Assembly (NCBI RefSeq): GCF_963853665.1
Contig: NZ_OY970459.1
Coordinates: 992,001 to 1,056,000 of the forward strand
Length of the DNA stretch: 64,000 bases
Reading direction: 5' to 3'
Source: Mycobacterium decipiens
GTDB lineage: Bacteria; Actinomycetota; Actinomycetes; Mycobacteriales; Mycobacteriaceae
Part shown: piece by piece, positions 1 through 64,000 of the stretch
How positions within the stretch are numbered: the first letter of the stretch is position 1
Layout: every line of letters begins with the position of its first letter
Translations under genes and position numbers: made by a program
Notes under the pieces: generated by a model
Told to the model about the DNA's origin: nothing
Database searches by the model: none
What the model saw: the letters and a program-made list of their open reading frames with translations, nothing else

Positions 1-1618
1 CGCCGGCCGGTTCGACATGGGCTACGAGAGCTATCGCGAGATCGTGCTGGAAAAGCAGAAGTCGATGGGGATCGTGCCGGCAGACACCGAATTGTCGCCG
101 ATCAACCCCTATCTCGATGTGAAGGGCCCGTCGGGTGAGCCATGGCCGCGCCAGGACACGGTTCGGCCGTGGGACTCGCTCAACGACGAAGAGAAGAAGC
201 TGTTTAGCCGGATGGCCGAGGTGTTCGCCGGCTTCCTGAGCTACACCGATGCGCAGATCGGCCGGATCCTGGATTACCTCGAGGAATCCGGCCAGCTGGA
301 CAACACCATCATCGTGGTGATCTCCGACAACGGGGCCAGCGGTGAGGGCGGACCCAATGGTTCGGTCAATGAGGGCAAGTTCTTCAACGGCTACATCGAC
401 ACCGTCGAAGAGAGCATGAAGCTCTTCGAGCACCTCGGTGGTCCGCAGACCTACAACCACTACCCAATCGGGTGGGCGATGGCCTTCAATACGCCCTACA
501 AGCTGTTCAAGCGCTACGCCTCGCACGAAGGAGGCATTGCCGATCCGGCAATAATTTCGTGGCCCAACGGTATTGCCGCGCACGGGGAGGTCCGCGACAA
601 GTACGTCAACGTCTGCGACATCACGCCGACCATCTACGACCTGTTGGCCATGACAGCGCCGGAGACCGTTAAGGGCATCGAGCAGAAACCGCTGGACGGC
701 GTGAGCTTCAAAGCGGCCCTTGCTGACCCGGCCGCGGACACCGGCAAGACCACCCAGTTCTACACCATGCTGGGCACCCGCGGGATCTGGCATGACGGTT
801 GGTTCGCCAACACCGTTCACGCGGCCACACCGGCCGGGTGGTCGCATTTCGACGCCGACCGCTGGGAGCTGTTCCACATCGAGGCCGACCGCAGCCAGTG
901 CCACGACCTGGCCGCCGAGTACCCCGACAAGCTCGAGGAGCTCAAGGCGCTGTGGTTCTCCGAGGCCGCCAAGTACAACGGATTGCCGCTGGCGGACCTG
1001 AATCTTTTTGAGGTGATAACCCGGTCGCGGCCCTACCTGGTCACCGAACGAGCCAGCTACATCTACTACCCGGGCTGCGCTGATGTCGGCGTCGGCGCTG
1101 CCGTCGAGATTCGGGGCCGCTCGTTCGCGGTGCTGGCCGACGTGACGGTGGATACCACGGGCGCCGAAGGTGTGCTGTTCAAACACGGCGGCGCCCACGG
1201 CGGGCACGTGCTCTTCATCCAGGACGGACGCCTGCACTACGTCTACAACTTCCTCGGCGAGCGCCAGCAGCTGGTCTCCTCCTCCGGTCCGGTCCCGTTG
1301 GGCCGACACCTGCTCGGGGTCCGCTATTCGCGGACGGGAACCGTGCCGGACAGCCACACGCCGCTGGGCGATCTCGCGTTGTTCGTCGACGACGACGTGG
1401 TGGGCACGCTCGCCGATGTGACGACGCACCCCGGAACGTTCGGGTTGGCCGGTGCGGGCATCACCGTCGGCCGCAACGGCGGTTCGGCAGTGTCCAGCCG
1501 CTACAAGGCGCCGTTCGTGTTCACCGGCGGCACCATCGCCCAGGTCACCGTCGACCTGTCCGACCGACCGTATGAAGACGTCGAAAAAGAACTTGCGCTC
1601 GCATTTGCGCGCGATTGA
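1..1618 (+). CDS. atsA: Arylsulfatase AtsA, C-terminal part (5' end outside window)
   Basis: Sulfate ester hydrolase of the alkaline-phosphatase fold, matching the C-terminal two thirds of mycobacterial AtsA (Rv0711). The frame is open from base 2, before the first Met at 17, so the gene begins upstream. The N-terminal Cys/Ser-x-Pro-x-Arg motif that carries formylglycine is therefore not visible. Visible family signatures are VVISDNGAS (metal-binding Asp-Asn) near residues 102-110 of the visible part and FKRYASHEGGIADPAIISWP, with the Lys/His of the active site. A lectin-like beta-rich tail follows (from about residue 345). The next gene, 58 bp downstream, encodes the enzyme that makes formylglycine, so substrate and activator are probably co-expressed. 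The physiological substrate is unknown. Confidence 0.93.
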   Translation, partial: AGRFDMGYESYREIVLEKQKSMGIVPADTELSPINPYLDVKGPSGEPWPRQDTVRPWDSLNDEEKKLFSRMAEVFAGFLSYTDAQIGRILDYLEESGQLDNTIIVVISDNGASGEGGPNGSVNEGKFFNGYIDTVEESMKLFEHLGGPQTYNHYPIGWAMAFNTPYKLFKRYASHEGGIADPAIISWPNGIAAHGEVRDKYVNVCDITPTIYDLLAMTAPETVKGIEQKPLDGVSFKAALADPAADTGKTTQFYTMLGTRGIWHDGWFANTVHAATPAGWSHFDADRWELFHIEADRSQCHDLAAEYPDKLEELKALWFSEAAKYNGLPLADLNLFEVITRSRPYLVTERASYIYYPGCADVGVGAAVEIRGRSFAVLADVTVDTTGAEGVLFKHGGAHGGHVLFIQDGRLHYVYNFLGERQQLVSSSGPVPLGRHLLGVRYSRTGTVPDSHTPLGDLALFVDDDVVGTLADVTTHPGTFGLAGAGITVGRNGGSAVSSRYKAPFVFTGGTIAQVTVDLSDRPYEDVEKELALAFARD

Positions 1619-1676
1619 GTTCGGCTGCCGAAATCGCCTCTGCCGCCCGACTTCGCGGCCGTCATATCCTGAAGTC

Positions 1677-2567
1677 GTGCTGACCGAGCTGGTCGAGGTT
1701 CCCGGCGGATCGTTCCGCATGGGGTCGACCAGCTTCTACCCTGAGGAAGCGCCAATCCACACCGTGACGGTGGGCGCCTTCGCGGTGGAGCGGCACCCGG
1801 TGACCAACGCGCAGTTCGCCGAATTCGTTGCCGCGACAGGCTATGTGACGGTCGCCGAACAGCCCCTAGACCCCGCGCTCTACCCGGGGGCCAGGGCCGA
1901 TGACCTGTGCCCGGGTGCGATGGTGTTCCGTCCCACACCGGGTCCGGTCGACCTGCAGGATTGGCGGCAGTGGTGGGACTGGGCGCCGGGCGCGTGCTGG
2001 CGCCATCCGTTCGGCCCGGACAGCGGTATCACGGACCGCGCCGACCATCCGGTGGTGCAGGTGGCTTATCCCGATGCCGCTGCCTATGCACGGTGGGCGG
2101 GGCGTCGGCTGCCGACCGAGGCCGAATGGGAGTACGCGGCGCGGGGTGGAACGACGGGGACCTACTCGTGGGGCTACGAGGAGAAGCCCGGGGGCCAATT
2201 GATGGCCAACACCTGGCAGGGCCGATTCCCGTACCGCAACGATGGCGCACTGGGCTGGATCGGAACCTCGCCGGTGGGGACGTTCCCGTCCAACGGATTC
2301 GGGCTGGTCGATATGACGGGAAACGTCTGGGAGTGGACGACCACCGAGTTCGCCGCGCACCATCGCACGAATCAGCCCCCGAAAGCCTGCTGCGCACCTA
2401 CCGGTCGCGCGGACCCGACGATTAGCCAGACCCTCAAAGGTGGCTCGCACCTGTGTGCCCCGGAGTACTGCCACCGCTACCGGCCGGCGGCGCGCTCGCC
2501 GCAATCGCAGGACACCGCGACCACCCACATCGGATTCCGGTGCGTGGCCGACCCGGCGTCGCACTGA
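1677..2567 (+). CDS. Formylglycine-generating enzyme (sulfatase-modifying factor)
   Basis: Copper-dependent oxidase that converts the active-site Cys of sulfatases to C-alpha-formylglycine. The 296-residue product matches Rv0712 closely in length and motifs. It begins at GTG 1677, which gives the family N-terminus (LVEVPGGSFRMGS). The frame continues open upstream, but that stretch has no family similarity. FGE-sulfatase domain signatures are HPVTNAQFAEF, PTEAEWEYAARGG, GNVWEWT and GFRCV. The two copper-ligating cysteines are in CAPEYC (about residues 260 and 265). It follows atsA by 58 bp on the same strand, the classic substrate/activase pairing. Cytoplasmic, as expected for co-translational modification. 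Confidence 0.94.
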   Translation: MLTELVEVPGGSFRMGSTSFYPEEAPIHTVTVGAFAVERHPVTNAQFAEFVAATGYVTVAEQPLDPALYPGARADDLCPGAMVFRPTPGPVDLQDWRQWWDWAPGACWRHPFGPDSGITDRADHPVVQVAYPDAAAYARWAGRRLPTEAEWEYAARGGTTGTYSWGYEEKPGGQLMANTWQGRFPYRNDGALGWIGTSPVGTFPSNGFGLVDMTGNVWEWTTTEFAAHHRTNQPPKACCAPTGRADPTISQTLKGGSHLCAPEYCHRYRPAARSPQSQDTATTHIGFRCVADPASH

Positions 2568-2682
2568 GCAACTCGTTGATCTCTGGCTCGGCGCGTTGCC
2601 GCTGCATAGTCGCCGCGGTTCACTAGTCTGACCGCGTGTTGGCTCCGAAAAACGGGACTTCACGCGGAACCGGCGGCGACCG

Positions 2683-3588
2683 ATGACCCATCACGCACCG
2701 CCGGCGCAGCCGACTTCAGCGCCGCCCCGGCCGCGGGGACCGCGCATCGCGATCGGAATCGGAATTGTTCTGGGCGCCATCGTCGTCTATGCCCTATCCC
2801 TGTTCGGCGTCCATTGGCTCGCCACCTCGGCGAGCCCGACGCCCGAACCCGACCTGGGCACGACCGAAGACACCGTCGTGCAGGTGCGCCTGGAGAAGCT
2901 GGAGACGGTGGCAAACCGCCTGACGGTGAATGTGCTTGTCATCCCTGAGGATTCAATGTTCGACAAGCGTCTCTTTGTGTTGACCGCCGATACCGCCGTG
3001 CGCCTGTATCCGGAGAACGACCTGGGAGACCTGCAATATCCGGTCGGAAAATCGCCGGCGCAGGTCGCCACCACGATCGAGGCGGAGGGCGATCCCGGTA
3101 ACTGGCCATTCGACTCCTACACGACCGGCATAGTTTCAGCCGATGTGTTGGTCGGATCTGGCGATGAACGCCACTACGTACCCGGACGGGTCGAAGTTAT
3201 CGGGTCGATGGATGGCTGGGATGCCAGCGTCCAGCGTGTCGGTGAATCCAGCCAAACCTCAAGTCGCCCGGACAATGTGATCATCACCCTGCACCGGGCC
3301 AGGGGCCCGCTGATCTTCGACCTGGGAATCGTCTTGGTCCTGGTCAGCCTGCCCACCTTGGCATTGATCGTGTCCATTCCGATGGCATTGGGCAGGCGGA
3401 AGTTCGTTCCGGCCTTCGTTTCGTGGTTCGCCGCGATGCTGTTCGCGGTGGTCCCACTGCGCAATATCCTTCCCGGCAGCCCACCGCCGGGCGCGTGGAT
3501 CGACCAGGCGGTCACGCTGTGGGTGCTGATTTTGTTGATCGTGGCGATGAGCCTGTTCATACTCGCCTACCGCCGGCAGTCGGACTGA
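2683..3588 (+). CDS. DUF4436-like membrane protein, copy 1 (Rv0713 type)
   Basis: A 301-residue membrane protein of unknown function resembling Rv0713. It has a Pro/Ala-rich cytoplasmic leader (1-22), one helix at about 25-48, and an extracytoplasmic beta-rich domain (about 60-205) containing the conserved DLQYPVGKSPAQVATTIEA. The C-terminus has about three helices, including FDLGIVLVLVSLPTLALIVSI, FVSWFAAMLFAVVPL and VTLWVLILLIVAMSLFILAY. The segment VVPLRNILPGSPPPGAWIDQ between helices is nearly identical in the next gene. Start ATG 2683 gives a normal signal-anchor arrangement. The family assignment is from pattern memory, and no reaction can be proposed. Confidence 0.85.
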   Translation: MTHHAPPAQPTSAPPRPRGPRIAIGIGIVLGAIVVYALSLFGVHWLATSASPTPEPDLGTTEDTVVQVRLEKLETVANRLTVNVLVIPEDSMFDKRLFVLTADTAVRLYPENDLGDLQYPVGKSPAQVATTIEAEGDPGNWPFDSYTTGIVSADVLVGSGDERHYVPGRVEVIGSMDGWDASVQRVGESSQTSSRPDNVIITLHRARGPLIFDLGIVLVLVSLPTLALIVSIPMALGRRKFVPAFVSWFAAMLFAVVPLRNILPGSPPPGAWIDQAVTLWVLILLIVAMSLFILAYRRQSD

Positions 3589-3601
3589 TTTAGAAACGCC
3601 G

Positions 3602-3617
3602 CCGGCGCACCCGCCGG
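3602..3617 (+). terminator. GC hairpin between the two DUF4436-like genes
   Basis: Six-base arms CCGGCG and CGCCGG enclose a four-base loop shortly after the stop of the first copy. There is no T tract, so it is either a weak mycobacterial-type terminator or a chance GC palindrome. Confidence 0.3.
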
Positions 3618-3660
3618 TTGCTAACATCTGACTCCGTGTCGCGTCTGGCGGTGACAACCG

Positions 3661-4614
3661 ATGGTCGATAGCGACGCGCCAACGGGTGCGGCGCCGCCAC
3701 GGCCGGGTGCCGAGCCGGGTTCAGGGGCGAGTGCCTCGCCGGAACACAAGCACATGTCGCGGCGAACGCATCTCGTGCTCGATGTCTGCATCATTGTCGG
3801 CGTCGCGGTTGTCTACATTTTTTCGCTGCTCGGCTATCACTGGCTGGCCAGCACGCCGGGTCCACTGCCCAAGCCCGATGTCGGCACCACCGACGACACC
3901 GTGGTTTTGGTCCGCTTCGAGCAGCTGCGCACCGTCGAGAATCGCCTCGATGTGAAAGTGCTGGTGATGCCCGACGATTCGATGATCGACCATCGCCTCG
4001 ACGTATTGACTGTCGACACCTCGGTGCGCTTCTACCCGGAGAATGAACTGGGAGATCTGCAGTACCCGGTAGGAAAGTCGCCCGCACAAGTCGCAACCAC
4101 CATCGAGGCGCACGGCGACCCCGGAAACTGGCCATTCGACACCTACACCACCGACACCATTCAGGCCGATGTGCTCGTCGGGGCGGGCGAAAGCCGGCAA
4201 TACAAACCCGCCCGGGTCGAAGTGACCGGATCGTTGGAAGGCTGGGACATCAGCGTCACCCGGGTCGGAGACAGCAGCCAGACCTCGGATCGTCCGGACA
4301 ATGTGGTCGTCACCCTGAAGAGGGCCAAGGGTCCGTTGGTCTTCGACCTGGGCATTTGCCTGGTCCTGATCACGTTGCCGACGTTGGCGCTGTTCGTGGC
4401 CATTCAGATGATCACGGGCAGGAGAAAATTCCAACCACCGTTCGGCACCTGGTACGCCGCGATGCTGTTCGCCGTGGTGCCGTTGCGCAATATCCTCCCC
4501 GGTTCCCCACCGGCGGGTGCATGGGTTGACCAAGCCATCGTGATCTGGGTGCTGGTAGCGCTGGCCACGGCCATGGTGGTGTACATCGTCGCCTGGTACC
4601 GGGAATCGGACTGA
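3661..4614 (+). CDS. DUF4436-like membrane protein, copy 2
   Basis: A 317-residue paralogue of the preceding gene with the same architecture: longer Pro/Gly-rich cytoplasmic leader, one N-terminal helix (about 38-60), an extracytoplasmic domain with DLQYPVGKSPAQVATTIEA, and a three-helix C-terminus. The shared blocks VGKSPAQVATTIEA, GDPGNWPFD and AMLFAVVPLRNILPGSPP show recent tandem duplication. As recalled, M. tuberculosis has one copy (Rv0713) here. It starts at ATG 3661, 72 bp after copy 1. A chaperone or transport role would be pure guesswork, so none is proposed. Confidence 0.83.
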   Translation: MVDSDAPTGAAPPRPGAEPGSGASASPEHKHMSRRTHLVLDVCIIVGVAVVYIFSLLGYHWLASTPGPLPKPDVGTTDDTVVLVRFEQLRTVENRLDVKVLVMPDDSMIDHRLDVLTVDTSVRFYPENELGDLQYPVGKSPAQVATTIEAHGDPGNWPFDTYTTDTIQADVLVGAGESRQYKPARVEVTGSLEGWDISVTRVGDSSQTSDRPDNVVVTLKRAKGPLVFDLGICLVLITLPTLALFVAIQMITGRRKFQPPFGTWYAAMLFAVVPLRNILPGSPPAGAWVDQAIVIWVLVALATAMVVYIVAWYRESD

Positions 4615-4650
4615 GATTAGCCGAGTTCGGGCCCGGTTTGGGTCGGCAAT

Positions 4651-4679
4651 TTGGCTCTGAGCTGGCCGTCCCCTAGACT
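4651..4679 (+). promoter_or_regulatory. Probable SigA promoter of the rplN (spc) operon
   Basis: TTGGCT (4651-4656), a 17-bp spacer and TAGACT (4674-4679) match the housekeeping mycobacterial promoter (TTGNNN / TANNNT). The -10 lies inside the palindrome CCCCTAG-ACT-CTAGGGG. Predicted start near 4686 gives a leader of about 175 nt before rplN. Confidence 0.6.
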
Positions 4680-4685
4680 CTAGGG

Positions 4686-4859
4686 GTTGCCTTGGGCAGA
4701 CCTCGGCCGGCATGTGCAAGCCCGAAAGCTTGGCAGTTGGCCCCGCGTGCCCTTCGGCGACAAGACCGCGTACGTCAGGTTTTGGGTCGGCTGTTGCTCA
4801 CTATGGGCGCACTGACCTGTTCTCCTGCCGTGCACACGTCAACCAGGTCAGGAGATCTA
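4686..4859 (+). promoter_or_regulatory. Structured leader of rplN with Shine-Dalgarno-masking repeats
   Basis: CTGACCTG (4812-4819) pairs with CAGGTCAG (4844-4851), which runs into the Shine-Dalgarno CAGGAG (4849-4854) of rplN. An alternative element, CTCCTG at 4822-4827, is the exact complement of that Shine-Dalgarno. The two mutually exclusive pairings could gate L14 translation, and through coupling the rest of the operon. Function is inferred from sequence alone. Confidence 0.4.
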
Positions 4860-5228
4860 GTGATTCAGCAGGAATCGCGACTGAAGGTCGCCGACAACAC
4901 CGGCGCCAAGGAGATCTTGTGCATCCGGGTGCTCGGCGGTTCGTCGCGACGCTACGCCGGCATCGGCGACGTCATCGTCGCCACCGTCAAGGACGCCATC
5001 CCGGGCGGCAATGTCAAGCGGGGGGATGTCGTCAAGGCCGTCGTCGTGCGCACCGTCAAGGAACGCCGGCGTCCCGACGGCAGCTACATCAAGTTCGACG
5101 AGAACGCCGCGGTGATCATCAAGCCCGACAACGACCCGCGCGGGACCCGCATCTTCGGGCCGGTCGGCCGCGAGCTGCGGGAGAAGCGGTTTATGAAGAT
5201 CATTTCGCTGGCCCCGGAGGTGTTGTAG
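4860..5228 (+). CDS. rplN: 50S ribosomal protein L14
   Basis: uL14, 122 residues, the universal length. It contacts 23S rRNA at the 30S interface next to L19 and L3. The signature is intact from [18 protein letters not shown] through [20 protein letters not shown] to the C-terminus ISLAPEVL. The start is GTG 4860 behind CAGGAG with five-base spacing. The open frame upstream carries no L14 sequence. First gene of the operon rplN-rplX-rplE-rpsZ-rpsH-rplF-rplR-rpsE-rpmD-rplO. The next gene begins on the base after its stop, indicating translational coupling. Confidence 0.98.
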
Positions 5229-5546
5229 ATGAAGGTCCACAAGGGCGACACCGTGCTGGTGATCTCGGGCAAAGACAAAGGGGCCAAGGGCAAAGTCCTG
5301 CAGGCCTATCCGGACCGTAACCGGGTACTTGTCGAGGGTGTCAACCGGATCAAGAAGCACACCGCGGTGTCGACCAACCAGCGCGGCGCGCGGTCGGGGG
5401 GGATCGTCACCCAGGAGGCGCCGATCCACGTCTCCAACGTGATGGTGGTCGACTCCGACGGCAAGCCCACCCGAATCGGCTACCGGGTCGACGAGGAGAC
5501 CGGCAAGCGGGTCCGTATCTCCAAGCGCAACGGCAAGGACATCTGA
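5229..5546 (+). CDS. rplX: 50S ribosomal protein L24
   Basis: uL24, 105 residues, an assembly-initiating protein on 23S rRNA domain I near the exit tunnel. The N-terminal KOW motif is visible as [19 protein letters not shown], followed by the conserved [13 protein letters not shown] 5229 directly follows the rplN stop and lacks its own clear Shine-Dalgarno, so reinitiation is likely. Four bases separate it from rplE. Confidence 0.98.
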
Positions 5547-5550
5547 GGAC

Positions 5551-6123
5551 ATGACCACTACCGAAGGCAGCGTGAAGGTTCAGCCGCGGCTCAAGGAGCG
5601 CTATCGCAGCGAGATCCGGGATGCGCTGCGCAAGCAGTTCAGTTACGGCAACGTCATGCAGATTCCGACGGTGACCAAGGTCGTCGTCAACATGGGTGTT
5701 GGCGAGGCCGCCCGCGACGCCAAGCTGATCAACGGCGCGGTCAACGACTTGGCGCTGATCACCGGGCAGAAGCCGGAAATCCGCAAGGCGCGGAAGTCCA
5801 TCGCGCAGTTCAAATTGCGCGAGGGCATGCCGGTCGGCGTGCGGGTGACGCTGCGCGGTGACCGGATGTGGGAGTTCCTCGACCGGCTCACATCAATCGC
5901 GCTGCCCCGTATTCGCGACTTCCGCGGGCTTTCGCCCAAACAGTTCGACGGTGTCGGCAACTACACCTTCGGGCTGGCGGAACAGGCGGTGTTCCACGAG
6001 GTCGATGTGGACAAGATCGACCGGGTCCGCGGCATGGACATCAACGTCGTCACCTCGGCGGCGACCGACGACGAAGGACGAGCGCTGTTGCGGGCCCTCG
6101 GCTTTCCCTTCAAGGAGAACTGA
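5551..6123 (+). CDS. rplE: 50S ribosomal protein L5
   Basis: uL5, 190 residues, part of the 5S rRNA-L5-L18 central protuberance, contacting P-site tRNA. Signatures are [38 protein letters not shown] and SFT-equivalent FPFKEN at the C-terminus. It is three residues longer than recalled M. tuberculosis RplE, the difference lying in the poorly conserved N-terminal [12 protein letters not shown] 5551 follows rplX by four bases. Confidence 0.98.
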
Positions 6124-6127
6124 GCAG

Positions 6128-6313
6128 ATGGCGAAGAAAGCACTGGTCAACAAGGCCGCACGGAAACCGAGGTTCGCGGTACGCGCCTACACCCGTTGCA
6201 GCAAGTGCGGCCGCCCGCGCGCGGTGTACCGCAAGTTTGGGCTGTGCAGGATCTGCCTGCGCGAGATGGCGCACGCGGGTGAATTGCCCGGCGTGCAGAA
6301 GAGCAGCTGGTAA
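6128..6313 (+). CDS. rpsZ: 30S ribosomal protein S14, zinc-binding type Z
   Basis: Short uS14 of 61 residues with the C+ zinc ribbon CSKCG (23-27) and CRIC (39-42), so it binds Zn(II). It assembles late into the 30S head. Start ATG 6128 is four bases after the rplE stop, preceded by GAGCAG. An open frame continues upstream but lies inside rplE. In mycobacteria this zinc form is the housekeeping S14, and a zinc-free paralogue would be encoded elsewhere under Zur control. Confidence 0.97.
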
Positions 6314-6466
6314 GAGGCACAGGACTAAAGCGCGGTAGGCCCCGACGGGAACCACCGCGAGGAAGGTTACAGACGCTGTCATGACCGCGATGTCGACGAT
6401 GCAGTGGGGGCACCCCCAGACGCGCAGCGGCGAGGGGGCCGCAGCGATGAAGAGGAGTAGCGCTCA

Positions 6467-6865
6467 ATGACTATGACGGACCCGATCGCAGACTTCTTGA
6501 CCCGTCTGCGCAACGCCAATTCGGCCTATCACGACGAGGTGAGTTTGCCGCACTCGAAGCTCAAGGCCAACATCGCGCAGATCCTCAAGAACGAGGGGTA
6601 CATCAGCGACTTCCACACCGAGGACGCTCGGGTCGGCAAATCGCTGGTGGTCCAGCTCAAGTACGGCCCCAGCCGGGAGCGGAGCATCGCCGGTTTGCGG
6701 CGGGTGTCCAAGCCCGGGTTGCGGGTGTACGCGAAATCCACCAACCTGCCGCGGGTGCTCGGCGGCCTGGGCGTGGCGATCATTTCGACCTCCTCGGGCT
6801 TGCTCACTGACCGTCAGGCAGCCAGACAGGGCGTGGGCGGCGAAGTCCTCGCTTACGTCTGGTGA
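6467..6865 (+). CDS. rpsH: 30S ribosomal protein S8
   Basis: uS8, 132 residues, binding 16S rRNA helix 21; in E. coli it is the translational repressor of the spc operon. Conserved blocks are [28 protein letters not shown] and the S8 signature [20 protein letters not shown]. The start is ATG 6467. The 153-bp gap before it is unusually long for this operon and includes TGGGGG-CA-CCCCCA (6406-6419), a perfect palindrome, possibly leaving room for an internal promoter or S8 target. Confidence 0.98.
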
Positions 6866-6880
6866 GAGTGAGGGATAACG

Positions 6881-7420
6881 ATGTCGCGTATTGGTAAGCA
6901 GCCGATTCCGGTCCCCGCCGGCGTCGACGTAAAGATCGACGGACAGAACGTCTCGGTGAAGGGGCCCAAGGGCACCCTGGATATGATGGTCGCCGAGCCG
7001 ATCAAAGTGGCGCTGGGCGACGACGGCGCGATTGTGGTCAGCCGTCCCGACGACGAGCGGCGTAATCGCTCACTGCACGGGCTGTCGCGCACCCTGGTGT
7101 CCAACTTGGTCACCGGGGTCACGCAGGGGTACACCACCAACATGGAGATCTTCGGGGTCGGCTATCGGGTGCAGCTCAAGGGCTCCAATTTGGAGTTTGC
7201 GTTGGGGTACAGCCACCCGGTGGTGATCGAGGCCCCGGAAGGCATCACGTTCGCCGTCCAGGCCCCGACGAAGTTCACTGTTTCCGGGATCGACAAGCAG
7301 AAGGTCGGCCAGATCGCGGCGAATATCCGCCGTCTCCGCCGTCCCGACCCGTACAAGGGCAAGGGCGTGCGCTACGAGGGCGAGCAGATCCGCCGCAAGG
7401 TCGGAAAGACAGGTAAGTAG
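6881..7420 (+). CDS. rplF: 50S ribosomal protein L6
   Basis: uL6, 179 residues, two-domain 23S-binding protein near the factor-binding site. Visible features are [14 protein letters not shown] at the N-terminus, [15 protein letters not shown], and the L6 signature [18 protein letters not shown] at the C-terminus. ATG 6881 is 15 bases after the rpsH stop behind GAGGGAT. rplR follows after two bases. Confidence 0.98.
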
Positions 7421-7422
7421 TC

Positions 7423-7830
7423 ATGGCGCAATCACAGGCTGGTACCGCGGCGCGAAAGCCGCTGGGGCAGAGCGTATCCGCAACTCGGCGGGTCTCCCGG
7501 CTGCGCAGACACGCGCGGCTGCGGAAGAAGATCTCCGGCACCGCGGCGCGCCCACGGCTGGTGGTGCACCGGTCCGCGCGGCACATTCACGTGCAACTGG
7601 TGAACGACCTCAACGGCACCACCGTGGCCGCCGCTTCGTCGATCGAGGCCGACGTGCGCGGCGTGCAGGGGGACAAGAAGACCCGCAGTGTGCGGGTCGG
7701 CCAGTTGATCGCCGAGCGAGCCAAGGCGGCCGGCATCGACACCGTGGTGTTCGACCGTGGCGGGTACACCTACGGCGGACGGATCGCGGCGCTGGCCGAT
7801 GCGGCACGCGAGAACGGATTGAGTTTCTGA
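7423..7830 (+). CDS. rplR: 50S ribosomal protein L18 with N-terminal insertion
   Basis: uL18, 135 residues, the 5S rRNA-binding partner of L5 in the central protuberance. The core matches the M. tuberculosis protein: [25 protein letters not shown]-like region, and [25 protein letters not shown]. Compared with the recalled 122-residue homologue, about 13 extra residues ([12 protein letters not shown]) lie between MAQS and VSATRR. The insertion is in the basic, disordered N-terminus, so function should be unchanged. Confidence 0.97.
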
Positions 7831-7849
7831 TGAACGGGAGGACCGCATA

Positions 7850-8515
7850 ATGGCGGAGCAGCCGGCCGGACAGGCAGGCACGACCGAGGGCCGTGACACC
7901 CGCGGCGATCGGGAGGGCCGGGGCCGTCGCGACAGCGGCCGCGGCGGTCGCGACCGCGACAGCGAGAAGAGCAACTACCTGGAGCGGGTCGTCGCCATCA
8001 ACCGCGTCTCCAAGGTGGTCAAGGGTGGTCGGCGATTCAGCTTCACCGCCCTGGTCATCGTGGGTGACGGCAACGGGATGGTCGGTGTCGGCTATGGCAA
8101 GGCCAAGGAAGTCCCGGCCGCAATCGCCAAGGGTGTCGAGGAGGCCCGAAAAGGCTTCTTCCGGGTGCCGCTGATCGGTGGCACCATCACGCACCCGGTG
8201 CAAGGTGAGGCGGCGGCCGGTGTGGTGCTGCTGCGCCCGGCCAGCCCGGGTACCGGTGTGATCGCCGGTGGTGCGGCCCGCGCGGTGTTGGAATGTGCCG
8301 GGGTGCACGACATCCTGGCCAAGTCGCTGGGCAGTGACAACGCGATCAACGTGGTGCACGCCACCGTGGCCGCCCTCAAGCTGCTACAGCGTCCGGAGGA
8401 GGTGGCGGCCCGCCGCGGGCTGCCGATCGAGGACGTCGCCCCGGCCGGGATGCTGAAGGCGCGTCGGGAAAGTGAAGCGCTGGCCGCCAGTGCGCCGCGA
8501 GAGGGAACGACCTAG
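7850..8515 (+). CDS. rpsE: 30S ribosomal protein S5
   Basis: uS5, 221 residues, a fidelity (ram) protein and mRNA helicase element at the mRNA entry channel. The N-terminus is a low-complexity Arg/Gly/Asp extension (about 1-45) typical of actinobacterial S5. The double-stranded RNA-binding domain follows ([21 protein letters not shown]), then the C-terminal S5 fold with [12 protein letters not shown]. The start is ATG 7850 with GGGAGGA upstream; rpmD follows after two bases. Confidence 0.98.
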
Positions 8516-8517
8516 CC

Positions 8518-8718
8518 ATGTCCCAGCTGAAGATCACCCAGGTGCGCAGCACCATCGGAGCGCGCTGGAAGCAGCGCGAGAGCCTGCGCACGTTGGGCTT
8601 GCGCAAGATTCGTCATTCGGTGATCCGCGAGGACAACGAAGCGACTCGCGGGCTGATCGCTGTGGTGCGTCACCTCGTGGAGGTCGAGCCCGCGCAGACC
8701 GGAGGGAAGACATCGTGA
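8518..8718 (+). CDS. rpmD: 50S ribosomal protein L30
   Basis: uL30, 66 residues, one-domain protein on 23S rRNA domain II. The L30 signature spans [20 protein letters not shown] with the conserved SVIRED following. Stop TGA overlaps the GTG of rplO in GTGA (8715-8718), an obvious translational coupling. Confidence 0.98.
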
Positions 8719-9155
8719 CGCTCAAGCTGCACGACCTGCGCCCCGCGCGCGGGTCCAAGACCCCCCGTACCCGGGTCGGTCGCGGTGACGGCTCCAAGGG
8801 CAAGACCGCGGGCCGTGGCACCAAGGGCACCAGGGCCCGCAAGCAGGTGCCGGCGACCTTCGAGGGCGGGCAGATGCCGATCCACATGCGGTTGCCGAAG
8901 CTCAAGGGCTTTCGTAACCGGTTTCGCACCGAATACGAGATCGTCAATGTCGGTGACATCAACCGGTTGTTCCCCCAGGGTGGTGCAATCGGCGTGGATG
9001 AACTGGTGGCCAAGGGGGCCGTTCGCAAGAATTCTCTGGTCAAAGTGCTGGGCGACGGCAAGCTGACCGTGAAAGTCGACGTGTCCGCGCACAAGTTCAG
9101 CGCCAGCGCGCGCGAGAAGATCACCGCCGCGGGCGGCTCGGCCACCGAACTCTAG
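8715..9155 (+). CDS. rplO: 50S ribosomal protein L15
   Basis: uL15, 146 residues, late-assembly 50S protein. The Gly/Arg/Lys-rich N-terminus [20 protein letters not shown] and the C-terminal L15 fold with [10 protein letters not shown] are intact. GTG 8715 overlaps the rpmD stop. The upstream open frame lies within rpsE and rpmD and is not L15. Last gene of this operon segment: secY, which usually follows, is instead about 19 kb away, and a strong palindrome ends the transcript here. Confidence 0.98.
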
Positions 9156-9158
9156 CTA

Positions 9159-9222
9159 CGGCGAGCAGACGCAGAATCGCACGCCGCGGCTCGAATGCGT
9201 GCGATTCTGCGTCTGCTCGCCG
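9159..9222. terminator. Perfect 26-bp-arm palindrome, probable bidirectional terminator
   Basis: Arms 9159-9184 and 9197-9222 are exact reverse complements around a 12-base loop, and begin with CGGCGAGCAGACGCAGAATC. The element sits exactly between the stops of convergent genes rplO and the oxidoreductase. It would give a very stable hairpin in either transcript. The core resembles a dispersed intergenic palindrome known in mycobacterial genomes (recalled, not searched). Confidence 0.75.
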
Positions 9223-9235
9223 CAACTTTGCGCAG

Positions 9236-10162
9236 TCAGCGCAGCCGCGGAATCACTTCGGCGGCGAGGCGCTCCATTTGTTCGCGGTTCTGCGCGACAT
9301 CGGCGCCGACGGGGTTGAGCAGCAGCATCTGGGCACCGGCGTCGATCACCTCGGCGAGCCCTCGCGCTACGTCGTCAGGTGTGCCCGACACCGGAACCGA
9401 GTCGATGCCGGGCATTTTTCCGTAGATGCGCCCCAGCCCGGCCAGCACCCGTTCGCGGGCCCTGCCGGCGTCGTCGTCGATCATCAGATAGACCCGTTTG
9501 CCCACGGTGAAGTGCGCGGGATCCTTGTGCTGTTCCGCGAGTTCACGACGCACAATGGTGACGGCTTCGGCGAAGGTGGCCGTCGGCGAGGAGCCCGCGC
9601 CGAGGAACGCGTCACCATGGCGCACCGCCCTGGCCAGGGCCTTGGGCGCCAGGCCGCCGAACCAGATCGGCGGGTGTGGTCGCTGCACCGGTTTGGGCTG
9701 GATGGGAACGTCGTCGACGTCACGGAACCGGCCGTGGAACGTGACCCTGGGTTCGTCGGACCAGGCCGCCTTCATCAACTCCAGCCCTTCGCTGAAATAC
9801 CGGAGGTAGCTGGCCTTTTCCACGCCGAAGGCGGCGAACCTGCGGGAGCCGCCGCCGGGTGCGACACCCAGGTCGAGCCGGCCATGGCTGAGCCGATCGA
9901 CGGTGGTCGCGGCCGAGGCCAGCTGCAGCGGATCATGCAACGAAGTCACCAGGACTGCGACCCCCAGGCGTAGCCGCTCGGTGCAGGCCGCGGAATACGC
10001 CAGCAGCTGAAGCGGTGCCAGCAGCGGTGCCTCGCCGATGACCTGCTCGAGCACCCAGCCGCCCTCGAACCCGAGCTGCTCGGCGCGCACCAGATACGAA
10101 CGCAGTCCGGCGGCGTCGAATCCGTCGGAGTCGAGCTGGGGGATAGCGATGGAGAACCTCAC
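9236..10162 (-). CDS. LLM-class flavin-dependent oxidoreductase
   Basis: Luciferase-like monooxygenase or F420-dependent oxidoreductase, 308 residues from GTG 10162 (VRFSIAIPQ, the usual family start). An ATG at 10195 is possible but leaves only 15 bases to divergent sppA. TIM-barrel signatures are GVAVLVTSLHDPLQLASAATT, SHGRLDLGVAPGG, PPIWFGGLAPKALARA and a C-terminal LNPVG. Substrate and cofactor (FMN or F420) cannot be told from sequence. It converges on rplO across the large palindrome. Confidence 0.85.
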   Translation of the reverse strand: MRFSIAIPQLDSDGFDAAGLRSYLVRAEQLGFEGGWVLEQVIGEAPLLAPLQLLAYSAACTERLRLGVAVLVTSLHDPLQLASAATTVDRLSHGRLDLGVAPGGGSRRFAAFGVEKASYLRYFSEGLELMKAAWSDEPRVTFHGRFRDVDDVPIQPKPVQRPHPPIWFGGLAPKALARAVRHGDAFLGAGSSPTATFAEAVTIVRRELAEQHKDPAHFTVGKRVYLMIDDDAGRARERVLAGLGRIYGKMPGIDSVPVSGTPDDVARGLAEVIDAGAQMLLLNPVGADVAQNREQMERLAAEVIPRLR

Positions 10163-10210
10163 CGCACCACCGTACGGCGGTCGGCTGCTCGGCATCGGTA
10201 CGCTGCCAGT

Positions 10211-12025
10211 ATGTTCGGTTTTCTGCCTGCACTGCCCGGCGTCTTGAATTTGGGGGACGACATGCGTGCCCTGATCAGCCGGGTTGATACGGCCCGCCAC
10301 CACGGTGTACCCAACGGCTGCGTGCTCGAATTCAACCTGCGGTCCATGCCGCCCGAGACGACGGGCTTCGACCCCCTGACGGTCCTCACCGGGGGCGGGC
10401 GGCAGCTGGCACTGCGCGACGCTGTCGCCGCGATTCATCGTGCCACCGAGGACCCCAGGGTCGCCGGGCTGATCGCCCGCGTGCAGCTGCCGCCCTCGCC
10501 CACCGGGGCGGTTCAGGAGCTGCGTGAGGCCCTGGCGGCCTTCAGTGCGGTCAAGCCGTCGCTGGCGTGGGCCGAAACCTATCCGGGCACCCTGTCCTAC
10601 TATCTGGCGTCGGCGTTCGCTGAGGTCTGGATGCAACCCTCGGGCAGTGTGGGGCTGGTCGGCTTCGCCAGCAACGCCACGTTCCTACGCGATGCGCTGG
10701 ACAAGGCCGGCATCGAAGCCCAGTTCGTCGCCCGGGGCGAATACAAGTCGGCGGCAAACCTTTTCACGGAGGGCGGCTTCACCGAGGCCCACCGCGAAGC
10801 GGTCACCCGGATGCTGGAAAGCCTGCAGGACCAGGTGTGGCAGGCGGTCGCCAAATCACGCAACATCGACGTCGGCGCGCTCGATGAGCTGGCTGACCGA
10901 GCACCGCTGTTGCGCGATGACGCGGTAACCTCCGGTCTGATCGACCGGATCGGCTTCCGCGACGAAGCCTATGCTCGCATAGCAGAATTGGTTGGTGTGG
11001 AAGAGAGTTCACCGGAATCCGGTGACTCCGACGCAACCGCAGACGAAAAGCCGCCGCGAATGAATCTGGCGCGCTACGCCGGTTCCGCCCGGCCTTGGCC
11101 CTCGCCCCCCGTCCCGTCGATTCCCGGTCGCCGGCCCAAGCCGACGATCGCGGTGATCACCCTGGAAGGCCCGATTATCAGCGGGCGTGGTGGGCCCCAG
11201 TTTCTGCCGCTCGGTCCGTCGAGCGCCGGCGGTGACACGATAGCGGCGGCACTGCGGGAGGTGGCCACCGACGATTCGGTGTCGGCGATCGTGCTGCGGG
11301 TCGATAGTCCGGGGGGCTCGGTCACCGCATCGGAGACCATCTGGCGTGAGGTGAAACGGGCTCGCGACCGTGGCAAGCCGGTGGTGGCGTCGATGGGTGC
11401 GATCGCCGCCTCCGGTGGCTACTACGTCTCGATGGGCGCCGACGCGATCGTGGCCAACCCGGGCACCATCACCGGTTCGATCGGTGTGGTCACCGGAAAG
11501 CTGGTGGTTCGGGACCTGAAGGACCGGTTGGGCGTCGGGTCGGATACGGTGCGCACCAACGCCAATGCCGATGCCTGGTCGATAGATGCACCGTTTACGC
11601 CGGCCCAGCAGGCCCACCGGGAGGCGGAGGCGGACTTGTTTTACAGCGACTTTGTGGAACGTGTCGCCCAGGGCCGCAACATGACCAGCGACGCCGTGGA
11701 TGTCGTTGCGCGAGGTCGGGTCTGGACCGGCGCCGATGCTCTTGAGCGTGGCCTGGTCGACGAACTCGGCGGCCTTCGAACCGCGGTGCGTCGGGCGAAG
11801 GTGCTGGCCGGACTCGACGAGGACGCTGAGGTTCGCATCGTCAGCTACCCGGGCTCGTCGCTGTGGGATATCGTGCGGCCGCGTACGTCGTCACGACCGG
11901 CGGCGGCCTCGCTGCCGGATGCGGTGGGTGCGCTGCTTGCCCGCTCGGTCGTCGGGATCCTCGAGCAGGTGGAACAGACGCTGAGCGGTGCCAGCGTGTT
12001 GTGGCTGGGGGAGTCGCGCCTCTAG
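10211..12025 (+). CDS. sppA: Protease IV (signal peptide peptidase), S49 family
   Basis: Degrades cleaved signal peptides at the membrane. It is 604 residues, the double-length type with tandem S49 domains. The catalytic Lys is in the N-terminal half ([11 protein letters not shown]179) and the nucleophile Ser in the C-terminal half ([17 protein letters not shown]401), followed by [10 protein letters not shown]. This matches E. coli SppA K209/S409 logic. Domain 1 spans about 60-260; domain 2 about 310-520. No strong N-terminal hydrophobic segment is evident, as in Rv0724. Its stop shares the palindrome CTAG (12022-12025) with the stop of the convergent methyltransferase. Confidence 0.94.
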
Positions 12026-12930
12026 CCGTTCAAGCCACCGCTGATGAAGATGATTTCGCCAAGCGGGTCGTCATCTTGTGGGGCGGGAACAGTCAAACCA
12101 TTGCGCCTGAACAGTTCGGTTCGCGCTACGCCCTCGACATTCCAGCCGGTAGCGCACAGGTAGTCGACGACGTGGTTGCGCTCGCCGGAATACACCAGCG
12201 ACGCCATGTCGATGTCCACGCCGTGTTGCCGAAACGAACCAGCCATTTCCCGTGCCCGGTCTGCATCGAAATCCACAATGCCCCGCACAAATTCGGTTGC
12301 GATCGTGCTTCCCGGAACACTGAGCTCGGTGATGTTGTCGAATAACCGGTCCTGGGCATCCGGCGCTAGGTAGATCAGCAGGCCTTCGGCCAGCCACGCT
12401 GTTGGTGCCGTCGAGTCCAGGCCGGCCGCTTGCAGTGCCGCCGGCCAGTCAGCGCGTAGGTCGATGGGGACGGTTCGCCGAGTAGCGGTGGGTTCGGAGC
12501 CTGCCAAAGTGGTTGTCTTGAAATCGATTACCTGTGGTTGGTCGATCTCATAGATTACGGTGCCGGCCGGCCATGGCAACCGGTAGGCGCGCGCGTCCAA
12601 CCCGGACGCGAGGATCACCACTTGTCGCACTCCGCCGTCGGTGGCGCTGCTGAAGTAGTCGTCGAAGTACTTGGTGCGCACCGCTATCCCGTCGATCATC
12701 GCCTGTGCCCGCTCCGGCGAGAAGTTGCCCATCGTTACCGCATCGAGCTCACCATCGATCATTTTGGTGAAGAAATCCAGCCCGACCGCGCGCACCAGCG
12801 GCTCGGCGAACGGGTCGTTGATCAAACCTCGTGGATCCTTGGTCGCCATCGCGCGTCCGGCAGCGACCAGGGTCGCGGTGGCGCCGACGCTGGAGGCCAG
12901 GTCCCAGTTGTCGTCGTGGGTACGTGGCAT
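12022..12930 (-). CDS. UPF0677 SAM-dependent methyltransferase (Rv0725c type)
   Basis: 302-residue member of the mycobacterial leucine carboxyl/O-methyltransferase-like family expanded in this genus. Ordered motifs are [19 protein letters not shown] (N-terminus), [20 protein letters not shown] (SAM motif I), [13 protein letters not shown] and [20 protein letters not shown]. The start is ATG 12930. A second, unrelated methyltransferase lies eight bases upstream on the same strand, so the two are probably cotranscribed. The substrate is unknown. Confidence 0.9.
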
Positions 12931-12937
12931 GTCGGTC

Positions 12938-13618
12938 CTATCTCAGTGTCGGGCGGGTAGCGCGAAGGTAGCTGAGCCGTCCCAAAACACGATGCCGCTG
13001 GCTGGCAACCTCGGAGCAATCGAACCCAGCCGTCGTCAGTAGCTGTGAAATCGATTCGCCGAGATTGCTGGCGCCGTGGTGGCGGTGCATGATGAGCCGG
13101 GCGGCCAGGCCATCGTCGGCGGTCGTGCCGTCGCTCAAATCGACCAGGTGTAACCTGCCGCCGGGACGCAAGACACGGAATACCTCGGCTGCCGCAGCGG
13201 CTTTCGTGTCGTCCTCCAAATGGTGCAGCATCATCGATGAGAGTACTCGGTCGAATTCGCAGTCAGCGTAGGGCAGCTGTTGAGCGTAGCCACGGTCGAA
13301 GCGAATCCCGGCCAACGTGCCTGACTTCCGCTGTGCCCGGCGCAGTGCCAGTGGGTCGGGGTCGGATCCGATCACTTGTATTGCGGGATAAGCGCGTTTC
13401 ACGCGGGCGGTGAGGTTGCCGGTACCGCAACCAATTTCCAGAACTCGGTGGTCTTCTGCGAGTTCGGCCTGCGCGATCAGCGTCGTATAGACCCTATTGA
13501 AGCCAAGCAGGCGGGCCAGCAGGTCGTAGGCCGGGAGCAACGCATCATGGCCTGCGGCTGGGAGGTAATCATGCCGGCTTCGGATCCGGTGGATGGCACG
13601 ATGTAGATGCTGAGCCAC
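12938..13618 (-). CDS. Class I SAM-dependent methyltransferase (type 11)
   Basis: 226 residues, starting at GTG 13618. Rossmann motif I is [17 protein letters not shown], motif II ends in [12 protein letters not shown], and the post-motif is [13 protein letters not shown] followed by [14 protein letters not shown]. It resembles UbiE/COQ5-like enzymes but lacks features that fix a substrate. It lies eight bases before the UPF0677 gene and is an addition compared with the recalled M. tuberculosis Rv0725c-Rv0726c order. Confidence 0.83.
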
Positions 13619-13655
13619 AAGGCCATGCTAGCCGCGTTCTGGAGCCCGAATGGCC

Positions 13656-14609
13656 CTACTTGTCTTTCCGATGCAACGTGCCGCTGACATAGAAGAAGTC
13701 AGGCAGCGGTACTTCTTCGTCCTCGTAGGGTTGAAATCCGTTGGCTGTCAGCAGGTCCTGGGATTTGATCTCGGTCAGCAGCCAACCACGGTCAGATAGG
13801 TAAGAGGAGGCCTCGTTGCGCTCGCCGAAGTACACCAGTTCATTCATGTCGAGATCGAGACCGTATATGCGCCAACGATCGGCGAGGATCTTCATGCGTT
13901 CGCGCATCCGTCCCTCATGATGCGGCTCGAAGTTGCGCATGCTCTCGGTGGCAATCCTGCTGTCCGGCGCGCTGAGCGCGCTGACCGTGTCCAGCAGGCG
14001 GTCCTGGGCCTCCGGCGGGAGGTAGCGGAGCAACCCTTCGGCGCTCCACGCGGTGGGTTGGGTCGGGTCGAAGCCCGCCGCGCGCAACGCGGTGGGCCAA
14101 TCCTCGCGCAGATCGGTGGCGACCACCCGCCGGTCGGCGGTGGGCACGGCGTCCAGTTCAGCGAGTGTGCGAGTTTTGAATTCCACAACTTGCGGTTGGT
14201 CAATCTCATACACCACGGTCTGAGCGCGCCATGGCAGCCGGTATGCGCGGGAATCCAAACCCGAGGCGAGGATCACCACCTGTCTGATGCCCGCGCGCGT
14301 CGCATCCATGAAGAACTCGTCGAAGAACTTGGTACGGACGGCATGGTAATCGGCCATCCGGGCCATTGACGCATTCGGACGTTCCGGGTCGTCGATGTCT
14401 GAGGCGCTCAATTCCCCGCTTGCCAGCCGGGTCAGCACGTCCACCCCTACCGCTCGGACCAGCGGCTCAGCGAACTGATCATTGATCAGCGGGTCATCCG
14501 CGCGGGTTGCCATCGCGCGGGCTGCGGCAACCATCGTGGCGGTCGCCCCGACGCTGGATGCGAGATCCCAGGTGTCCCCCTCACACCTGATCGAATAGGT
14601 GGATGTCAT
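13656..14609 (-). CDS. UPF0677 SAM-dependent methyltransferase (Rv0726c position)
   Basis: 317 residues from ATG 14609, chosen because AGAGAGG precedes it at good spacing and homologues start at this level. An ATG at 14630 has no such site. Motifs are [50 protein letters not shown] and [18 protein letters not shown]. Same family as three other genes in this window. Presumed small-molecule or lipid O-methyltransferase; substrate unknown. Confidence 0.88.
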
Positions 14610-14784
14610 GTATTGCCTCTCTGTAAACACCGAGATAATTCCTTAGTAAAATTAACAACCGTCCACGAATTCCGCGACTTGAAAGGCTTGCGGATAAGCG
14701 GCGGCGCCCGGGTTCCATACGACATGGCCTGAGCAATGACCGAATGAATCGCCGCATGTCGCGTCGCACAATTCGCAGTCGGCG

Positions 14785-15867
14785 CTACGGTGCCGGCGCG
14801 ATGGTGCCGTCGAAACGGTGTGCGGGCATCTCGTAGCCGAAGTAGCGGGGACCGACCAGCGCGAGTCCCGCTGCGCTGTGCCAGCGCGGGTCAGCCGGCG
14901 CGGCGATGACGCGCACCCGAAGGCCATAGCGCAGGGCCTCGGTCGTGATCGGCTCGCCCGAGTCGTGCTCGAGCACGATGATGAGATCGGGCGTCGTTGC
15001 GAGCGTGCTGCCGGCCAACTCGGCGATCAGGTGTTCGTTCTGAAACTGCAGCGTGAGGATGCCCGTGCCACCCTCGATACGAGCAAAGCCGCGGGCAAAC
15101 CCCTTGGTCGTGGCGCGCTGCACGTCAACAACCTTGCCCGCGAAAAGCGTTCGCCCGCCGAGCTGTTCGACGACGCGCTGAACCGGATCGTTCTTGGCGT
15201 CGCGTGCGCCACGGATACCAGCGCCGATCTCCACGCATCGCCGAAGGGATCCCGGCACCAGGCTGTCGCGCGCCTGCACACCCGACATTGAGAACCCGGC
15301 GAACGGTACCACCGACCCCATCTCGACGCATGCCACACGGGCGATGCGCTCGGTCCACATATTGTCGACGGTCTGCAGCACAACGACGTTGCCCTTCTCG
15401 TCGGCTAATGCGAGCGGTGATGCGGCGATTCCGTAGAGGGTCGGCAGGACCATCTGCAGCTCTGGGAACGCGCGGCCCATCCCGTCGGCGTCCAGCAACG
15501 GCAGCCCGAGCACCGCGGCCGCTGCCACCGGTATGGTGGAGTTCACTCCGCCGGCCTCCAAACACGCAACGTGGCTGACGCGCCTACCGAGGTAGGCGCC
15601 CAACGTTTCGATCGGGCCGACAACCGCGTTGAGGTTCGGCGGCTTCTCGATCAGGACCGTGGGCGCGCCCATCAAAGCAACCGTGATCACCAATGCGTCG
15701 TCGGGTAATTCGTCGACGGTCACGGCGTTGACCGGGCCATATCGGGCGAGCGCCTGGCTGGCGATCAGGCCGCCGATATACGGGTCGCCGCCGCCTCCAG
15801 TACCCAGTACGGCCGCGCCACGCGCAAGGTCAGCGATGGTCGCATCGGTAACCTGCCAGCCCATCAT
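14785..15867 (-). CDS. DUF917 family protein
   Basis: 360 residues of the DUF917 family, which is typically encoded next to hydantoinase/oxoprolinase-like proteins. The family N-terminus is visible: IADLARGAAVLGTGGGGDPYIG, then ACLEAGGVNS and LPLLDADGMGRAFPELQM. Its start overlaps the stop of the upstream hydantoinase-like gene by four bases, so the two are coupled. The biochemical role of DUF917 is unknown; it may be the second subunit of a two-component ATPase. It is the last gene of the serA2-fucA-hydantoinase-DUF917 run. Confidence 0.85.
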   Translation of the reverse strand: MMGWQVTDATIADLARGAAVLGTGGGGDPYIGGLIASQALARYGPVNAVTVDELPDDALVITVALMGAPTVLIEKPPNLNAVVGPIETLGAYLGRRVSHVACLEAGGVNSTIPVAAAAVLGLPLLDADGMGRAFPELQMVLPTLYGIAASPLALADEKGNVVVLQTVDNMWTERIARVACVEMGSVVPFAGFSMSGVQARDSLVPGSLRRCVEIGAGIRGARDAKNDPVQRVVEQLGGRTLFAGKVVDVQRATTKGFARGFARIEGGTGILTLQFQNEHLIAELAGSTLATTPDLIIVLEHDSGEPITTEALRYGLRVRVIAAPADPRWHSAAGLALVGPRYFGYEMPAHRFDGTIAPAP

Positions 15868-17411
15868 GTCCCCAGCTCAAGATCGCCAACCGCCTTGACG
15901 CTCACGCGCGTTGCGTTGCCGGGCAGGTAGGGAATCGGCACCTCGTCGAAGTCGACGATTGCGACGGTGTCCGCTCTTGCGCCGGCGGCGACGGCTTTGG
16001 CGATTACCTGCTGTTTCAGCGCCGCGATCGTCGCCGCACGTGCATCGGCTTCGAAATCGATGATCGTGTCGAGCTGTCCGCTGATCTGTGCGATAGACGC
16101 CCCGATTGCGTTGGCGACGGCATAGTTTTGCGGCCGGTGGACGGCGCCGAAGATCGGCAACTCGTCGGGCAGCAGGATCGATCCGCCGCCGACGGCGACG
16201 ACAGGAATCGGCTCTGCCGAGGTGCGCATCCGGTCGACAGCCTCCGCTATGCGCTCGGCGACACGGTCCAACACGCGCTGTACCAGGTCAGCGTCGACAT
16301 GAGCGACCTTCGACGGGTCGCCCACATTTGCCCGGCCCGCGGCCACGGCAATGTCGGTGGCGGTGAGGGTGGAACCGCCGAAGACTAGTGCCTGGCTTGT
16401 GAGCCGATAGCCGACCGATTCAGGGCCAACCTCGCCGCTCTCGACGTCAACGATGCTCCCGCCACCGATGCCGATCGACAACACATCGGGCATGCGGAAA
16501 TTCGTACGGATACCGGCGACCCGCACCACACTGGCCGTTTTGCGTGGGAATCCGCCGATCAGCAGGCCAATGTCAGTCGTCGTTCCGCCCACGTCGATGA
16601 CTGCGCAGGTCGACATCCCGCTGATAGCGGCGGCGCCGCGCATGGAGTTCGTGGGCCCCGAGGCGAACGTTGCGACCGGGTAGCGGCGCACGAAGCCCTC
16701 GTTCATGAGCGTGCCGTCGTTCTGGCTGAAGAAGATCGGCGCGTCGATGCCGTGGGAGCCAACGGCGGCAGCGAGGCCGCCGACGATCTCGCCGGCCAAC
16801 TCACGCAGCGCGGCGTTGATGATGGTGGCATTCTCGCGTTCTAGCAGGCCGATCTTGCCGATCTCGTGGCTCAGTGAGATCGCGATGTGAGGACCCAGCT
16901 CGTCGGCCACCACCCGGCTCGCCTTGAGTTCGACATCGTGATTGATGGGGCTGAACACGCTCGAAATCGCGACCGAGCGGATGCGATGGCGGCGCATGTC
17001 GCGGGCGTGCGTGCGCAGTTCGTCGGGGTCGAGCGGCGAAATGGGACGCCCGTCGAACTCATAGCCGCCATGCGCTAGGTAGTGCCGGGCGTGCAGCGCC
17101 CCTACCAACTCCGTCGGCCAGTCAACGAACGGCGGCAGCGCATCGGTCGCAGGGAGGCCGATGCGCAGCGCGGCAGTAGGGGCCAGCCGCTTGGCCTGGA
17201 CGAGCGCATTGATGAAATGCGTCGTGCCGATCATGACGGCCTGGATGTCGGAGCCCGCGAACCCGTGCCGGCGCCGGAGATCCTCGATCGCGTGCGCTAT
17301 GCCGCTCGTGACGTCGGGAGTGGTGGCGTGCTTGACGCCGGCGAGCGCGGTGGCGCCGTCCATCAGCACGGCGTCAGTGTTCGTGCCGCCGACATCGATT
17401 CCGATGCGCAT
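15864..17411 (-). CDS. Hydantoinase/oxoprolinase family ATPase-like protein (HyuA N-terminal type)
   Basis: 515 residues with the actin-like ATPase phosphate motifs MRIGIDVGGTNTD (1-13) and CAVIDVGGTTTDIGLL (about 278-293). Other family motifs are GTTHFINALVQ, ENATIINAALRELA, and VAVGGGSILLPDELP. ATP-dependent ring opening of lactam substrates is the family theme, but members paired with DUF917 lack an assigned substrate. Start ATG 17411 is 21 bases after the fucA stop. The pair is absent between fucA and Rv0726c in M. tuberculosis as recalled, so this looks like an accessory module added to a sugar-catabolic operon. Confidence 0.85.
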   Translation of the reverse strand: MRIGIDVGGTNTDAVLMDGATALAGVKHATTPDVTSGIAHAIEDLRRRHGFAGSDIQAVMIGTTHFINALVQAKRLAPTAALRIGLPATDALPPFVDWPTELVGALHARHYLAHGGYEFDGRPISPLDPDELRTHARDMRRHRIRSVAISSVFSPINHDVELKASRVVADELGPHIAISLSHEIGKIGLLERENATIINAALRELAGEIVGGLAAAVGSHGIDAPIFFSQNDGTLMNEGFVRRYPVATFASGPTNSMRGAAAISGMSTCAVIDVGGTTTDIGLLIGGFPRKTASVVRVAGIRTNFRMPDVLSIGIGGGSIVDVESGEVGPESVGYRLTSQALVFGGSTLTATDIAVAAGRANVGDPSKVAHVDADLVQRVLDRVAERIAEAVDRMRTSAEPIPVVAVGGGSILLPDELPIFGAVHRPQNYAVANAIGASIAQISGQLDTIIDFEADARAATIAALKQQVIAKAVAAGARADTVAIVDFDEVPIPYLPGNATRVSVKAVGDLELGT

Positions 17412-17432
17412 AGCTGCTCTGCGCTCGATCGG

Positions 17433-18098
17433 CTAGTTCGGATTGGCGCGCAGATAGCCGTAGACGCCGGCGAAGTTGCGGTTCACGTCCTCGGGAATGG
17501 GCACCGGTCCACCGAGAGCGCCTGCACCCCAAACGATTTGGGCGGTGCGCTCAACCAGGGCGGTGACGTGCAGGACCTTGTCGGGGCGGGGTCCGACGGC
17601 CACCAGCCCGTGGTTGGCGATCAGCGCTGCGGCGCGGCCTTCCAATGCTTTGACCGCGTTGCGGCCGACATCGGGTGTGCCGGACGCGGCGTACTCGGTG
17701 CACCGAACGTCCCCGCCGCAGTAGACCGCGAACTCGTCGATGCAGGCGGGAATCGGCCGGTGCGCGATGGCGAACATGGTGGCCCACACCGGATGGCTGT
17801 GGATCACGCTGCCGATGTCATCGAAAGCCTGATAACAGGCCAGGTGCAGCTGCATTTCCGTCGACGGCGAGCGGCCGTCCTTGGCTTGCAACACCGCGCC
17901 ACCCGCGTCGACCAGCACCAGATCGTCAAGCGCCATGTCAGCGTAGTCGACCGACGACGGCGTGATGACCAGGTTGCCGTCCGAGCGCCGGGCTGAGATA
18001 TTGCCGGCGGTTCCTTCGACCAGGCCCCGGCGCAGCATGTCCTTGGCGGCCGCCAGTACCGCGGCCTCCGGGTTGTCAACGGATTTCACGGATGTCAT
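17433..18098 (-). CDS. fucA: Class II aldolase (L-fuculose-phosphate aldolase type)
   Basis: Zn-dependent aldolase or epimerase of the AraD/FucA family, 221 residues (Rv0727c type). The start is ATG 18098, whose ATGA overlaps the serA2 stop; a longer upstream frame lies within serA2. Signatures are EGTAGNISARRSDGNLVITPS (substrate/phosphate loop), SPSTEMQLH with the catalytic Glu, VIHSHPVWATMFAI with zinc His ligands, and LIANHGLVAVG with the third His. The real substrate may be another sugar phosphate, and the gene name is positional. Confidence 0.88.
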   Translation of the reverse strand: MTSVKSVDNPEAAVLAAAKDMLRRGLVEGTAGNISARRSDGNLVITPSSVDYADMALDDLVLVDAGGAVLQAKDGRSPSTEMQLHLACYQAFDDIGSVIHSHPVWATMFAIAHRPIPACIDEFAVYCGGDVRCTEYAASGTPDVGRNAVKALEGRAAALIANHGLVAVGPRPDKVLHVTALVERTAQIVWGAGALGGPVPIPEDVNRNFAGVYGYLRANPN

Positions 18099-19084
18099 GA
18101 GCCGAGCACCTCCGGGTTGACGATATGGGTGGGCCTGGTGCCGGACAGTAGCGCGTCCAGATCGTCGGCGACCATCTGCGCCTGCCGGGCCTCGGTGTTC
18201 CATGTCGCCCCGCCGATGTGCGGGGTGAGAACGACGTTGGGCATGCTCACCAGGGGGTGATCGGTGGCCAGCCATTCGCCGGCGAAGTGATCCAGGCCGG
18301 CGGCGGCCACCGGGCCGCTACGCAGCGCGTTGACGAGCGCATCCGTGTCGTGCAACTGGGCCCGGGCCGTGTTCAGGAACACCACACCGTCGCGCATGGC
18401 CGCGAACTGCTCGACACCGATCATCCCGATGGTGTCGTCGGTGACCGCTGCATGCAGAGAGACGATGTCAGCCTCGGTCAGCAGCTCGTCGAGGCGGTAG
18501 TGCGCGTCGTCGTGGTATGGGTCGTGCGCGATTACCCGCAGGCCCAGCCCGGACAACCGCCACGCCACCGCGCGACCGACCGCGCCCAGGCCCACCAGCC
18601 CGGCGGTGAGCCCGGCGATTTCGGCTGCCCGGAACCGCTGATAGGGAATGGACCCGTCGCGAAATATGTTGCCGGACCGGACATCTGCGTCGGCGGATAT
18701 CAGGTGGCGGGTGGCGGCCAGCAGCAGTGCCACCGTCATCTCGGCGACGGCGTCGGCGTTACGGGCCGGGGTGTTCAGCACGGGTATCCCGGCCGCGGTG
18801 GCGCCGGCGATGTCGACGTTGTTGGGATCCCCGCGGGTGGACGCGACCGCGCGCAAGCCCAGCTCGAACACCGGGCCGCTGACCGCGTCGGTTTCCACCA
18901 CAACGACATCGGCGGCCTCGGCGGTGATTCGGTCAGCCAACTGCTCGGCGCTGTAGATTCGCAGCGGCCGCTGATCGATCCACGGGTCGTACACCACGTC
19001 GGCCAGCTGATGGAGGTGGTCGAAGCCCGGTCCCCGCAACGGAGCCGTGACCAGGGCACGCGGTCGAGACGTCACGTTTGCCAA
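18095..19084 (-). CDS. serA2: D-3-phosphoglycerate dehydrogenase-like 2-hydroxyacid dehydrogenase
   Basis: NAD-dependent D-2-hydroxyacid dehydrogenase, 329 residues, matching Rv0728c. The Rossmann motif is GLVGLGAVGRAVAWRLSGLG (about 165-184). Catalytic residues are Arg in FLNTARAQL, Glu in the following region and His in LTPHIGGATWNTEARQAQ. It has no ACT or ASB regulatory domain, so it is unlikely to be the main serine pathway enzyme. Overlap with fucA and divergence from xylB (21-bp gap) point to oxidation of a sugar-derived hydroxyacid. Confidence 0.9.
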   Translation of the reverse strand: MANVTSRPRALVTAPLRGPGFDHLHQLADVVYDPWIDQRPLRIYSAEQLADRITAEAADVVVVETDAVSGPVFELGLRAVASTRGDPNNVDIAGATAAGIPVLNTPARNADAVAEMTVALLLAATRHLISADADVRSGNIFRDGSIPYQRFRAAEIAGLTAGLVGLGAVGRAVAWRLSGLGLRVIAHDPYHDDAHYRLDELLTEADIVSLHAAVTDDTIGMIGVEQFAAMRDGVVFLNTARAQLHDTDALVNALRSGPVAAAGLDHFAGEWLATDHPLVSMPNVVLTPHIGGATWNTEARQAQMVADDLDALLSGTRPTHIVNPEVLGS

Positions 19085-19105
19085 TGCTGGCGTACGGTTG
19101 CGCCC

Positions 19106-20443
19106 GTGTCACGCGAAGACGTCACAATCGGCATCGACATCGGCACCACCGCGGTCAAAGCGGTAGCGGCCGACGGGAACGGCCGCGTGATGGCGCGAGT
19201 ACGGATTGGCCACCAGCTGCGGGTGCCGGCCCCCGACCGGCTCGAGCATGACGCCGACGAGGCCTGGCGGCGGGGACCATTGGCCGCCTTGCACCGGCTG
19301 ATCCGGCCCGACACCCGGGCGGTGGCCGTTGCCGCGATGGTCCCATCGCTGACTGCCGTCGACGCTGCGGGCCGGCCGACCACAGCCGGGCTGTTGTACG
19401 GCGACGTCAGGGGTCGGGTGCCGAACGCGGTCAAGCAACCGCTGCCGTCGGTGGGTGAGGCCGCCGAGTTTCTGCGCTGGACGGCCGGCCAAGCGCCCGA
19501 CGCGGCCGGGTACTGGCCGGCACCGGCGGTGGCAAATTACGCCCTGTCGGGTGAAGCGGTGATTGACTTTGCCACGGCCGTCACGACCCTACCCTTGTTC
19601 GACGGGACGGGCTGGAACCCGACCGCCTGCGCCGACTGCGGTGTGACCGTTGACCGGATGCCGCGGGTGGAGACGTTCGGAGTGGCCGCCGGGCAGGTGC
19701 ACGGCACCGGTGCGACGCTGGCGGTGGGCGCTGTCGATGCCCTATGTGAGCAGATCGTGGCCGGCACCGACCGCGAGGGCGACGTGGTGGTGCTGTGTGG
19801 GTCCACCCTGATCGTGTGGACCACCATCTCGGTGGCCCGGCAGGTGCCGGGCTTGTGGACCATTCCGCACACGGCCGTGGGTAAGAGCCAGATCGGAGGT
19901 GCCAGCAACGCTGGCGGGCTGTTCCTCAACTGGGTCGATCGGGTGGTCGGACCGGGAGATCCAGCGAACGCCGATCCGCGGCGAGTGCCGGTGTGGTTGC
20001 CTTACATACGCGGCGAGCGCACCCCGTTCCATGATCCCGATCGCCGCGCCGTGCTCGATGGTCTGGACCTCACTCAGGACGCCTCAGCCGTGCGGCGGGC
20101 CGCCTACGAGGCGTCGGGATTCGTCGTGCGCCAGCTCATCGAGCTGAGCGGTGCGCCCGTGGCGCGCATCGTGGCGGCGGGCGGTGGGACCCGAATGCAG
20201 CCGTGGATGCAGGCTATCGCCGACGTGACCGGTCGGCCGGTGGAGGTGTCCGGGGTGGCCGATGGGGCGGCCCTGGGAGCGGCTTTCCTCGGTCGGATGG
20301 CGGTCGGCCTGGAATCCTCGATCGCTGACGCCGCCCGCTGGGCCTCCACCGGCCGCACCGTCGAACCCCGTCCCGCCTGGGTGGGTCCGACCAAGGAGCG
20401 CTACCGCCGGTTCCTGGCGCTCAGCGGCTCACAGTTGGCTTAG
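19106..20443 (+). CDS. xylB: FGGY-family carbohydrate kinase (xylulokinase type)
   Basis: 445 residues from GTG 19106; the long upstream frame is antisense to serA2 and shows no kinase sequence. N-terminal phosphate motif IGIDIGTTAVKAVAADGNG and C-terminal motif ARIVAAGGGTRMQPWMQAIADV define the actin-fold FGGY kinase, with YIRGERTPFHDPDRRA in between. It matches Rv0729 in size. The 21-bp divergent gap to serA2 suggests a shared regulatory region. Together with the aldolase and dehydrogenase it makes a kinase/aldolase/dehydrogenase sugar-acid pathway of unknown substrate. Confidence 0.9.
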   Translation: MSREDVTIGIDIGTTAVKAVAADGNGRVMARVRIGHQLRVPAPDRLEHDADEAWRRGPLAALHRLIRPDTRAVAVAAMVPSLTAVDAAGRPTTAGLLYGDVRGRVPNAVKQPLPSVGEAAEFLRWTAGQAPDAAGYWPAPAVANYALSGEAVIDFATAVTTLPLFDGTGWNPTACADCGVTVDRMPRVETFGVAAGQVHGTGATLAVGAVDALCEQIVAGTDREGDVVVLCGSTLIVWTTISVARQVPGLWTIPHTAVGKSQIGGASNAGGLFLNWVDRVVGPGDPANADPRRVPVWLPYIRGERTPFHDPDRRAVLDGLDLTQDASAVRRAAYEASGFVVRQLIELSGAPVARIVAAGGGTRMQPWMQAIADVTGRPVEVSGVADGAALGAAFLGRMAVGLESSIADAARWASTGRTVEPRPAWVGPTKERYRRFLALSGSQLA

Positions 20444-20580
20444 TCAAAACCTCTGCACGCCAATGTGGTTAGCGCCCAGATAGCCGTCGACGTCATTCGG
20501 TTGGAGGCGGCACGCTGCGATCGGCGGCGAACGCCGCACAACATTACCGCAAGACTGGTGAGTCGTTCTACGCTTATGCA

Positions 20581-21246
20581 ATGACAGATCACGACCAGAC
20601 CGCCGTCCGTCGAGAGATCGCGGATACTCTGCTCGCCGCACTCGAACGTCGGCATGAGGTCGCAGACGCCATCGTGGCGGCCGAGAACAAGGCCGCCGCG
20701 GTCGAGGCGATCGTGAACATGCTCGGCACGTCTCACCTGGCCGCCGAAGCGGTGATGAGCATGTCCTTCGAACAGCTCACCCAGACCGCGCGCAAAAAGA
20801 TCATTGCCGAGCTCGACGACCTGAACAAGCAGTTGACCTTTACCCTCAAGGAACGTCCGGCCAGCTCCGGTGAGAGCCTGGAGCTGCGGCCGTTCTCCCC
20901 CGCTGAGGACCGCGACATCTTCGCCAGGCGAACCGAGGAAATGGGTGCGGCCGGCGATGGGTCCGGCGGACCTGCCGGCAGCGTCGACGACGAGATCCGA
21001 GCCGCGATGAAGCGCGTCGACGATGAAGAGGCGGCGTGGTTCGTGGCCGTTGATTCCGGCGAGAAGGTCGGGATGGTGTTCGGCGAGCTGGTCCACGGCG
21101 AGGTGGACGTCCGGATCTGGATTCACCCCGATCACCGAAAGAAGGGCTACGGCACCGCCGCGCTGCGCAAGTCGCGCTCGGAGATGGCATGGGCCTTCCC
21201 GGCGGTGCCGATGGTCGCCCGCGCGCCCGCGGCCCGACCCTCCTAA
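20581..21246 (+). CDS. GNAT N-acetyltransferase with gyrase A-like helical N-terminus (Rv0730 type)
   Basis: 221 residues. The C-terminal GNAT domain (about 100-215) shows LELRPFSPAEDRDIFARRTEEM, VGMVFGELVHGEVDVRIWIHPDHRKKGYGTAAL (shortened motif A: RKKGYGTAA). The N-terminal 1-90 is helical; AAVEAIVNMLGTSHLAAEAVMS with FEQLTQTARKKIIAELDDL resembles the coiled-coil and dimer-gate helices of GyrA/ParC, where the pattern is A-x-AILDMQLRRLxxxERxxIxxEL. The arrangement is conserved in Rv0730 as recalled. The substrate is unknown; a helix acting as a dimerisation or gyrase-binding surface is inference. Confidence 0.84.
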   Translation: MTDHDQTAVRREIADTLLAALERRHEVADAIVAAENKAAAVEAIVNMLGTSHLAAEAVMSMSFEQLTQTARKKIIAELDDLNKQLTFTLKERPASSGESLELRPFSPAEDRDIFARRTEEMGAAGDGSGGPAGSVDDEIRAAMKRVDDEEAAWFVAVDSGEKVGMVFGELVHGEVDVRIWIHPDHRKKGYGTAALRKSRSEMAWAFPAVPMVARAPAARPS

Positions 21247-21738
21247 CCGGGTCGCCGGGTACCTAGCGGTGCTGAGGTCCCCGCCGCGGTGTAGCTCAAT
21301 GAGCAATTGGCTCACTCAGTGACGTCGTCAGCCCGGAAAGAGGGAGCTCAGTACGTGGCCCGCCTCTCGTCGAAAAGAAGTTCGTCTGACCTGGACCATC
21401 TCCTGTATTCGTTGTGACGTGCAAAACGGAATTCGATGTCGATTCCGCTTCGTGAGGCGTCCTGCGGGATATGAGCTACCTCGCCACGCTAACCAGCCAA
21501 TTGGGAATTAGTATCCGTCGGCGGCAGGAAATTGATCTCCCCCAATCGAGGGACACACTGGCGCTCCTACGCATCCGAGACGTGCGAAATCCTTTTGGGG
21601 CAACGGAATCGAACCAGGCTGCGACCGCCGCCGTCGCCACGTCTCAGCGCGGTATGATCAACCCGCCGAGCTCTATGTCCACGACACCAGGTCGAGCCCA
21701 GCGGCGACGTTGTCGAGTCGATCGAGTTCAGGAATCGA
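21247..21738. other. Intergenic region without recognisable genes
   Basis: About 490 bp between the GNAT gene and the MbtH remnant. Short open frames here show no family resemblance, and the GC content and codon pattern are lower quality than in neighbours. It most likely contains decayed sequence from the same biosynthetic locus. No RNA gene, IS end or clear promoter was seen. Confidence 0.6.
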
Positions 21739-21850
21739 TTGAGCATCAATTCGTTCAGCGATGACAAGGGCGTGTTGCGTTGACTTCACGACGAAGGGCA
21801 GGACGTGTGATGTCTGGCCTGTGGCGGTGATCGGATGGGGCGTTACGACC
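21739..21850 (+). pseudogene. MbtH-like protein, degenerate remnant
   Basis: From TTG 21739 the translation reads LSINSFSDDKGVLR, stop, then LHDEGQ; a +1 shift continues [12 protein letters not shown]. This follows the MbtH consensus (MSINPFDDD-NG, VNDEGQHSLWP, VPAGW), including the diagnostic Trp-Pro and Gly-Trp. One stop, one frameshift and loss of the C-terminal half make it non-functional, and it runs straight into the NRPS start. MbtH proteins activate NRPS adenylation domains and are usually encoded just upstream of them, so the position supports the assignment. Confidence 0.68.
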
Positions 21851-24800
21851 GTACGCTCGCGCTGACGCGGGGCCAGCTCGACATTTGGCTCGCACAGGAG
21901 ACGGGTAGCCCGGGGACGGATTGGCAAGCCGGTTGGTTTGTGGTTATTGCGGGCGCGGTTGATCCTGGTCTGCTTGTGCGGGCCATCGGCCAGGTGGTGG
22001 GTGAGGCCGAACCGCTGCGGGCCAGCATTATTGAGACGGGCGGTCAGCTTTACCAGAAGGTAGTTGATCATCCGGATGTTGCGGTTTCCTGTCATGATCT
22101 GAGTGGCTTGGGTGATCCCGTGCGGGAGGCCCACAGGCTGGCATCGTCACTGCAACGCACACCGATGCCATGGGCCGGGCCGCTTTTTCGATTCGGATTG
22201 TTCCGCACGCGGCCCGACGAGTACTACTTGTTTGTCTGCATTCACCATATCGTCATCGATGGATTCGGATCCGTGTTGCTGTGCAATCGGATCGCCGAGG
22301 TTTATTCCGCGAATTGTTCTGGAGCGCCGATTTCGGCTGCCCCGTTTGGCTCGCTGCGCGATCTGGTCGACTGCGAGTTGGATTATGAGGCCTCGCGCGA
22401 CTATCTGGAAGACCGGACCTATTGGAAGGCGAATCTTCCGGCCGAGGGCGGTCTGGACTATCGGTTGCCGCCCGACCCGGGTGGCCGCGATTCGTGTTCG
22501 GCTACTGCGCCGGTGCGGCTAGCTGCCGCGGCGGTGGATCGAATTCAGCGGTTGTCCGAGACGCTGGATGTTCATCGATCATCGGTCATCACCGCGGCGT
22601 GTGCGCTGTTGGTGCGTGGGTGCGGTGGTAGCGGGTCGGAGGTGGTACTTGCCCTTCCGGTCACCAGGCGAACAAGCCCACCATTGAAGACTATTCCCGG
22701 GATGGTTGCCGGGGTGGTGCCGCTGGTGTTGACCGTGTTGCCCGGTGCCGCGGTTGCCGAGTTCTGTGAACACGTGGACGCCCGGATACGGGAGGCCCTG
22801 CGCCATCAGCGGTTTCCGGTACAAGTTGTGGACAACAAGGACCACGGCCGGGGCATAGGGCTGGCCGCGGGTAGGGTCACCGTAAATCTATTTCCATCGA
22901 CAACTATTCTGCCTTTTGGCGGTGCGCCGGCCTCGGTGGTTTATACGAATGTCGGCCGTGTCGACCATTTCGGGCTGTTCTTCATGAAAGATGGTGACCG
23001 GCTTTTTCTGAGCACGGCCGGTGCTGGTCAACCATTTTCAGATCTCGACGTCTCCGCTCTAGCCAGTCGGTTGGAGAAGTTGCTGATGGTTCTAACTGCC
23101 GATCCGGGGCGGCCGTTGTCGGCGATCGACCTACTCGATGAGCATGAGCACACCCAGCTCGACACGTGGGGCAACCGGGGTGTGTTGACCAGCCCCGCAC
23201 CCCCGACGTCGTCGGTTCCCGGGTTGTTTGCCGCCCAAGCCGCCCGCACACCGGATGCCCCGGCGCTGACCTACCTCGACACCACCATGACCTACCGCCA
23301 GCTCGAGGAGGCGAGCAACCAACTTGCCCACCTATTGGCCGGCTATGGGGTAGGCGGCGGTGACGTGGTGGCACTGTTGCTGCCCCGCGGCAGCCAAGCC
23401 ATCGTGGCAGTCCTGGCCGTACTGAAAGCCGGGGCGGCCTACGTCCCTATCGACCCGGTGCACCCCGAGGCCCGGATCACCTTCCTCATCGAGGACACCA
23501 CACCCGCGGCGGTGCTGACCACCAGTGAGCTGGCCTACCTGCTCGACAGCCACGACCTGATGATGATCGATGTCGACGAACCCGCCATCGCTACCCAACC
23601 CGGCACGGCCCTGCCGGCACCGGATGCCGCGGACCTCGCCTACATTCTCTACACCTCGGGCACCACCGGGGCTCCAAAGGGCGTGGCGATCACCCACCAC
23701 AACATCGCCCGATTCATCGCCGCGCCGACCCCGTTCACGCTCACCGCCGGCCAAGCGGTAACCCAATGTCACTCCTACGGTTTCGACTTCTCGGTGTGGG
23801 AGATCTGGGGCGCGCTACTGCGCGGTGGGCGACTCGTGGTGGTGCCCGAGCAGGTGACCCGCTCGCCCACCGACCTACACGCCCTGCTGCTCGCAGAACG
23901 CGTCACCGTGTTCACCCAAACTCCCTCAGCTCTTGCGGAGTTGGCACCACAGGGCTTGGAATCGATGACCATCGTGCTGCTTGGCGAGGTCTGTCCGGAT
24001 GAGTTGGTGGACCGGTGGGCGTCCGGGCGGGTAATGATCAACGCCTACGGCCCGACCGAAGCCACGGTGTGGGTGTCGATGAGTATCCCGCTTGAGCGGG
24101 GCTTGGTGCCGGCACCGATCGGGGCGCCGGTGTCGGGAGCGGCGTTGTTCGTCCTTGACGGGTGGCTGTGCCCGGTGCCGGCGGGTGTGGTGGGCGAGCT
24201 ATATGTGGCCGGCCCCCAAGTGGGGTGTGGTTACTGGCGCCGTTCGGCGTTGACGGCGTCGCGGTTTGTGGCCTGCCCATTCGGGGGAGCCGGGGTGCGA
24301 ATGTATCGCACCGGGGACTTGGTGTACTGGGGTGCCGATGGGCAGTTGCAGTTTGTGGGGCGCGCTGATGACCAGGTCAAGATCCGCGGGTACCGCATCG
24401 AGCCCGGCGAGGTCACTGCCGCGCTTAGCCAGCTGGTGGGGGTGGGCCAAGCGGTGGTGATCACCCGCGAGGACCGTCCGGGTGATAAGCGCTTGGTGGG
24501 CTACGTCACCGGTCAGGCCGACCCGGCCCAATTGCGCGCCGCGCTGGCCACCCGGTTGCCGCACTACCTGCTGCCCGCCGCGATCGTGGTGCTTGAACGG
24601 TTTCCGTTGACCGTCAACGGCAAACTCGACACCGCCGCCTTGCCGGCACCCGACTACGCCGCAACCGACGATTACCGGCCCCCCACCACCCCGGTCGGAG
24701 AAATCCTTGCTGGCATCTACGCGCAGGTCCTCGGGGTAGAACGCGTCGGCATCGACCAATCATTCTTTGATCTGGGCGGGGACTCACTGTTGGCGATGCG

Positions 24801-26277
24801 GGTGATCGCCGCGGTCAACACCACCCTGGATGCCCAGTTGTCGGTGCGTGCCCTGTTCGACACGCCCGCGATTTCCCAGCTCGCTTCCCGTATTGCTGCC
24901 GGATCCACGCCGCTGCCTGCCCTGGTGCCGGCTCGGCGGCCGGCGGCCGTTCCGCTGTCGTTTGCGCAAGACCGCATGTGGTCGGTGATCCAGATGCACG
25001 GGCCCTCCCCGGTCTACAACCTGCCCCTGGTGCTGCGGTTGTGCGGCACAGTGGATGTCGAGGCGTTGGGCCGCGCCCTGGCCGATGTGGTGCAACGCCA
25101 CGAAACCCTGCGCACCGTCATCACCACCACCGGTGGCGCCGCCCAACAAGTCGTCCTGCCCGCCAACCAGGCGGACTTTGGCTGGCACATCGTCGATGCC
25201 ACCGCGTGGCCGCCCGAGCGGCTCCATGGCGCCCTCACCACAGATGCCCACTACGCCTTCGATTTGTCCACCGAGATCCCGTTGCGGGCACGGCTGTACC
25301 GCGTCGCCGACGACGAGCACGTGCTGGTCATGAACGTGCATCACATCGCCGCGGACGGTTGGTCACTAGCGCCGCTGGCGGCCGATCTCAGCGTGGCCTA
25401 CCGCAATCGGTGCGTCGGGCGGGCCCCAACCTGGGCCCCGCTACCCGTCCAATACATCGATTACACGCTGTGGCAACGCGAATACCTGGGGGATCTGGCC
25501 GACCCACAGAGCACCATCGCCACCCAACTGCGGTACTGGGAAAAAACCCTGGCCGGTGTCCCCGAACGCGTTGAGTTGCCCACCGATCGGCCATACCCGC
25601 CCGTTGCCGACCACCGCGGCGACACGGTGGCCGTGCACTGGCCGGCAAACCTACACCACGAGATCGCCCGCGTTGCCCGTGACCATCGCGCCACGAGGTT
25701 CATGGTGGTGCACGCCGGGCTGACCGCGCTGCTGTCCAAACTCACCGCCAGCGAGGACATCCTCTTAGGGTTCGCCGTTGCCGGACGCAACCACCCGGCG
25801 CTGGATGACCTGGTCGGCATCTTCCCGAACAGCGTGCTGCTGCGTGTCGAGGTAGCCGACGATCCCACTTTCGCGCAGTTGCTGGCCCAGGTCCGTGCGC
25901 GCAGCCTGGAGGCCTTCGACCACCAGGACGTGCCCTTCGGCGTTCTCGTCGACCGGCTCAATCCCAGCCAATCACTAAGCCACCGCCCCTTGAGCCAGGT
26001 GATGCTGGCCTGGCAAAACAACAAGCCCGCCGAGTGGGCGCTAGCCGGTCTGGACGTCACCACGATCCCGTTGTCGACCCACGTCGCCCGGATGGACCTG
26101 GTGTTTTCGCTCAGCGAACTCTTCAGCGACGCCGGTGAGCCCGCCGGAATCGGCGGCCTGGTGGAATATCGCACCGACGTCTACGACGCCGCCACCATCG
26201 ACACCTGGATCAACCTGCTGGAGAAGCTGCTGTCGGCGGTGACCGCCGACCCGCAGCGACGGTTGTCCTCGATCTGA
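21835..26277 (+). CDS. Non-ribosomal peptide synthetase, C-A-T-C, apparently 3'-truncated
   Basis: 1480 residues. Domain order: condensation 1 (about 8-440, HHIVIDG at 137); adenylation (about 465-935, A3 [12 protein letters not shown] near 605, A5 [12 protein letters not shown]7 YRTGDL, A8 [20 protein letters not shown]10 [10 protein letters not shown]); peptidyl carrier (about 955-1020, [11 protein letters not shown] with phosphopantetheine Ser 984); condensation 2 (about 1035-1478, HHIAADGWS at 1169). Translation stops exactly at the end of condensation 2 ([10 protein letters not shown]), where a linker and second adenylation domain would normally follow, five bases before the stop of the convergent methyltransferase. 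There is no thioesterase or reductase. It may be a deletion product, or a subunit acting in trans; product unknown. Confidence 0.9.
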
Positions 26278-26282
26278 CCGGC

Positions 26283-27209
26283 CTATACGCGCGTTGCAGT
26301 AATGGCAACGATGTTGCGGAAGTGGGCCAACGCATCGTCGTCGGGGAAGTCGCGGCCGTAGTTGGCGAACAGGTCCCGCCGTTTCTGGCTGGTCACCTGC
26401 CAGCCTCGATCCGTCAGGTAGTCAACGACATTGCTGCGCTTGCCGTCGTAGAACAATCCCGATAGGTCGATGTCGCAGCCCAAATCGGCCCACCGTTGGT
26501 TGAACAGCTGCGCGCGCTGCGTCATCGTCGGGCCGGATTCGGGATGGAATTCGGTGGCCAGCCGACTCCCGGGCGCGCTGAGCGCGGTGATGTTGTCGAA
26601 GAGCCGGTCCTGCGCGTCGGGTGGAAGGTACATCAGCAATCCTTCGGCGCTCCAGGCACTCGGTTTGGTGGCGCCAAATCCGCTGCGGCGCAACGCGGCC
26701 GGCCAGTCTTCTCGCAGATCGATGCTGACCGTTCGGCGGTGGGCGGCCGGGGCAACGCCCAGGGCCGACATGGCGGCGCTTTTGAACGCAATGACCTTGG
26801 GCTGATCGACTTCGTAGACCACACTGCCGCGCGGCCAGGACAGCCGATAGGGCCGAGCGTCGAGGCCGGCGGCCAGTATCACCGACTGGCGAATGCCGTC
26901 GCGACCGGCGGCGCGGAAGAATTCGTCGAAGAAGCGAGTGCGCACCGCGATCGAATCGGTCTCGAACTGCAAGGTCGTGCCGGTGTCCGGGGAGTCATCC
27001 TCGGATGCGAACGCCGAGGTTGGCAGGTCACCGTCTACCAGGCGGGTGAAGAAGTCGAGACCGACCGCCCGCACCAAGGGCGCCGCGAACGGGTCACTGA
27101 TGATCGGGTCGCTCTCAGCGCTGGCCAGCGCCCGGGCGGCGGCGACCATCGTGGCCGTGGCACCAACGCTGGCGGCCAGATCCCAACTGTCTTGATCGGT
27201 GCGTGTCAT
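26283..27209 (-). CDS. UPF0677 SAM-dependent methyltransferase (Rv0731c type, copy 1)
   Basis: 308 residues from ATG 27209. Motifs are [39 protein letters not shown] (motif I), YEVDQPKVIAFK and [20 protein letters not shown]. It is downstream of the next paralogue with eight bases between them, so the two form an operon read away from secY. The stop nearly abuts the NRPS stop. The substrate is unknown. Confidence 0.89.
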   Translation of the reverse strand: MTRTDQDSWDLAASVGATATMVAAARALASAESDPIISDPFAAPLVRAVGLDFFTRLVDGDLPTSAFASEDDSPDTGTTLQFETDSIAVRTRFFDEFFRAAGRDGIRQSVILAAGLDARPYRLSWPRGSVVYEVDQPKVIAFKSAAMSALGVAPAAHRRTVSIDLREDWPAALRRSGFGATKPSAWSAEGLLMYLPPDAQDRLFDNITALSAPGSRLATEFHPESGPTMTQRAQLFNQRWADLGCDIDLSGLFYDGKRSNVVDYLTDRGWQVTSQKRRDLFANYGRDFPDDDALAHFRNIVAITATRV

Positions 27210-27217
27210 GGGGCTTC

Positions 27218-28153
27218 CTAACTCAGTTCGGCCGAGACGTAGATCACCTCGCCGAACGGGGCGTCGTCGGCTTCGATCGGCGGCAGTTGGTGTTGGGCCA
27301 GCAGGTCGGTTGTGCTCACGCTAGCGGTCTGCCAGCCTTGGTCGGTCAGATAGGCTCCCGCGTCCGTGCGATCGTCGAAGTACACCAGGGCTGCCATGTC
27401 GAGGTTGAGGCCATGGCGGTTCCACCGCTCGGACAGGAGCTGCATGCGTTGCCGCAGTTCTTCTTCGTTGAGGTGATTGACGTCGGGCAGGCCTTCGGTG
27501 GCGAACCGGCTGCCCGGCGCGCTCTGCCCGGTGATCTGGTCAAGCAGCCGGTTCTGCGCATCCGCGGACAGATAGCCCAACAGTCCTTCGGCGATCCAGG
27601 CTGTTCGCTGCGCGGGGTCAAAGCCCGCTTCTTTCAGTGCGGCGGGCCAGTCGTCGCGCAAGTCAACCGCCACCGCGCGCCGATCGGTGGTGGGCGCCGC
27701 CCCCAGGTTGGCCAGCGTCCTGGTCTTGAAGTCGATCACCTGCGGCTGATCGACTTCGAACACGGTGGTGCCGGCCGGCCAGGGCAGCCGGTAAGCGCGG
27801 GAATCCAGGCCCGACGCCAAGATCACGGCCTGCCGGATCCCGGCGCGGGTGGCATCCAGAAAGAAGTTGTCGAAGTAGTGGGTGCGGATGGCCATCGCGT
27901 CGGCGAACCGCAGCAGGGCGTTGGCCTCGTCCTCAGCTAGCTCACCGAGATCCAGTTCGCCGCTGGCCACGCGCACGAAGAAGTCGACTCCGACCGCCCG
28001 GACCAGCGGTTCCGCGAACTGATCGTTGACCAGCGCGCCGCTGGCCCGACCGGCCACCGCCCGTGCCGCGGCCACCATGGTGGCCGTCAAACCCACACTG
28101 GACTCCAAGTCCCACGAGTCGCCGTCAAAGCGGGCGCTGCCCATTTGCGTCAT
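27218..28153 (-). CDS. UPF0677 SAM-dependent methyltransferase (Rv0731c type, copy 2)
   Basis: 311 residues from ATG 28153 behind GAAGGAG at proper spacing. Motifs are [52 protein letters not shown] and [20 protein letters not shown]. First gene of a two-gene unit that diverges from secY. Sequence blocks shared with the neighbour indicate tandem duplication of an ancestral Rv0731c. Confidence 0.89.
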
Positions 28154-28313
28154 CTGTTTCTCCTTCGATTGCCAGTACGGTGGCGGCCCGGAACGGGCAT
28201 GTCTGCATCAGCTGTTAGTCTCTTACACGATTTGACGCGCGACGCCGTACGTCCTGGCCTGCGGGTGTTGGGCGCGTGATGCAGGATGACCCCCGGCTGC
28301 GCAGGAGGATAGA

Positions 28314-29639
28314 GTGCTTTCGGCTTTCATCTCGTCGCTGCGAACAGCCGACCTGAGACGGAAGATCCTCTTCACGTTGGGCATCGTCGTGCTCTACCGT
28401 GTCGGTGCCGCGCTGCCGTCCCCCGGCGTCAATTTCCCGAACGTGCAGCAGTGCATCAAAGAGGCCAGCAGCGGCGAAGCCGGACAGATCTATTCGCTGA
28501 TCAACCTGTTCTCCGGCGGTGCGTTGTTGAAGCTCACGGTGTTCGCGGTGGGCGTTATGCCCTACATCACCGCCAGCATCATCGTGCAGCTGCTCACCGT
28601 GGTCATCCCGAGATTCGAAGAACTGCGTAAAGAAGGCCAGGCTGGTCAGTCGAAGATGACGCAGTACACCCGCTACCTGGCGGTCGCGCTGGCCGTGCTG
28701 CAGGCGACCAGCATCGTGGCGCTGGCTGCCAACGGCGGGCTGCTGCAGGGTTGCTCGCTGGACATCATCGCCGACCAGAGCATCTTCACGCTGGTCGTCA
28801 TCGTGCTGGTGATGACGGGTGGCGCCGCGCTGGTGATGTGGATGGGCGAGCTGATCACCGAACGCGGCATCGGCAACGGCATGTCGCTGCTGATCTTCGT
28901 CGGCATCGCCGCCCGCATCCCGGCGGAAGGCCAAAGCATCCTGGAAAGCCGCGGCGGGGTCGTCTTCACCGCGGTCTGCGCGGCGGCGTTCATCATCATC
29001 GTCGGCGTGGTGTTCGTCGAACAGGGTCAGCGCCGCATCCCGGTGCAATACGCCAAGCGCATGGTGGGCCGGCGGATGTACGGCGGGACCTCGACATATC
29101 TGCCGCTCAAGGTCAACCAGGCCGGCGTGATCCCGGTCATCTTCGCGTCGTCGCTGATCTACATTCCACACCTGATCACCCAGTTGATTCGCAGCGGCAG
29201 CGGCGCCGTGGGCAACAGCTGGTGGGACAAGTTCGTCGGCACGTACCTGTCCGACCCGAGCAACTTGGTCTATATCGGCATCTATTTCGGCCTGATCATC
29301 TTCTTCACGTATTTCTACGTGTCGATCACCTTCAACCCCGACGAACGTGCCGACGAGATGAAGAAGTTCGGCGGCTTCATTCCGGGAATTCGGCCGGGGC
29401 GTCCCACCGCCGACTATCTACGCTATGTGCTGAGCCGGATTACCCTGCCGGGCTCGATCTACCTCGGCGTGATCGCCGTGCTGCCCAACCTGTTCCTGCA
29501 GATCGGCGCCGGTGGAACGGTGCAGAACCTACCCTTCGGGGGTACCGCGGTTCTGATCATGATCGGTGTCGGTTTGGATACGGTCAAACAGATCGAGAGT
29601 CAGCTCATGCAGCGCAACTACGAAGGGTTCCTCAAGTGA
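28314..29639 (+). CDS. secY: Protein translocase subunit SecY
   Basis: Pore-forming subunit of the SecYEG channel, 441 residues with ten predicted membrane helices. Signatures are [10 protein letters not shown] (plug region), [15 protein letters not shown] (SecY signature 1), [16 protein letters not shown], and the cytoplasmic loop [46 protein letters not shown] region that contacts SecA and ribosome. GTG 28314 follows GGAGGA. It starts the operon secY-adk-mapA; its TGA overlaps the adk GTG. Confidence 0.98.
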
Positions 29640-30181
29640 GAGTTCTGTTGCTGGGACCGCCCGGGGCGGGCAAGGGGACGCAGGCGGTAAAGCTGGCCGA
29701 GAAGCTCGGGATCCCGCAGATCTCCACTGGCGAACTCTTCCGGCGCAATATCGAAGATGGCACCAAGCTTGGCGTGGAAGCCAAGCGCTACCTGGACGCT
29801 GGTGACTTGGTTCCGTCCGACCTGACCAACGAACTCGTCGACGACCGGTTGAGCAGACCGGACGCGGCCAACGGATTCATCCTGGACGGATATCCACGCT
29901 CGGTCGAGCAGGCCAAGGCGCTGCACGAGATGCTCGAACGCCGGGGGACCGACATCGACGCGGTCCTGGAGTTTCGGGTGTCCGAAGAGGAGTTGCTGGA
30001 GCGGCTCAAGGGTCGTGGCCGCGCCGACGACACCGACGAGGTCATCCTCAACCGGATGAGGATCTACCGCGACGAGACCGCGCCGCTGCTGGTGTACTAC
30101 CACGACCAGTTGAAGACCGTCGACGCCGTCGGCACCATGGACGAAGTGTTCGCCCGCGCGTTGCAGTCTCTGGGAAAGTAA
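29636..30181 (+). CDS. adk: Adenylate kinase
   Basis: Converts AMP and ATP to two ADP. It has 181 residues and is the short, lid-less bacterial type. GTG 29636 overlaps the secY stop (GTGA); the upstream open frame lies inside secY. P-loop [13 protein letters not shown]-binding [10 protein letters not shown] and the adenylate kinase signature [13 protein letters not shown] are intact, with [18 protein letters not shown] after the reduced lid. Coupled to secY and mapA. Confidence 0.98.
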
Positions 30182-30183
30182 CC

Positions 30184-30984
30184 ATGCTCCCACTGGCACG
30201 GCTGCGGGGTCGCCGCGTCGTGCCGCAGCGCAGTGCCGGCGAACTCGACGCGATGGCCGCGGCCGGCGCCGTCGTCGCTGCCGCGCTGAAGGCGGTCCGC
30301 GCGGCGGCGATTCCCGGGGCATCCACCCTGAGTCTCGACGAGATCGCGGAGTCGGTGATCCGCGAATCCGGCGCCACCCCATCCTTTCTGGGCTATCACG
30401 GCTACCCGGCGTCGATCTGCGCGTCGGTCAACGACCGGGTGGTTCATGGCATCCCATCGACCGCCGAGGTCCTCGCTCCCGGTGACCTGATATCCATCGA
30501 CTGCGGCGCGGTGCTGGATGGTTGGCATGGCGATGCGGCGATCACCCTCGGCGTTGGAGCTCTTAGCGCCGCCGACGAAGCGCTGTCGGAGGCGACCAGG
30601 GCATCGCTGGAAGCCGGAATCGCCGCGATGGTTGTCGGTAATCGGTTGACCGACGTCGCGCATGCCATCGAAACGGGTACGCGGGCCGCCGAGGTCCGCT
30701 ACGGGCGCTCGTTCGGGATCGTCGCCGGCTACGGGGGACATGGCATCGGCCGCCAAATGCATATGGATCCGTTCCTGCCGAACGAGGGTGCGCCGGGGCG
30801 CGGTCCACTGCTGGGGGCCGGCTCGGTGCTGGCCATCGAACCGATGCTCACGCTGGGAACCCGCAAAACGGTGGTGCTCGACGACAAATGGACGGTGACG
30901 ACGGCCGATGGATCACGTGCGGCGCACTGGGAACATACCGTCGCGGTAACGGACGACGGGCCCCGAATTCTGACCCTTCTGTAG
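30184..30984 (+). CDS. mapA: Methionine aminopeptidase, type I
   Basis: Removes N-terminal Met from nascent proteins. It has 266 residues and matches Rv0734. Metal ligands of the pita-bread fold are visible: Asp in [21 protein letters not shown] (two Asp), His in [14 protein letters not shown], Glu in [10 protein letters not shown] and a final Glu in HWEHTVAV. It lacks the N-terminal SH3-binding extension of the second mycobacterial enzyme MapB. Start ATG 30184 lies two bases after adk. The SigL promoter begins immediately after its stop. Confidence 0.97.
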
Positions 30985-30985
30985 G

Positions 30986-31013
30986 TGAACCAAACCCTTA
31001 CTCGACTCGTGTC
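30986..31013 (+). promoter_or_regulatory. SigL-type ECF promoter upstream of sigL
   Basis: TGAACC (30986-30991), 16-bp spacer and CGTGTC (31008-31013) match the published SigL autoregulated consensus (TGAACC ... CGTGTC). It starts two bases after the mapA stop and predicts a transcription start a few bases before the sigL ribosome binding site. Confidence 0.8.
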
Positions 31014-31032
31014 AGTAAGCGGAGGTGATCGA

Positions 31033-31566
31033 GTGGCTCGTGTGTCGGGCGCCGCGGCCGCCGAAACCGCTCTGATGAAGGCGCTCTACGACGAGCATGC
31101 CGCGGTGTTGTGGCGCTACGCGCTGCGCTTGACCGGTGACGCGGCCCTATCCGAAGACGTCGTCCAAGAGACGCTGTTGCGGGCGTGGCAGCATCCCGAG
31201 GTGATCGGCGACACCGCGCGGTCGGCACGGGCGTGGTTGTTCACCGTTGCTCGCAACTTGATCATCGACGAGCGACGCAGCGCGCGGTTCCGCAATGTCG
31301 TCGGTTCGATCGACGAACCGGGCGCGCCGGAGCAGTCGACGCCGGATGAGGTGAACGCGGCACTGGATCGGTTGCTGATCGCCGACGCGATGGTCCAACT
31401 GTCCGCCGAGCATCGGGCCGTGATCGAGCGGTCCTACTACCGCGGATGGTCGACCGCACAGATTGCTACAGACCTCGGAATAGCAGAAGGAACAGTGAAG
31501 TCGCGATTGCACTACGCCGTGCGCGCGTTGCGGCTCACGCTGCAGGAACTCGGAGTTACACGATGA
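31033..31566 (+). CDS. sigL: ECF RNA polymerase sigma factor SigL
   Basis: 177 residues from GTG 31033 behind a perfect GGAGGTGATC (31021-31030). Region 2 runs LYDEHAAVLWRYALRLTGD to SEDVVQETLLRAWQHPEV and ARAWLFTVARNLIIDERRS. Region 4 is LSAEHRAVIERSYYRGWSTA with the helix-turn-helix AQIATDLGIAEGTVKSRLHYA. In M. tuberculosis SigL controls polyketide and exported-protein redox genes and is held inactive by RslA, encoded next. The SigL-type promoter just upstream implies autoregulation. Confidence 0.96.
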   Translation: MARVSGAAAAETALMKALYDEHAAVLWRYALRLTGDAALSEDVVQETLLRAWQHPEVIGDTARSARAWLFTVARNLIIDERRSARFRNVVGSIDEPGAPEQSTPDEVNAALDRLLIADAMVQLSAEHRAVIERSYYRGWSTAQIATDLGIAEGTVKSRLHYAVRALRLTLQELGVTR

Positions 31567-31629
31567 CGGCAGAGCCTATCCACGGTGCTGCCGGCTCCGA
31601 ATACGTGAGAGTGACAGGAGAGAGATGAC

Positions 31630-32382
31630 ATGATTACGCCGCTACACGGACTTGGCCCGCCAGGTGACCCAGGTGTGCGCGACGTGTCTACGGGTGACAA
31701 CCACCGCTACGCGATGTGGGATGCCGCTTACGTTTTGGGGTCACTGTCCGCGGCAGAGCGCCGCGAGTTCGAAGCGCACCTGGCCGGCTGCCCGGCATGC
31801 CGGGAGGCCGTCGCCGAACTCAGCGGTGTGCCCGCCCTGCTCTCTCAGCTCGATCGTGACGAAGTGGCCGCGATTAGTGGACCCGACCCGGCTGTGGCGG
31901 CTCCGGAGTTGTCGCCGGAGTTGTTGCCGTCGTTGCTGGCGACGGTGCGCTGGCGCCGTCGTCGTACTCGCCTGGCCACCTGGGTCGCCTCGTCGGCCGC
32001 TGCCGTGGTGCTAGGGATCGGTGTGCTGGTCGGTGTTGCGGGCCACTCCGCAGCTCCGCTGCAGGTGACCGCGGCGGCACAGCCGATGGCACAAGTCGGG
32101 ACGACGCTGTTGACCTCGACGGTGTCGGTCAGCCCCGAGCACTGGGGGACGTTCATCAACCTACGGTGCGTCTGCCTGGCGCCGCCGGATGCTCACCATG
32201 ACACGCTGGCCATGGTCGTGGTGGGTCGCGACGGCAGCCAGACCCGGCTGGCGACCTGGGTGGCCGAACCGGGCCACACCGCGACGCCCGCCGGCAGCAT
32301 TTCGACGCCGGTCGACCAGATCGCCGCCGTACAGGTCGTAGCCGCTGATAGCGGCCAGGTTCTGTTGGAGCGGTCGCTCTAG
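31630..32382 (+). CDS. rslA: Anti-sigma-L factor RslA
   Basis: Membrane anti-sigma factor, 250 residues. The zinc-binding anti-sigma domain carries His-x3-Cys-x2-Cys in FEAHLAGCPACREAV. Residue 50s region DAAYVLGSLSAAERREFE is typical of ASD domains. One membrane helix follows at about 117-138 (WVASSAAAVVLGIGVLVGV), then an extracytoplasmic domain with LRCVCLAPP, whose cysteines may sense redox state. Oxidation and zinc release free SigL in the M. tuberculosis pair. Start ATG 31630 with GGAGAG upstream. Confidence 0.95.
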   Translation: MITPLHGLGPPGDPGVRDVSTGDNHRYAMWDAAYVLGSLSAAERREFEAHLAGCPACREAVAELSGVPALLSQLDRDEVAAISGPDPAVAAPELSPELLPSLLATVRWRRRRTRLATWVASSAAAVVLGIGVLVGVAGHSAAPLQVTAAAQPMAQVGTTLLTSTVSVSPEHWGTFINLRCVCLAPPDAHHDTLAMVVVGRDGSQTRLATWVAEPGHTATPAGSISTPVDQIAAVQVVAADSGQVLLERSL

Positions 32383-32430
32383 TTCCGCCAGGGCAGTGAA
32401 CTAGAAGCATTTGCGTGTCGTGTTAAAGGC

Positions 32431-34173
32431 ATGCCCAGGAAGCACCGGGTGGTCGACTACGTCGTCGAGCGGCTTGCGGCAATGGGAGTTGACCACGTCT
32501 TCGGGGTGGACGGCGCCAACATCGAGGATCTGTACGACGCCGCGCACTTTCACTCGTCGATCACCGCGGTGCTGGCCAAACACGAGTTCTCCGCTGCCGC
32601 AATGGCCGACGGATACAGCCGCAGCGGGGCGGGTCTAGGCGTCGTCGCGGCGACCTCCGGTGGTGGTGCGCTGAATCTTGTGGCGGGCCTAGGAGAGTCG
32701 CTGGCCAGCCGAGTTCCGGTGTTGGCGCTGGTTGGTCAAACCGCAACAACGATGGACGGCCGGGGTAGTTTTCAAGACACCAGCGGCCGCAACGGATCGC
32801 TGAACGCCGAGGCGGTGTTTGCTGCGGTGTCCTTGTCATGCGAGCGCGTGCTCACGCCGGCCAGCATTGCCGCGGCGTTGCACCGAGCGATTGCCGCGGC
32901 GCGCACCGGCGGACCGGCGGTGTTATTGCTGCCCAAGGATATTCAGCAGGGATATGTTGAGACGGGCGACCACCGGCAACATTCGCCGGACGTGCGGCGC
33001 ATCGGCGATCCGCATCCCATTGTGCGGGTCCTGCGCCACACGAATGGTCCGGTCACGATCATCGCCGGCGAGCAGGTGGCCCGCGACAACGCCCGTGCGG
33101 AACTCGAAGCGCTGCGCACGCTGTTGCGCGCGCGGGTGGCGACCGTCCCCGACGCCAAGGATGCTGCCGGAACACCGGGCTTCGGATCATCGTCGGCGCT
33201 GGGGGTAACCGGTGTCATGGGCCACCCGGGTGTTGCCGAGGCGGCGAGGGCCAGCGCGGTGTGCGTCGTCGTCGGCACCCGGCTGTCGGTGACCGCGCGC
33301 AGCGGCCTGGAGGACGTGCTGGCATCCGTGCAAACGGTGTCGATCGGATCTGCCCCGCCGTATCTTCCGTGCACCCATGTGCACACCGACGACTTGCGGA
33401 GTTCGCTGCGCATGCTTGCTCAGGCAGTTTCCGGACGTGGACGGCCCACGGGCGGGCGCGTGGGCGACGTCGTGGCGCGCACCGAACTGAACCCACCGCC
33501 CTGTACCGGTGCGGGTGTGCGGTACCGCGACGCCATGGCGGTGCTGGATGGTGTGCTGCCCGACGGCGCGGACATCGTGGTCGACGCCGGCAACACCGGC
33601 GCGGCCGCGATCCACTACCTTCCGGTTCGTCGAGGCGGCAGATTCGCGGTCGCGCTCGGGATGGGCGGCATGGGGTACAGCTTCGGTGCTGGCATCGGGA
33701 TGGCGTTCGGGCGCAAGAACAGCGGACGACCCGCGGGGCGAACCGTGGTAATTGCCGGAGACGGCGCATTCTTCATGCACGGCATGGAGGTGCACACCGC
33801 CATTCAGTACCGGCTTCCGGTGACATTCGTCTTGTTCAACAACAATGCCCACGCCATGTGTGTGACCCGCGAACAGCTATTTTACGACGACCTGTACAGC
33901 TACAACCGGTTCCGCTCCAGCCACCTGGGTTCCGGTGTGGCAGCCATGTTCCCGGGGTTGACCGCCGTCGATGTGGCCGACCTCGACCAGTTTGGCGCGG
34001 CATTGGTCTCGGCGCTGCATGTCGATGGTCCGGCGGTGGTCAGTGTCGGATGTGCTGCCGACGAAATCCCGCCATTTGCACCGTTCCTCATCGGCACACC
34101 AACCATAAATGCTGCTGCAGAAGAGATTACGATCGCGAAGGAGAGTCGAACCGATGTCGCTGCCAGCGCTTGA
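32431..34173 (+). CDS. Thiamine pyrophosphate-dependent enzyme (acetolactate synthase-like)
   Basis: 580 residues of the ThDP-dependent decarboxylase/carboligase fold. Pyr domain about 1-170, with the ThDP-activating Glu in KHEFSAAAMADGYSR (E52); central domain about 190-330; PP domain about 360-560 with metal/ThDP motif GDGAFFMHGMEV (GDG at 443) ending in the conserved NNN. It most resembles acetolactate synthase or 2-oxoacid decarboxylases without an FAD requirement that can be judged. First gene of a four-gene overlapping operon absent from the recalled M. tuberculosis locus. Likely role is decarboxylative C-C bond formation or cleavage giving an acyloin or aldehyde; substrate unknown. Confidence 0.86.
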   Translation: MPRKHRVVDYVVERLAAMGVDHVFGVDGANIEDLYDAAHFHSSITAVLAKHEFSAAAMADGYSRSGAGLGVVAATSGGGALNLVAGLGESLASRVPVLALVGQTATTMDGRGSFQDTSGRNGSLNAEAVFAAVSLSCERVLTPASIAAALHRAIAAARTGGPAVLLLPKDIQQGYVETGDHRQHSPDVRRIGDPHPIVRVLRHTNGPVTIIAGEQVARDNARAELEALRTLLRARVATVPDAKDAAGTPGFGSSSALGVTGVMGHPGVAEAARASAVCVVVGTRLSVTARSGLEDVLASVQTVSIGSAPPYLPCTHVHTDDLRSSLRMLAQAVSGRGRPTGGRVGDVVARTELNPPPCTGAGVRYRDAMAVLDGVLPDGADIVVDAGNTGAAAIHYLPVRRGGRFAVALGMGGMGYSFGAGIGMAFGRKNSGRPAGRTVVIAGDGAFFMHGMEVHTAIQYRLPVTFVLFNNNAHAMCVTREQLFYDDLYSYNRFRSSHLGSGVAAMFPGLTAVDVADLDQFGAALVSALHVDGPAVVSVGCAADEIPPFAPFLIGTPTINAAAEEITIAKESRTDVAASA

Positions 34174-34819
34174 CGATATTGTCGCTCACACCGGAACCCT
34201 CGAACCCATCGACGGGGTGACCCGGATCGAGACCAGCCCCAAGGAGAAGGCTACCCCGATCATCATGGACATGATGCGGTCGGTGTACCCGCATGATCAA
34301 GTGTTCGGCGAGTACTGCACCGTCAACGACTTCATCGACTGTCCGCCCGACGAGCTGTTCGAGTACATGGCCGATACCCGCAGCCTGGAGGAGTGGACCT
34401 ACAGTCTGCGCGGCTTCACGCCCACCGACGAACCGGGCCTGTGGCTGGCCTACGATCGGCTCGGTTCGGGGACCAAGATCTACACCCGCACCGTCACCAA
34501 CGAGCAGGCCCGGACCGTCGATTACCACTGCGCATGGGATCAGGGCAAGCACCTCTGGATGGTCTACCTGATGCGCGTCATTGACGCCCAGGTGGTCCTG
34601 GACAAGCCCGGTTCGGTTGTGCTGTGGACCAATTGCCACCACCCCTTCTACGACGACAACCCGTATCCGGAGACCGCGCCGGGCCAGCGCACGGTTTGGG
34701 TCGGCGACTTCTGGGACATGTTCGGCGCCGGTCATCTGCTGGAACTGAAGAACCTGAAGGCCATTGCCGAGTACCGGCATCACAACGGTCTGCCGGTCAC
34801 GCCCATCTGGATGAGGTGA
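34154..34819 (+). CDS. SRPBCC-fold (START-like) protein
   Basis: 221 residues from ATG 34154 behind GAAGGAGAG; overlaps the preceding stop by 20 bases. The helix-grip pattern is visible in NDFIDCPPDELFEYMADTRS with LEEWTYSLRGF, followed by beta-strands KIYTRTVTNEQ and a C-terminal helix LLELKNLKAIAEY. SRPBCC proteins bind hydrophobic ligands and include polyketide aromatase/cyclases. His/Asp/Trp-rich loop TNCHHPFYDDNPYPET might bind metal or substrate. Its place inside a biosynthetic operon suggests an intermediate-binding or cyclising role (inference). Confidence 0.7.
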   Translation: MSLPALDDIVAHTGTLEPIDGVTRIETSPKEKATPIIMDMMRSVYPHDQVFGEYCTVNDFIDCPPDELFEYMADTRSLEEWTYSLRGFTPTDEPGLWLAYDRLGSGTKIYTRTVTNEQARTVDYHCAWDQGKHLWMVYLMRVIDAQVVLDKPGSVVLWTNCHHPFYDDNPYPETAPGQRTVWVGDFWDMFGAGHLLELKNLKAIAEYRHHNGLPVTPIWMR

Positions 34820-34827
34820 GTGGCATT

Positions 34828-35847
34828 GTGAACTCGTCCACCGTCAGTCTGACCGACGTTTCCAGCTACCTGCCTGGTCCGCCGATCGGGGCCGATTACT
34901 ACGCGCGGTTCGCCGAGTCCGACGACCTGCGCGACAATGTGATGTTCCGCGCGCCCGCCTTTCGTCATCACGTCGCGCCGGATGAGAGTGCGATCGACAT
35001 GGTCGAGCGTGCGGCACAGGGTTTGATCGAACGACACGGCGAGGACGTCATCGCCGGTGCCGATGTGTTGATCACCCACACCCAGGCACCGGATCTGCCC
35101 TTCTATGGCGCCGGCGGCGGCATCGCGCATCGGCTGGGCATGCGGCCCTCCTGGGTGCTCGACCTGCACAACGGCGGGTGCGCGGTGTTCGTATTGGCGC
35201 TCAACGTAGCTCGTCAACTGCTGGCCTCAGGCTCCGGGCGCACGGCTTTGATCGCCGTCGCCCAGAACGCCGCCGGCCAGGTCTTCGATCAGCCCGGAGT
35301 GCGCCGCAAAGCGCAGGCGTCTGTCCCCGGTGACGGTGCCGCGGTCGGCCTGGTGACGCGCTCCGACCAGTCACCCATTCTTGATATCGAGTGCCGCACC
35401 TACGGCGAGTACGCCGGCGAAATGACACTCGCCCCCGACCCACCGCGCAAGTGGTGGCAGCCCGGGCCCGGCGAGCTGTGCATTGGCTTCACCGAGGGCA
35501 AGATCACCAAAGTGCTGGCGCGTGGCAATCGGCAGGTTCCCGAGGTGGCGTTGGCGGTGTGCGATCGAATCGGCTTGAGTTCCAGGGACATCGACCTGCT
35601 GATCACCAACCAGCCCAACCGGGCGTTCCTGCGCAACTGGCGTGAAGCGCTCGAGCTGCCCGCCGAACGTCATCGGGACACCTTTGACGAGTGCGGCAAC
35701 CTGTTCGGTGCGGGCATTCCGATCAACCTGGATCGGGCGATATCCGACGGCCAGGTCAGATCCGGCGACCTGGTCATGATGGCGGCGTTCGCGCACGCCG
35801 GCGATTTCGCCGGTGCTGCGGCGGTGCGCTGGGGCGGGCGGGTCTGA
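34828..35847 (+). CDS. KAS III-like condensing enzyme or acyltransferase
   Basis: 339 residues from GTG 34828, which has GAGGTGAG at ideal spacing. GTG 34816, overlapping the previous stop, is the alternative. Thiolase fold with active-site Cys in DLHNGGCAVFVLALN (C118). The usual His of the triad (HQxN) is replaced: the motif reads TNQPN, with Asn at 261. The Asn of the triad is kept in ECGNLFGAG (N291). Such altered KAS III homologues often act as acyltransferases on non-malonyl acceptors. It ends TGATG into the aminotransferase. The natural acyl donor and acceptor are unknown. Confidence 0.84.
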   Translation: MNSSTVSLTDVSSYLPGPPIGADYYARFAESDDLRDNVMFRAPAFRHHVAPDESAIDMVERAAQGLIERHGEDVIAGADVLITHTQAPDLPFYGAGGGIAHRLGMRPSWVLDLHNGGCAVFVLALNVARQLLASGSGRTALIAVAQNAAGQVFDQPGVRRKAQASVPGDGAAVGLVTRSDQSPILDIECRTYGEYAGEMTLAPDPPRKWWQPGPGELCIGFTEGKITKVLARGNRQVPEVALAVCDRIGLSSRDIDLLITNQPNRAFLRNWREALELPAERHRDTFDECGNLFGAGIPINLDRAISDGQVRSGDLVMMAAFAHAGDFAGAAAVRWGGRV

Positions 35848-36896
35848 TGCGATCCATCGTGGGGCTTGACACCGCGGAGCTCGACGACGCGTTGCCGAAC
35901 GCGGTCGATCCGTTCGCGTTGTCGCTCAACGAGAATCCGTTTCCGCCGCTTCCAGCGGTGCGGGCGGCGTTGATTCGCTCGATTGATGCGGCCAACCGCT
36001 ATCCCGAGTTTCTGCCGGGGCGATTGTGCAGCTTGATCGCCGGCCATATCGGCGTGCCCGCCGACCAGGTCGTGTTCGGCGCCGGCGCGACGGGTGTGGT
36101 GCTACAGGCGCTGCGGGCGCTGACCTCTCGGGGCGACGTGATGGTCATGGCCTCACCGACCTTCGACGGATATCCGATAGTCGCGCAAATGGCGGGGTTG
36201 ACCGCGGTGACCGTTCCGCTGGACGGCAACGGGCACCACGATCTCGACGCGTTGGCCGACGCCGCAGCGAACGCGCGGGTGGTGGTGGTGTGCCGGCCGC
36301 ACAACCCGACCGGCACCCTGGAGCCGGCGGCCACCGTCTTGACATTCCTGCACCGAGTGCCGGGCGACAGCATCGTGCTGCTCGACGAGGCGTATATCGA
36401 ATTCGCCGCGCCCGAACACCGCATCGACGTGTTGAGGTTGCTAGCGCGTTTCCCCAACGTGGTAGTGGTGCGGACTTTCTCGAAGGCCTACGGGCTGGCG
36501 GGACTGCGAATCGGTTACGGCCTGGCGTCGGTGGAGCTGGCGCGGGCGCTCTGGGCTCAGCAGCTGCCGTTCGGCATAGCGAGCACCAGTCTGCTTGCGG
36601 TTGCGGCCTCCTACGCGGCTGAAGAGCAACTGTTGCACAGGATCCGGCTGATCACGGCCGAGCGCCGTTATCTCCGGATGCGCTTGAGTGCGATGGGGAT
36701 CTACACCACCGACGCGCACGCCAACTTCACCTATCTGCCGGCGCGGGGCCCGCTGTGGCATGAAGTCTTCGCCGACACCGGGCTACACGTCCGGTTGTAC
36801 CCGGACGGCGGCGCACGAATCACGGTCGGTAGCCGCGCGTCTACCATGGCGGTGCTTTCCGCGGTCGAGAAGTCCGCTGCACCAACCGGAAGTTGA
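35847..36896 (+). CDS. PLP-dependent aminotransferase, HisC-like (fold type I)
   Basis: 349 residues from ATG 35847, overlapping the KAS III stop by one base. Motifs are LSLNENPFPPLP (substrate loop), GAGATGVVLQALRAL, RPHNPTGTLEPA (Asn/PLP), LLDEAYIEFA (Asp/Tyr) and RTFSKAYGLAGLRIGYG with the Schiff-base Lys 213; the C-terminal Arg is in GARITVGS. It resembles histidinol-phosphate aminotransferase, but biosynthetic hisC would sit in the his operon, so a role in the present pathway (amination of a keto intermediate or amino-acid-derived building block) is more likely. Confidence 0.86.
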   Translation: MRSIVGLDTAELDDALPNAVDPFALSLNENPFPPLPAVRAALIRSIDAANRYPEFLPGRLCSLIAGHIGVPADQVVFGAGATGVVLQALRALTSRGDVMVMASPTFDGYPIVAQMAGLTAVTVPLDGNGHHDLDALADAAANARVVVVCRPHNPTGTLEPAATVLTFLHRVPGDSIVLLDEAYIEFAAPEHRIDVLRLLARFPNVVVVRTFSKAYGLAGLRIGYGLASVELARALWAQQLPFGIASTSLLAVAASYAAEEQLLHRIRLITAERRYLRMRLSAMGIYTTDAHANFTYLPARGPLWHEVFADTGLHVRLYPDGGARITVGSRASTMAVLSAVEKSAAPTGS

Positions 36897-36907
36897 ATCC
36901 CGAGCCC

Positions 36908-36972
36908 TGCGAAACTCATACCGGGAGTGTCCTTTTCGATGACGAATGCCGATATGCCACGCGAGCCTCTCG
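36908..36972 (-). pseudogene. Acyl-CoA dehydrogenase fragment
   Basis: The reverse strand encodes RGISAFVIEKDTPGMSFAG, the conserved substrate/flavin loop of acyl-CoA dehydrogenases, and the DNA is closely similar to the same segment of fadE9 at about 40665-40715. Nothing else of the family is present on either side. It is a fossil of a lost fadE gene between the operon and the DivIVA-like gene, marking a rearrangement junction. Confidence 0.7.
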
Positions 36973-37893
36973 TCACGAGCTGTCTAACGCCGCAGCGAGC
37001 AGTGCCGCGGCAGCTTTGAGAAGGCCGTTGGTGCGCTTGAGTTCTGAGTTCTGTTCCTTCAGGTGCGAAAGTTGGGTGGACGGCTCGGCGGCCACAGTCG
37101 AATCATCGACTTCGCGCTTGAGCAGCTCGTGCAGTGTCTCGGTGATCGTGTTGCCACGCAGGTCGGTCACCGCTCGAATCGCCATCCGCTCCATGCCGTG
37201 GCGGCCGTGAACTGAGGCGACCGTACGAACCTCCTCGCGATGCGATGTCCCGTTGACCCGACTGGCCCCGTTGACCGCGGCAGCATGCGCCGGTGTGCGT
37301 CCGTTTTGTGTCGTGGGCAGACACGGCCGGGCCAATTGATGGTCTGGCTGATTGGTGATCTCCGCGTTGACGGAACGGGCGGCCGCTTCCTGGCGGTCCA
37401 GCCGCTGCCGGAGCTCGGCCTCCTGCTGACGAACCTGGGCTTCCCGCCGATCGAGCTTGGCTTGCTGGTCGTGGAGTTCGGTTTGTCGCTGGGCGAGGCT
37501 GGCTTCGCGCTGAGCGAGCTTGGCTTCAAGCTGGCAGAGCTGATCTTCGTGCTGGTGGAGCTGGTCTTCTTGCTGGTGGAGCTGGTCTTCTTGCTGGTGG
37601 AGTTGGTCTGTGTGCTGGCGGAGCTGGTCCTCGTACTGACGCAGCTGCACTTCATAATGACGGAGCGCGGCTTCCCGCTCGGCGATTGCGGCTTCACGCT
37701 GAGCGAATCCCTCATCGCGGTTGACGAGCTCGGCGTTGCGATTGCGGAGTTTGGACTCCTGGTCGATGTGTCGGGTCAGCTCGTCCTCGACCAGGTCGAT
37801 GAAGAGATCGACCTCTTGCTCGCTATAACCGCGCTTGCCAATGCGTGGGCGAGAGAACGCGACGTTGTGAACGTCAGCTGGAGTCAACACCAT
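36973..37893 (-). CDS. DivIVA/Wag31 paralogue with heptad-repeat coiled coil and OrfA-like C-terminus
   Basis: 306 residues from ATG 37893; the open frame upstream is unrelated. Residues 1-50 ([20 protein letters not shown], then [20 protein letters not shown]) match the Wag31 DivIVA domain, which binds curved polar membrane. Residues 55-190 are a Gln/Glu-rich coiled coil with the seven-residue repeat QLHQQED, encoded by 21-bp tandem repeats. Residues 195-240 are disordered. Residues 240-306 ([13 protein letters not shown] ... [20 protein letters not shown]) follow the IS3-family OrfA leucine zipper (ELKRLRRENAELKRANEILK-ASAFF). It is neighbour to no cell-division gene. Probably polar or cytoskeletal; the OrfA-like tail may add oligomerisation. 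Confidence 0.8.
37540..37665 (-). repeat. 21-bp tandem repeat, six units, inside the DivIVA-like gene
   Basis: Units start at 37540, 37561, 37582, 37603, 37624 and 37645; units 2 and 3 are identical. Each encodes one coiled-coil heptad, so copy-number change lengthens the rod without altering frame. Confidence 0.85.
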
Positions 37894-38104
37894 TGTTCTT
37901 CTCCGCGAGTCTGCGGGGGAATCTCGACGAAACCTAGGATAGCCCTTTGTTTGCTGCCGTCCCTGCGTTGGTGCTGTGGATCGGCCGCCGAAATCCTTGG
38001 TGCCGAAGGCGATGCCGAACCAACGTCGGTAGAGCCCGGAGGAGATGCCGCGCCGATCTCCCCGGGGGTCGACCGGGCGCGGGACAAGTGCGGTAAGAAG
38101 GGGC

Positions 38105-38605
38105 GTGGCTGCTTCCAAGAAGCGTGACCCCATCGCTGCGGCACGGGCCAACTGGGAACGCGCCGGGTGGGGTGATGTGTCGCAGGGCATGGTCGCGGTG
38201 ACATCGGTGATGCGTGCGCATCAGATCTTGCTGGCCCGCGTCGAGGCGGTGCTGCGCCCCTATGACCTGAGCTTCTCCCGGTTCGAGCTGCTGCGGTTGT
38301 TGGCATTCAGCCGCACCGGAGCGTTGCCGATCACCAAGGCGTCCGACCGGCTGCAGGTTCATGTCACCAGCGTTACCCACGCGATCCGACGGCTCGAAGC
38401 CGACGGATTGGTGCAGCGGGTTCCGCACCCCACCGACGGGCGGACCACGCTGGTGCAGATCAGCGAGCTGGGCCGCGCAACGGTCGAGGATGCCACGGTC
38501 ACGCTCAACGAGCAGGTGTTCGCCGATATCGGGATGGCCGCTGACGAATCGGAGGCGCTGGTGTCGTCCATCGAAACGTTGCGCCGCAACGCGGGCGACT
38601 TCTAG
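38105..38605 (+). CDS. MarR-family transcriptional regulator (Rv0737 type)
   Basis: 166 residues from GTG 38105 behind AAGAAGGGG. Winged helix-turn-helix: [12 protein letters not shown], then recognition helix region [31 protein letters not shown] with the DGR wing typical of MarR. The upstream open frame has no homology. It diverges from the DivIVA-like gene and is followed by Rv0738-type gene after 24 bases, with which it is probably cotranscribed. The ligand is unknown. Confidence 0.88.
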
Positions 38606-38629
38606 ATTGAACCGAGAAGGGCAGGAACA

Positions 38630-39178
38630 GTGGACCCACTAGTTGCTCACCAGCGCGGCCAGGACGTATTCGCCGGCGTTCTGGTCAACGTCCGGCCCGA
38701 TCAGCTCGGCGCGCCCACGCCCTGCTCGGATTGGACCGTTGGCGACCTGATCGAGCACGTCATCGGCGGAAACGAGCACGTCGGGCTGTGGGCGGCCAGC
38801 CCGGTCGAGCCGCCGGCCCGGCCCGACGACATCGTTGCGGCCCACCGGACCGCCGCCGCAGCGGCTCACGAGGTATTCGCTCGGCCGGACGGGATGTCCA
38901 CCACATTCAAGCTGCCGTTCGGGGAGATCCCCGGACAAGTCTTCATCGGGATGCGCACCACCGATTTGCTGACCCATGCGTGGGATCTCGCAGCCGCCAC
39001 CGACCAATCCACAGATCTTGATCCCGAGTTGGCGGCCCAGCTGCTCGCTTTCGCTCGGGTCTCGGTGGAGCCCCAGTTCCGCGGGCCGGGCCAGCCCTTC
39101 GGCGATGAGCAGCCGTGTTCCGCGGGGCGCGCGCCGGCCGATCAACTGGCCGCGTTCCTGGGCCGGAAGGTGCAGTGA
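38630..39178 (+). CDS. DinB-like TIGR03086 family protein (Rv0738 type)
   Basis: 182 residues from GTG 38630. The DinB/mycothiol-dependent maleylpyruvate isomerase N-terminal fold is suggested by LGAPTPCSDWTVGDLIEHVIGGNEHV with putative metal His residues (EHV, LLTHAWDLAAA). TIGR03086 proteins are metal-binding and possibly mycothiol-dependent, but this member has no known reaction. It converges with mmsB with a one-base gap. Confidence 0.82.
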   Translation: MDPLVAHQRGQDVFAGVLVNVRPDQLGAPTPCSDWTVGDLIEHVIGGNEHVGLWAASPVEPPARPDDIVAAHRTAAAAAHEVFARPDGMSTTFKLPFGEIPGQVFIGMRTTDLLTHAWDLAAATDQSTDLDPELAAQLLAFARVSVEPQFRGPGQPFGDEQPCSAGRAPADQLAAFLGRKVQ

Positions 39179-39179
39179 A

Positions 39180-40058
39180 CTAGTCGCCGCGGAGCGTTTC
39201 GATCACCGCGCTGAAGTCCAAGGCGCCGTGGTCGACGGCGAACCTGGCGTAGATCTCGGCGGCGTGACTGCCCAGCGGCGCCGCCGAACCGGTCGAGGCC
39301 ACCGCGTCCATCGCCAGGCCCAGGTCCTTGTTCATCAGCGCGGTCGCAAACCCCGGCTGGAAGTCGTTGTTGGCCGGCGATGTCGGCACCGGGCCCGGCA
39401 CCGGGCAATTGGTGTGCACCGCCCAGCAATTTCCGGTCGCACCGGTAATGACGTCGAACAACGACTGAGCCGACAGCCCGAGCTTCTCGGCCAGCACGAA
39501 CGCCTCGCCGATCGCGATCTGCTGCACCGCCAGTACCATGTTGTTGCACACCTTGGCGGCCTGTCCCGCACCGGCCGATCCGCAGTGAATGATCTTGCCC
39601 GCCATGGGTTCCAGCACCGGGCGGGCCCGCTCCAACGCGGTCTCGTCGCCGCCGATCATGAACGCCAACATCCCGGCCACTGCACCCTTCACCCCGCCGG
39701 AAACGGGTGCGTCGAGTTGGGCCATGCCGTGCTTTTCGGCCAGCGCGTGCACCTCGCGGGCGTCGTTGACCGAGATCGTCGAGCTGTCGATGAACAGCGC
39801 ACCGGCTCGCGCGGCGGGCAGCACCTCGGCGTAGCACCGCTTGACCACATCTCCGTTGGGCAACATGGTGATGACCACGTCGGCCTCGGCTACCGCTTCG
39901 GCGGCGCTATCGAATACCGTCGCACCACTGGCCGCCGCAGCAGACGCAGCCGCGGCCACCGGGTCGAATCCCCGCACGATGCGTTCGGCGGCAACCAGAT
40001 TCGCCGACATCGGCGCGCCCATGTGGCCGAGCCCCAGGAAGGCGATCGTCTCGGTCAT
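39180..40058 (-). CDS. mmsB: 3-hydroxyisobutyrate dehydrogenase
   Basis: 292 residues. Oxidises 3-hydroxyisobutyrate to methylmalonate semialdehyde in valine catabolism. NAD motif IAFLGLGHMGAPMSANLVAA, substrate motif APVSGGVKGA, and catalytic Lys in GQAAKVCNNMVLA are all present, and LMNKDLGLAMDA completes the C-domain. Third gene of mmsA-fadE9-mmsB, 12 bases after fadE9. Matches Rv0751c. Confidence 0.95.
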   Translation of the reverse strand: MTETIAFLGLGHMGAPMSANLVAAERIVRGFDPVAAAASAAAASGATVFDSAAEAVAEADVVITMLPNGDVVKRCYAEVLPAARAGALFIDSSTISVNDAREVHALAEKHGMAQLDAPVSGGVKGAVAGMLAFMIGGDETALERARPVLEPMAGKIIHCGSAGAGQAAKVCNNMVLAVQQIAIGEAFVLAEKLGLSAQSLFDVITGATGNCWAVHTNCPVPGPVPTSPANNDFQPGFATALMNKDLGLAMDAVASTGSAAPLGSHAAEIYARFAVDHGALDFSAVIETLRGD

Positions 40059-40070
40059 GTGCTACCTTCC

Positions 40071-41231
40071 CTACGCGCCGGCACGCAACCGGGCGGCCTC
40101 GGCTCGACCGATCACCACCCGCATGATTTCGTTGGTCCCCTCCAGGATTCGATGCACCCGCAGGTCGCGGACGATCTTTTCCAGACCATACTCGCGCAGA
40201 TAGCCATAACCACCGTGTAGTTGCAGTGCCTTGTCAGCGACATCGAAGCAGGTGTCGGTGACGTAGCGTTTGGCCATTGCGCACAGCTCGACCTTGTCGG
40301 CGGCGTCGTCGTCCAGTGCATTCGCCGCCCGCCACAACAGCATTCGTGACGTTTCCAGACCGGTGGCCATATCGGCCAGGGTGAATCGGATGGTGGGCTC
40401 GTCGAGCAGGGTGGCGCCGAACGCCTGGCGCTCGCGCACATAGGCGCCCGCTTTGTCGAAGGCGGCCTGCGCACCGCCGAGCGAGCACGCCGCGATGTTG
40501 AGCCGGCCGCCGTTGAGGCCGTTCATCGCGATGCCGAAGCCGGCGCCCTCGCCGTCGGTACCGCCCAACATCGCGTCGGCCGGTACACGCACCCCGTCCA
40601 GCACCACCTGCGCGGTGGGTTGGGCGTGCCAGCCCATCTTCTCTTCGAGCGCGCCGAAACTCAGCCCTCCGGTGTCCTTTTCGATGACGAAGGCCGATAT
40701 GCCCCGCGGGCCCTCGGAACCGGTGCGTGCCATCACCACGTAGACGTCGGAGGCGCCCGCACCGGAAATGAACTGCTTGACGCCGTCGAGCACGAAGTCG
40801 TTGCCGTGCCGGACGGCGCGCGTGCTCAGGGCGCTGGCGTCGGAACCGGCATCGGGCTCGGTCAGACAGTAGCTGGCGATCACATCCATCGTGGCCAACC
40901 GTGGCACCCAGGCCTTGCGTTGTTCGACGGTGCCGAAGCTGTCGATCATCCACGCGCACATGTTGTGGATGGACAGGAAGGCGGCGGTGACCGGGTCGGC
41001 GATAGCCAGTTGCTCGAAGATGCGCACCCCGTCGAGGCGGCGCAGCCCGCTGCCGCCCACGTCGTCGCGGCAATAGATGGCGGCCATCCCGAGTTCGGCG
41101 GCCTCTCGCAACACCTCCACCGGAAAGTGGTTGGCCGCATCCCATTCCAGGGCATGTGGGGCGAGGCGCTTGTCGGCGAAGGCGGCCGCCGTCTCGGTGA
41201 TCACCCGTTCGTCGTCGTTGAGGGTAAACAT
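40071..41231 (-). CDS. fadE9: Acyl-CoA dehydrogenase (isobutyryl-CoA type)
   Basis: 386 residues from ATG 41231. FAD-dependent alpha-beta oxidation of branched acyl-CoA, by position isobutyryl-CoA to methacrylyl-CoA. Signatures are YCLTEPDAGSDASALSTRA, the FVIEKDTGGLSFG loop, RQAFGATLLDEPTIRF, QLHGGYGYLREYGLEK and the catalytic Glu in HRILEGTNEIMRVVIGR. It lies between mmsA (8-base gap) and mmsB. Matches Rv0752c. Confidence 0.94.
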   Translation of the reverse strand: MFTLNDDERVITETAAAFADKRLAPHALEWDAANHFPVEVLREAAELGMAAIYCRDDVGGSGLRRLDGVRIFEQLAIADPVTAAFLSIHNMCAWMIDSFGTVEQRKAWVPRLATMDVIASYCLTEPDAGSDASALSTRAVRHGNDFVLDGVKQFISGAGASDVYVVMARTGSEGPRGISAFVIEKDTGGLSFGALEEKMGWHAQPTAQVVLDGVRVPADAMLGGTDGEGAGFGIAMNGLNGGRLNIAACSLGGAQAAFDKAGAYVRERQAFGATLLDEPTIRFTLADMATGLETSRMLLWRAANALDDDAADKVELCAMAKRYVTDTCFDVADKALQLHGGYGYLREYGLEKIVRDLRVHRILEGTNEIMRVVIGRAEAARLRAGA

Positions 41232-41239
41232 GGCGACCG

Positions 41240-42760
41240 CTACTCCATTGTGGGAATGACGAATTCGGCGCCGTCCTTGATGCCGGACGGCCACCGCGAT
41301 GTGACGGTCTTGACCTTTGTGTAGAACTGGATCGACGCCGGGCCGTGCTGGTTGAGGTCGCCGAAGCCGGAGCGCTTCCAGCCGCCGAAGGTGTGGTAGG
41401 CCACCGGAACCGGGATTGGCACGTTGACGCCGACCATGCCCACCTGCACGCGCGAAACGAAGTCGCGGGCGGTGTCGCCGTCGCGGGTGAAGACCGCGAC
41501 GCCATTGCCATACTCGTGCTCCGAGGGCAGCCGCAGTGCCTCTTCGTAGTCGTGGGCGCGCACGATGCACAGCACCGGCCCGAAGATCTCGTCGGTGTAG
41601 ATCGACATGTCGGGGGTCACGTGGTCGAACAGTGTCGGCCCGATGAAGAAGCCGCCCTCAAGATTGGCGTCACCGAACGCGAGGTCGTCGCTGGCGCGCT
41701 CCCGGCCGTCGATGACGATTTCGGCACCGGATTTGGCGCCCTGGTCGATGTAGTCGCGCACCCGCGCCAACGCGGCCTCGGTGACCAGGGGGCCGTAGTC
41801 GGCCTTGGGGTCCAGGCTGTGCCCGACCCGCAGGTTGTTGATCCGCTCCACCAGCCTGGCGCGCAGCCGCTCCGCGGTCTGCTCGCCAACTGGAACCGCG
41901 ACGCTGATCGCCATGCAGCGTTCCCCGGCGCTCCCGTACCCGGCGCCGATCAGCGCGTCGACAGCCTGGTCGAGGTCGGCGTCGGGCATGACGATCATGT
42001 GGTTCTTGGCGCCCCCGAAACATTGCGACCGCTTTCCGGTCGCCGCCGCGGTCGCGTAGATGTACTGGGCGATGTCGGAACTCCCGACAAAGCCGACGGC
42101 CTTGATGTCGGGGTGATTCAGGATGGCGTCGACGGCTTCCTTGTCGCCATGGACGACCTGGAAGACGCCGGGGGGTAGGCCCGCTTCGATGAACAGTTCG
42201 GCCAGCCGCACCGGAACCGACGGGTCGCGCTCGCTTGGCTTGAGCACGAACGCATTCCCACACGCAAGCGCGGGTCCCGCCTTCCACAGCGGGATCATTG
42301 CCGGGAAGTTGAACGGGGTGATGCCCGCGACCACGCCCAGGGGCTGTCTTAGCGAGTAGACGTCGATGCCGGGGCCGGCGCCCTCGGTGTATTCGCCCTT
42401 GAGCAGGTGCGGGATGCCGAGGCAGAACTCGATCACCTCGATGCCGCGTTGGATGTCGCCCTGGGCGTCGGGCAGCGTCTTGCCGTGCTCTTTGGACAGG
42501 AGTTCGGCCAGCTCGTCGGCGTTGTCGTTGACCAGCTCGATGAACCGCATCAACACCCGGGCACGGCGCTGCGGATTCCACGCGGCCCAACCCTTTTGGG
42601 CCTCAGCCGCGGAGGCGACGGCGGCATCGATGTCCGCCTTGCCGGCCATCGGCAACTTCGCCTGAACTTGGCCGGTGTTGGGGTCAAACACGTCGGCGGT
42701 GCGGGTGGACTGACCGGCGGTGCGCTGACCGTCGATGAAATGGGAGATCTGCGGGGTCAT
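41240..42760 (-). CDS. mmsA: Methylmalonate-semialdehyde dehydrogenase (acylating)
   Basis: 506 residues. CoA-dependent oxidation of methylmalonate semialdehyde to propionyl-CoA, joining valine catabolism to the methylcitrate cycle encoded later in the window. Signatures are GVVAGITPFNFPAMIPLW, FVGSSDIAQYI, the MMSDH-specific FGGAKNHMIVMPDAD and catalytic Cys in SAGERCMAISV (C282). First gene of the operon; an 18-bp palindrome lies about 33-50 bp upstream of the start. Confidence 0.95.
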   Translation of the reverse strand: MTPQISHFIDGQRTAGQSTRTADVFDPNTGQVQAKLPMAGKADIDAAVASAAEAQKGWAAWNPQRRARVLMRFIELVNDNADELAELLSKEHGKTLPDAQGDIQRGIEVIEFCLGIPHLLKGEYTEGAGPGIDVYSLRQPLGVVAGITPFNFPAMIPLWKAGPALACGNAFVLKPSERDPSVPVRLAELFIEAGLPPGVFQVVHGDKEAVDAILNHPDIKAVGFVGSSDIAQYIYATAAATGKRSQCFGGAKNHMIVMPDADLDQAVDALIGAGYGSAGERCMAISVAVPVGEQTAERLRARLVERINNLRVGHSLDPKADYGPLVTEAALARVRDYIDQGAKSGAEIVIDGRERASDDLAFGDANLEGGFFIGPTLFDHVTPDMSIYTDEIFGPVLCIVRAHDYEEALRLPSEHEYGNGVAVFTRDGDTARDFVSRVQVGMVGVNVPIPVPVAYHTFGGWKRSGFGDLNQHGPASIQFYTKVKTVTSRWPSGIKDGAEFVIPTME

Positions 42761-42792
42761 GGCCGTCCTCGGGTACGCGAAAACCGGGTTGA

Positions 42793-42810
42793 TACTAGGA
42801 CATCCTAGTA
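42793..42810. promoter_or_regulatory. Palindromic operator upstream of mmsA
   Basis: TACTAGGA-CA-TCCTAGTA, eight-base perfect arms with two-base centre, lies just upstream of the mmsA start. Size and symmetry fit a TetR-family site; the regulator is not encoded nearby. Coordinates may be off by one base. Confidence 0.6.
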
Positions 42811-42917
42811 ACTGGTCCCGGTGCGGGCAACCATCGCCCCGGGTGAGCGTGGGTCCCGCCGCCGTCATCCACAACTTGCGGCGCTGTCAACCTCCCGAGT
42901 CGGCGTGTTGCCTGACG

Positions 42918-43289
42918 TCAAGATGCGCGCGAAGGCGGATTCGTTGCCTCACGTGACCGTGTGCGCTTGTTGACTTGGGCTTTGGTGTGGGGTCCGGCCT
43001 TGCTGGTGGTGATGGTGAGGAGCTGGGCGGTCAGGGCTTGGACCCGGCGCTGGGGGCGGCGGGGATTGATCAGGCAGTAGGTCCGGGTCAGCGCCACGAG
43101 GCGCTCCACAGTCATTGTCGGGTGATCGATCGCGCGATGAAACCCGGTGGTCGCCTTGTCGTGTTTCTTGGACACCTTGGCTCCGTCGCGGACCTTGGAT
43201 ATCAGTTTCTGCTGCGGGTAGACGTAGTTGGTCAGCTTGGACTGCAGCCGCCAGATCGTTGAGTAAGAACAACTCCGCAGCGCTGTCAT
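42918..43289 (-). pseudogene. IS481-like transposase/integrase C-terminal fragment
   Basis: The translation contains LQSKLTNYVYPQQKLISKVR and GAKVSKKHDKATTGFHRAID followed by HPTMTVERLVALTRTYCLIN, the C-terminal part of an rve-type transposase common in mycobacteria. The catalytic DDE domain is missing and the end is ragged. It marks the boundary between the conserved mmsA locus and the accessory region to its right. No inverted repeats were found. Confidence 0.68.
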
Positions 43290-43456
43290 CGCGGTGGTAA
43301 CCGATCGCGATGCCTACCACCGCCCAGTTCTTCTGCTCGACATCACAGCCGCGTCAACACCCCAACCCATCGCCGCGCCTGGTTGCTACCGCTTGTTTGT
43401 GCCACCCCTTACGGCTTCAACCGGAGTCACTGGTGTCGTCCTGAACGGTTATGAGG
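43290..43456. other. Intergenic, no feature recognised
   Basis: Short gap between the transposase relic and the orphan gene. No coding or structural signal stands out. Confidence 0.5.
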
Positions 43457-43978
43457 TCAGGTCCCACCGATGCTGCCGATCGACAGGGCGGTTGGCCGCA
43501 CATCGTTCAGAATTGTGTTAGCGACGTCACAGATTTGCTGTAGGTAGCAGCGGACTTCTTCGCTGAGGGTGAGATCGCTTGGCGGCCAGCGCAGTTCGTG
43601 CCATCCTCTAACTAGACCAACTAGCTGTTGATGCCCGCCGCGGTTGTTGAGCCGCACAACGTACCCGGTCTCTTCAGTCACGCAACCATGGACGTTCAGC
43701 TCGATGCGGGGATCGCCCACGAGCACGGCGGCACTTAGCGCCCGATAGGCTAGGTCCGACACGATCTGCCCAGGGGTTCTATTGCTCCGGGCGCGGAAGA
43801 TGTGTTGCAGTTCATCGCCTTCGACTGCAAGCCAGCCGGCGAACGCATCGTCATCGATGCTGAACGCTCTGGGGGCGCCGTTGGCAATGACCACGAAGGC
43901 CGGTGCGCCGGCGGCGACGCGGGGCGCGGTAGCGAACTTCGCACCGACGTGCCGGCTTAACGACCATTGCATGTTCAT
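43457..43978 (-). CDS. Orphan hypothetical protein
   Basis: 173 residues; no family recognised. N-terminus MNMQWSLSRHVGAKF, a likely alpha/beta core with PAFVVIANGAPRAFSIDDDA and GDPRIELNVHGCVTEET, and a helical tail EEVRCYLQQICDVANTILND. Codon use looks real. A GAGGGGG ribosome site precedes ATG 43978. The DNA around its start is imperfectly repeated about 230 bp to the right, where the similar reading MQWS is not followed by an intact gene. Divergent from the EspR-like operon, so the two may share control. Confidence 0.55.
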   Translation of the reverse strand: MNMQWSLSRHVGAKFATAPRVAAGAPAFVVIANGAPRAFSIDDDAFAGWLAVEGDELQHIFRARSNRTPGQIVSDLAYRALSAAVLVGDPRIELNVHGCVTEETGYVVRLNNRGGHQQLVGLVRGWHELRWPPSDLTLSEEVRCYLQQICDVANTILNDVRPTALSIGSIGGT

Positions 43979-44534
43979 AGCGAGCGAGTCCCCCTCGGTC
44001 TCACCACGGTCCTACTCTACTGAGCTGAAGCCGTCCCCCTGGAGGGCGTTTCGTATCGGCAACGAACGGTAGCGGAGGAGATACGACCTTGGCAATAGAT
44101 CCGGACCTGAACCTGATCATGAACGTTCGCCACCTTGACGAAGGGTGCGCGAGATGTTCCAACGAACGTAGCTCCGCAACCCGCGGTCTCGGCGACCACT
44201 GCATCTCAATAGCGAGCAAGTTCTTCTGAAGCCATGCCCCCTGGAGGGCGTTTCGTATCGGCAACGAACAGTGGCGAAGGAGATACGACCTTGACAATAG
44301 GTCTCGACCCGAACCTGACCATGAGCGGCGCTACCTCGGCGAAATGTGCGACGCGAGGGGCCGGCGGGCGATGAAGACTGGTGCGCGGTGATGGCCTCGT
44401 CCGGGTAGACGGCGATGGCCCGCAGACCCGCCGTTCCTGTGCGGACTCGCGCGTGTTACAACACACTTGGGCTTACAGCCGCACCGCGATGCTGGTTACT
44501 GGGCAGTCAGCCCCTTTCGAACCAAGGTTGGCGC
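43979..44534. other. Intergenic region between divergent genes, holds the repeats
   Basis: About 555 bp separating the orphan gene from the EspR-like operon. Apart from the two repeats it holds two short rightward frames that start at TTG 44089 and TTG 44291 at normal distance from purine-rich sites. They would encode 48 and about 27 residues with a shared DPxLxxM core. Whether they are translated is unknown. Confidence 0.5.
44026..44365. repeat. Imperfect direct repeat, 202-bp offset, two copies
   Basis: Copy 1 begins near 44026 and copy 2 near 44228. A 27-bp block from GGAGGGCGTTTCGTATCGGC is identical at 44041-44067 and 44243-44269 and contains the short inverted repeat TTCGT...ACGAA. ATACGACCTT recurs at 44081 and 44283 behind purine-rich GGAGGAG / GAAGGAG. 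Weaker similarity extends left (CGACCATTGCAT near 43961 and CGACCACTGCAT near 44193). Confidence 0.75.
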
Positions 44535-44993
44535 ATGGGGAGAGTAGTCGTAGGCGTGAGCTTTCAGCGTCGGTTGGACCTGCTGATAGAGACGGTACAT
44601 CCGCCGGGGCGGGGTCCGTACTCGTTGGCCGAGATCGCAAAGGGCACAGCCCGCGACGGCTTCCAGGTGTCGGTCAGCTACTTATCGAACCTACGGCGCG
44701 GAAAGATGAGCAACCCGTCGGTGTCTCATGTGGCCGCGCTGGCGCGATTCTTCGGGGTGTCTCCTGAATTTTTCTTCGAACCGGACGACCGACTCTCTCC
44801 ATCGGCGCGGATAGGGGCGATCAAGGACGACGTACAGGCGTTGGAAGACAAAGATATTCGGGTTATAGCGATGCGCTCGCACGGACTATCGCGGGATAGT
44901 CTGCGCGCGCTCGCTGATCTAGTAGAGCAGTTCCGCCGTCTAGAGGGTTTGGCCACCAACGAGGATGGCGGTGGATGTGGAGAATCGAGCTAG
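44535..44993 (+). CDS. EspR-like XRE-family transcriptional regulator
   Basis: 152 residues from ATG 44535; GTG 44556, giving a start exactly at the conserved SFQRRLDLL, is a good alternative. The helix-turn-helix and flanks follow EspR: LDLLIETVHPPGRGPYSLAEIA, VSVSYLSNLRRGKMSNPS, VAALARFFGVSPEFFF, then a C-terminal dimerisation segment VIAMRSHGLSRDSLRALADL. EspR is a nucleoid-associated regulator of ESX-1 and lipid genes; this paralogue heads a four-gene overlapping operon and is probably its local regulator. Confidence 0.82.
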   Translation: MGRVVVGVSFQRRLDLLIETVHPPGRGPYSLAEIAKGTARDGFQVSVSYLSNLRRGKMSNPSVSHVAALARFFGVSPEFFFEPDDRLSPSARIGAIKDDVQALEDKDIRVIAMRSHGLSRDSLRALADLVEQFRRLEGLATNEDGGGCGESS

Positions 44994-45526
44994 CCGTAAT
45001 GACTACTGAGTGGTGGGAAGCCGGCATGCCGCGGTGGCCATGGTCTCGGACCGCTAGACGGATACATCGCAGCGTCCGCGAGTTGGACCTACCACCGGCA
45101 CCGCAGTTGTCACACGTGGTCGATCGAGTGTCGCTGAGCCGGGGTCGGCAGTTGTCATTAGTACCGTCACATTTGCGTCATCTTGGCCTCTCGGGTGTAT
45201 GGCTTGATATTGGAGATCGTGACTTGATCGCTTACGAGACCGCAGCCAGCAGCTGGACGCAGCGATACATCATCTGCCACGAAATAGGCCACATGATTCT
45301 CGATCACCCACAGCTCAACGTTTCCCAGTTGACGCAACGCCATAGCGCGTATGGCGACCTAGCCGTATGCGGGTCGGCGTATAGCAACGCGATGGAGGCT
45401 GAGGCGGAAGCCGTCGCTCGACTGTTGATTCGACAGCTGACGTACGTATCGGCGATCGACGAACGCGGCACTGACCTGGAGACTGTGCCGGGTCGGATGG
45501 CAGTCACGCTTCAACGCAGCGCATGA
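44975..45526 (+). CDS. ImmA/IrrE-type metallopeptidase
   Basis: 183 residues; overlaps the regulator stop by 19 bases. ATG 44999 is an alternative start. Zinc-protease motif HEIGH at 102-106 (YIICHEIGHMILDHP) and the downstream Glu in AMEAEAEAVARLLI fit the ImmA/IrrE (COG2856) family, which cleaves partner XRE repressors. Pairing with an XRE-type protein in the preceding gene suggests a proteolytic derepression switch. Its stop overlaps the next start (ATGA). Confidence 0.82.
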   Translation: MWRIELAVMTTEWWEAGMPRWPWSRTARRIHRSVRELDLPPAPQLSHVVDRVSLSRGRQLSLVPSHLRHLGLSGVWLDIGDRDLIAYETAASSWTQRYIICHEIGHMILDHPQLNVSQLTQRHSAYGDLAVCGSAYSNAMEAEAEAVARLLIRQLTYVSAIDERGTDLETVPGRMAVTLQRSA

Positions 45527-46689
45527 GCCCCCTTAATCTCGCACAGGCCGCTATTTTTGGCGTGTCGGCGCTGGCCTACCTGCTTGCTGCGACACACGCC
45601 CTGGTCTGGTTTCGCTTCCGGTTGGCTCGCACCACAAATTCCGATGAACGCCGCTATATCCGAAGCGCCGCCAGTGCGCAGTTGACGTTGTTCATCTCGG
45701 GGACGCTCACGTTCGCCTTCGCAGCCGACGTGCCTATCAACGCGTTTACGCGACTCACCCACATTCCACACATCGCGATTCTTTTGTGCCATTGGTGTTC
45801 GCTGGTGTGGGATGCGGCGACGGTACTAGTGGTCTTGCACTGGGTCCGCCCCCGAGGGTTGAACCCGCATTTGGTATGGCTGGTGTCAGCACCTTTCGTT
45901 ATGGCCGCGATCGGATTGGGCGTATTTTTTGTCGCAGACCATCACCCGGGCGGTCCGGTGAACTTTGTGGTGTACCTCGGTCCATCATGGATGGGGACTT
46001 GTTATCTGGCGATCTTCCTAGTTTCGATCTTGGTCGCCCGCATAATCACACTGCGAGTCGTTCGGCGCGAACTCCCTCGCGCGCGTAATCGCATGCTGCG
46101 CCTCGCCTTGATCCTCATCGGATTCGAATCTGTCTTGTTCATCCTCTTTGTCGCCACGCGGACCGGGATACAGGTCGCGGTCATCGGCGGTCAGGAGGCC
46201 GGCGGGATCGACTGGATACCCTGCGCCATGGCTGGCATCGCCAATCTAGTTCTGATAGCCGGATATACCTGCCCGGACTACCCCGCATACCAACATATCT
46301 ATCGTACGGCGAGTGTGCGCTGGAGAAAGTACCGCAGCCTATACCCACTGTGGGCCGATCTCACCGCAAAAATTGCGACTGAAGGTGCGCCGCCGGCGCC
46401 CTGGCGTGACCTCTTTAGCATTGCCAACCTTCCGTTCCGGATCAGCCAGCGCCTTGCAGATATCGATAGTCTCCTCACCTCTGCAAAACACGACGCAAAC
46501 GTTGAACTCGGCAACAACATACTGGTAGATGCGGCCGCTCTACCGACCGCCTTGGACGACGTCTCAGCAGGCTGGGTACCCCGTGACGATTACCTGTGGG
46601 CTCTCGCACGCGCATACTCGGCACGGCGACGGAACCTCGGGCGGCCTTGCCTTCACGATCTACCTGCCATGGCGGGAGTGTGTGAGTGA
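45523..46689 (+). CDS. Seven-helix membrane protein, MAB_1171c-like
   Basis: 388 residues with seven hydrophobic segments in the first 250 (for example AIFGVSALAYLLAATHALVW, SAQLTLFISGTLTFAFA, HIAILLCHWCSLVWDAATVL, WLVSAPFVMAAIGLGVFFV, FLVSILVARIITL, LALILIGFESVLFILFV, IPCAMAGIANLVLIAGYTC) and a cytoplasmic C-terminal domain (about 255-388). The layout resembles actinobacterial proteins annotated as MAB_1171c family putative transporters, often beside XRE regulators. Receptor or transporter activity is not shown. ATGA and GTGA overlaps tie it to both neighbours. Confidence 0.7.
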   Translation: MSPLNLAQAAIFGVSALAYLLAATHALVWFRFRLARTTNSDERRYIRSAASAQLTLFISGTLTFAFAADVPINAFTRLTHIPHIAILLCHWCSLVWDAATVLVVLHWVRPRGLNPHLVWLVSAPFVMAAIGLGVFFVADHHPGGPVNFVVYLGPSWMGTCYLAIFLVSILVARIITLRVVRRELPRARNRMLRLALILIGFESVLFILFVATRTGIQVAVIGGQEAGGIDWIPCAMAGIANLVLIAGYTCPDYPAYQHIYRTASVRWRKYRSLYPLWADLTAKIATEGAPPAPWRDLFSIANLPFRISQRLADIDSLLTSAKHDANVELGNNILVDAAALPTALDDVSAGWVPRDDYLWALARAYSARRRNLGRPCLHDLPAMAGVCE

Positions 46690-47744
46690 CGCGACCACGC
46701 ATCCTGGCTCCACACATCAGCCTTCCCGCCACGGTCCGAAACAACGACTATTACCGGCAGCATTACCCCAAACTGGTTGCCGATAGCGAGAACTCGGCGC
46801 TATCAACCGTATGGACTCCCGACAATTCGCACGAGTTGACCCACTTCGAACGGGCCATGACAGCCTACGTAACCGACCCGTTCCGCGGTACCGTACACCG
46901 GCATACCCTGGCACCCGATGAAACAATCCGCACACACGAAATAGCGGCCGCCACTGCGGCACTCGCCGATGGGGCAATTGCGCCAGATCAGGTGGACTTG
47001 CTGATTTCCGTATCGATGTGGCCCGATCAGCTCGGCTTCGGAAACGGCCTATGGCTGGCCGAACAGCTAGGGTTACGCTGCGCAGCGTGGAATCTAGAGA
47101 CAGCACAATCCGGTGGCTTAGCAGCTCTGCAAGCCGCACATGCCTTCACCGCCAGCGGACTCCACAAAACGGTACTGGTGGTGGTGTCCTGCTCGTATAG
47201 TCGCGCCGTACCCGAATCCAGCACGTTCGCGTGGTTCCTCGGCGACGCCGCCGCCGCTGCGGTCGTCACCACCGAATTCGGCAACCGAGCAGGTGGCGAA
47301 TTGCTCAGCGCCGCCGCCATCAACACAGTGGAATCACAACATGAATTCATCGCCACCCCGACGGATACCCCATACGGCCCGAACCTGGAACTGACGCCCA
47401 GCACAGCGCGCGGCTCCACCCTCCGCAAGTACACTGACTACCACTTATCCTCTGTTATCGACCAAGCTGCCAATCGAGCCGGCTACCAACTGTCCGATAT
47501 CGATTTCTTCGTATTCTCCACGCCGGTGGCGTGGTTCACCGACTTCACAACCCAGCTCCTCAGCATCGATCCAGCCAAGACGATCAACACCTACCCCCAA
47601 TACGCCAACATCGGCCCAGCCCTACCCCTGGTCAACCTGCACGAAGCACTCAACGCAGGACACATCCAGCCCGGCGCCATCGTCCTCATCGCGACCATCG
47701 GCAGCGTCTCCAGCGCAGCAGCCAGCCTCCTACGGTGGAACTGA
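46686..47744 (+). CDS. KAS III-like protein with Gln replacing the catalytic Cys
   Basis: 352 residues, thiolase fold. Alignment by eye with FabH (AAACAGFTYAL, then KYALVV 18 residues on) places Gln 141 of ETAQSGGLAAL at the nucleophile; spacing to KTVLVVVS is exactly conserved. The HQAN His position reads STPV (Ser), while the third residue, Asn, is kept in YANIGPALPL. GDAAAAAVV is intact. Gln in this position turns polyketide ketosynthases into decarboxylases (KSQ). A decarboxylase, acyl-binding sensor or scaffold is possible; standard condensation is not. Confidence 0.78.
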   Translation: MTRPRILAPHISLPATVRNNDYYRQHYPKLVADSENSALSTVWTPDNSHELTHFERAMTAYVTDPFRGTVHRHTLAPDETIRTHEIAAATAALADGAIAPDQVDLLISVSMWPDQLGFGNGLWLAEQLGLRCAAWNLETAQSGGLAALQAAHAFTASGLHKTVLVVVSCSYSRAVPESSTFAWFLGDAAAAAVVTTEFGNRAGGELLSAAAINTVESQHEFIATPTDTPYGPNLELTPSTARGSTLRKYTDYHLSSVIDQAANRAGYQLSDIDFFVFSTPVAWFTDFTTQLLSIDPAKTINTYPQYANIGPALPLVNLHEALNAGHIQPGAIVLIATIGSVSSAAASLLRWN

Positions 47745-47855
47745 CAGGTTCACCATTCCCGCCAGCCCACCCCGGCCGGCCACGTGGTTGACGCCGCCGC
47801 CGGAGCTCAACACCCACCACCCGATCCCGACGACCCGTCACCCTTCTAGGGCAGG

Positions 47856-49295
47856 TCAGGTCGACTTGGCCGCCGGGCGCGCCGTCGAGCCCGCAGGTAG
47901 ATAAGGCAGGTCGGTGCTGAGGTGTGGGTCGAGATGCACCGGGTGGCCGAGGTAGGGGAAGGCGCGTTGTGGGCACGCGGGGCGGTCACAGATCTTGCAG
48001 CCCGCACCGATCGGCACCGCCGCCTCGGTGTCGGGCAGGTCGATACCCACCGAGTAGATCAGCTTCTCGGCGTGGGCCACGTCGCACCCCAGCCCAATGG
48101 CAAACACCTTCTGGGGGCCGAGATAGCGGCTGGACTCGGTTGTGGTGGTCCGGGCGATCCAGAAATAGGTGCGTCCGTCGGGCATCTGAGCTACCTGGGT
48201 AAGGAACTGACCGGGCCGGGAGAAGGCGTGGTGTACCACCCACAGCGGGCAGTTTCCCCCCACCCGGGAGAAGTGAAATGCCGTGGCGGACTGCCGCTTC
48301 GAGATGTTTCCGGCGGCGTCGGTGCGGACGAAGATGAACGGAACTCCGCGCGCGTTGGGACGTTGCAGGGTGGACAGCCGGTGGCAGATGGTTTCAAAGC
48401 CCACCTCGAATCGTCGCGCCAAGTGGTCGATGTCATAGCGCACGCTCTCGGCGGCGTCGAGGAATCTGCGGTAGGGGAGCAGCAGTGCACCGGCGAAGTA
48501 GTTGGCCAGGCCGATTCGGGCGACGCCGCGCGCATCATCGGTGAGTTGGTCGTCGCCGGCGATGATGCCGGCGATCAGCTGGGCCTGGGTGAGCAGGGCG
48601 ATCTGCGTCGCGAGCTGAAATGCACGCTGCCCGGGATGTAGCCACCGGGCCAGGTACAACGTCTTGGTGTCGGGTTGAAATAGCCGCTTGGAGTTGGGAT
48701 TCAAGACGCGGCCATCATCGATGATGACGGTGACGCCCAGCTGGTGGCTGAGGAACTCCGCCAACTGGCCGTCGAGTCCGCCAATCCGCCAACGGTTCTG
48801 ATCGAACAGCCGCTCCGCCGTGACGTCCAGCTCGCCGATGTAGTTCTTCCGATCGTAGAAGAAGTCCCGGACCTCCTCGAACGGCATTGGCTGCTGCGAA
48901 GCCGCCGATGTCTCGACGTTGGCGCGGCCGTGCAGCGCCTCGAGATCGGCGGTGGCGTCGTGCAACCGCCGGTGCAGGTTGACGAGTGTCTGGCCCACCG
49001 CGGGCATCCGGGCGACGAGCTCCGCGATCTGGGCGGCGGTTGCGGGCGCCTCGGCGAGCACCTCGCCTAGGTCGGAGATCAAGCGGGCATCGGAATCCGG
49101 AGCGAAATACTGGGTCGGTAGGCCGAAGCGCTCGGTAAGGGTGAGCAGTACCGGGACGGTGAGCGGGCGCTGGTCGTTCTCAAGCTGGTTGACATAGCTG
49201 GTCGACAAGCCCAAGGCGCGTGCCAACGCCACCTGGGTCAACTCGTGCTCCTCGCGCAACCGCCGCAGCCGAGCACCCGCGAATGTCTTTACCAC
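47856..49295 (-). CDS. prpR: Methylcitrate-cycle regulator PrpR (RamB-like)
   Basis: 479 residues from GTG 49295, which has AGGGTG upstream and gives the family N-terminus [19 protein letters not shown] 49304 is also possible. XRE helix-turn-helix [28 protein letters not shown] (about 18-45), then the IrrE-like/DUF955 middle and the DUF2083 C-terminal domain with [17 protein letters not shown], whose cysteines bind a 4Fe-4S cluster in M. tuberculosis PrpR. It activates prpDC in response to propionyl-CoA and is divergent from prpD here. Confidence 0.92.
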
Positions 49296-49413
49296 CTGCC
49301 ACACCCTACCCGAGCACCTTTCGCAAGATTCGCAAAATCCCGCGGATAAGGACACAAAATTACGCCTTTTGAGGCTATTTCCCCGTAGCGCACAGTTGCG
49401 TACTGTGCGGATT
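49296..49413. promoter_or_regulatory. prpR-prpD divergent control region
   Basis: TTCGCAA occurs as a direct repeat at 49320-49326 and 49329-49335 (TTCGCAA-GA-TTCGCAA), close to the TTTGCAAA-type PrpR/RamB box. CGCACAGT-N5-ACTGTGCG (49389-49409) is a perfect palindrome over TACTGT (49401-49406), a TANNNT -10 placed so that transcription would begin at or beside the prpD ATG. No Shine-Dalgarno precedes that ATG, so prpD mRNA is probably leaderless. Confidence 0.6.
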
Positions 49414-50919
49414 ATGCAGATGCACGATGTTCGGACCCGGCGTAGCGCCGAGGACTTCCCCCGTAGCCAACACCTGGCCTGGAGGATCGCGGAGGTGGCC
49501 GCAGACCCGGTCGCCGTGCCACCGGAGACCGAGGCGATGGTGGTTAACCGCATCATCGACAACGCCGCGGTCTCCGCCGCGTCGGTCATCCGCCGTCCCG
49601 TTGCGGTTGCGCGGGTCCAGGCCCAGGCGCATCGCCGCTCCGCCCCGGGAGCAAAGGTTTTCGGTATCGACGGCGACTATTCGCCGGAATGGGCAGCCTG
49701 GGCCAACGGAGTTGCGGTGCGTGAGTTGGACTTCCACGACACGTTCCTGGCCGCGGAGTATTCGCACCCCGGCGACAACATACCCCCGCTGGTCGCCGTC
49801 GCTCAGCACGTGGGAGTGGGTGGTGCGGACCTGATCCGCGGTCTGGCCACGGCCTACGAGATCCACATCGATCTGGTTCGCGGAATGTGCCTGCACGAGC
49901 ACAAGATTGACCATGTCGCGCATTTGGGTCCGTCGGCGGCCGCGGGTTTGGGCACCATGCTGCGGCTGGACAAGGAGATCATCTATGCGGCGATCGGACA
50001 GGCGCTGCACCTGACCACGGCCACCCGGCAGTCACGCAAGGGCCTGATCTCCAGCTGGAAGGCATACGCGCCCGCGTGGGCGGGCAAGGTCGCCATCGAG
50101 GCCGTCGACCGGGCCATGCGCGGGGAAGGTTCACCCGCGCCGATCTGGGAAGGCGAAGACGGGGTGATCGCCTGGCTCCTATCGGGCCCCGACCACACCT
50201 ATCACGTCCCGCTGCCGGCACGGGGCGAGCCCAAGCGCGCCATTCTGGACAGCTACACCAAGGAGCACTCCGCGGAATACCAAAGTCAGGCCCTGATCGA
50301 CCTGGCCCGGCGGATGCGCGAACGCGTCGGTGACCTGGACCAGATCGCAACCATCATGCTGCACACCAGCCATCACACCCATTTCGTCATCGGCACCGGG
50401 TCCAACGACCCGCAAAAGTTCGACCCCGATGCCTCCCGGGAAACGCTGGACCACTCGGCGATGTACATCTTCGCGGTCGCATTGCAAGACGGCGCTTGGC
50501 ATCACGAGCGGTCCTACGCGCCGGAGCGCGCGCATCGTCCCGACACCGTTGCGTTGTGGCGCAACATCTCCACCGTCGAAGATCCCGAGTGGACGCGGCG
50601 CTATCACCGCACCGACCCGGCCGAGCAGGCGTTCGGCGCTCGTGCCGAGGTCACCCTGAAAAGCGGTGCGGTGATCGTCGACGAACTCGCCGTCGCCGAC
50701 GCCCACCCGCTGGGTGCCCGGCCGTTCGAGCGCAAGCACTACGTGGCGAAATTCTCCGAACTCGCCGACGGCGTAGTACGGCACCGCGAACAGGATCGGT
50801 TCCTGTCGGCGGTCGACGGCGTGGCCGGACTGCAGCCCGGTGCTTTGGGTGCGCTCAACCTCATGGTCGACGCGCGAGTGTTGAAGCGGGCGCCCACGAT
50901 TCCGTCGGGGATCTTCTGA
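49414..50919 (+). CDS. prpD: 2-methylcitrate dehydratase
   Basis: 501 residues from ATG 49414 (MQMHDVR, equivalent to the M. tuberculosis start). Fe-S-independent MmgE/PrpD family: dehydrates 2-methylcitrate to 2-methyl-cis-aconitate. Signatures are [65 protein letters not shown] and [19 protein letters not shown]. First gene of prpD-prpB-prpC; stop overlaps prpB (TGATG). Confidence 0.95.
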
Positions 50920-51836
50920 TGGGCGGGCTGATAGTCGCCGCGTCATCGGCGGCCCAAAAGCGGGCCAGGCTACGCACCGCGCTGGAATCCGGTCAGCTAC
51001 ACCGCTTTCCGGGGGTATTCTCGCCCCTGGTCGCCAAGCTGGTCGCCGAGATCGGATTCGACGGGGTCTATGTGTCCGGCGCGGTGCTGGCCGCCGACCT
51101 TGGTCTGCCCGACGTCGGGCTAACCACTCTGACCGAGATCGGTGCCAGGGGCGCACAGATCGCGACCGTGACCGACCTGCCGACGCTGATCGACGCCGAC
51201 ACGGGGTTCGGCGAGTCGATGAACGCCGCGCGCACCATAACCGTGTTAGAGGACGCCGGCCTGGCCGGCTGCCATCTGGAAGACCAGGTGAATCCCAAAC
51301 GATGCGGACACCTCGACGGCAAGGCCGTGGTGCCGACCGGCGAGATGGTCAACCGCCTGCGGGCCGCCGTCTCGGCCCGTCGTGACCCGAATTTCGTCAT
51401 CTGCGCCCGCACCGACGCCGCTGGTGTCGAGGGGGTGGCCGCGGCGGTCGACCGGGCCAAGGCCTACGCCGACGCGGGCGCCGACCTCATCTTCCCCGAG
51501 GCTCTGGGCGCGCCCGCCGAATTCGAACGGTTCCGCGCCGCGGTGGACACCCCGTTGCTGGCCAACATGACCGAGTTCGGCAGGTCGCCGCTGTTGACGG
51601 CCGAGCGGCTGTCTGAGATCGGCTACAACGTGGTGATCTACCCGGTGACCACCCTGCGGCTGGCCATGCGCGCCGTCGAGGTCGGCCTGCGTGAAATCGC
51701 GGACACCGGAACACAATCCGGGCTGCTCGAGCGGATGCAGCACCGCAGCCGGCTCTACGAGCTACTCCGCTACCCCGACTACCACCAATTCGGCTCCGAG
51801 ACCTACAACTTCGCACTACAGGGAGTGATTCCATGA
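50919..51836 (+). CDS. prpB: 2-methylisocitrate lyase
   Basis: 305 residues from ATG 50919, overlapping the prpD stop by one base; the long upstream frame lies within prpD. Cleaves 2-methylisocitrate to pyruvate and succinate. ICL/PEPM-superfamily motifs are FDGVYVSGAVLAADLGLPD, LIDADTGFGES (Mg-binding Asp), LEDQVNPKRCGHLDGK (catalytic Cys 129) and ICARTDA. M. tuberculosis lacks prpB and uses isocitrate lyase instead, so this gene separates the organism from the tuberculosis complex. Confidence 0.95.
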   Translation: MGGLIVAASSAAQKRARLRTALESGQLHRFPGVFSPLVAKLVAEIGFDGVYVSGAVLAADLGLPDVGLTTLTEIGARGAQIATVTDLPTLIDADTGFGESMNAARTITVLEDAGLAGCHLEDQVNPKRCGHLDGKAVVPTGEMVNRLRAAVSARRDPNFVICARTDAAGVEGVAAAVDRAKAYADAGADLIFPEALGAPAEFERFRAAVDTPLLANMTEFGRSPLLTAERLSEIGYNVVIYPVTTLRLAMRAVEVGLREIADTGTQSGLLERMQHRSRLYELLRYPDYHQFGSETYNFALQGVIP

Positions 51837-52966
51837 GCGCCGTCGAAGCCAAGCCCCGCATCTTCAAAGGCCTCACCGGTGTCGTCGTCGACACCACTGC
51901 CGTGTCGAAGGTCGTCCCGGAAACCAACTCCCTGACCTACCGCGGATACCCGGTAAGCGACCTCGCCGCGCACTGCAGCTTCGAGGAGGTGGCCTACTTG
52001 CTGTGGCACGGCGAACTGCCCAACGATCAGCAGTTGGCGTTGTTCACCCAGCGGGAACGCGCCGCCCGCCGGATGAACCGATCCGTGCTCTCGCTGCTGG
52101 CGAAGCTGCCCGATACCTGCCACCCGATGGACGTGGTGCGCACACTAATCAGCTACCTGGGCGCCGACGACCCCGACGAGGACGACAGCAGCATAGGAGC
52201 GAACTACGCCAAGTCGCTGCGGATGTTCGCGGTGCTGCCTACCCTCGTGGCCGCCGACATGCGCCGCCGACGCGGCTTGTCGCCCATCGCCCCGCACAGT
52301 CACATGAGCTACGCGCAGAACTTCCTGCACATGTGCTTCGGCGACGTCCCCGAACAGGTCGTTGTGGACGCCTTCGAGCAGTCGATGGTCCTCTACGCCG
52401 AGCACAGTTTCAATGCCTCCACATTCGCCGCGCGGGTGGTCACCTCCACCCGGTCCGATATCTACAGCGCGGTGACGGCCGCCATCGGTGCGCTCAAGGG
52501 TCCGCTGCATGGCGGCGCCAACGAAGCGGTGATGCATGACATGTTCGAAATCGGCACGGCGGAGAAGGCGTCAGAATGGCTGCAGGGCAAACTATCTCGC
52601 AATGACAAGGTGATGGGGTTCGGCCATCGGGTGTACAAGAGTGGTGACTCGCGGGTGCCGACAATGAAGCGGGCTCTGGAACGTGTGGCCGCCGTCCGCG
52701 ACGGCCAGCGGTGGCTGGACATCTACCACGTCTTAGAACAGGACATGCTGGCCGCCACCGGCATCAAGCCCAATCTGGACTTCCCGACCGGGCCGGCCTA
52801 TCACCTGATGGGGTTTGACATCGGTTGCTTCACACCGATCTTCGTGATGAGCCGAATCACCGGGTGGACAGCCCACATCATGGAGCAGACCGCGTCCAAT
52901 GCGTTGATCCGTCCACTCAGCGAGTACGTCGGCCCGCCACAACGCCCGCTGCAACTGACCCGCTGA
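51833..52966 (+). CDS. prpC: 2-methylcitrate synthase
   Basis: 377 residues, ATGA overlap with prpB. Condenses propionyl-CoA with oxaloacetate. Citrate synthase fold with catalytic His in PLHGGANEAV and GFGHRVYKSGDSR and Asp in the KPNLDFPTGP region. Short length and N-terminus IFKGLTGVVVDTTAVSKV fit the methylcitrate/GltA1 group. With MmsA-derived propionyl-CoA it completes valine-to-pyruvate catabolism. Confidence 0.95.
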   Translation: MSAVEAKPRIFKGLTGVVVDTTAVSKVVPETNSLTYRGYPVSDLAAHCSFEEVAYLLWHGELPNDQQLALFTQRERAARRMNRSVLSLLAKLPDTCHPMDVVRTLISYLGADDPDEDDSSIGANYAKSLRMFAVLPTLVAADMRRRRGLSPIAPHSHMSYAQNFLHMCFGDVPEQVVVDAFEQSMVLYAEHSFNASTFAARVVTSTRSDIYSAVTAAIGALKGPLHGGANEAVMHDMFEIGTAEKASEWLQGKLSRNDKVMGFGHRVYKSGDSRVPTMKRALERVAAVRDGQRWLDIYHVLEQDMLAATGIKPNLDFPTGPAYHLMGFDIGCFTPIFVMSRITGWTAHIMEQTASNALIRPLSEYVGPPQRPLQLTR

Positions 52967-52999
52967 TGCCCAAGACTTCCCATCCGGCCGGGCTTGCTG

Positions 53000-53494
53000 C
53001 TACGGGCAGGTGACGTCGACCTCGAAGGACTTACTGACCTGCTGCCCGGCGTTGTCGACGCCGGTGGCGGTGCCGGTGATCTTGTAGAAGTTGCCATTCT
53101 TGGTGGCGCTGGCGCTGTTGCCGGGCGCGCCTTCGGTAAAGCTCAGCACCACGCCGTCAACGGTGCCGAGCCCAGCGCTGCGGACCGCCGATGCGTCCTG
53201 CTCGAGGCCGACGATGACGCCGGTCAGCATGTCGCCGATGGCGATGGAGAACTTGCCCTCGTTCGTCGAGCACACCACCGGGCCACTGACGTTCTGGGGC
53301 GCACCGCCGATGATGACCTTCGTCTCGCCGGCGGCGGCTGGGGTGCTGGGCGACGTGGGCGCGGGGCTGGTGGTTGGGGCGGGTGAGGTCGCCGCGCCGG
53401 GTGACGGGCTCGACGCCTCGTCGTCGCTGGAACACCCCGCCGCGCTCGCGATCATGGTTGCCGCGCCGACGGCCATCAACAACTCACGCTTCAC
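53000..53494 (-). CDS. LpqH-like (19-kDa antigen family) lipoprotein
   Basis: 164 residues from GTG 53494 behind AAGGAGG. Type II signal peptide MLL-type MKRELLMAVGAATMIASAAG with lipobox SAAGC (Cys about 21), then a Ser/Pro/Ala-rich linker and the LpqH fold: TKVIIGGAPQNVSGPVVCST, IAIGDMLTGVIVGLEQDA and NASATKNGNFYKITGTATGV with paired cysteines. LpqH is a TLR2 agonist on the mycobacterial surface. This is a paralogue, not at the lpqH locus as recalled. Confidence 0.88.
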   Translation of the reverse strand: MKRELLMAVGAATMIASAAGCSSDDEASSPSPGAATSPAPTTSPAPTSPSTPAAAGETKVIIGGAPQNVSGPVVCSTNEGKFSIAIGDMLTGVIVGLEQDASAVRSAGLGTVDGVVLSFTEGAPGNSASATKNGNFYKITGTATGVDNAGQQVSKSFEVDVTCP

Positions 53495-53587
53495 CGGGTC
53501 CTCCTTCTAATGGGCCAAGCACCCGCGGTTGTCGGCGGATCTAGTGAAGCAGTATGAACGGCCGCGCTGTTGCCGTACAGATGCGGT

Positions 53588-54196
53588 TTAATCGCCGCGC
53601 AAACTCCCGATGAATCGTTGGGTCTGCTCCCAGGTCGGCAGGAGGCCGGACGCGCGCACGTCGTCGAAGCTGGGGGCCGCGGCATCGCGATCGGACAGGC
53701 TTGGGGTGGCCCCATCGACCAGCGGCCAGTCGATTGCCAGGGTCGGGTCGGTGGCGCAAATGGTGTGCTCGCGCTGCGGATTGTATTCCGCCGAGCACAG
53801 GTACATCACCGTCGAATTATCTTGCAACGCAAGGAATCCATGCGCCAGGCCTTCGGAGATGTAGATCGTCCTACGGTCTAGGTCGTCGAGCAGAACCGAG
53901 GCCCACCGGCCGAACGTCGGTGAGCCCAAGCGGATGTCGACGACGACGTCGAACACCGACCCGGAAACGCAGGTCACATACTTGGCCTGGCTCGGGGGCA
54001 GTTGGGCGAAATGCAGGCCACGCAGCACACCGGCTGCCGACATCGAGCAGTTGACTTGCCGGACGTCCAAACGGTGACCGGCGAACGCACTGAACCCGTG
54101 GTCAGTAAGCCATTCGAAGAACAGTCCGCGGGAATCGCCGTGGATGGTCGGGGTGATCTCCCAGGCGCCGGGGATGTCGAGTTCGCGTGCTTTCAT
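53588..54196 (-). CDS. rmlC: dTDP-4-dehydrorhamnose 3,5-epimerase
   Basis: 202 residues. Third step of dTDP-L-rhamnose synthesis for the rhamnose linker between peptidoglycan and arabinogalactan. Cupin fold with catalytic His in VLRGLHFAQLPPSQAKYVTC and the acid region VMYLCSAEYNPQREH; substrate motif DIRLGSPTFGRW. It starts one base after the rmlB stop. Matches Rv3465. Confidence 0.96.
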   Translation of the reverse strand: MKARELDIPGAWEITPTIHGDSRGLFFEWLTDHGFSAFAGHRLDVRQVNCSMSAAGVLRGLHFAQLPPSQAKYVTCVSGSVFDVVVDIRLGSPTFGRWASVLLDDLDRRTIYISEGLAHGFLALQDNSTVMYLCSAEYNPQREHTICATDPTLAIDWPLVDGATPSLSDRDAAAPSFDDVRASGLLPTWEQTQRFIGSLRGD

Positions 54197-54197
54197 G

Positions 54198-55196
<999 letters not shown>

Positions 55197-55203
55197 TCAA
55201 ACC

Positions 55204-56046
55204 CTAACCGAGCACTGCCCCCGCCAGCTCGCTTAGTGCGTCTTCGGAGGAGCGGCCCAGCACCTGGATCGCGACGTGGTCGGCTCCGGCGTCTAGATGC
55301 TCGTTGAGGCGCTGCGCGATCGCGTCCGGGGTGCCAGAGGCCACCAGGGCGTCGATCAGCTTGTCGCTGCCGGGCTTGCGCACGTCGTCTTCGGTGAACC
55401 CGAGACGCAGCCAGTTGCTCACGTAGTTGCTGAGGCCCAGGTAGAAGTCGATGAACTTGCGGCCGACCGCGCGGGCTTCGGCACGGTCGGTGGTCAGCAC
55501 CACCTTGTGCTCCGGGGCCAGGAACACCGAGTTGCCCACCAGATCGCGCGCCTTGGCCGTGTGTTCCGGCGTCGTTAGATACGGGTGGGCGCCGGCGCTG
55601 CGTTCCGCGGACAACCGCAGCATCCTGGGGCCAAGCGCGGCGAGCACCCGACGGCTGGCGGGTGCCCCGCCGGTGTCGAGCTCATCGAGGTACTCGACGA
55701 GTGCGTCGTAGGGTTTGCGGTACTCCTGGGTGTGCTCGGAGTGCCCCACCCCGACACCGAGCAGAAACCTTCCCGGATAGGTGCTTTCGATGCGTTGAAA
55801 GGACTGGGCGACTGCCGTGGCCGGTGACGGCCAGATGTTGACGATCCCGGTGGCCAGCTGTAGCGACGTGGTCTGGGCCAGCGCTGGTTCGACCCAAGCC
55901 AGATCGGCGTCGGGGGAGGCCCCGATCCAGGCGGCGCCGTAGCCCAGTGTTTCGATCCGGGCCGCCAGCTCGGGGGCGATGGAGCGGGTACCCAGCCACA
56001 CGCCGAACCTGCCCAGATCGGGCTTGAGTGCAATCGCCTCGGTCAT
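55204..56046 (-). CDS. F420/FMN LLM-class oxidoreductase, copy 1 (Rv3463 type)
   Basis: 280 residues. TIM-barrel LLM family (TIGR03620-like). Signatures are [64 protein letters not shown] and AGADHVAIQVLG. It is ten bases from rmlB, so it may lead into the rml transcript. Paralogous to the next gene. The substrate is unknown. Confidence 0.87.
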   Translation of the reverse strand: MTEAIALKPDLGRFGVWLGTRSIAPELAARIETLGYGAAWIGASPDADLAWVEPALAQTTSLQLATGIVNIWPSPATAVAQSFQRIESTYPGRFLLGVGVGHSEHTQEYRKPYDALVEYLDELDTGGAPASRRVLAALGPRMLRLSAERSAGAHPYLTTPEHTAKARDLVGNSVFLAPEHKVVLTTDRAEARAVGRKFIDFYLGLSNYVSNWLRLGFTEDDVRKPGSDKLIDALVASGTPDAIAQRLNEHLDAGADHVAIQVLGRSSEDALSELAGAVLG

Positions 56047-56058
56047 CCAGGTCCCCCC

Positions 56059-56922
56059 CTAGGTTCGTTGGTGCACTCCGAGCGGCCCCGCCAGTTCGGC
56101 CAGCGCCGAGACCAGGTTGTCATCTTTGGTAAGGACCTGGACCGGGACGTGGTCGGCGCCGGCGTCGAGATGTTCGGTCAGCCGTGCCGCGATCTCTTCG
56201 GGAGTACCGTACGCGATCATGGCGTCGACCAGGCGGTCGCTGCCCGGCTGGGTGACTTCGTCGTCGGTGAAGCCCAGCCTTTTCCAGCTGTTGCGGTAGT
56301 TGGCCAGGTTGAAGTAGATATCGAGCGCCTTGCGACCCACCGTGCGGGCCTTTTCGGGGTCGGTGGTCAACACGACTTGGTGTAGGGGCGCCAAGAAGGG
56401 CGAGGGGCCGATCAGCTCACGGGCCCGTGCGGTGTGTTCGGGAGTGGTCAGGGCCGGGTGCGCGCCGGCGCTACGTCGTGCGGAAAGGCCCAGGACCCGA
56501 GGGCCCAGCGCGGCCACCACCCGACGGTTGGCGGGCACGCCATATTCGTCGAGCCGGTCCAGATACTCCGAGAGCGCGCCTAGCGCGTTCTGGGTGTTGC
56601 GGTATTGGCTGACCGCCTCACGATGCCCGACGCCGATACCCAGCAGGAAACGGCCCGGGTAGGCCGCCTCGATCCGGTGGAACGAGTCGGCGACCGGTTT
56701 GGCAGGCGCAGTCCAGATGTTGACGATGCCGGTGGCCACCTGCAGCGTGGTGGTCGCTTCCAGAACCGGTTCCACCCAGGACAGCTCGGCGGGCGGCGAG
56801 CCGCCCACCCAGACCGCCCCATAGCCCAGGGCCTCGATTTCCCTGGCCTGCTGGGGCGTTACGCCGCGTCCGAAGGATCCAAATCGGCCGAAATGGGGTT
56901 TGTTGGGAGCAGAATCGGTCAT
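56059..56922 (-). CDS. F420/FMN LLM-class oxidoreductase, copy 2
   Basis: 287 residues from ATG 56922; the longer frame upstream lies in the infA promoter region. Signatures parallel the neighbour: [61 protein letters not shown] and [12 protein letters not shown]. Tandem duplicate with a 12-base gap. M. tuberculosis has one gene (Rv3463) at this position as recalled. Divergent from infA. Confidence 0.87.
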
Positions 56923-56981
56923 GGTTGCTGCAACTCGTAGTTTGGCTTGCCCTATTCCAGCGGGGCCCAGCCTGCGGCGTT

Positions 56982-57011
56982 TTGCGTCGAGGACGACGGT
57001 GCGAGTATTGT
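56982..57011 (+). promoter_or_regulatory. Candidate SigA promoter for the infA operon
   Basis: TTGCGT (56982-56987), 18-bp spacer and TATTGT (57006-57011) fit TTGNNN/TANNNT. It would give a leader of about 155 nt before infA. Confidence 0.4.
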
Positions 57012-57172
57012 GGACCAACGGTGCGGCGTCCGTGCCGGCTCTTGGCGTGCCCAGTCTTGAAATTTCTCGGAGCACTTCGCGGAATTTCCACCACCGGCTC
57101 ACGTTTATGGTCCGAGCACGTGCTGCGCCGAAACCGGGTGCACAGACAAGAAGTGAGGATCGCCAGAAAGTA

Positions 57173-57394
57173 ATGGCCAAGAAGGACGGTGCCATAGAGG
57201 TTGAGGGGCGCGTGGTTGAGCCCCTGCCCAATGCCATGTTTCGCATTGAGCTGGAGAACGGCCACAAGGTGCTCGCCCACATCAGCGGCAAGATGCGTCA
57301 GCACTACATCCGCATCCTGCCCGAGGACCGGGTGGTGGTGGAGTTGTCACCCTACGACCTATCCCGGGGCCGCATTGTGTACCGGTACAAGTAG
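57173..57394 (+). CDS. infA: Translation initiation factor IF-1
   Basis: 73 residues, OB-fold, A-site blocking factor in initiation. Canonical sequence from [14 protein letters not shown] through [20 protein letters not shown] to the end [13 protein letters not shown] 57173; the upstream frame is not homologous. First gene of infA-rpmJ-rpsM-rpsK-rpsD-rpoA-rplQ-truA. Confidence 0.98.
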
Positions 57395-57426
57395 CGAAAC
57401 ACCCAGAGAACAGGACCGAGACAGCC

Positions 57427-57540
57427 GTGAAGGTGAACCCGAGCGTTAAGCCGATCTGTGACAAGTGCAGGCTGATCCGCCGGCACGGGCGAGTTATGGT
57501 GATCTGTTCCGACCCGCGCCACAAGCAAAGACAGGGCTAG
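57427..57540 (+). CDS. rpmJ: 50S ribosomal protein L36
   Basis: bL36, 37 residues, GTG 57427 to TAG 57540. Zinc-ribbon type with C-x2-C (ICDKC, Cys 11 and 14), Cys 27 ([14 protein letters not shown]) and His 32, the C+ form. The stop codon is also the first bases of a 58-bp VNTR, so repeat changes leave the coding sequence intact. Confidence 0.97.
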
Positions 57541-57711
57541 TTCGGCGACGATGCGGGCCGCGTAGCGGCCCGAGGAGGAGCTGGACAATCGGATCTAGTT
57601 CGGCGACGATGCGGGCCGCGTAGCGGCCCGAGGAGGAGCTGGACAATCGGATCTAGTTCGGCGACGATGCGGGCCGCGTAGCGGCCCGAGGAGGAGCTGG
57701 ACAATCGGATC
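57541..57711 (+). repeat. 58-bp tandem repeat (VNTR/MIRU-like), three copies
   Basis: Copies at 57541-57598, 57599-57656 and 57657-57711 (last lacks three bases). They begin TTCGGCGACGATGCGGGCCG. Each holds CGGGCCGC-GTA-GCGGCCCG, an eight-base-arm hairpin, and GAGGAGGAGCTGG. Identical copies suggest recent amplification. Period and core are like the 57-58-bp mycobacterial VNTRs. Confidence 0.95.
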
Positions 57712-57861
57712 AACAACTGAATGCAGACCTCCCAGCACCAATGAGCGGCTGGCATCTATTGAGATGGGCCAGCTCATCCACGCCCGGACGGAGGCCGGGC
57801 CCCGCGCTCCGCGGGAACGGACTGGGACCAGACCTCCGCAAAGGAAGAGGAAGCGCCATCT
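57541..57861. other. Intergenic gap rpmJ-rpsM, no gene
   Basis: 321 bp inside an otherwise tight operon. First half is the VNTR; the remainder holds the hairpin CCCGCG-CTC-CGCGGG (57801-57815) and, before rpsM, GGAAGAGGAAG. No open frame of interest. Confidence 0.8.
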
Positions 57862-58236
57862 ATGGCTCGACTAGTCGGCGTCGATCTGCCGCGCGATAAG
57901 CGGATGGAGGTCGCCCTGACCTACATCTTCGGCATCGGCCGTACCCGCTCGAACGAAATCCTGGCGGCCACCGGTATCGACCGGGATCTGCGCACCAGAG
58001 ATCTCACCGAAGAACAGCTGATCCACCTGCGTGACTACATCGAAGCCAACTTGAAGGTGGAGGGTGACCTGCGCCGTGAGGTGCAGGCCGACATCCGTCG
58101 GAAGATCGAGATCGGCTGCTACCAGGGGCTGCGGCACCGCCGCGGTCTGCCAGTACGCGGTCAGCGGACAAAGACCAACGCGCGGACCCGTAAAGGCCCC
58201 AAGCGCACCATCGCAGGCAAGAAGAAGGCCAGGTAA
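57862..58236 (+). CDS. rpsM: 30S ribosomal protein S13
   Basis: uS13, 124 residues, head protein contacting P-site tRNA and the B1 bridges. Signatures are [32 protein letters not shown] and the C-terminal [20 protein letters not shown]. Start ATG 57862. Separated from rpmJ by 321 bp, the only large gap in the operon. Confidence 0.98.
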
Positions 58237-58239
58237 CCG

Positions 58240-58653
58240 ATGCCACCGAAGAAGGCAACTGGGGCGCCCAAGAAGGGCCAGAAGACCCGCCGGCGGGAGA
58301 AAAAGAATATCCCGCACGGTGCCGCCCACATCAAGAGCACGTTCAACAACACGATCGTCACCATCACCGACCCGCAGGGCAACGTCATCGCCTGGGCGTC
58401 GTCGGGACACGTCGGCTTCAAGGGGTCCCGGAAATCCACCCCGTTCGCGGCCCAGCTAGCCGCAGAGAACGCCGCGCGCAAGGCGCAGGAGCACGGGGTG
58501 CGCAAGGTCGACGTGTTTGTCAAGGGCCCGGGCTCGGGCCGCGAGACCGCGATCCGGTCGCTGCAGGCCGCGGGCCTGGAGGTCGGCGCGATCTCGGATG
58601 TGACCCCCCAGCCGCACAACGGCGTCCGCCCACCCAAGCGTCGCCGGGTTTAG
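58240..58653 (+). CDS. rpsK: 30S ribosomal protein S11
   Basis: uS11, 137 residues, platform protein near the E-site codon. N-terminal Lys-rich tail [20 protein letters not shown], core [19 protein letters not shown] and [20 protein letters not shown] with [19 protein letters not shown]. Three bases after rpsM. Confidence 0.98.
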
Positions 58654-58679
58654 TCGGGCTCTAGGAGGAGATACAACCG

Positions 58680-60415
<1,736 letters not shown>

Positions 60416-60444
60416 TTTCCATCATCTAGACAGGAGCGTCAGCA

Positions 60445-61014
60445 ATGCCCAAGCCCACCAAGGGCCCTCGCCTCGGCGGGTCGTCTTCGCACCAGAAGGC
60501 GATTCTGGCCAACCTGGCCACGTCCCTGTTCGAGCATGGGCGGATCACGACCACCGAGCCGAAGGCCCGGGCGCTGCGGCCATACGCGGAGAAGCTGATC
60601 ACGCACGCCAAGAAGGGCACGTTGCACAACCGGCGCGAGGTGCTCAAGAAGCTCCGTGACAAGGATGTGGTGCACACCTTGTTCGCCGAGATCGGACCGT
60701 TCTTCGCCGACCGCGACGGTGGCTACACCCGCATCATCAAAGTCGAGGCGCGTAAGGGCGACAACGCTCCGATGGCCGTGATCGAACTGGTTCGGGAAAA
60801 GACGGTGACAGCGGAGGCCAATCGGGCACGCCGGGTAGCCGCCGCGCAGGCGAAGGCCAAGACGGCGCAAGCCGAGCCGGCCGAAGAGCCTGAGGCCAAG
60901 GCGGCGCAGGCTGAGCCGGCCGAACAGCCTGAGGCCAAGGCGGCGCAAGCCGAGCCGGCCGAAGAGCCTGGGGAGGCCCCTGACGAGGTCCCTGAAGAGG
61001 CCCCCGAGAATTAG
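60445..61014 (+). CDS. rplQ: 50S ribosomal protein L17 with repeat-extended acidic tail
   Basis: bL17, 189 residues. Core (1-118) is canonical: [40 protein letters not shown] and [20 protein letters not shown]. The actinobacterial C-terminal tail consists of the 13-residue unit [13 protein letters not shown], three copies, ending in an acidic [11 protein letters not shown]. Somewhat longer than the recalled 180-residue M. tuberculosis protein because of the repeats. Its last bases overlap the proposed truA start. Confidence 0.97.
60859..60975 (+). repeat. 39-bp tandem repeat, three units, in the 3' end of rplQ
   Basis: Units at 60859-60897, 60898-60936 and 60937-60975, differing at few positions. 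Each encodes 13 residues of the acidic/Ala-rich tail, so copy-number change is in frame. Confidence 0.85.
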
Positions 61015-61852
61015 TGGCGTTGTCCGTCTGCGGCTCGATATCGCCTACGACGGAACCGATTTCGCGGGCTGGGCGGTACAGGCGGGTCAGCGCACGGTAG
61101 CGGGCGATCTCGATGACGCCTTGACAACCGTGCTGCGCACCCCGGTGCGGCTGCGCGCGGCCGGACGCACCGATGCGGGAGTGCACGCCACCGGGCAGGT
61201 CGCCCACCTTGATGTGCCCGCCGCTGCCTTGCCGAACGCCTACCCGCGCGCGCACGCCGCCGGTGATCCGGAGTTCCTGCCGCTGCTGCGGCGGCTGGGC
61301 CGGTTGCTGCCCGCCGATGTGCGGGTCCTCGATATCACCCGCGCGCCAGCCGGTTTCGACGCCAGATTCTCGGCGCTGCGGCGACACTACGTGTACCGGT
61401 TGTCGACAGCGCCCTACGGTGTCGAGCCGCAGCAGGCGCGCTACGTCACCGCCTGGCCGCGCGCGCTGGATGTCGATGCGATGGCCGTTGCATCGCGGCA
61501 TCTCTTGGGGTTGCACGATTTCGCGGCGTTCTGTCGTCGTCGCGACGGTGCTACCACCATCCGGGACTTGCAGCGGTTGGACTGGTTGCGCGATGGCGAG
61601 CTGGTCACCGCGCACGTCAGCGCCGACGCATTTTGCTGGTCGATGGTGCGGTCACTTGTTGGAGCGCTGCTGGCGGTCGGCGAGCGTCGGCGCACGGCCG
61701 CTTGGTGCCGTGACTTGCTCACCGCGACCGTACGATCGAGCGACTTCGCGGCCGCGCCGGCGCACGGGTTGACGTTGATCCGGGTGGACTATCCGCCCGA
61801 TGACCAGCTCGCGTCGCGGAACTTGATTACTCGGGATCTGCGCTCGCGCTAG
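61010..61852 (+). CDS. truA: tRNA pseudouridine(38-40) synthase, apparent ATT start
   Basis: 280 residues if read from ATT 61010. Isomerises U38-40 in the anticodon stem-loop. Core [20 protein letters not shown], catalytic Asp in [29 protein letters not shown] and [20 protein letters not shown] are intact. No in-frame ATG, GTG or TTG exists between an upstream stop near 60838 and TTG 61121, which lies inside conserved sequence. GAAGAGG at 60994-61000 is nine bases before ATT 61010, making AUU initiation the best reading; CTG 60992 is an alternative. Overlaps rplQ by five bases. Confidence 0.88.
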
Positions 61853-61885
61853 TGCCCTCGGTCCGTTGCGGGGCGCGCCGATGGG

Positions 61886-62413
61886 TCAGGGCCGCCCGCC
61901 CGACCCGGATCGGTGCGGCGAGCGAATGACCAGAACGGCCTGCACAGGCACGTCGTCGAGCGCGGTGTAGGTGTGGGGTACATCACTGACCCAGCTAGCC
62001 GATTCGCCCGTGGCCAGCTCCACCTCCTCGCCGGCGCGCCCGACGGCCGCCCGGCCCGAGGTCACGAGCAGGTGCTCGACGACACCATGCCCATGCGGAG
62101 CGGAACGATGCCGTGCGCCCGCGCCGAGCTGCAGGCGGTAGACCTCGACGGTGCCGTGTTCGCCTCCGGTGACGTCGAGCAGGCTGGCGGCGATCCCTGC
62201 TGCCGCGATGCGCGTTCCGGGGCGGCCGTCGAGCAGCGTCGCCAGCGGCAGTCCCAACGCGTCGGCGATCGCGTACAGCGTGCCCAGCGTCGGGTTGCGC
62301 ACGCCGTTCTCGATCTCTGACAGCGATCCCTTGCCGATGCCCGCCGCGGCCGCCAGCGCGGCGAGCGAAAGACCGCTCGCCCGTCGCTCGGCGCGCACCC
62401 GCGCGCCCACCAT
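61886..62413 (-). CDS. XRE-family regulator with cupin domain
   Basis: 175 residues from ATG 62413. Helix-turn-helix LSLAALAAAAGIGKGSLSEIENGVRNPTL (about 17-45) and a C-terminal cupin (about 90-170) with SAPHGHGVVEHLLVTSGRAA and PHTYTA giving metal/ligand His residues. Such proteins repress catabolic or transport genes until a small ligand binds. It is divergent from benE, and a nine-base inverted repeat lies in the 73-bp gap, so benE is the likely target. Confidence 0.86.
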   Translation of the reverse strand: MVGARVRAERRASGLSLAALAAAAGIGKGSLSEIENGVRNPTLGTLYAIADALGLPLATLLDGRPGTRIAAAGIAASLLDVTGGEHGTVEVYRLQLGAGARHRSAPHGHGVVEHLLVTSGRAAVGRAGEEVELATGESASWVSDVPHTYTALDDVPVQAVLVIRSPHRSGSGGRP

Positions 62414-62456
62414 GACCGACACGCCGTCCACGCCCCAACCATAGCCAGGGTTCTTC

Positions 62457-62486
62457 AAACAGAACGCGTGAGCTAGGGTTCTGTTT
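62457..62486. promoter_or_regulatory. Operator-promoter of benE
   Basis: AAACAGAAC (62457-62465) and GTTCTGTTT (62478-62486) are exact inverted repeats flanking TAGGGT (62474-62479), a possible -10 with TTCTTC (62451-62456) 17 bases upstream. The right arm ends on the base before ATG 62487, so the transcript would be leaderless and the repressor would cover the start site. Confidence 0.6.
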
Positions 62487-63682
<1,196 letters not shown>

Positions 63683-63686
<4 letters not shown>

Positions 63687-64000
63687 CGAAGCGGACCGGC
63701 CTCAAGCACATGTTGGGCCCGCTTGTCCGTGGACAAGCAGAGGGAACAGATGTGCGCATCATGGGCCTCGCAGGCCAACATGTCCGGCCGTTCGAAATCG
63801 TGCTGGCAGACATGGCAATTCAGCGGTTCGGCTGAGGGGTTACCGTGCTCGTCATACATGGGCAGATCGATGCCGTCGTGCGCGCGGCGGAGGTAGTACT
63901 TGCCCTTGGTTGCGATTGCCAGAACCGGCGGCATCACCAACGCGACGACGATTGCCACCAGAGGCGAATAGGGTTGCAGTGCCGCACCCAGACCGCCGAA
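63683..64000 (-). CDS. C-terminal end of a membrane transporter with Cys-rich tail (5' end outside window)
   Basis: The frame is open from the right edge (FGGLGAALQPYSPLVAIVVALV), so this is the 3' end of a larger gene. A last membrane helix (VAIVVALVMPPVLAIATKG) is followed by a cytoplasmic tail with CHVC, DMLACEAHDAHICSLC, a zinc-ribbon-like pattern of paired cysteines. The pattern YSPLVA...ATKGKYYL recalls the C-terminus of purine-cytosine permease/NCS1-like transporters that carry such a tail. The stop overlaps the benE stop region. Without the rest of the gene the family is uncertain. Confidence 0.55.

What the first reader, a model, noticed from the sequence alone, without database searches (positions are those of the whole stretch)
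43979..47744. EspR-like regulator, ImmA-type peptidase, seven-helix protein and KSQ-like KAS III in one coupled operon
All four genes overlap their neighbours (19 bp, ATGA, GTGA), which is strong evidence for joint function. XRE-ImmA pairs are known derepression switches; adding a multi-helix membrane protein and a catalytically altered acyl-binding enzyme suggests sensing or export of an acyl metabolite. Upstream repeats look like control elements. The set lies beside a transposase relic, in a region without counterpart in recalled M. tuberculosis.
Basis: partly seen in the sequence, partly recalled or inferred. Interest (0 to 1): 0.8.

Follow-up and report, generated by a model that had tools for sequence, protein, structure and literature searches.

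The report
EspR-like protease switch with membrane receptor
Four overlapping genes in a mycobacterium look like a mobile version of a little-studied bacterial switch, in which a receptor-like membrane protein and a protease probably control an EspR-type DNA-binding protein, with a last gene that changes from genome to genome; the same trio lies beside the well-known regulator EspR in many mycobacteria.

Summary
In detail: four same-strand, overlapping genes encode an EspR-like XRE protein, an ImmA/M78-type protease, a seven-helix membrane protein and a KAS III-like protein, in a low-GC stretch beside a transposase relic. The first three are a recurring module. Of 74 genes of the membrane family (MAB_1171c/DUF6545) from 44 other genomes, 60 abut a protease gene, 51 have an EspR-like gene within 4 kb, 44 both; 65 control loci have neither. 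The trio also sits on plasmids, and at espR itself: 117 of 198 sampled genomes of the genus have that membrane protein, and 29 of the 30 best loci have espR and protease beside it. This genome's own espR lacks both. The fourth gene varies: FAD oxidoreductase, PAP2-like, P450, amidase, amidohydrolase, others, or none. Here it is a KAS III-like protein without catalytic Cys (Gln) and His (Ser), yet the most conserved of the four between the two copies read. The membrane protein is modelled as an N-out seven-helix bundle resembling receptors, which favours sensing over transport. Best reading: a ligand-controlled, ImmR/ImmA-like derepression switch. Cleavage, ligand and regulation are not shown.

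The parts
44535..44993 (+). EspR-like XRE DNA-binding protein (152 aa)
   Evidence: phmmer 3e-21 to PDB EspR chains; 35% identical to the EspR of L237
44975..45526 (+). ImmA/M78-type zinc metallopeptidase (183 aa), HEIGH motif
   Evidence: M78 below cut-off; family profile E 8e-29; catalytic residues invariant in 65 relatives
45523..46689 (+). seven-helix membrane protein (388 aa), distant relative of the MAB_1171c family, helical cytosolic tail
46686..47744 (+). KAS III-like protein with Q141, S278, N308 in place of Cys, His, Asn (352 aa)
   Evidence: PF08541/PF08545; active-site alignment; AF2 model pLDDT 90.7
44035..44125 (+). first copy of upstream direct repeat
44237..44327 (+). second copy of upstream direct repeat, 89% identical; possible operator duplication (inference)
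43457..43978 (-). divergent 173-aa protein without Pfam or NCBIfam match, facing the same repeat region
42880..43450 (-). remnant of a DDE transposase/integrase
   Evidence: 71.5% DNA identity over 79% to an annotated transposase on a M. riyadhense plasmid; no Pfam match

Best explanation
The four genes are a mobile copy of a modular one-operon switch: EspR-type XRE regulator, ImmA/M78 protease, seven-helix MAB_1171c-type membrane protein, and a swappable fourth gene. Proposed working: the XRE protein binds its own upstream region (the duplicated 91-bp repeat is a candidate operator) and represses the operon and perhaps other genes. The membrane protein, N-out and C-in with a receptor-like bundle, senses a small, probably lipid-like molecule and through its cytosolic tail activates or releases the protease. 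The protease cuts the XRE protein and the operon is derepressed. The fourth protein makes, alters, destroys or (here, a KAS III fold without catalytic Cys and His) merely binds the molecule concerned. SHOWN by sequence: gene order, overlaps, homology, recurring linkage of XRE, ImmA and membrane protein, variability of the fourth gene, lost catalytic residues, conservation, occurrence on plasmids and in a prophage-like segment, the same trio at espR. PREDICTED: membrane topology and fold. INFERRED: repression, cleavage, ligand, direction of control, role of the fourth protein, mobility of this copy.
Confidence: 0.6

Rival explanations
1. Signalling by mobile elements: the swappable fourth gene makes or finishes an extracellular signal that the membrane receptor reads, so that plasmid, prophage or island moves or stays silent according to neighbours carrying it, as RapI-PhrI does through ImmA/ImmR on ICEBs1 (recalled).
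For: Trio on plasmid records of Mycobacterium, Nocardia and Rhodococcus, on a 95.7-kb record labelled phage, and in a prophage-like segment; fourth gene P450 in 6 of 8 plasmid loci looked at, a methyltransferase gene within the shown stretch in 7 of 8.
Against: The KAS protein here lacks catalytic Cys and His; the espR-locus trios show no fourth gene in the 3 of 3 tested and lie at a fixed place; no signal is known.
Confidence: 0.3
2. Export or detoxification operon: the membrane protein is a transporter, the fourth gene a modifying enzyme, and XRE-ImmA a substrate-responsive switch for them.
For: NCBI names the family 'putative transporter'; knock-out of MAB_1171c in M. abscessus lowered biofilm mass about 50%, and its authors class it with transporters (passages of PMC8707978).
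Against: No transporter among the 50 rows shown of either structure list (shared helical folds prove no function); two distant relatives carry an HD-type domain.
Confidence: 0.2
3. Regulated anti-phage defence or toxin operon like CapH/CapP-controlled CBASS, with the last two genes as membrane-linked effector.
For: PADLOC capH E 3e-5 for XRE and capP E 7e-6 (also RmrA 7e-7) for the protease; prophage-like location in L030.
Against: No PADLOC match for the membrane or KAS proteins at E 0.01; the trio at espR in 29 of 30 loci checked does not look like a defence island.
Confidence: 0.12
4. Decaying island: KAS is a broken enzyme and the linkage here is chance.
For: Catalytic residues lost; transposase relic; low GC.
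Against: KAS is the most conserved of the four between window and L030 (74% identity, dN/dS 0.065); Gln in 11 of 11 members of the close clade (69% or more identical; 2 are partial); same gene order in L030.
Confidence: 0.04

Closest known systems
ImmR/ImmA of ICEBs1 (recalled; start of the abstract of PMC8960796 seen in the listing)
   Same: XRE repressor beside an M78-type protease, on mobile DNA
   Different: here the XRE protein is EspR-type and the protease overlaps a seven-helix membrane gene
DdrO/IrrE (PprI) of Deinococcus (abstract starts of PMC7907104 and PMC10904395 seen in listings)
   Same: repressor beside the principle of cleavage by an M78-type protease
   Different: trigger there is DNA damage or zinc/redox; DdrO chains match the window XRE only at E 0.13-0.32; no membrane partner known to me
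CapH/CapP of CBASS
   Same: weak profile similarity of both proteins
   Different: membrane and KAS-like genes instead of PADLOC-recognised defence genes
EspR (ESX-1 regulator, nucleoid-associated protein)
   Same: 35-37% identity over nearly the whole length
   Different: paralogue: this genome has its own espR elsewhere, 85% identical to the L237 protein, without protease or membrane gene
MAB_1171c family putative transporter / DUF6545
   Same: same place after ImmA, distant homology
   Different: below both curated cut-offs
KAS III (FabH), PqsBC, and the KAS III-like family beside ThDP enzymes in cyanobacteria and others
   Same: fold, and 35-44% identity to the last
   Different: Cys to Gln and His to Ser/Pro; none of the ThDP, lyase or ligase genes beside it

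Membership tests
XRE-ImmA derepression pair (ImmR/ImmA kind) | XRE gene and M78-type protease gene adjacent in one operon | tested here: met
   relatives
XRE-ImmA derepression pair (ImmR/ImmA kind) | zinc ligands and catalytic Glu of the protease | tested here: met
   HEIGH; H, E, H, E invariant in 65 relatives; Pfam M78 itself below cut-off
XRE-ImmA derepression pair (ImmR/ImmA kind) | protease cleaves the regulator | not testable with these tools
   needs biochemistry
EspR | sequence similarity over HTH and C-terminal parts | tested here: met
   E 3e-21, residues 5-139
EspR | orthologue at the espR locus | tested here: not met
   own espR is elsewhere, with the same flanking genes as in L237
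MAB_1171c family (NF042915) | score over curated cut-off (100 bits) | tested here: not met
   50.4 bits, E 1.7e-13: a distant relative
KAS III | fold and Pfam domains | tested here: met
KAS III | Cys-His-Asn active site | tested here: not met
   Q141, S278, N308
KSQ decarboxylase | Gln for Cys with His kept (recalled) | tested here: not met
   Gln present, His replaced by Ser or Pro in 9 of 9 full-length members of the close clade
GPCR-like seven-helix receptor | seven helices, N outside, C inside | tested here: met
   prediction only: model and Lys+Arg counts 6, 2, 5, 16 in the loops taken as inside against 0, 1, 0, 0
GPCR-like seven-helix receptor | common descent or ligand-driven signalling | tested here: inconclusive
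CapH/CapP | control of a CBASS or other defence operon | tested here: inconclusive
   no PADLOC match at E 0.01 for the three other proteins scanned; other effectors are not excluded

The most novel reading that the evidence does not exclude
Actinobacteria own a widespread receptor-protease-repressor pathway: a GPCR-fold membrane protein directly switches an M78 protease that destroys an EspR-type regulator, with interchangeable enzymes setting the chemical signal; EspR, where it stands alone, is the orphaned output of this pathway, and in this window a KAS III enzyme has become its ligand-binding part.
Probability: 0.3. Interest if true: 0.92.

Novelty: new variant of a known kind. Interest (0 to 1): 0.74.

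Why it matters
EspR is studied as a stand-alone regulator of ESX-1 and a nucleoid-associated protein (recalled). If more than half of the genus encodes a receptor-like membrane protein, and mostly a protease, beside it, the question of what controls EspR becomes directly testable, and species without the partners, as this one, would have a regulator freed from its switch. It would also give the 'putative transporter' family MAB_1171c/DUF6545 a role as sensor, and show an enzyme fold losing its active site while staying under selection inside a regulatory operon.

Tried and rejected
Viral contigs: two scans with KAS and one with the membrane protein confirmed no relative. KAS in phage records: none; window membrane protein in plasmids: none; KAS in plasmids at E 1e-30: 4 records, three cyanobacterial and one Streptomyces, 33-38%. 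A more typical membrane relative, from the Adler record, then found 14 plasmid records and 2 phage records; I looked at 8 of the 14 plasmids. ImmA in phage records: only the two Adler records.

KAS in the genus: the 25 other genomes with a match reach only 26-32% identity over residues 65-351, taken for ordinary KAS III. Order and phylum scans with the KAS profile gave nothing near the window's own score (best other 159 against 530 bits); many of these loci serve as controls.

The first gene caller found ImmA beside only 38 of 74 membrane genes; at two espR loci it had missed an ImmA that tblastn showed, so I changed to six-frame profile search. That search counts ImmA within 1.8 kb upstream; recounted with a tight rule it is 60 of 74 instead of 64. 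The profiles were trained on those loci; the control used the finished profiles at a fixed database size, on 65 loci of together 0.25 Mb against 0.70 Mb. Crude HExxH control: 7 of 456 non-neighbour ORFs.

Fourth gene: classes were assigned with profiles grown from a few seeds; by Pfam only ten proteins were tested, and the two PAP2-like ones tested (L172, L196) and one of two FAD ones (L180) are below the cut-offs. One of the ten, after L230, is a DUF222 protein 94 bp away, not counted. Three 'fourth genes' are second membrane genes (L173, L179, L219).

KAS count: two partial proteins (P0016, P0017) show Gln but lack the other sites; Cys is also lost in three proteins outside the close clade (one Q-S-N, one W-N-N, one S-S-N), and in three loci (two T-H-N, one A-C-N). 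The last protein search, with a wider membrane profile, added only two proteins.

Sigma-70 scan: none. No tRNA in the window. In two relatives the ramB-like and prpD genes stand together without the window's neighbours on the other side within the 14 kb fetched, which fits a breakpoint but does not prove insertion. KSQ decarboxylase, transporter and decay: see above. Literature in the library: EspR with ImmA 0 papers, EspR with IrrE 0, DUF6545 0, MAB_1171c with transporter 1; most subscription papers are not held.
Full report
WHAT IS THERE. Between an aldehyde dehydrogenase gene (frame 41240-42874, - strand; mmsA-like by recall) and a RamB/PrpR-like regulator gene next to prpD (47856 onwards, - strand) lie four + strand genes: XRE 44535-44993, ImmA-like 44975-45526, membrane protein 45523-46689 and KAS III-like 46686-47744. 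The last two junctions are exact 4-bp overlaps; the first overlap depends on the start chosen for ImmA. GC is 0.585-0.604 against 0.64-0.69 outside, and a remnant related to DDE transposases lies at 42880-43450. Two 91-nt repeats lie upstream, found only here in the genome. The window is 992001-1056000 of a single 5.30-Mb contig.

WHERE KAS CAME FROM. The scan with the family alignment gave 80 loci: one Mycobacteriaceae (L030), and 79 from cyanobacteria, myxobacteria and other Deltaproteobacteria, Acidobacteriota and one actinomycete, Lentzea. Clustering of neighbours gives a gene family present in 63 of 80 loci whose representative is a ThDP enzyme, one in 28 whose representative is an AMP-binding ligase, one in 23 whose representative is an aromatic amino acid lyase (Pfam). 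None of the 79 has an EspR-like, ImmA-like or A3-type membrane gene in the fetched flanks at E 1e-4. So KAS probably joined the module late and left enzyme partners behind (inference).

THE SECOND FULL COPY. L030, a metagenome-assembled Mycobacteriaceae genome, has the four genes in the same order: KAS 74-75% identical, membrane 51-53%, ImmA 56-58%; of XRE only residues 96-144 match, at 73%. It lies in a prophage-like segment with integrase, excisionase, exonuclease, primase and anti-repressor matches (ten proteins given to PHROGs). dN/dS between the copies is 0.065 for KAS (dS 2.4), 0.20 for ImmA, 0.36 for XRE; dS of the membrane gene is saturated. Equal contig lengths put KAS and membrane relatives together for 5 of 7 further membrane proteins; this is indirect, but one of these contigs is L030 itself.

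HOW RARE AND HOW COMMON. In the genus the close KAS was found only in this genome among 148, and the A3-type membrane profile hit 2 of 396, this one and a partial, distant match. The wider membrane family occurs in 43 of 246 genomes of the class at E 1e-8. I took all those matches but this genome's, plus one each: 74 genes in 68 loci of 44 genomes. With six-frame profiles 64 of 74 have ImmA upstream on the same strand within 1.8 kb, 51 an EspR-like gene within 4 kb on either strand, 45 both. With a tight rule 60 abut ImmA, 44 of these have the EspR-like gene within 4 kb, and 34 have it upstream on the same strand. The finished profiles hit 0 of 65 control loci.

THE ESPR LOCUS. Three of those loci hold EspR itself (E 2e-69 and 1e-67 to PDB EspR for L237 and L184; L235 94% identical to L237), each with ImmA and the membrane protein beside it. 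A profile of the three membrane proteins finds 117 of 198 genomes of the genus. Of the 30 best loci, 29 have espR (91-100% identical to L237) and ImmA adjacent; the other has ImmA and no espR in a shorter stretch, 3.3 kb against 4.1 kb. The remaining 87 genomes were not checked for neighbours. In this genome the espR locus has the same flanking genes as L237 (a TMEM165-like gene, my label, and a gene whose L237 relative is DUF6474) but no match to ImmA or membrane protein of note. From memory M. tuberculosis has this short order too; not tested here. The library holds no paper with EspR and ImmA, or EspR and IrrE, together.

THE FOURTH GENE. Directly after the membrane gene, 15 of 74 have an FAD-oxidoreductase-like protein and 10 a PAP2-like protein (profiles from a few seeds; an eleventh, L196, by Pfam below the cut-off), 2 amidohydrolases, 1 amidase, 1 alpha/beta hydrolase, 1 MPAB-type oxygenase. 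For the other 43 none of these was recognised. Six of 8 plasmid loci looked at have a cytochrome P450 there, as has the record labelled Mycobacterium phage Adler; the other two have a methyltransferase gene on the opposite strand. In two proteins of distant Actinomycetota the tail matches HD_5 just above the Pfam cut-off, and the locus of one (L183) scores, below cut-off, with a c-di-GMP phosphodiesterase model. Both speak for signalling.

READING. The constant trio is a switch whose parts, by analogy with ImmR/ImmA, DdrO/IrrE and CapH/CapP, are repressor, protease and, new here, a receptor-like membrane protein. The variable fourth gene is likely tied to the molecule sensed. In the window that protein has lost both residues needed for condensation, yet is the best conserved of the four, so I read it as an acyl-binding part rather than an enzyme (inference). 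Knock-out of MAB_1171c lowered biofilm mass in M. abscessus (passages of PMC8707978), which fits a sensor as well as a transporter.

LIMITS. No biochemical step is shown. The receptor-like fold rests on a shallow model and may be convergence. The window membrane protein is a distant member of its family. Counts come from profiles trained on the same loci, and the genomes are a sample.

Noticed in passing
L238-L267, L184, L235, L237: ImmA protease and MAB_1171c-like membrane gene beside the true espR gene; membrane gene in 117 of 198 genomes of the genus, neighbours confirmed in 29 of 30 loci.
   Followed up: partly
L270:4249-5470: This genome's own espR lacks both partner genes; the next gene follows after about 160 bp.
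   Followed up: partly
P0110, P0111, L183:4678-6084: Membrane family members with an HD-type C-terminal domain, which may be where DUF6545 comes from.
   Followed up: partly
L292 (KF981876.1 1-45000): The record labelled Mycobacterium phage Adler is annotated with relaxase, VirD4-like, FtsK/SpoIIIE, PPE and EccD genes in this half, so it may be a conjugative plasmid with a type VII secretion locus rather than a phage.
   Followed up: no
L031-L109: KAS III-like family mostly without the catalytic His, often beside a ThDP enzyme, AMP-binding ligase and aromatic amino acid lyase, in cyanobacteria and Lentzea: a biosynthetic cluster I cannot name.
   Followed up: partly
window 47856-49280: XRE-M78-ScfRs regulator next to prpD, 555 bits against the RamB cut-off of 700, so probably PrpR; the genome has another relative at 690317-691741.
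   Followed up: partly
window 43457-43978: Divergent 173-aa protein without any Pfam, NCBIfam or PADLOC match.
   Followed up: no
L030:12271-13787: Short genes beside the prophage-like copy that look like toxin-antitoxin or PIN-type pairs by eye; not tested.
   Followed up: no
L293-L300: Plasmids of Mycobacterium, Nocardia and Rhodococcus carry the module, with a P450 next in 6 of 8 and a methyltransferase gene within the stretch shown in 7 of 8.
   Followed up: partly
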